Shown piece after piece: positions 1 through 6,180 of a stretch of 6,180 bases of DNA. The notes under the pieces were generated by a model that saw nothing but the letters and a program-made list of their open reading frames with translations, searched no databases and was not told where the DNA came from. Every line of letters begins with the position of its first letter. The stretch's first letter is position 1. Position numbers and translations under genes: made by a program. The stretch covers positions 1 to 6,180 of the forward strand of contig JAJZRT010000243.1 in NCBI GenBank assembly GCA_021802595.1. The letters are read 5' to 3'. This stretch comes from Pseudomonadota bacterium (GTDB taxonomy: Bacteria; Pseudomonadota; Gammaproteobacteria; Burkholderiales; Thiobacillaceae).

Positions 1-513
1 CCAGGCACCAACGCGGCGGCCACCAACAGCACGGCGGTGGGAACGGGTAGCCAGGCGCTGGCCACCGGATCGGTGGCGCTCGGCGCCGGCAGCACGGCCA
101 CGCGGGCAAACTCGGTCGAGGTCGGCGGGCGCCAGGTCACGGGCGTAGCGGCTGGCACACAATCGACGGACGCGGTGAACCTCGGCCAGCTGCAGGCGGC
201 TATTGCCGGGGTCGGCGGCGTCGATGGCGGCGCGATCCTCAACGATGCCAAGGCCTACACCGATCAGGCTATCAACTCTGTGCGGCGGGAATACAGCCAG
301 GCAATCGCGGCCGTGGCCGCCTCGCCGGCTCTGCCGGCGCTCGCACCTGGTGAGCGGGCTATCGCGGTCGGCGGCGGCTTCTACAACGGGCAACAGGCCA
401 TCGGTGTCACCTTCGGCCAGGCCTTGAGCAATGGCGCCCTGGTGAATGCCGGTGTGGCCACCGCCGGCGGCGGTCGGCCGGTCGCCCGAGTCGGTGCGGC
501 GTGGAAATTCTAA
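1..513 (+). CDS. Trimeric autotransporter adhesin (YadA-like), C-terminal part, 5' end outside window
   Basis: The frame is open from base 1 and ends at TAA 511-513, giving 170 residues of a larger protein; the GTG at 37 is only an internal Val codon. The N-terminal part in view has Ser/Gly/Ala-rich head-type repeats (SVALGAGSTATRANSVEVGG), followed by the neck-like stretch QSTDAVNLGQLQ typical of Hia/YadA proteins. A short stalk follows (AYTDQAINSVRREYSQAIAAV), then about 65 residues matching the YadA membrane anchor (GERAIAVGGGFYNGQQAIGVTFGQ ... VARVGAAWKF, written here in part), ending in Phe as outer-membrane beta-barrel proteins do. In this family three chains form one 12-strand barrel that exports the passenger for adhesion to surfaces or host cells. 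Substrate and full length cannot be judged from this fragment. It runs away from the left edge toward the origin and is not co-directional with the plasmid genes on the minus strand. Confidence 0.93.
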   Translation, partial: PGTNAAATNSTAVGTGSQALATGSVALGAGSTATRANSVEVGGRQVTGVAAGTQSTDAVNLGQLQAAIAGVGGVDGGAILNDAKAYTDQAINSVRREYSQAIAAVAASPALPALAPGERAIAVGGGFYNGQQAIGVTFGQALSNGALVNAGVATAGGGRPVARVGAAWKF

Positions 514-536
514 ACGCGGCGATTTGAGGCGTTTTT
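512..536 (+). terminator. Possible weak terminator after the adhesin gene
   Basis: AAACGC (512-517) pairs with GCGTTT (529-534) around an 11-nt loop, followed by two further T residues. The stem begins within the stop codon of the adhesin gene. It is short and the T-run is modest, so this is only a candidate. Confidence 0.3.
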
Positions 537-932
537 CCGGGGCAGGCGAGGGGATGCCCTTGCCGCTCCGGTTTCAATGCGCTGGCGGCCCTTCCTGGGC
601 CGTTGCTGACCCGTTGCGGTTGATTCAGGGCGCAGGCCTTGAATCCTCCTTCTCTCCCTATAGACGCTTTTGGCGGCGGTTCCTCTGTGATGCCGACTAT
701 AGTCGGAATGGGCGGTGGTGTTGCGCCGGCGCGGCTTGCCGCGCCTTCGTTCGCCCGTAGGGCGCTCGATTGGTCTTTAGGGTCGGCGTGCACAGGACGG
801 TGGATGCCCCGGAGGGTTTCGGGGGTCGTCCAGCCGCCCGTATGGGCGGCGGTTTGCCCCCCATCGGGGGGGTCGAATTCTTACCCTGCGGCTCACGGAG
901 TAGTGGTGGCGGGCCAGAAAGGCGCGGCCCAG
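537..932. other. Gene-free, hairpin-rich intergenic region next to the origin
   Basis: No open frame here has protein-like composition or a family match; the frames present are short and overlap one another. What can be seen is an unusual series of inverted repeats: CGGCCC/GGGCCG (586-602, 5-nt loop), GATTCA/TGAATC (622-645), the perfect palindrome CCGACTATAGTCGG (693-706), GGCGCGGC/GCCGCGCC (728-745), CGCCC/GGGCG (752-764), CCCCG/CGGGG (807-824), GCCGCCC/GGGCGGC (833-850, 4-nt loop) and CCCCCC/GGGGGG (857-871). Such structure is common at plasmid transfer origins, single-strand initiation sites and partition sites. No recognised nick site or relaxase gene is in view, so the function is open. 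Confidence 0.55.
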
Positions 933-936
933 CGTT

Positions 937-984
937 AAAACGTTAATAAAAGCTTGGTTAAACGCGCGCGCGTGTTAACGTTTT
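937..984. repeat. Inverted repeat with central (CG)5 tract, candidate DNA unwinding element
   Basis: AAAACGTTAA (937-946) and TTAACGTTTT (975-984) are perfect 10-bp inverted arms. Inside them a second dyad, GTTAA (957-961) / TTAAC (975-979), flanks an alternating CGCGCGCGCG tract at 963-972. CGTTAA also occurs as a direct repeat at 933-938 and 941-946. The AT-rich arms next to the iterons fit a melting region, while the alternating CG tract favours Z-DNA. It could also form a long-loop hairpin with a T-run on the plus strand. Confidence 0.5.
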
Positions 985-1021
985 TGAAACCACGCAGTGG
1001 CGCGGCTTTCCGGGCAACTTG

Positions 1022-1106
1022 CATCCCCGATAGCCGGTAACGAGCATCCCCGATAGCCGGTGAAAAACATCCCCGATAGCCGGTGAAAACATCCCCGATA
1101 GCCGGT
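1022..1106. repeat. Iteron cluster 1: four perfect 17-bp repeats
   Basis: CATCCCCGATAGCCGGT occurs without mismatch at 1022-1038, 1045-1061, 1068-1084 and 1090-1106, with start-to-start spacing of 23, 23 and 22 bp. That is about two helical turns, so bound Rep molecules would sit on the same face of the helix. The short linkers vary, although GAAAA(A) precedes two of the copies. Confidence 0.95.
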
Positions 1107-1120
1107 TCCGGCTCGGCATC

Positions 1121-1129
1121 TGTGGATAA
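1121..1129 (-). promoter_or_regulatory. DnaA box
   Basis: TGTGGATAA on the plus strand is the exact complement of the Escherichia coli consensus DnaA box TTATCCACA. It lies in the gap between iterons 4 and 5, as in other iteron origins that recruit host DnaA. Confidence 0.85.
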
Positions 1130-1139
1130 CCCCCGAAAA

Positions 1140-1179
1140 CATCCCCGATAGCCGGTGAAAAACATCCCCGATAGCCGGT
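1140..1179. repeat. Iteron cluster 2: two perfect 17-bp repeats
   Basis: The same 17-mer as in cluster 1 occurs at 1140-1156 and 1163-1179, 23 bp apart. The cluster is separated from cluster 1 by a 33-bp gap holding the DnaA box, and from cluster 3 by a 94-bp stretch (1180-1273) in which I see no further repeat or gene. Confidence 0.95.
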
Positions 1180-1273
1180 TGGCGATTTTTGGCGGAGATA
1201 CGACTCCAAAAGGGCAGAATTCATGAAAAGCCTGTAGTGGCCGATGATTACGGGCTATGCAGGTCGTTTTGTT

Positions 1274-1335
1274 CATCCCCGATAGCCGGTAAAAACATCC
1301 CCGATAGCCGGTGCACTGCATCCCCGATAGCCGGT
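1274..1335. repeat. Iteron cluster 3: three perfect 17-bp repeats next to the repA stop
   Basis: The 17-mer recurs at 1274-1290, 1296-1312 and 1319-1335 with 22- and 23-bp spacing. The final copy ends two bases before the repA stop codon complement (1338-1340). A detached group of iterons may serve handcuffing or copy control rather than initiation; that is inference. Confidence 0.95.
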
Positions 1336-1337
1336 TG

Positions 1338-2348
1338 CTAGGCGGCCTGCTCCGCTTTCGATCGACGCCATTTTTCAACGTTGTCGGGACGCTCGAGCGA
1401 CTGGAACCAGTGGTAGTCACCCGTCCGATGCAGTTCCTTGGCAAACTTGGCGCCTTCCCGGGTGTAGAACACCACGTCGTCGGGATTCTTTCCGGTGTCG
1501 AGAGCGATCCGATACTCCGGCAGCTGGTCGGCCTCGATCGCCTGACGCAGTTCCTCCCGAACCTTGAAGCGCTTTCCCGCAATACCGATCTTCTCGGCCA
1601 GCAGGTCGATGTTGATCTTCCACATTGGCTGATCGCCGCAGTGCTTACGAGCAATCTCATACAGCCGGCGCTCGATCGAGCGGCTCAGTCTGAAATAACC
1701 TCGATCGAGGGTCAGGACCTCGTAATTCAGGAGCCCGTTGTAAAGCCACTCACTGATGGTCACAGTGAAGGAGAGCAAGCGATAACGGGCCGTTGTTTTG
1801 TTCTCGCCAGTCTTGTTGTCCACCTTCGTCTCTGTGCGCATCTTCTCGGACAGCACTTCATAGGCATCGATGAGCCCAAATCCTTGCGTCTGGATGAGCC
1901 CATTTGTCGGAATGTTGGTCTCGATCGTCGTTCCCTTGAGACGGCGGAGCATGTCGAGGATTCGCTCGAAGGATGCACGGCCATCACCTCGTTCCGTTCC
2001 CAGCAGGAAGTCGATGCTGTCGATCTTCACCGTGCGTGAGACCTGCTTGCCCTGGTTACGCGCTTCGACAATCTGCGAGGCAATGTAGAGCAGCAGATCC
2101 TTGTCGAAGACAGTCGCGGCCCCATGGGCCGACGGCGCAATCCGTACGTACCGATCGCCGCGTTTGTACTCACGGATGTCGAAATCGCGCTGCTTGGCCA
2201 GGCTGAAGATTGGCACCTCCATACTGGCCAGGTCATCTTTGACTGGCCAGTTCGCAATCTCGCAGACGAAGAGGTCGCCCTGCTTGGGCTCTGCCTTGAA
2301 CTCGGCAGCCTTGGGTGTCCTGGGTGCCTTAGAATTCGATTTAGCCAT
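1338..2348 (-). CDS. repA: Plasmid replication initiator protein RepA (RPA family)
   Basis: This 336-residue protein matches the 'replication initiator protein A' family of proteobacterial iteron plasmids. Recognisable parts are an N-terminal basic tail rich in Lys/Ala/Pro, the block DIREYKRGDRYVRIAPSAHG followed by ATVFDKDLLLY, the central FERILDMLRRLKGTTIETNI segment, and the C-terminal RLSRSIERRLYEIARKHCG segment. The last of these resembles the winged-helix DNA-binding part of Rep proteins. Its role is to bind the iterons 3' of the gene and open the origin with DnaA. I chose the ATG at 2348 because GGAG lies 6 nt upstream; the ATG at 2354 directly abuts the same GGAG and would add only Met-Lys. 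The gene looks intact. It follows the antitoxin gene after 72 bp and may be partly expressed with it. Membership in the family is by motif recognition. Confidence 0.9.
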   Translation of the reverse strand: MAKSNSKAPRTPKAAEFKAEPKQGDLFVCEIANWPVKDDLASMEVPIFSLAKQRDFDIREYKRGDRYVRIAPSAHGAATVFDKDLLLYIASQIVEARNQGKQVSRTVKIDSIDFLLGTERGDGRASFERILDMLRRLKGTTIETNIPTNGLIQTQGFGLIDAYEVLSEKMRTETKVDNKTGENKTTARYRLLSFTVTISEWLYNGLLNYEVLTLDRGYFRLSRSIERRLYEIARKHCGDQPMWKINIDLLAEKIGIAGKRFKVREELRQAIEADQLPEYRIALDTGKNPDDVVFYTREGAKFAKELHRTGDYHWFQSLERPDNVEKWRRSKAEQAA

Positions 2349-2372
2349 TTTCATCTCCCTAGATGGTGAACA

Positions 2373-2413
2373 TGGTCAGGCCTGGCCACGTGCTCGCAAC
2401 ACTTGGTCAGGCC
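2373..2413. promoter_or_regulatory. Paired 10-bp direct repeats upstream of repA, possible operator
   Basis: TGGTCAGGCC occurs at 2373-2382 and again at 2404-2413, 31 bp apart (close to three helical turns). The first copy overlaps the palindrome CAGGCCTG (2377-2384). They fill the 72-bp gap between the antitoxin stop and the repA start, where a repA promoter or a RepA/antitoxin autoregulatory site would be expected. No clear -35/-10 pair stands out. Confidence 0.4.
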
Positions 2414-2420
2414 GTCTCTA

Positions 2421-2744
2421 TCAGCCCTTCGCGACCTTAAGTGCCTTCTTGAAGGCCTTGAGGTCAGGGACAGCAAACATTTGGTTACGGCCGACGGTCG
2501 AGCTCGGCGCCAGCTTGCCGCTGGTGACGATACGGCGGAAAGTCGACATCGAGACCTCCAAATATTCGGAGGCCTCCTGAGCCGTGAATTCATCGCCGGC
2601 GAGGTGGCCGAATAGTTGTTCATGGCTCAGATCCTCGCCACGAAATGCATTCGTGGACAGGATCACGAAAAATTTCTGCCGCTCGGTGGGCGGCATTTGG
2701 CGGAGGTCCTGGTACAGATCCTCAGCAGTCAGCGCGTGTGCCAT
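2421..2744 (-). CDS. HTH antitoxin / autorepressor (excisionase-like DNA-binding domain)
   Basis: This is a 107-residue protein. Residues about 53-100 form a MerR/excisionase-type helix-turn-helix: FTAQEASEYLEVSMSTFRRI, then SGKLAP, then VGRNQMFAVPDLKAF, the pattern of a recognition helix plus wing. The N-terminal half (1-50) is mostly helical and acidic and could hold the toxin-binding part. The start codon is supported by a strong GGAGGG seven nt upstream (2752-2757). Its position 3 nt after the stop of the RelE-like toxin frame, in the toxin-first order seen in HigBA-like systems, is why I call it the antitoxin; the sequence alone would only say DNA-binding protein. The insertion at 2822-5117 separates it from the original promoter, so expression now needs read-through from the element or a local promoter. 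It is intact. Confidence 0.72.
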   Translation of the reverse strand: MAHALTAEDLYQDLRQMPPTERQKFFVILSTNAFRGEDLSHEQLFGHLAGDEFTAQEASEYLEVSMSTFRRIVTSGKLAPSSTVGRNQMFAVPDLKAFKKALKVAKG

Positions 2745-2747
2745 TTC

Positions 2748-2821
2748 TCATCCCTCCGATTTCAGATACCGCTTGAGCTCGTCATAGAAATTCTCATGCA
2801 AGCCAACCTGGTAGAAATCAA
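2748..2821 (-). pseudogene. C-terminal remnant of RelE-like toxin, cut off by the insertion
   Basis: Read from the element boundary, the frame gives DFYQVGLHENFYDELKRYLK then SEG and TGA (2748-2750). The HENFY-x-x-LKRYLK ending is typical of one group of RelE/ParE-family toxins. An ATG at 2855, inside the insertion sequence, opens this frame as a 35-codon ORF overlapping the transposase 3' end, but that ORF is an accident of the insertion. Joining this piece to the 5' fragment (5118-5372) through one copy of the target duplication restores an uninterrupted toxin of about 106 residues. The piece overlaps the ribosome binding site of the antitoxin gene. Confidence 0.85.
2814..2821. repeat. Target site duplication, copy 1
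   Basis: GAAATCAA directly flanks the insertion sequence and is identical to 5118-5125. Eight-bp duplications are characteristic of the ISL3 family. Confidence 0.95.
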
Positions 2822-2845
2822 GGCTCTCCGGATTAAGGTGTGGAA
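2822..2845. repeat. Terminal inverted repeat of the insertion sequence, transposase 3' end side
   Basis: It begins GGCTCTCCGGATTAAGGTG and matches the reverse complement of 5094-5117 at 19 of 24 positions. The transposase stop codon (2833-2835) lies within this repeat, so the C-terminus of the transposase is encoded by the terminus itself. Confidence 0.93.
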
Positions 2846-4287
2846 GGTGAATCATGGCGACTAACTCCGTCCGTGTGGAATCGCACCTTGCAGGTGCCGC
2901 ACATCACGACCAGATTCATATCCGGTTCGTCTTCGAGAAGCGGCCCCATTCGGGTGACGTACAGGTGCTCTGGTTCATAGATTCCGCCGCAGGATGCGCA
3001 TCGGTTCTCGCCCTTTGCCAGGAGCGCATGGCGAGCGCTGGCGTGGCCGCGCCGTGTAACCTCGACCACTTCCGTCTCTGGCTCTGGCAGGTCTTCCAAT
3101 TCAGTCTCTACTGGTCGGTAGGTCTTGCTGAACAGCAGCCGGGCGCGCAGCACCTCAAAGCTGTACCCCCGTCCTGCCCGGTTGATGACCTTCGCCACCC
3201 CATTCAGGGCTTCCGTGTAGCCATTGCTGATAGGGTGGTCGAAGTAAGCCAGCATCTCTTCCCGCCAGTTGGCCGTGCAGGTCATGAGTGGCTTGAAGTC
3301 CTTCTTGGTCTTCCGCATCCTGGCCGGCACAGATTCCCGCCAGGCGTCGAGGAGCTCGGCCCCTGCTTTCTTGGTCGGTGCATCGTAGATGTCGTAGAAG
3401 GCTTCCTTGAGGCGGTAGGCAATGGCCACCTCTGGTTCGTTGTCCAACCACATCTGGAGGTTGAAGCGCCCCTTCTCATCAAGGTTCTTGTAGCGCATCC
3501 GAAGCAGCACCTTGCGCCTCATCCAATCTCTTCCAACCACCTTGCTCTGGTCCTTGGCCAGGGCGATGCGCACATTATCCATGGCGGTGTTGGCCATCCT
3601 GACCAGGTGGAACTTGTCGATGATGACCGGGAGGCCGGGGAATACGGTATGCGCGGCAGTCTTGTATGGCCGCCACATGTCGATTGCCAGCCCCTTGACC
3701 ATGCGTCGGTCACGGAACTGATAAAGCCACTGCGTTACGGTCGGCAGGTCGCGGTCAGGCAGCATGTCAATGGGAACGCGGTTCACCACGTCGGTGATGA
3801 CGCACCGCTGAACTCCGTCAATCATGGTTTCGTCGATGCCGAGCCATTCCGGCAGCCAGGGCTTGTAGGCGGCGTTGAGCCGGTCGATGTAGCCGTGGGC
3901 GATGGTGCGGATGGTCTTATCGTCGCAGCCAACGTGGTCGGAAATCCGCTTGAAGGTGTCCAACAGACACTGGTCCTGGATGAACTCGGCGCACCTGGCA
4001 GTCATCCGCATATCGGGGTGTATGCCACCCAGGGGCTGGATGAACGTCCCGCCACACTCCCTGCACTTGAACCGCTGCGCCTTCGCCACCAGGCGGACAG
4101 GCAGGCCACGGATGGGACTGTCACGATAGACGATGGGTTTCGGTCCGTGACGGTACAGGTTGCCGATGACGCCGCACTTGAGGCAGACATCGGGCTGAAC
4201 GGTGTATTCCGCTTCAATCTCGTATTCAGTGCCAACACGGCGCTTTTCGATGACGTGCCAGCCGTCAAGGTCAAGAATGTCAGTCAT
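2833..4287 (-). CDS. tnp: ISL3-family transposase with C-terminal HNH-like zinc extension
   Basis: This 484-residue protein cuts and joins the ends of the element. Order of parts: an N-terminal zinc finger typical of ISL3 transposases, with cysteine pairs C35-x2-C38 and C75-x2-C78; a helix-turn-helix-like stretch (about 105-135, FKRISDHVGCDDKTIRTIA); then the DDE catalytic domain with D152 (LGIDET), a conserved D203 (AIDMWRPY), D224 (VIIDKFHLV) and E359 (SNGYTEALNG). After the core, at about 415-475, comes a further module with C430-x2-C433 and C463-x2-C466, plus N458 and H471, laid out like an HNH zinc fold but with Thr-Arg (445-446) where HNH nucleases carry catalytic His. The protein is longer than ordinary ISL3 transposases (about 400-430) because of this tail. 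The ATG directly follows the TAA of the upstream gene, so translation is probably coupled. Intact and likely active. Confidence 0.95.
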   Translation of the reverse strand: MTDILDLDGWHVIEKRRVGTEYEIEAEYTVQPDVCLKCGVIGNLYRHGPKPIVYRDSPIRGLPVRLVAKAQRFKCRECGGTFIQPLGGIHPDMRMTARCAEFIQDQCLLDTFKRISDHVGCDDKTIRTIAHGYIDRLNAAYKPWLPEWLGIDETMIDGVQRCVITDVVNRVPIDMLPDRDLPTVTQWLYQFRDRRMVKGLAIDMWRPYKTAAHTVFPGLPVIIDKFHLVRMANTAMDNVRIALAKDQSKVVGRDWMRRKVLLRMRYKNLDEKGRFNLQMWLDNEPEVAIAYRLKEAFYDIYDAPTKKAGAELLDAWRESVPARMRKTKKDFKPLMTCTANWREEMLAYFDHPISNGYTEALNGVAKVINRAGRGYSFEVLRARLLFSKTYRPVETELEDLPEPETEVVEVTRRGHASARHALLAKGENRCASCGGIYEPEHLYVTRMGPLLEDEPDMNLVVMCGTCKVRFHTDGVSRHDSPSTP

Positions 4288-5043
4288 TTACGCGGCAATC
4301 TCCATGCTTGTCATATGGCAGAAGATACCGCACTGCACCTCAGGCTCGTCTTGGTAGTTGCCGATGCCTTCCGGAAGTTCATCAAGGAAGATGCGTTGCT
4401 CGCCAACTCTCACAATCCGAACACCGAGCCGGCGCGACTCGACGGCCATCCTGGCGAACATCAGCGGGAAGTCTCGGCGCACCTTGTTCCAGTAGCCGGC
4501 CCCCGTGGCTTTTGCGCAACCGATGCAGTTGTTGTGCTTGTAACCCAGCTTGTACATGACCGGCAATTCAATGCCGGCACGCTCGACAAGCGCCAGGCAG
4601 TCGGAATGCTCCAGGCCACGCTCAAGTGCTGGCGGAATGGCGTTGATGTTGTTTGCGTCAAGGAAATCGTCCCACCGGCCCTGTTCTTCTGCGCAATAGC
4701 CAAAGACATGCTGGTCGGTCGGCTTCTCGAACTTCTGCCTGACCTGCTTCTTCAGGAGCCTGGTGCATGGAGCGCCTTTCACTCCGGAGATATAGGACTC
4801 TTTGCGGAATACCTCGTAAATAGACCCGTCGTACTTCTCGTTGAGCATGTTGGTAATCGGCATGCCGAACCACTTTTCACAGTCGGCGGCGAAGCGGTCG
4901 TTGTCCTCATGCTCTTCACGGACAACACATCGAGCGACGACCAGCGGAATGCGTCCATCGTTGGCGACTATCGCCAGTTTGGTAGCCACGGCGCTAGCGG
5001 CTCCACAGCTAAACCAGCACACGATTCTGGAGGGTTCTGTCAT
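4288..5043 (-). CDS. PP-loop / PAPS-reductase-like protein carried by the insertion sequence
   Basis: This 251-residue protein has the hallmark of adenine-nucleotide alpha hydrolases of the PAPS reductase / N-type ATP pyrophosphatase group. The N-terminal strand and PP-loop variant read IVCWFSCGAASAVATKLA (residues 7-24; SCGAAS in place of the usual SGGxDS). A second phosphate/sulfate-binding-like block is GVKGAPCTRLLKKQVRQKF (87-105), and FGYCAEEQGRWDDF (114-127) follows. It also has C173-x2-C176 (NNCIGC) and C238-x3-C242 (CGIFC), which could bind zinc or an Fe-S cluster as in DndC-like relatives. Such proteins activate a substrate with ATP or PAPS; those in phage and DNA-modification loci are often misnamed PAPS reductase. 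No sulfate-assimilation genes are nearby, so I do not call it CysH. Its stop TAA is followed at once by the transposase ATG, which suggests a role linked to transposition or element defence. The ribosome binding site is weak (GGA about 7 nt upstream). Confidence 0.82.
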   Translation of the reverse strand: MTEPSRIVCWFSCGAASAVATKLAIVANDGRIPLVVARCVVREEHEDNDRFAADCEKWFGMPITNMLNEKYDGSIYEVFRKESYISGVKGAPCTRLLKKQVRQKFEKPTDQHVFGYCAEEQGRWDDFLDANNINAIPPALERGLEHSDCLALVERAGIELPVMYKLGYKHNNCIGCAKATGAGYWNKVRRDFPLMFARMAVESRRLGVRIVRVGEQRIFLDELPEGIGNYQDEPEVQCGIFCHMTSMEIAA

Positions 5044-5072
5044 GTCAATTCCACACGTTATTCCGTTTTATG

Positions 5073-5078
5073 AGTATA
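5073..5078 (-). promoter_or_regulatory. Candidate -10 box for the insertion-sequence operon
   Basis: On the minus strand TATACT (5 of 6 to TATAAT) lies 29 bp upstream of the PP-loop gene start. No good -35 is found at 16-18 bp; that position would fall in the terminal inverted repeat (GTGTGT), where transposase binding could repress its own promoter. Tentative. Confidence 0.35.
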
Positions 5079-5093
5079 AACGAACATGCAGAT

Positions 5094-5117
5094 TTACACA
5101 CGATATTCCGCAGAGCC
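5094..5117. repeat. Terminal inverted repeat of the insertion sequence, operon promoter side
   Basis: It reads outward-in (minus strand) GGCTCTGCGGAATATCGTG and continues to 24 bp; 19 of 24 bases match the other end, with differences at positions 7, 12, 15, 16 and 22. The TAA that now ends the truncated toxin frame (5094-5096) lies in this repeat. Confidence 0.93.
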
Positions 5118-5125
5118 GAAATCAA
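5118..5125. repeat. Target site duplication, copy 2
   Basis: GAAATCAA, identical to 2814-2821, sits directly against the outer base of the inverted repeat. Within the toxin frame it covers the codons for the Ile-Asp-Phe segment. Confidence 0.95.
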
Positions 5126-5384
5126 TAATCAGCAATTCCACCTCGACCCCTTGGCGCCGCGCCTCTGGTGAAGGCGGCCGGTATGCGACGAGGTACTCCT
5201 GGCGATTGAATTTGAACTTGTAGACCCAGATGCCAGCCAGGTCGCCCACTTTAGCCTCCCCGATGTCCGGGTTCTTGCAGATCTCTTCGGCGGCATCCTC
5301 GATCGCAAGCTGCAGAGGCTTATGCGCCTTCTTCACGAACTTGCTGAACGGTGGCTTGTAGTTCGGCTTCATCGCCATGACTCC

Positions 5385-5415
5385 ATTATTAATCAAATTT
5401 GAGCAAATAACAAAT
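5385..5415 (-). promoter_or_regulatory. Possible toxin-antitoxin promoter and operator
   Basis: On the minus strand TTGTTA, a 17-bp spacer and AATAAT (5385-5390) form a plausible sigma-70 promoter (4/6 and 5/6). The spacer contains the dyad ATTTG-CT-CAAAT (5397-5408), a natural place for an antitoxin repressor to bind. The start point would fall close to the ATG at 5378, leaving almost no leader, so an upstream promoter in the resolvase gene is an alternative. Confidence 0.35.
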
Positions 5416-5419
5416 CATT

Positions 5420-5992
5420 TCAAGCAGGAGCAACAGCACCGACGTGCTTGTAGATCGTTGTCCTGGAGACGCCATAGCGCTTGGCTACGTCGGCCACCTG
5501 GATGTCAGGATCGCGGAGCAGCGCCTTGATCTCGCGGATCTGCTTCGCATCGAGCGCCGGCTTGCGGCCGCCCTTACGGCCGCGAGCTCTCGCTGCGGCG
5601 AGGCCTGCCCGGGTGCGCTCACGGATCAGGTTCCGTTCGAACTCGGCGAGCGCTGCAAAGACGTGGAACTGCAGCTTGCCGCTGGCGCTTCCCGTCTCGA
5701 TCTTCTCCTGCAGCGACTCGAAGCCGATGCCGCGGTGCTCGAGCTCGGCGACAATCTTCACCAGGTCGGAGAGGGATCGGCCAAGACGATCCAGTCGCCA
5801 GACAACCAGGGTGTCGCCGGCGCGTAGTGCTCGCAGGCAGTGCTCGAGCTCGGGCCTGGTGGAACTCTTCCCGCTTGCGGTTTCCTCGTAGATCGAGCTA
5901 CAGCCGGCCCGGGTTAGGGCATCACGCTGTAGATCCAGGTTCTGATCGTCGGTCGAGACACGGGCATAGCCGATTCGATGATTTGGAGACAT
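5420..5992 (-). CDS. Serine recombinase (resolvase/invertase family)
   Basis: A complete 190-residue small serine recombinase of the normal length for the Tn3-resolvase/Hin group. The catalytic domain starts RIGYARVSTDDQ, with Ser13 as the nucleophile and Arg11 beside it; the active-site motif WRLDRLGRS lies at 65-73. The long E-helix holds AALAEFERNLIRERTRAG, followed by the hinge ARARGRKGGRKP and a C-terminal helix-turn-helix (IQVADVAKRYGVSRTTIYKH). These enzymes recombine paired short sites, for plasmid dimer resolution, cointegrate resolution or inversion. Given the plasmid backbone and the 65 bp of upstream DNA with short dyads, multimer resolution is my reading. The start at 5992 puts the conserved RIGYARVST block at the expected place; no good ribosome binding site is visible. 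The gene is intact but its upstream res region is interrupted by a transposon end at 6058. Confidence 0.93.
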   Translation of the reverse strand: MSPNHRIGYARVSTDDQNLDLQRDALTRAGCSSIYEETASGKSSTRPELEHCLRALRAGDTLVVWRLDRLGRSLSDLVKIVAELEHRGIGFESLQEKIETGSASGKLQFHVFAALAEFERNLIRERTRAGLAAARARGRKGGRKPALDAKQIREIKALLRDPDIQVADVAKRYGVSRTTIYKHVGAVAPA

Positions 5993-6057
5993 TTACGAAA
6001 CGTAGAAAAACGGATGGATTGATGAACATCATAAGGGAAAAAAGCCGCCCAGTAGAG
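5993..6057. promoter_or_regulatory. Remnant of the resolvase res/promoter region
   Basis: These 65 bp lie between the resolvase start and the transposon terminus. They contain two short dyads: TACG-AAA-CGTA (5994-6004) and TGATG-AA-CATCA (6020-6031), candidate half-site pairs for resolvase. A full res site in this family is about 100-130 bp with three subsites, so part has probably been displaced beyond the transposon. The adjacent TAGAG (6053-6057) should be the 5-bp target duplication; the other copy is outside the window. Confidence 0.45.
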
Positions 6058-6082
6058 TGTCATTTTCAGAAGACGACTGCAC
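6058..6082. repeat. 25-bp terminal inverted repeat (IRi type)
   Basis: Starts TGTCA as all Tn5053-family ends do. The other end of the element is not in the window. Confidence 0.88.
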
Positions 6083-6086
6083 GGAA

Positions 6087-6105
6087 TATCAGGAGTCGGC
6101 TGCAC
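6087..6105. repeat. Second 19-bp transposase-binding repeat
   Basis: TATCAGGAGTCGGCTGCAC aligns with 6064-6082 of the terminal repeat with 15 of 19 identical bases, 23 bp away. The stop codon of the adjacent gene (6089-6091) lies inside it. Confidence 0.7.
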
Positions 6106-6180
6106 TGGTGGATTGCAGCGCGGTGTACAGGGCCGTCTTGCTCACCTTGAGCCGTGTAGCGGCCTCTCGGACATTAAGCC
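6089..6180 (-). CDS. C-terminal end of a serine recombinase (TniR-like), 5' part outside window
   Basis: Twenty-nine residues are visible before TGA at 6089-6091, starting LNVREAATRLKVSKTALYTA and ending LQSTSAADS. This is a helix-turn-helix of the kind that closes resolvases and invertases (compare the complete one at 5420-5992, VADVAKRYGVSRTTIYKH). Because it lies inside the transposon terminus, it is probably the element's own resolvase, TniR-like, reading outward. With only the last helices visible, another small HTH protein cannot be ruled out. Confidence 0.6.
   Translation of the reverse strand, partial: LNVREAATRLKVSKTALYTALQSTSAADS

What the first reader, a model, noticed from the sequence alone, without database searches (positions are those of the whole stretch)
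4288..5043. PP-loop / PAPS-reductase-like gene as an integral gene of an ISL3 insertion sequence
The gene lies wholly inside an element with exact ends and an 8-bp duplication, upstream of the transposase and joined to it as TAAATG. That arrangement implies coupled translation rather than a casual passenger. PP-loop proteins are known in DNA phosphorothioation (DndC), tRNA thiolation and phage genomes, and I know of no defined role for one in ISL3 transposition. It could modify nucleic acid or a cofactor to control transposition, mark element DNA, or give the element resistance to host defence. The functional part is inference; the arrangement is seen directly.
Basis: partly seen in the sequence, partly recalled or inferred. 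Interest (0 to 1): 0.85.

Follow-up and report, generated by a model that had tools for sequence, protein, structure and literature searches.

The report
Jumping gene with swappable phage cargo
The odd enzyme gene next to this jumping gene is one of many different, often phage-type, genes found in the same slot of related mobile elements, so the element looks like a small exchangeable gene carrier rather than an ordinary insertion sequence.

Summary
In detail: an ISL3 element (2822-5117, 2296 bp, GGCTCT ends, exact 8-bp duplication) carries a PP-loop gene joined to its transposase as TAAATG. The strict interpretation fails: transposase relatives with the same ends (65-67% identical) lack the PP-loop gene and carry other genes in that place. 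Of 86 transposase loci examined (16 of 102 held were not, at first), 40 have matching ends plus a 7-8 of 8 duplication. All 40 hold 382-1509 bp between left end and transposase start, and in 37 an ORF ends within -50..+8 nt of that start (control 11%). In 11 of 11 verified pairs with transposases 93-97% identical (15 elements, 6 groups), upstream DNA similarity stops after the first 67-82 bp. The left end has a -10-like box and an internal repeat beside the cargo start. Of 31 cargoes compared, 19 match phage families and 11 are labelled DNA methyltransferase, queuine-transglycosylase-like or PP-loop, against 0 of 30 flanking ORFs (classes chosen after seeing the data). PP-loop genes entered such elements at least three times. 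Best reading: an ISL3 clade with an exchangeable slot for phage accessory genes, abutting the transposase. Capture mechanism, coupling and PP-loop function are inferred.

The parts
2822..5117 (-). whole ISL3 element, 2296 bp (left end at 5117, right end at 2822)
   Evidence: ends and duplication
2814..2821 (.). 8-bp target duplication, right-end side
5118..5125 (.). 8-bp target duplication, left-end side
5094..5117 (-). left terminal repeat (24 nt)
5073..5078 (-). -10-like hexamer TATACT at left-end position 40
   Evidence: position-conserved in 35 related elements; promoter function inferred
5049..5065 (-). internal copy of the terminal repeat core (left-end positions 53-69), just upstream of the cargo start
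4288..5043 (-). cargo gene: phage-type PP-loop / PAPS-reductase-like protein, 251 aa
2833..4287 (-). ISL3 transposase, 484 aa
2836..3120 (-). C-terminal tail of the transposase with two CxxC pairs (HNH-like), about residues 390-484
   Evidence: alignment; the 60 listed plasmid ISL3 hits (of 3270 records) stop at residue 391 or before; one relative, P0234, carries PF01844
2822..2845 (+). right terminal repeat, overlapping the transposase 3' end

Best explanation
The element belongs to an ISL3 clade with a fixed cargo slot. The left end (about 75 bp: terminal repeat, -10-like box, internal repeat, ribosome-binding region) is followed by one to four ORFs, many of phage type, then by the transposase, whose start lies close to the last cargo stop (37 of 40 within -50..+8 nt) and in 13 of 35 exactly 6 nt after a -10-like hexamer. 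Shown: conserved ends and duplications, different cargo beside near-identical transposases, recurrent cargo classes. Inferred: the left end drives cargo and transposase as one operon; transposase translation often depends on the upstream frame, which selects for an intact cargo ORF; cargo is exchanged by recombination between elements in the same cell or phage, using left end and transposase as homology; new genes enter by rarer illegitimate events. The PP-loop protein most likely acts as in phages, as a nucleotide-activating modification enzyme useful to the mobile DNA that carries it, not as a transposition factor (about 55% for the modification role).
For: 40 of 86 examined transposase loci have matching ends and at least 7 of 8 duplicated bases (39 exact). 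All 40 have 382-1509 bp before the transposase; 37 of 40 have an ORF of 75 aa or more ending at -50..+8 of its start against 622 of 5551 control positions. 11 of 11 verified, non-identical pairs with 93-97% identical transposases (15 elements in 6 groups) share upstream DNA only over the first 67-82 bp. The internal repeat lies at left-end position 51-57 in 35 of 35 elements by a loose pattern (profile). 19 of 31 cargoes match PHROGs, 11 of 31 in three modification classes against 0 of 30 flanking ORFs, Fisher p 3e-4. The classes are scattered on the transposase tree: PP-loop 3 changes, DpdA-type 3, methyltransferase 3 of which 2 are forced. Mosaic transposases: L035 3' end resembles L037, body resembles L033; L042/L046 78-86% over the first 400 nt, then 90-98%. 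Cargo is constrained: L081/L083 cargo dN/dS 0.10. A PP-loop gene with the left-end repeat but no transposase persists on a Pseudomonas plasmid.
Against: The sample comes mostly from viral contigs, so phage-type cargo is partly expected. 12 of 31 cargoes have no PHROG match, and Pfam at 0.01 did not recognise L031, L035, L052, L080, L033 or L037, so several labels rest on PHROGs alone. The three classes were chosen after seeing the cargo, and one control ORF is itself a counter-defence type (Lar-like restriction alleviation). The 11 pairs are not independent of each other. No capture event was mapped base by base: the native PP-loop DNA nearest the window's is 72% identical. Swap pairs are not very recent (transposase dS 0.14-0.47). 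Cargo can also be inherited: L081/L083 share theirs, and L039/L041 are identical copies. The window's own cargo may be stable: its three nearest proteins (96, 88, 84%) parallel three transposases (93, 89, 83%), though linkage could not be checked. Among 16 loci left out at first, one further element with verified ends (L098) has no ORF at the transposase start.
Confidence: 0.72

Rival explanations
1. The PP-loop gene is an integral transposition or element-protection gene of this ISL3 lineage.
For: Exact TAAATG joint inside the ends; three nearest PP-loop proteins and three nearest transposases fall at parallel identities.
Against: Relatives with 65-67% identical transposases and verified ends lack it; of 31 elements whose cargo was compared with PHROGs, 28 have a cargo that is not phrog_424; 79 of the 80 nearest PP-loop loci in viral contigs have no ISL3 transposase in the DNA held.
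Confidence: 0.08
2. An ordinary one-off passenger: each element picked up a neighbouring gene by chance and no slot exists.
For: Passenger genes in ISL3 elements are known (ISPst2, ISPpu12).
Against: Upstream DNA of 382 bp or more in all 40 verified elements, same left boundary, ORF abutting the transposase in 37 of 40 against an 11% control; near-identical transposases with different cargo.
Confidence: 0.12
3. The apparent swaps are metagenome assembly chimeras.
For: Many loci are metagenomic.
Against: Exact duplications bracket 39 of 40 elements, so each contig holds a whole element; a chimera would need two breaks at the same two places every time. L001 lies in a named whole-genome record (Paraburkholderia saeva) and shows the same pattern.
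Confidence: 0.04
4. Cargo is exchanged by a dedicated site-specific process at the internal repeat and the transposase start, perhaps using the transposase or its HNH-like tail.
For: Recurrent boundaries; a second copy of the terminal repeat core at the cargo boundary.
Against: No reaction or intermediate seen; mosaic transposases fit homologous recombination; 13 of 35 elements have a -10-like hexamer at the right boundary and the others do not, so no single site is shared there.
Confidence: 0.15

Closest known systems
ISL3 transporter ISs (ISPst2, ISPpu12)
   Same: ISL3 family; passenger genes inside the ends; ISPst2 ends GGGTATCCGGAATTTCTGGTTGAT with 8-bp duplications (passages of PMC6305408) resemble some of this clade
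   Different: Reported passengers are an ArsR regulator and permease, or czcD (passages of PMC4447125). The passages read describe no exchangeable slot, internal left-end repeat, abutting phage gene or HNH-like tail.
Classical ISL3 insertion sequences (such as ISArsp7, 1,451 bp, no passenger)
   Same: ISL3 family, GGCTCT ends, 8-bp duplication
   Different: No passenger gene. The 60 ISL3 hits listed on plasmids (of 3270 records) are at most 39% identical to the window transposase and end at residue 391 or before.
Phage PAPS-reductase-like proteins (phrog_424) and PDB 21fy_C 'PptA'
   Same: The PP-loop cargo matches both: phrog_424 E 5.4e-41; 21fy_C E 3.8e-70 over residues 2-245
   Different: In 79 of the 80 nearest viral-contig loci the gene stands without an ISL3 transposase. 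No paper on PptA was found, so its role is not known to me.
DndC / SspD phosphorothioation proteins
   Same: PP-loop superfamily; weak SspD match E 4.8e-5, residues 42-197
   Different: No Dnd or Ssp partner recognised among the window proteins searched; motif altered.
Integron gene cassettes and phage morons
   Same: Interchangeable genes expressed from a fixed platform signal (general knowledge)
   Different: No integron integrase recognised in the element; attC sites not searched; here the whole unit is one transposon.

Membership tests
ISL3 family | ISL3 DDE transposase above curated cut-off | tested here: met
   PF01610 181.6 bits (cut-off 23), NF033550 279.8 (cut-off 180)
ISL3 family | GGCTCT/GGGTAT-type imperfect terminal repeats and 8-bp duplication | tested here: met
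transporter IS (IS with passenger gene) | gene not needed for transposition inside the terminal repeats | tested here: inconclusive
   gene lies inside the ends; dispensability inferred from relatives lacking it, no transposition assay
cargo-slot ISL3 clade (this work) | internal repeat near left-end position 53 and -10-like box near 40 | tested here: met
   window repeat at 53, TATACT at 40; 35-element profile
cargo-slot ISL3 clade (this work) | cargo differs among near-identical transposases | tested here: met
   11 of 11 pairs; none of these pairs includes the window's own lineage
PAPS reductase (Pfam PF01507) | match above cut-off and canonical PP-loop SGGxDS | tested here: not met
   no Pfam hit at 1e-3; SCGAAS in the alignment; the canonical motif is recalled
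phrog_424 phage PAPS-reductase-like | profile match | tested here: met
   E 5.4e-41
Dnd/Ssp phosphorothioation system | partner genes (DndD/E or SspB/C) nearby | tested here: inconclusive
   none recognised among the six window proteins or pieces searched with Pfam, but the window is only 6 kb and not every ORF was searched
integron cassette | attC site and integrase | not tested
   attC not searched; no integron integrase among the window proteins searched

The most novel reading that the evidence does not exclude
A transposon clade works as a mobile expression slot: its left end provides promoter, ribosome-binding site and a second transposase site, its transposase can be made only behind an intact cargo frame or from a leaderless start, and it repeatedly loads, swaps and drops off phage genes, often DNA/RNA-modifying counter-defence enzymes (methyltransferases, DpdA-like, PP-loop, NADAR), so that selection for the cargo and movement of the element are tied together.
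Probability: 0.4. Interest if true: 0.88.

Novelty: new variant of a known kind. Interest (0 to 1): 0.72.

Why it matters
Passenger-carrying insertion sequences are known, but here the passenger place looks like a standing, exchangeable slot next to the transposase start. That offers a small, testable route by which phage accessory and counter-defence genes may move between phages, plasmids and chromosomes, and a way to find new modification enzymes: read what sits between this left end and this transposase.

Tried and rejected
Transposition-control role for the PP-loop gene: not the best reading, because relatives lack it. Assembly chimeras: judged unlikely (exact duplications). Shine-Dalgarno sites before the transposase: 9 of 35 against 17% inside cargo, no clear signal. 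Mapping a capture junction by DNA: nearest copies only 72% (window cargo against L104) and 74% (L033 cargo against the plasmid copy L011). Whole element on other plasmids by megablast: none. Close relatives in cell genomes are rare: 15 of 399 Burkholderiales at E 1e-100, only one (G001, the genome of L001) better than 1e-126; 1 of 398 of the phylum (again G001) and 3 of 144 of the genus (G001 included) at 1e-125. Identity of PptA: no paper. Neighbours of phage PP-loops: no partner shared by most loci.

Loci left out of the 86: L043 (transposase start off the contig), L085 (same place as L001), 12 loci that lay in reverse orientation and were missed by my script, and L197 and L198, fetched later. 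Checked afterwards: L087 and L098 also have verified ends (transposases 37 and 34% identical to the window's); L087 has an ORF ending at -6, L098 has none. With these two the tally would be 38 of 42. They are not in the figures given.

Full report
OBSERVATION. The window holds a complete ISL3 element at 2822-5117 (2296 bp) with GGCTCT ends and an exact 8-bp duplication. Reading on the minus strand from its left end (5117): terminal repeat; -10-like TATACT; an internal copy of the repeat core at positions 53-69; the PP-loop gene (5043-4288); then, as TAAATG, the transposase (4287-2833), whose 3' end runs into the right terminal repeat. The transposase is ISL3 by two curated models. The cargo protein matches phrog_424 and the solved chain 21fy_C, named PptA by its depositors.

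IS THE PP-LOOP GENE INTEGRAL? No. The first eight transposase relatives (50-71% identical) contain no PP-loop match. L005 has no DNA upstream of the transposase and L008 only 290 bp, so these two say little; L001, L003, L004, L006 and L007 have verified ends and other genes in that place. From the PP-loop side, 305 relatives were found in viral contigs; the best 80 were kept and the other 225 not examined; 1 of these 80 (L155) has an ISL3 transposase beside it, with a 6 of 8 duplication only. In a 191-row tree the window, L033 and L155 PP-loop proteins take three separate places (the joining of L033 and L155 is doubtful because both branches are long). L037, in a verified element, carries a further, distant phrog_424 protein; a tblastn of it over the loci then held found one other match only, in L084. 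So the window, L033 and L037, all with verified ends, make three entries.

A SLOT, NOT A GENE. With an alignment of 49 transposases (A1) the viral contigs gave 80 loci (129 matched, the best 80 kept). Of 101 transposase loci held plus the window, 86 were examined for ends: 40 passed (both ends match the motif and at least 7 of 8 bases duplicated, or 8 of 8 duplicated with 17 of 24 repeat identity), 39 with exact duplications; 46 did not pass. The other 16 are accounted for in Tried and rejected. L039 and L041 are identical elements. In all 40 the transposase starts 382-1509 bp from the left end, and in 37 an ORF of at least 75 aa inside the element ends at -50..+8 nt of the transposase start; control positions in the flanks: 622 of 5551. 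The three exceptions are L081, L083 and L101.

SWAPPING. Among pairs with both ends verified and non-identical transposases at least 93% identical in protein (L032/L033, L020/L059, L024/L025, L014/L017, L003/L004, L004/L006, L042/L046, L033/L035, L006/L007, L032/L035, L003/L006), all 11 share upstream DNA only over the first 67-82 bp by blastn at E 1e-3. They are 15 elements in 6 groups, so the pairs are not independent. L042 and L046 carry members of one family (phrog_1245) that are 36% identical over 84 aligned residues while their transposases are 94% identical. Against swapping: L081/L083 share their cargo (92% identical protein) with transposases 88% identical, so cargo can also be inherited. 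Transposase dS between swap pairs is 0.14-0.47, so the swaps are not very recent. Mosaic identity along the transposase in L035 and in L042/L046 fits recombination between elements.

LEFT AND RIGHT BOUNDARIES. Across 35 elements (5 of them without a verified duplication: L002, L012, L018, L019, L052) the left end is conserved at positions 1-24 and 53-69, with TATAAT-like bases at 40-45: mean best match 5.0 of 6, shuffled mean 4.2, shuffled maximum 4.46 in 300. The internal repeat is found at 51-57 in 35 of 35 by a loose pattern, without a control. In 29 of the 40 verified elements the first listed ORF starts at position 55-90. At the other side, 13 of the 35 have a hexamer xA[CT]AAT exactly 6 nt before the transposase start; all other 59 spacings together have 3; several of the 13 are close relatives. 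This spacing is what a leaderless transcript would need (inference from general knowledge). Some unrelated cargo proteins (L013, L020, L045) end in PDN, PDNL and PDNS, encoded there. The window has no such hexamer.

WHAT THE CARGO IS. One ORF from each of 30 elements (two of them, L012 and L052, without a verified duplication) plus the window were compared with PHROGs: 19 of 31 match, 12 do not. Five are labelled DNA methyltransferase (L023, L025, L027, L031, L052), three queuine tRNA-ribosyltransferase (L007, L035, L080), three PAPS reductase (window, L033, L037). Pfam agrees above its cut-off for L007 (DpdA), L023 (Dam) and L027 (N6_N4_Mtase), gives weak sub-cut-off methyltransferase hits for L025, and nothing at 0.01 for L031, L035, L052, L080, L033 and L037. 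Of 30 flanking ORFs, drawn at random from 63, 13 match PHROGs and none is in these classes; one is a Lar-like restriction alleviation protein, also a counter-defence type. Fisher p 3e-4 over all, 6e-4 among matched. I chose the classes after seeing the cargo, and some control ORFs may not be genes. L013 is a NADAR protein. The classes are no more clustered on the transposase tree than shuffled labels. Elements of the cargo list not run against PHROGs: L002, L016, L018, L019, L036, L041, L055, L056, L061, L069, L078, L081, L083, L101.

CARGO OUTLASTS THE ELEMENT. On Pseudomonas amygdali and P. syringae plasmids a PP-loop gene is present with no gene listed under it in the tables seen (PLSDB's gene table is incomplete). 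In P. syringae (L183) it lies next to conjugation genes. In the P. amygdali copy (L011) it follows a left-end internal repeat, with no terminal repeat found upstream and no transposase in the 8.7 kb held. It is 82% identical to the L033 cargo with pN/pS 0.17. L195 shows a left end, a 135-aa ORF and, by eye, only the first stretch of a transposase.

HOW IT LIKELY WORKS. The left end drives cargo and transposase; the transposase needs the upstream frame or a leaderless start; the whole unit moves between its ends; cargo is exchanged between elements by recombination. Only the anatomy and the pattern of exchange are shown; expression, coupling and exchange are inferred. The PP-loop protein keeps its family's conserved cysteines and most likely modifies or activates nucleic acid or a nucleotide, as is proposed for DndC (passages of PMC10853773), but its motif is altered and nothing was assayed.

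LITERATURE. Searches (all ten allowed) listed no paper that I could recognise, from title and start of abstract, as describing such a slot. Passages only were read in PMC4447125, PMC6305408, PMC9330008 and PMC10853773; the other papers were seen as search listings. ISfinder was not available, so a prior entry cannot be excluded.

Noticed in passing
window 5094-5396 and 2745-2813: The element sits inside a ParE-like toxin gene: the piece 5127-5396 matches PF15781 (E 2.1e-19); the rest presumably lies on the other side, next to an HTH protein gene at 2421-2744 (PF12728, just under cut-off). The flanks were not joined.
   Followed up: partly
13 of 35 related elements, just before the transposase start: A -10-like hexamer exactly 6 nt before the transposase start codon, as for leaderless transcription; absent in the window.
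   Followed up: partly
window 1021-1335 and 1338-2354: Nine copies of CATCCCCGATAGCCGGT (iteron-like) beside a RepA gene (PF10134): the window looks like a plasmid origin; best-listed plasmids are from Diaphorobacter, Thauera and Polaromonas.
   Followed up: partly
window 5420-5992: Serine recombinase (PF00239) next to the interrupted toxin gene.
   Followed up: no
window 37-513: By eye, an ORF resembling the C-terminal end of a YadA-like trimeric autotransporter; not searched.
   Followed up: no
window 2836-3120 and alignment A1: The transposases of this clade carry a C-terminal tail with two CxxC pairs, HNH-like; one relative (P0234) has PF01844.
   Followed up: partly
   Followed up: no
L197: A genome of the same genus as G001: transposase 46% identical to the window's, with an upstream ORF ending 24 nt before its start that looks by eye like a DNA methyltransferase; no duplication found.
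   Followed up: partly
L002: A second, reversed transposase fragment lies just upstream of the element.
   Followed up: no
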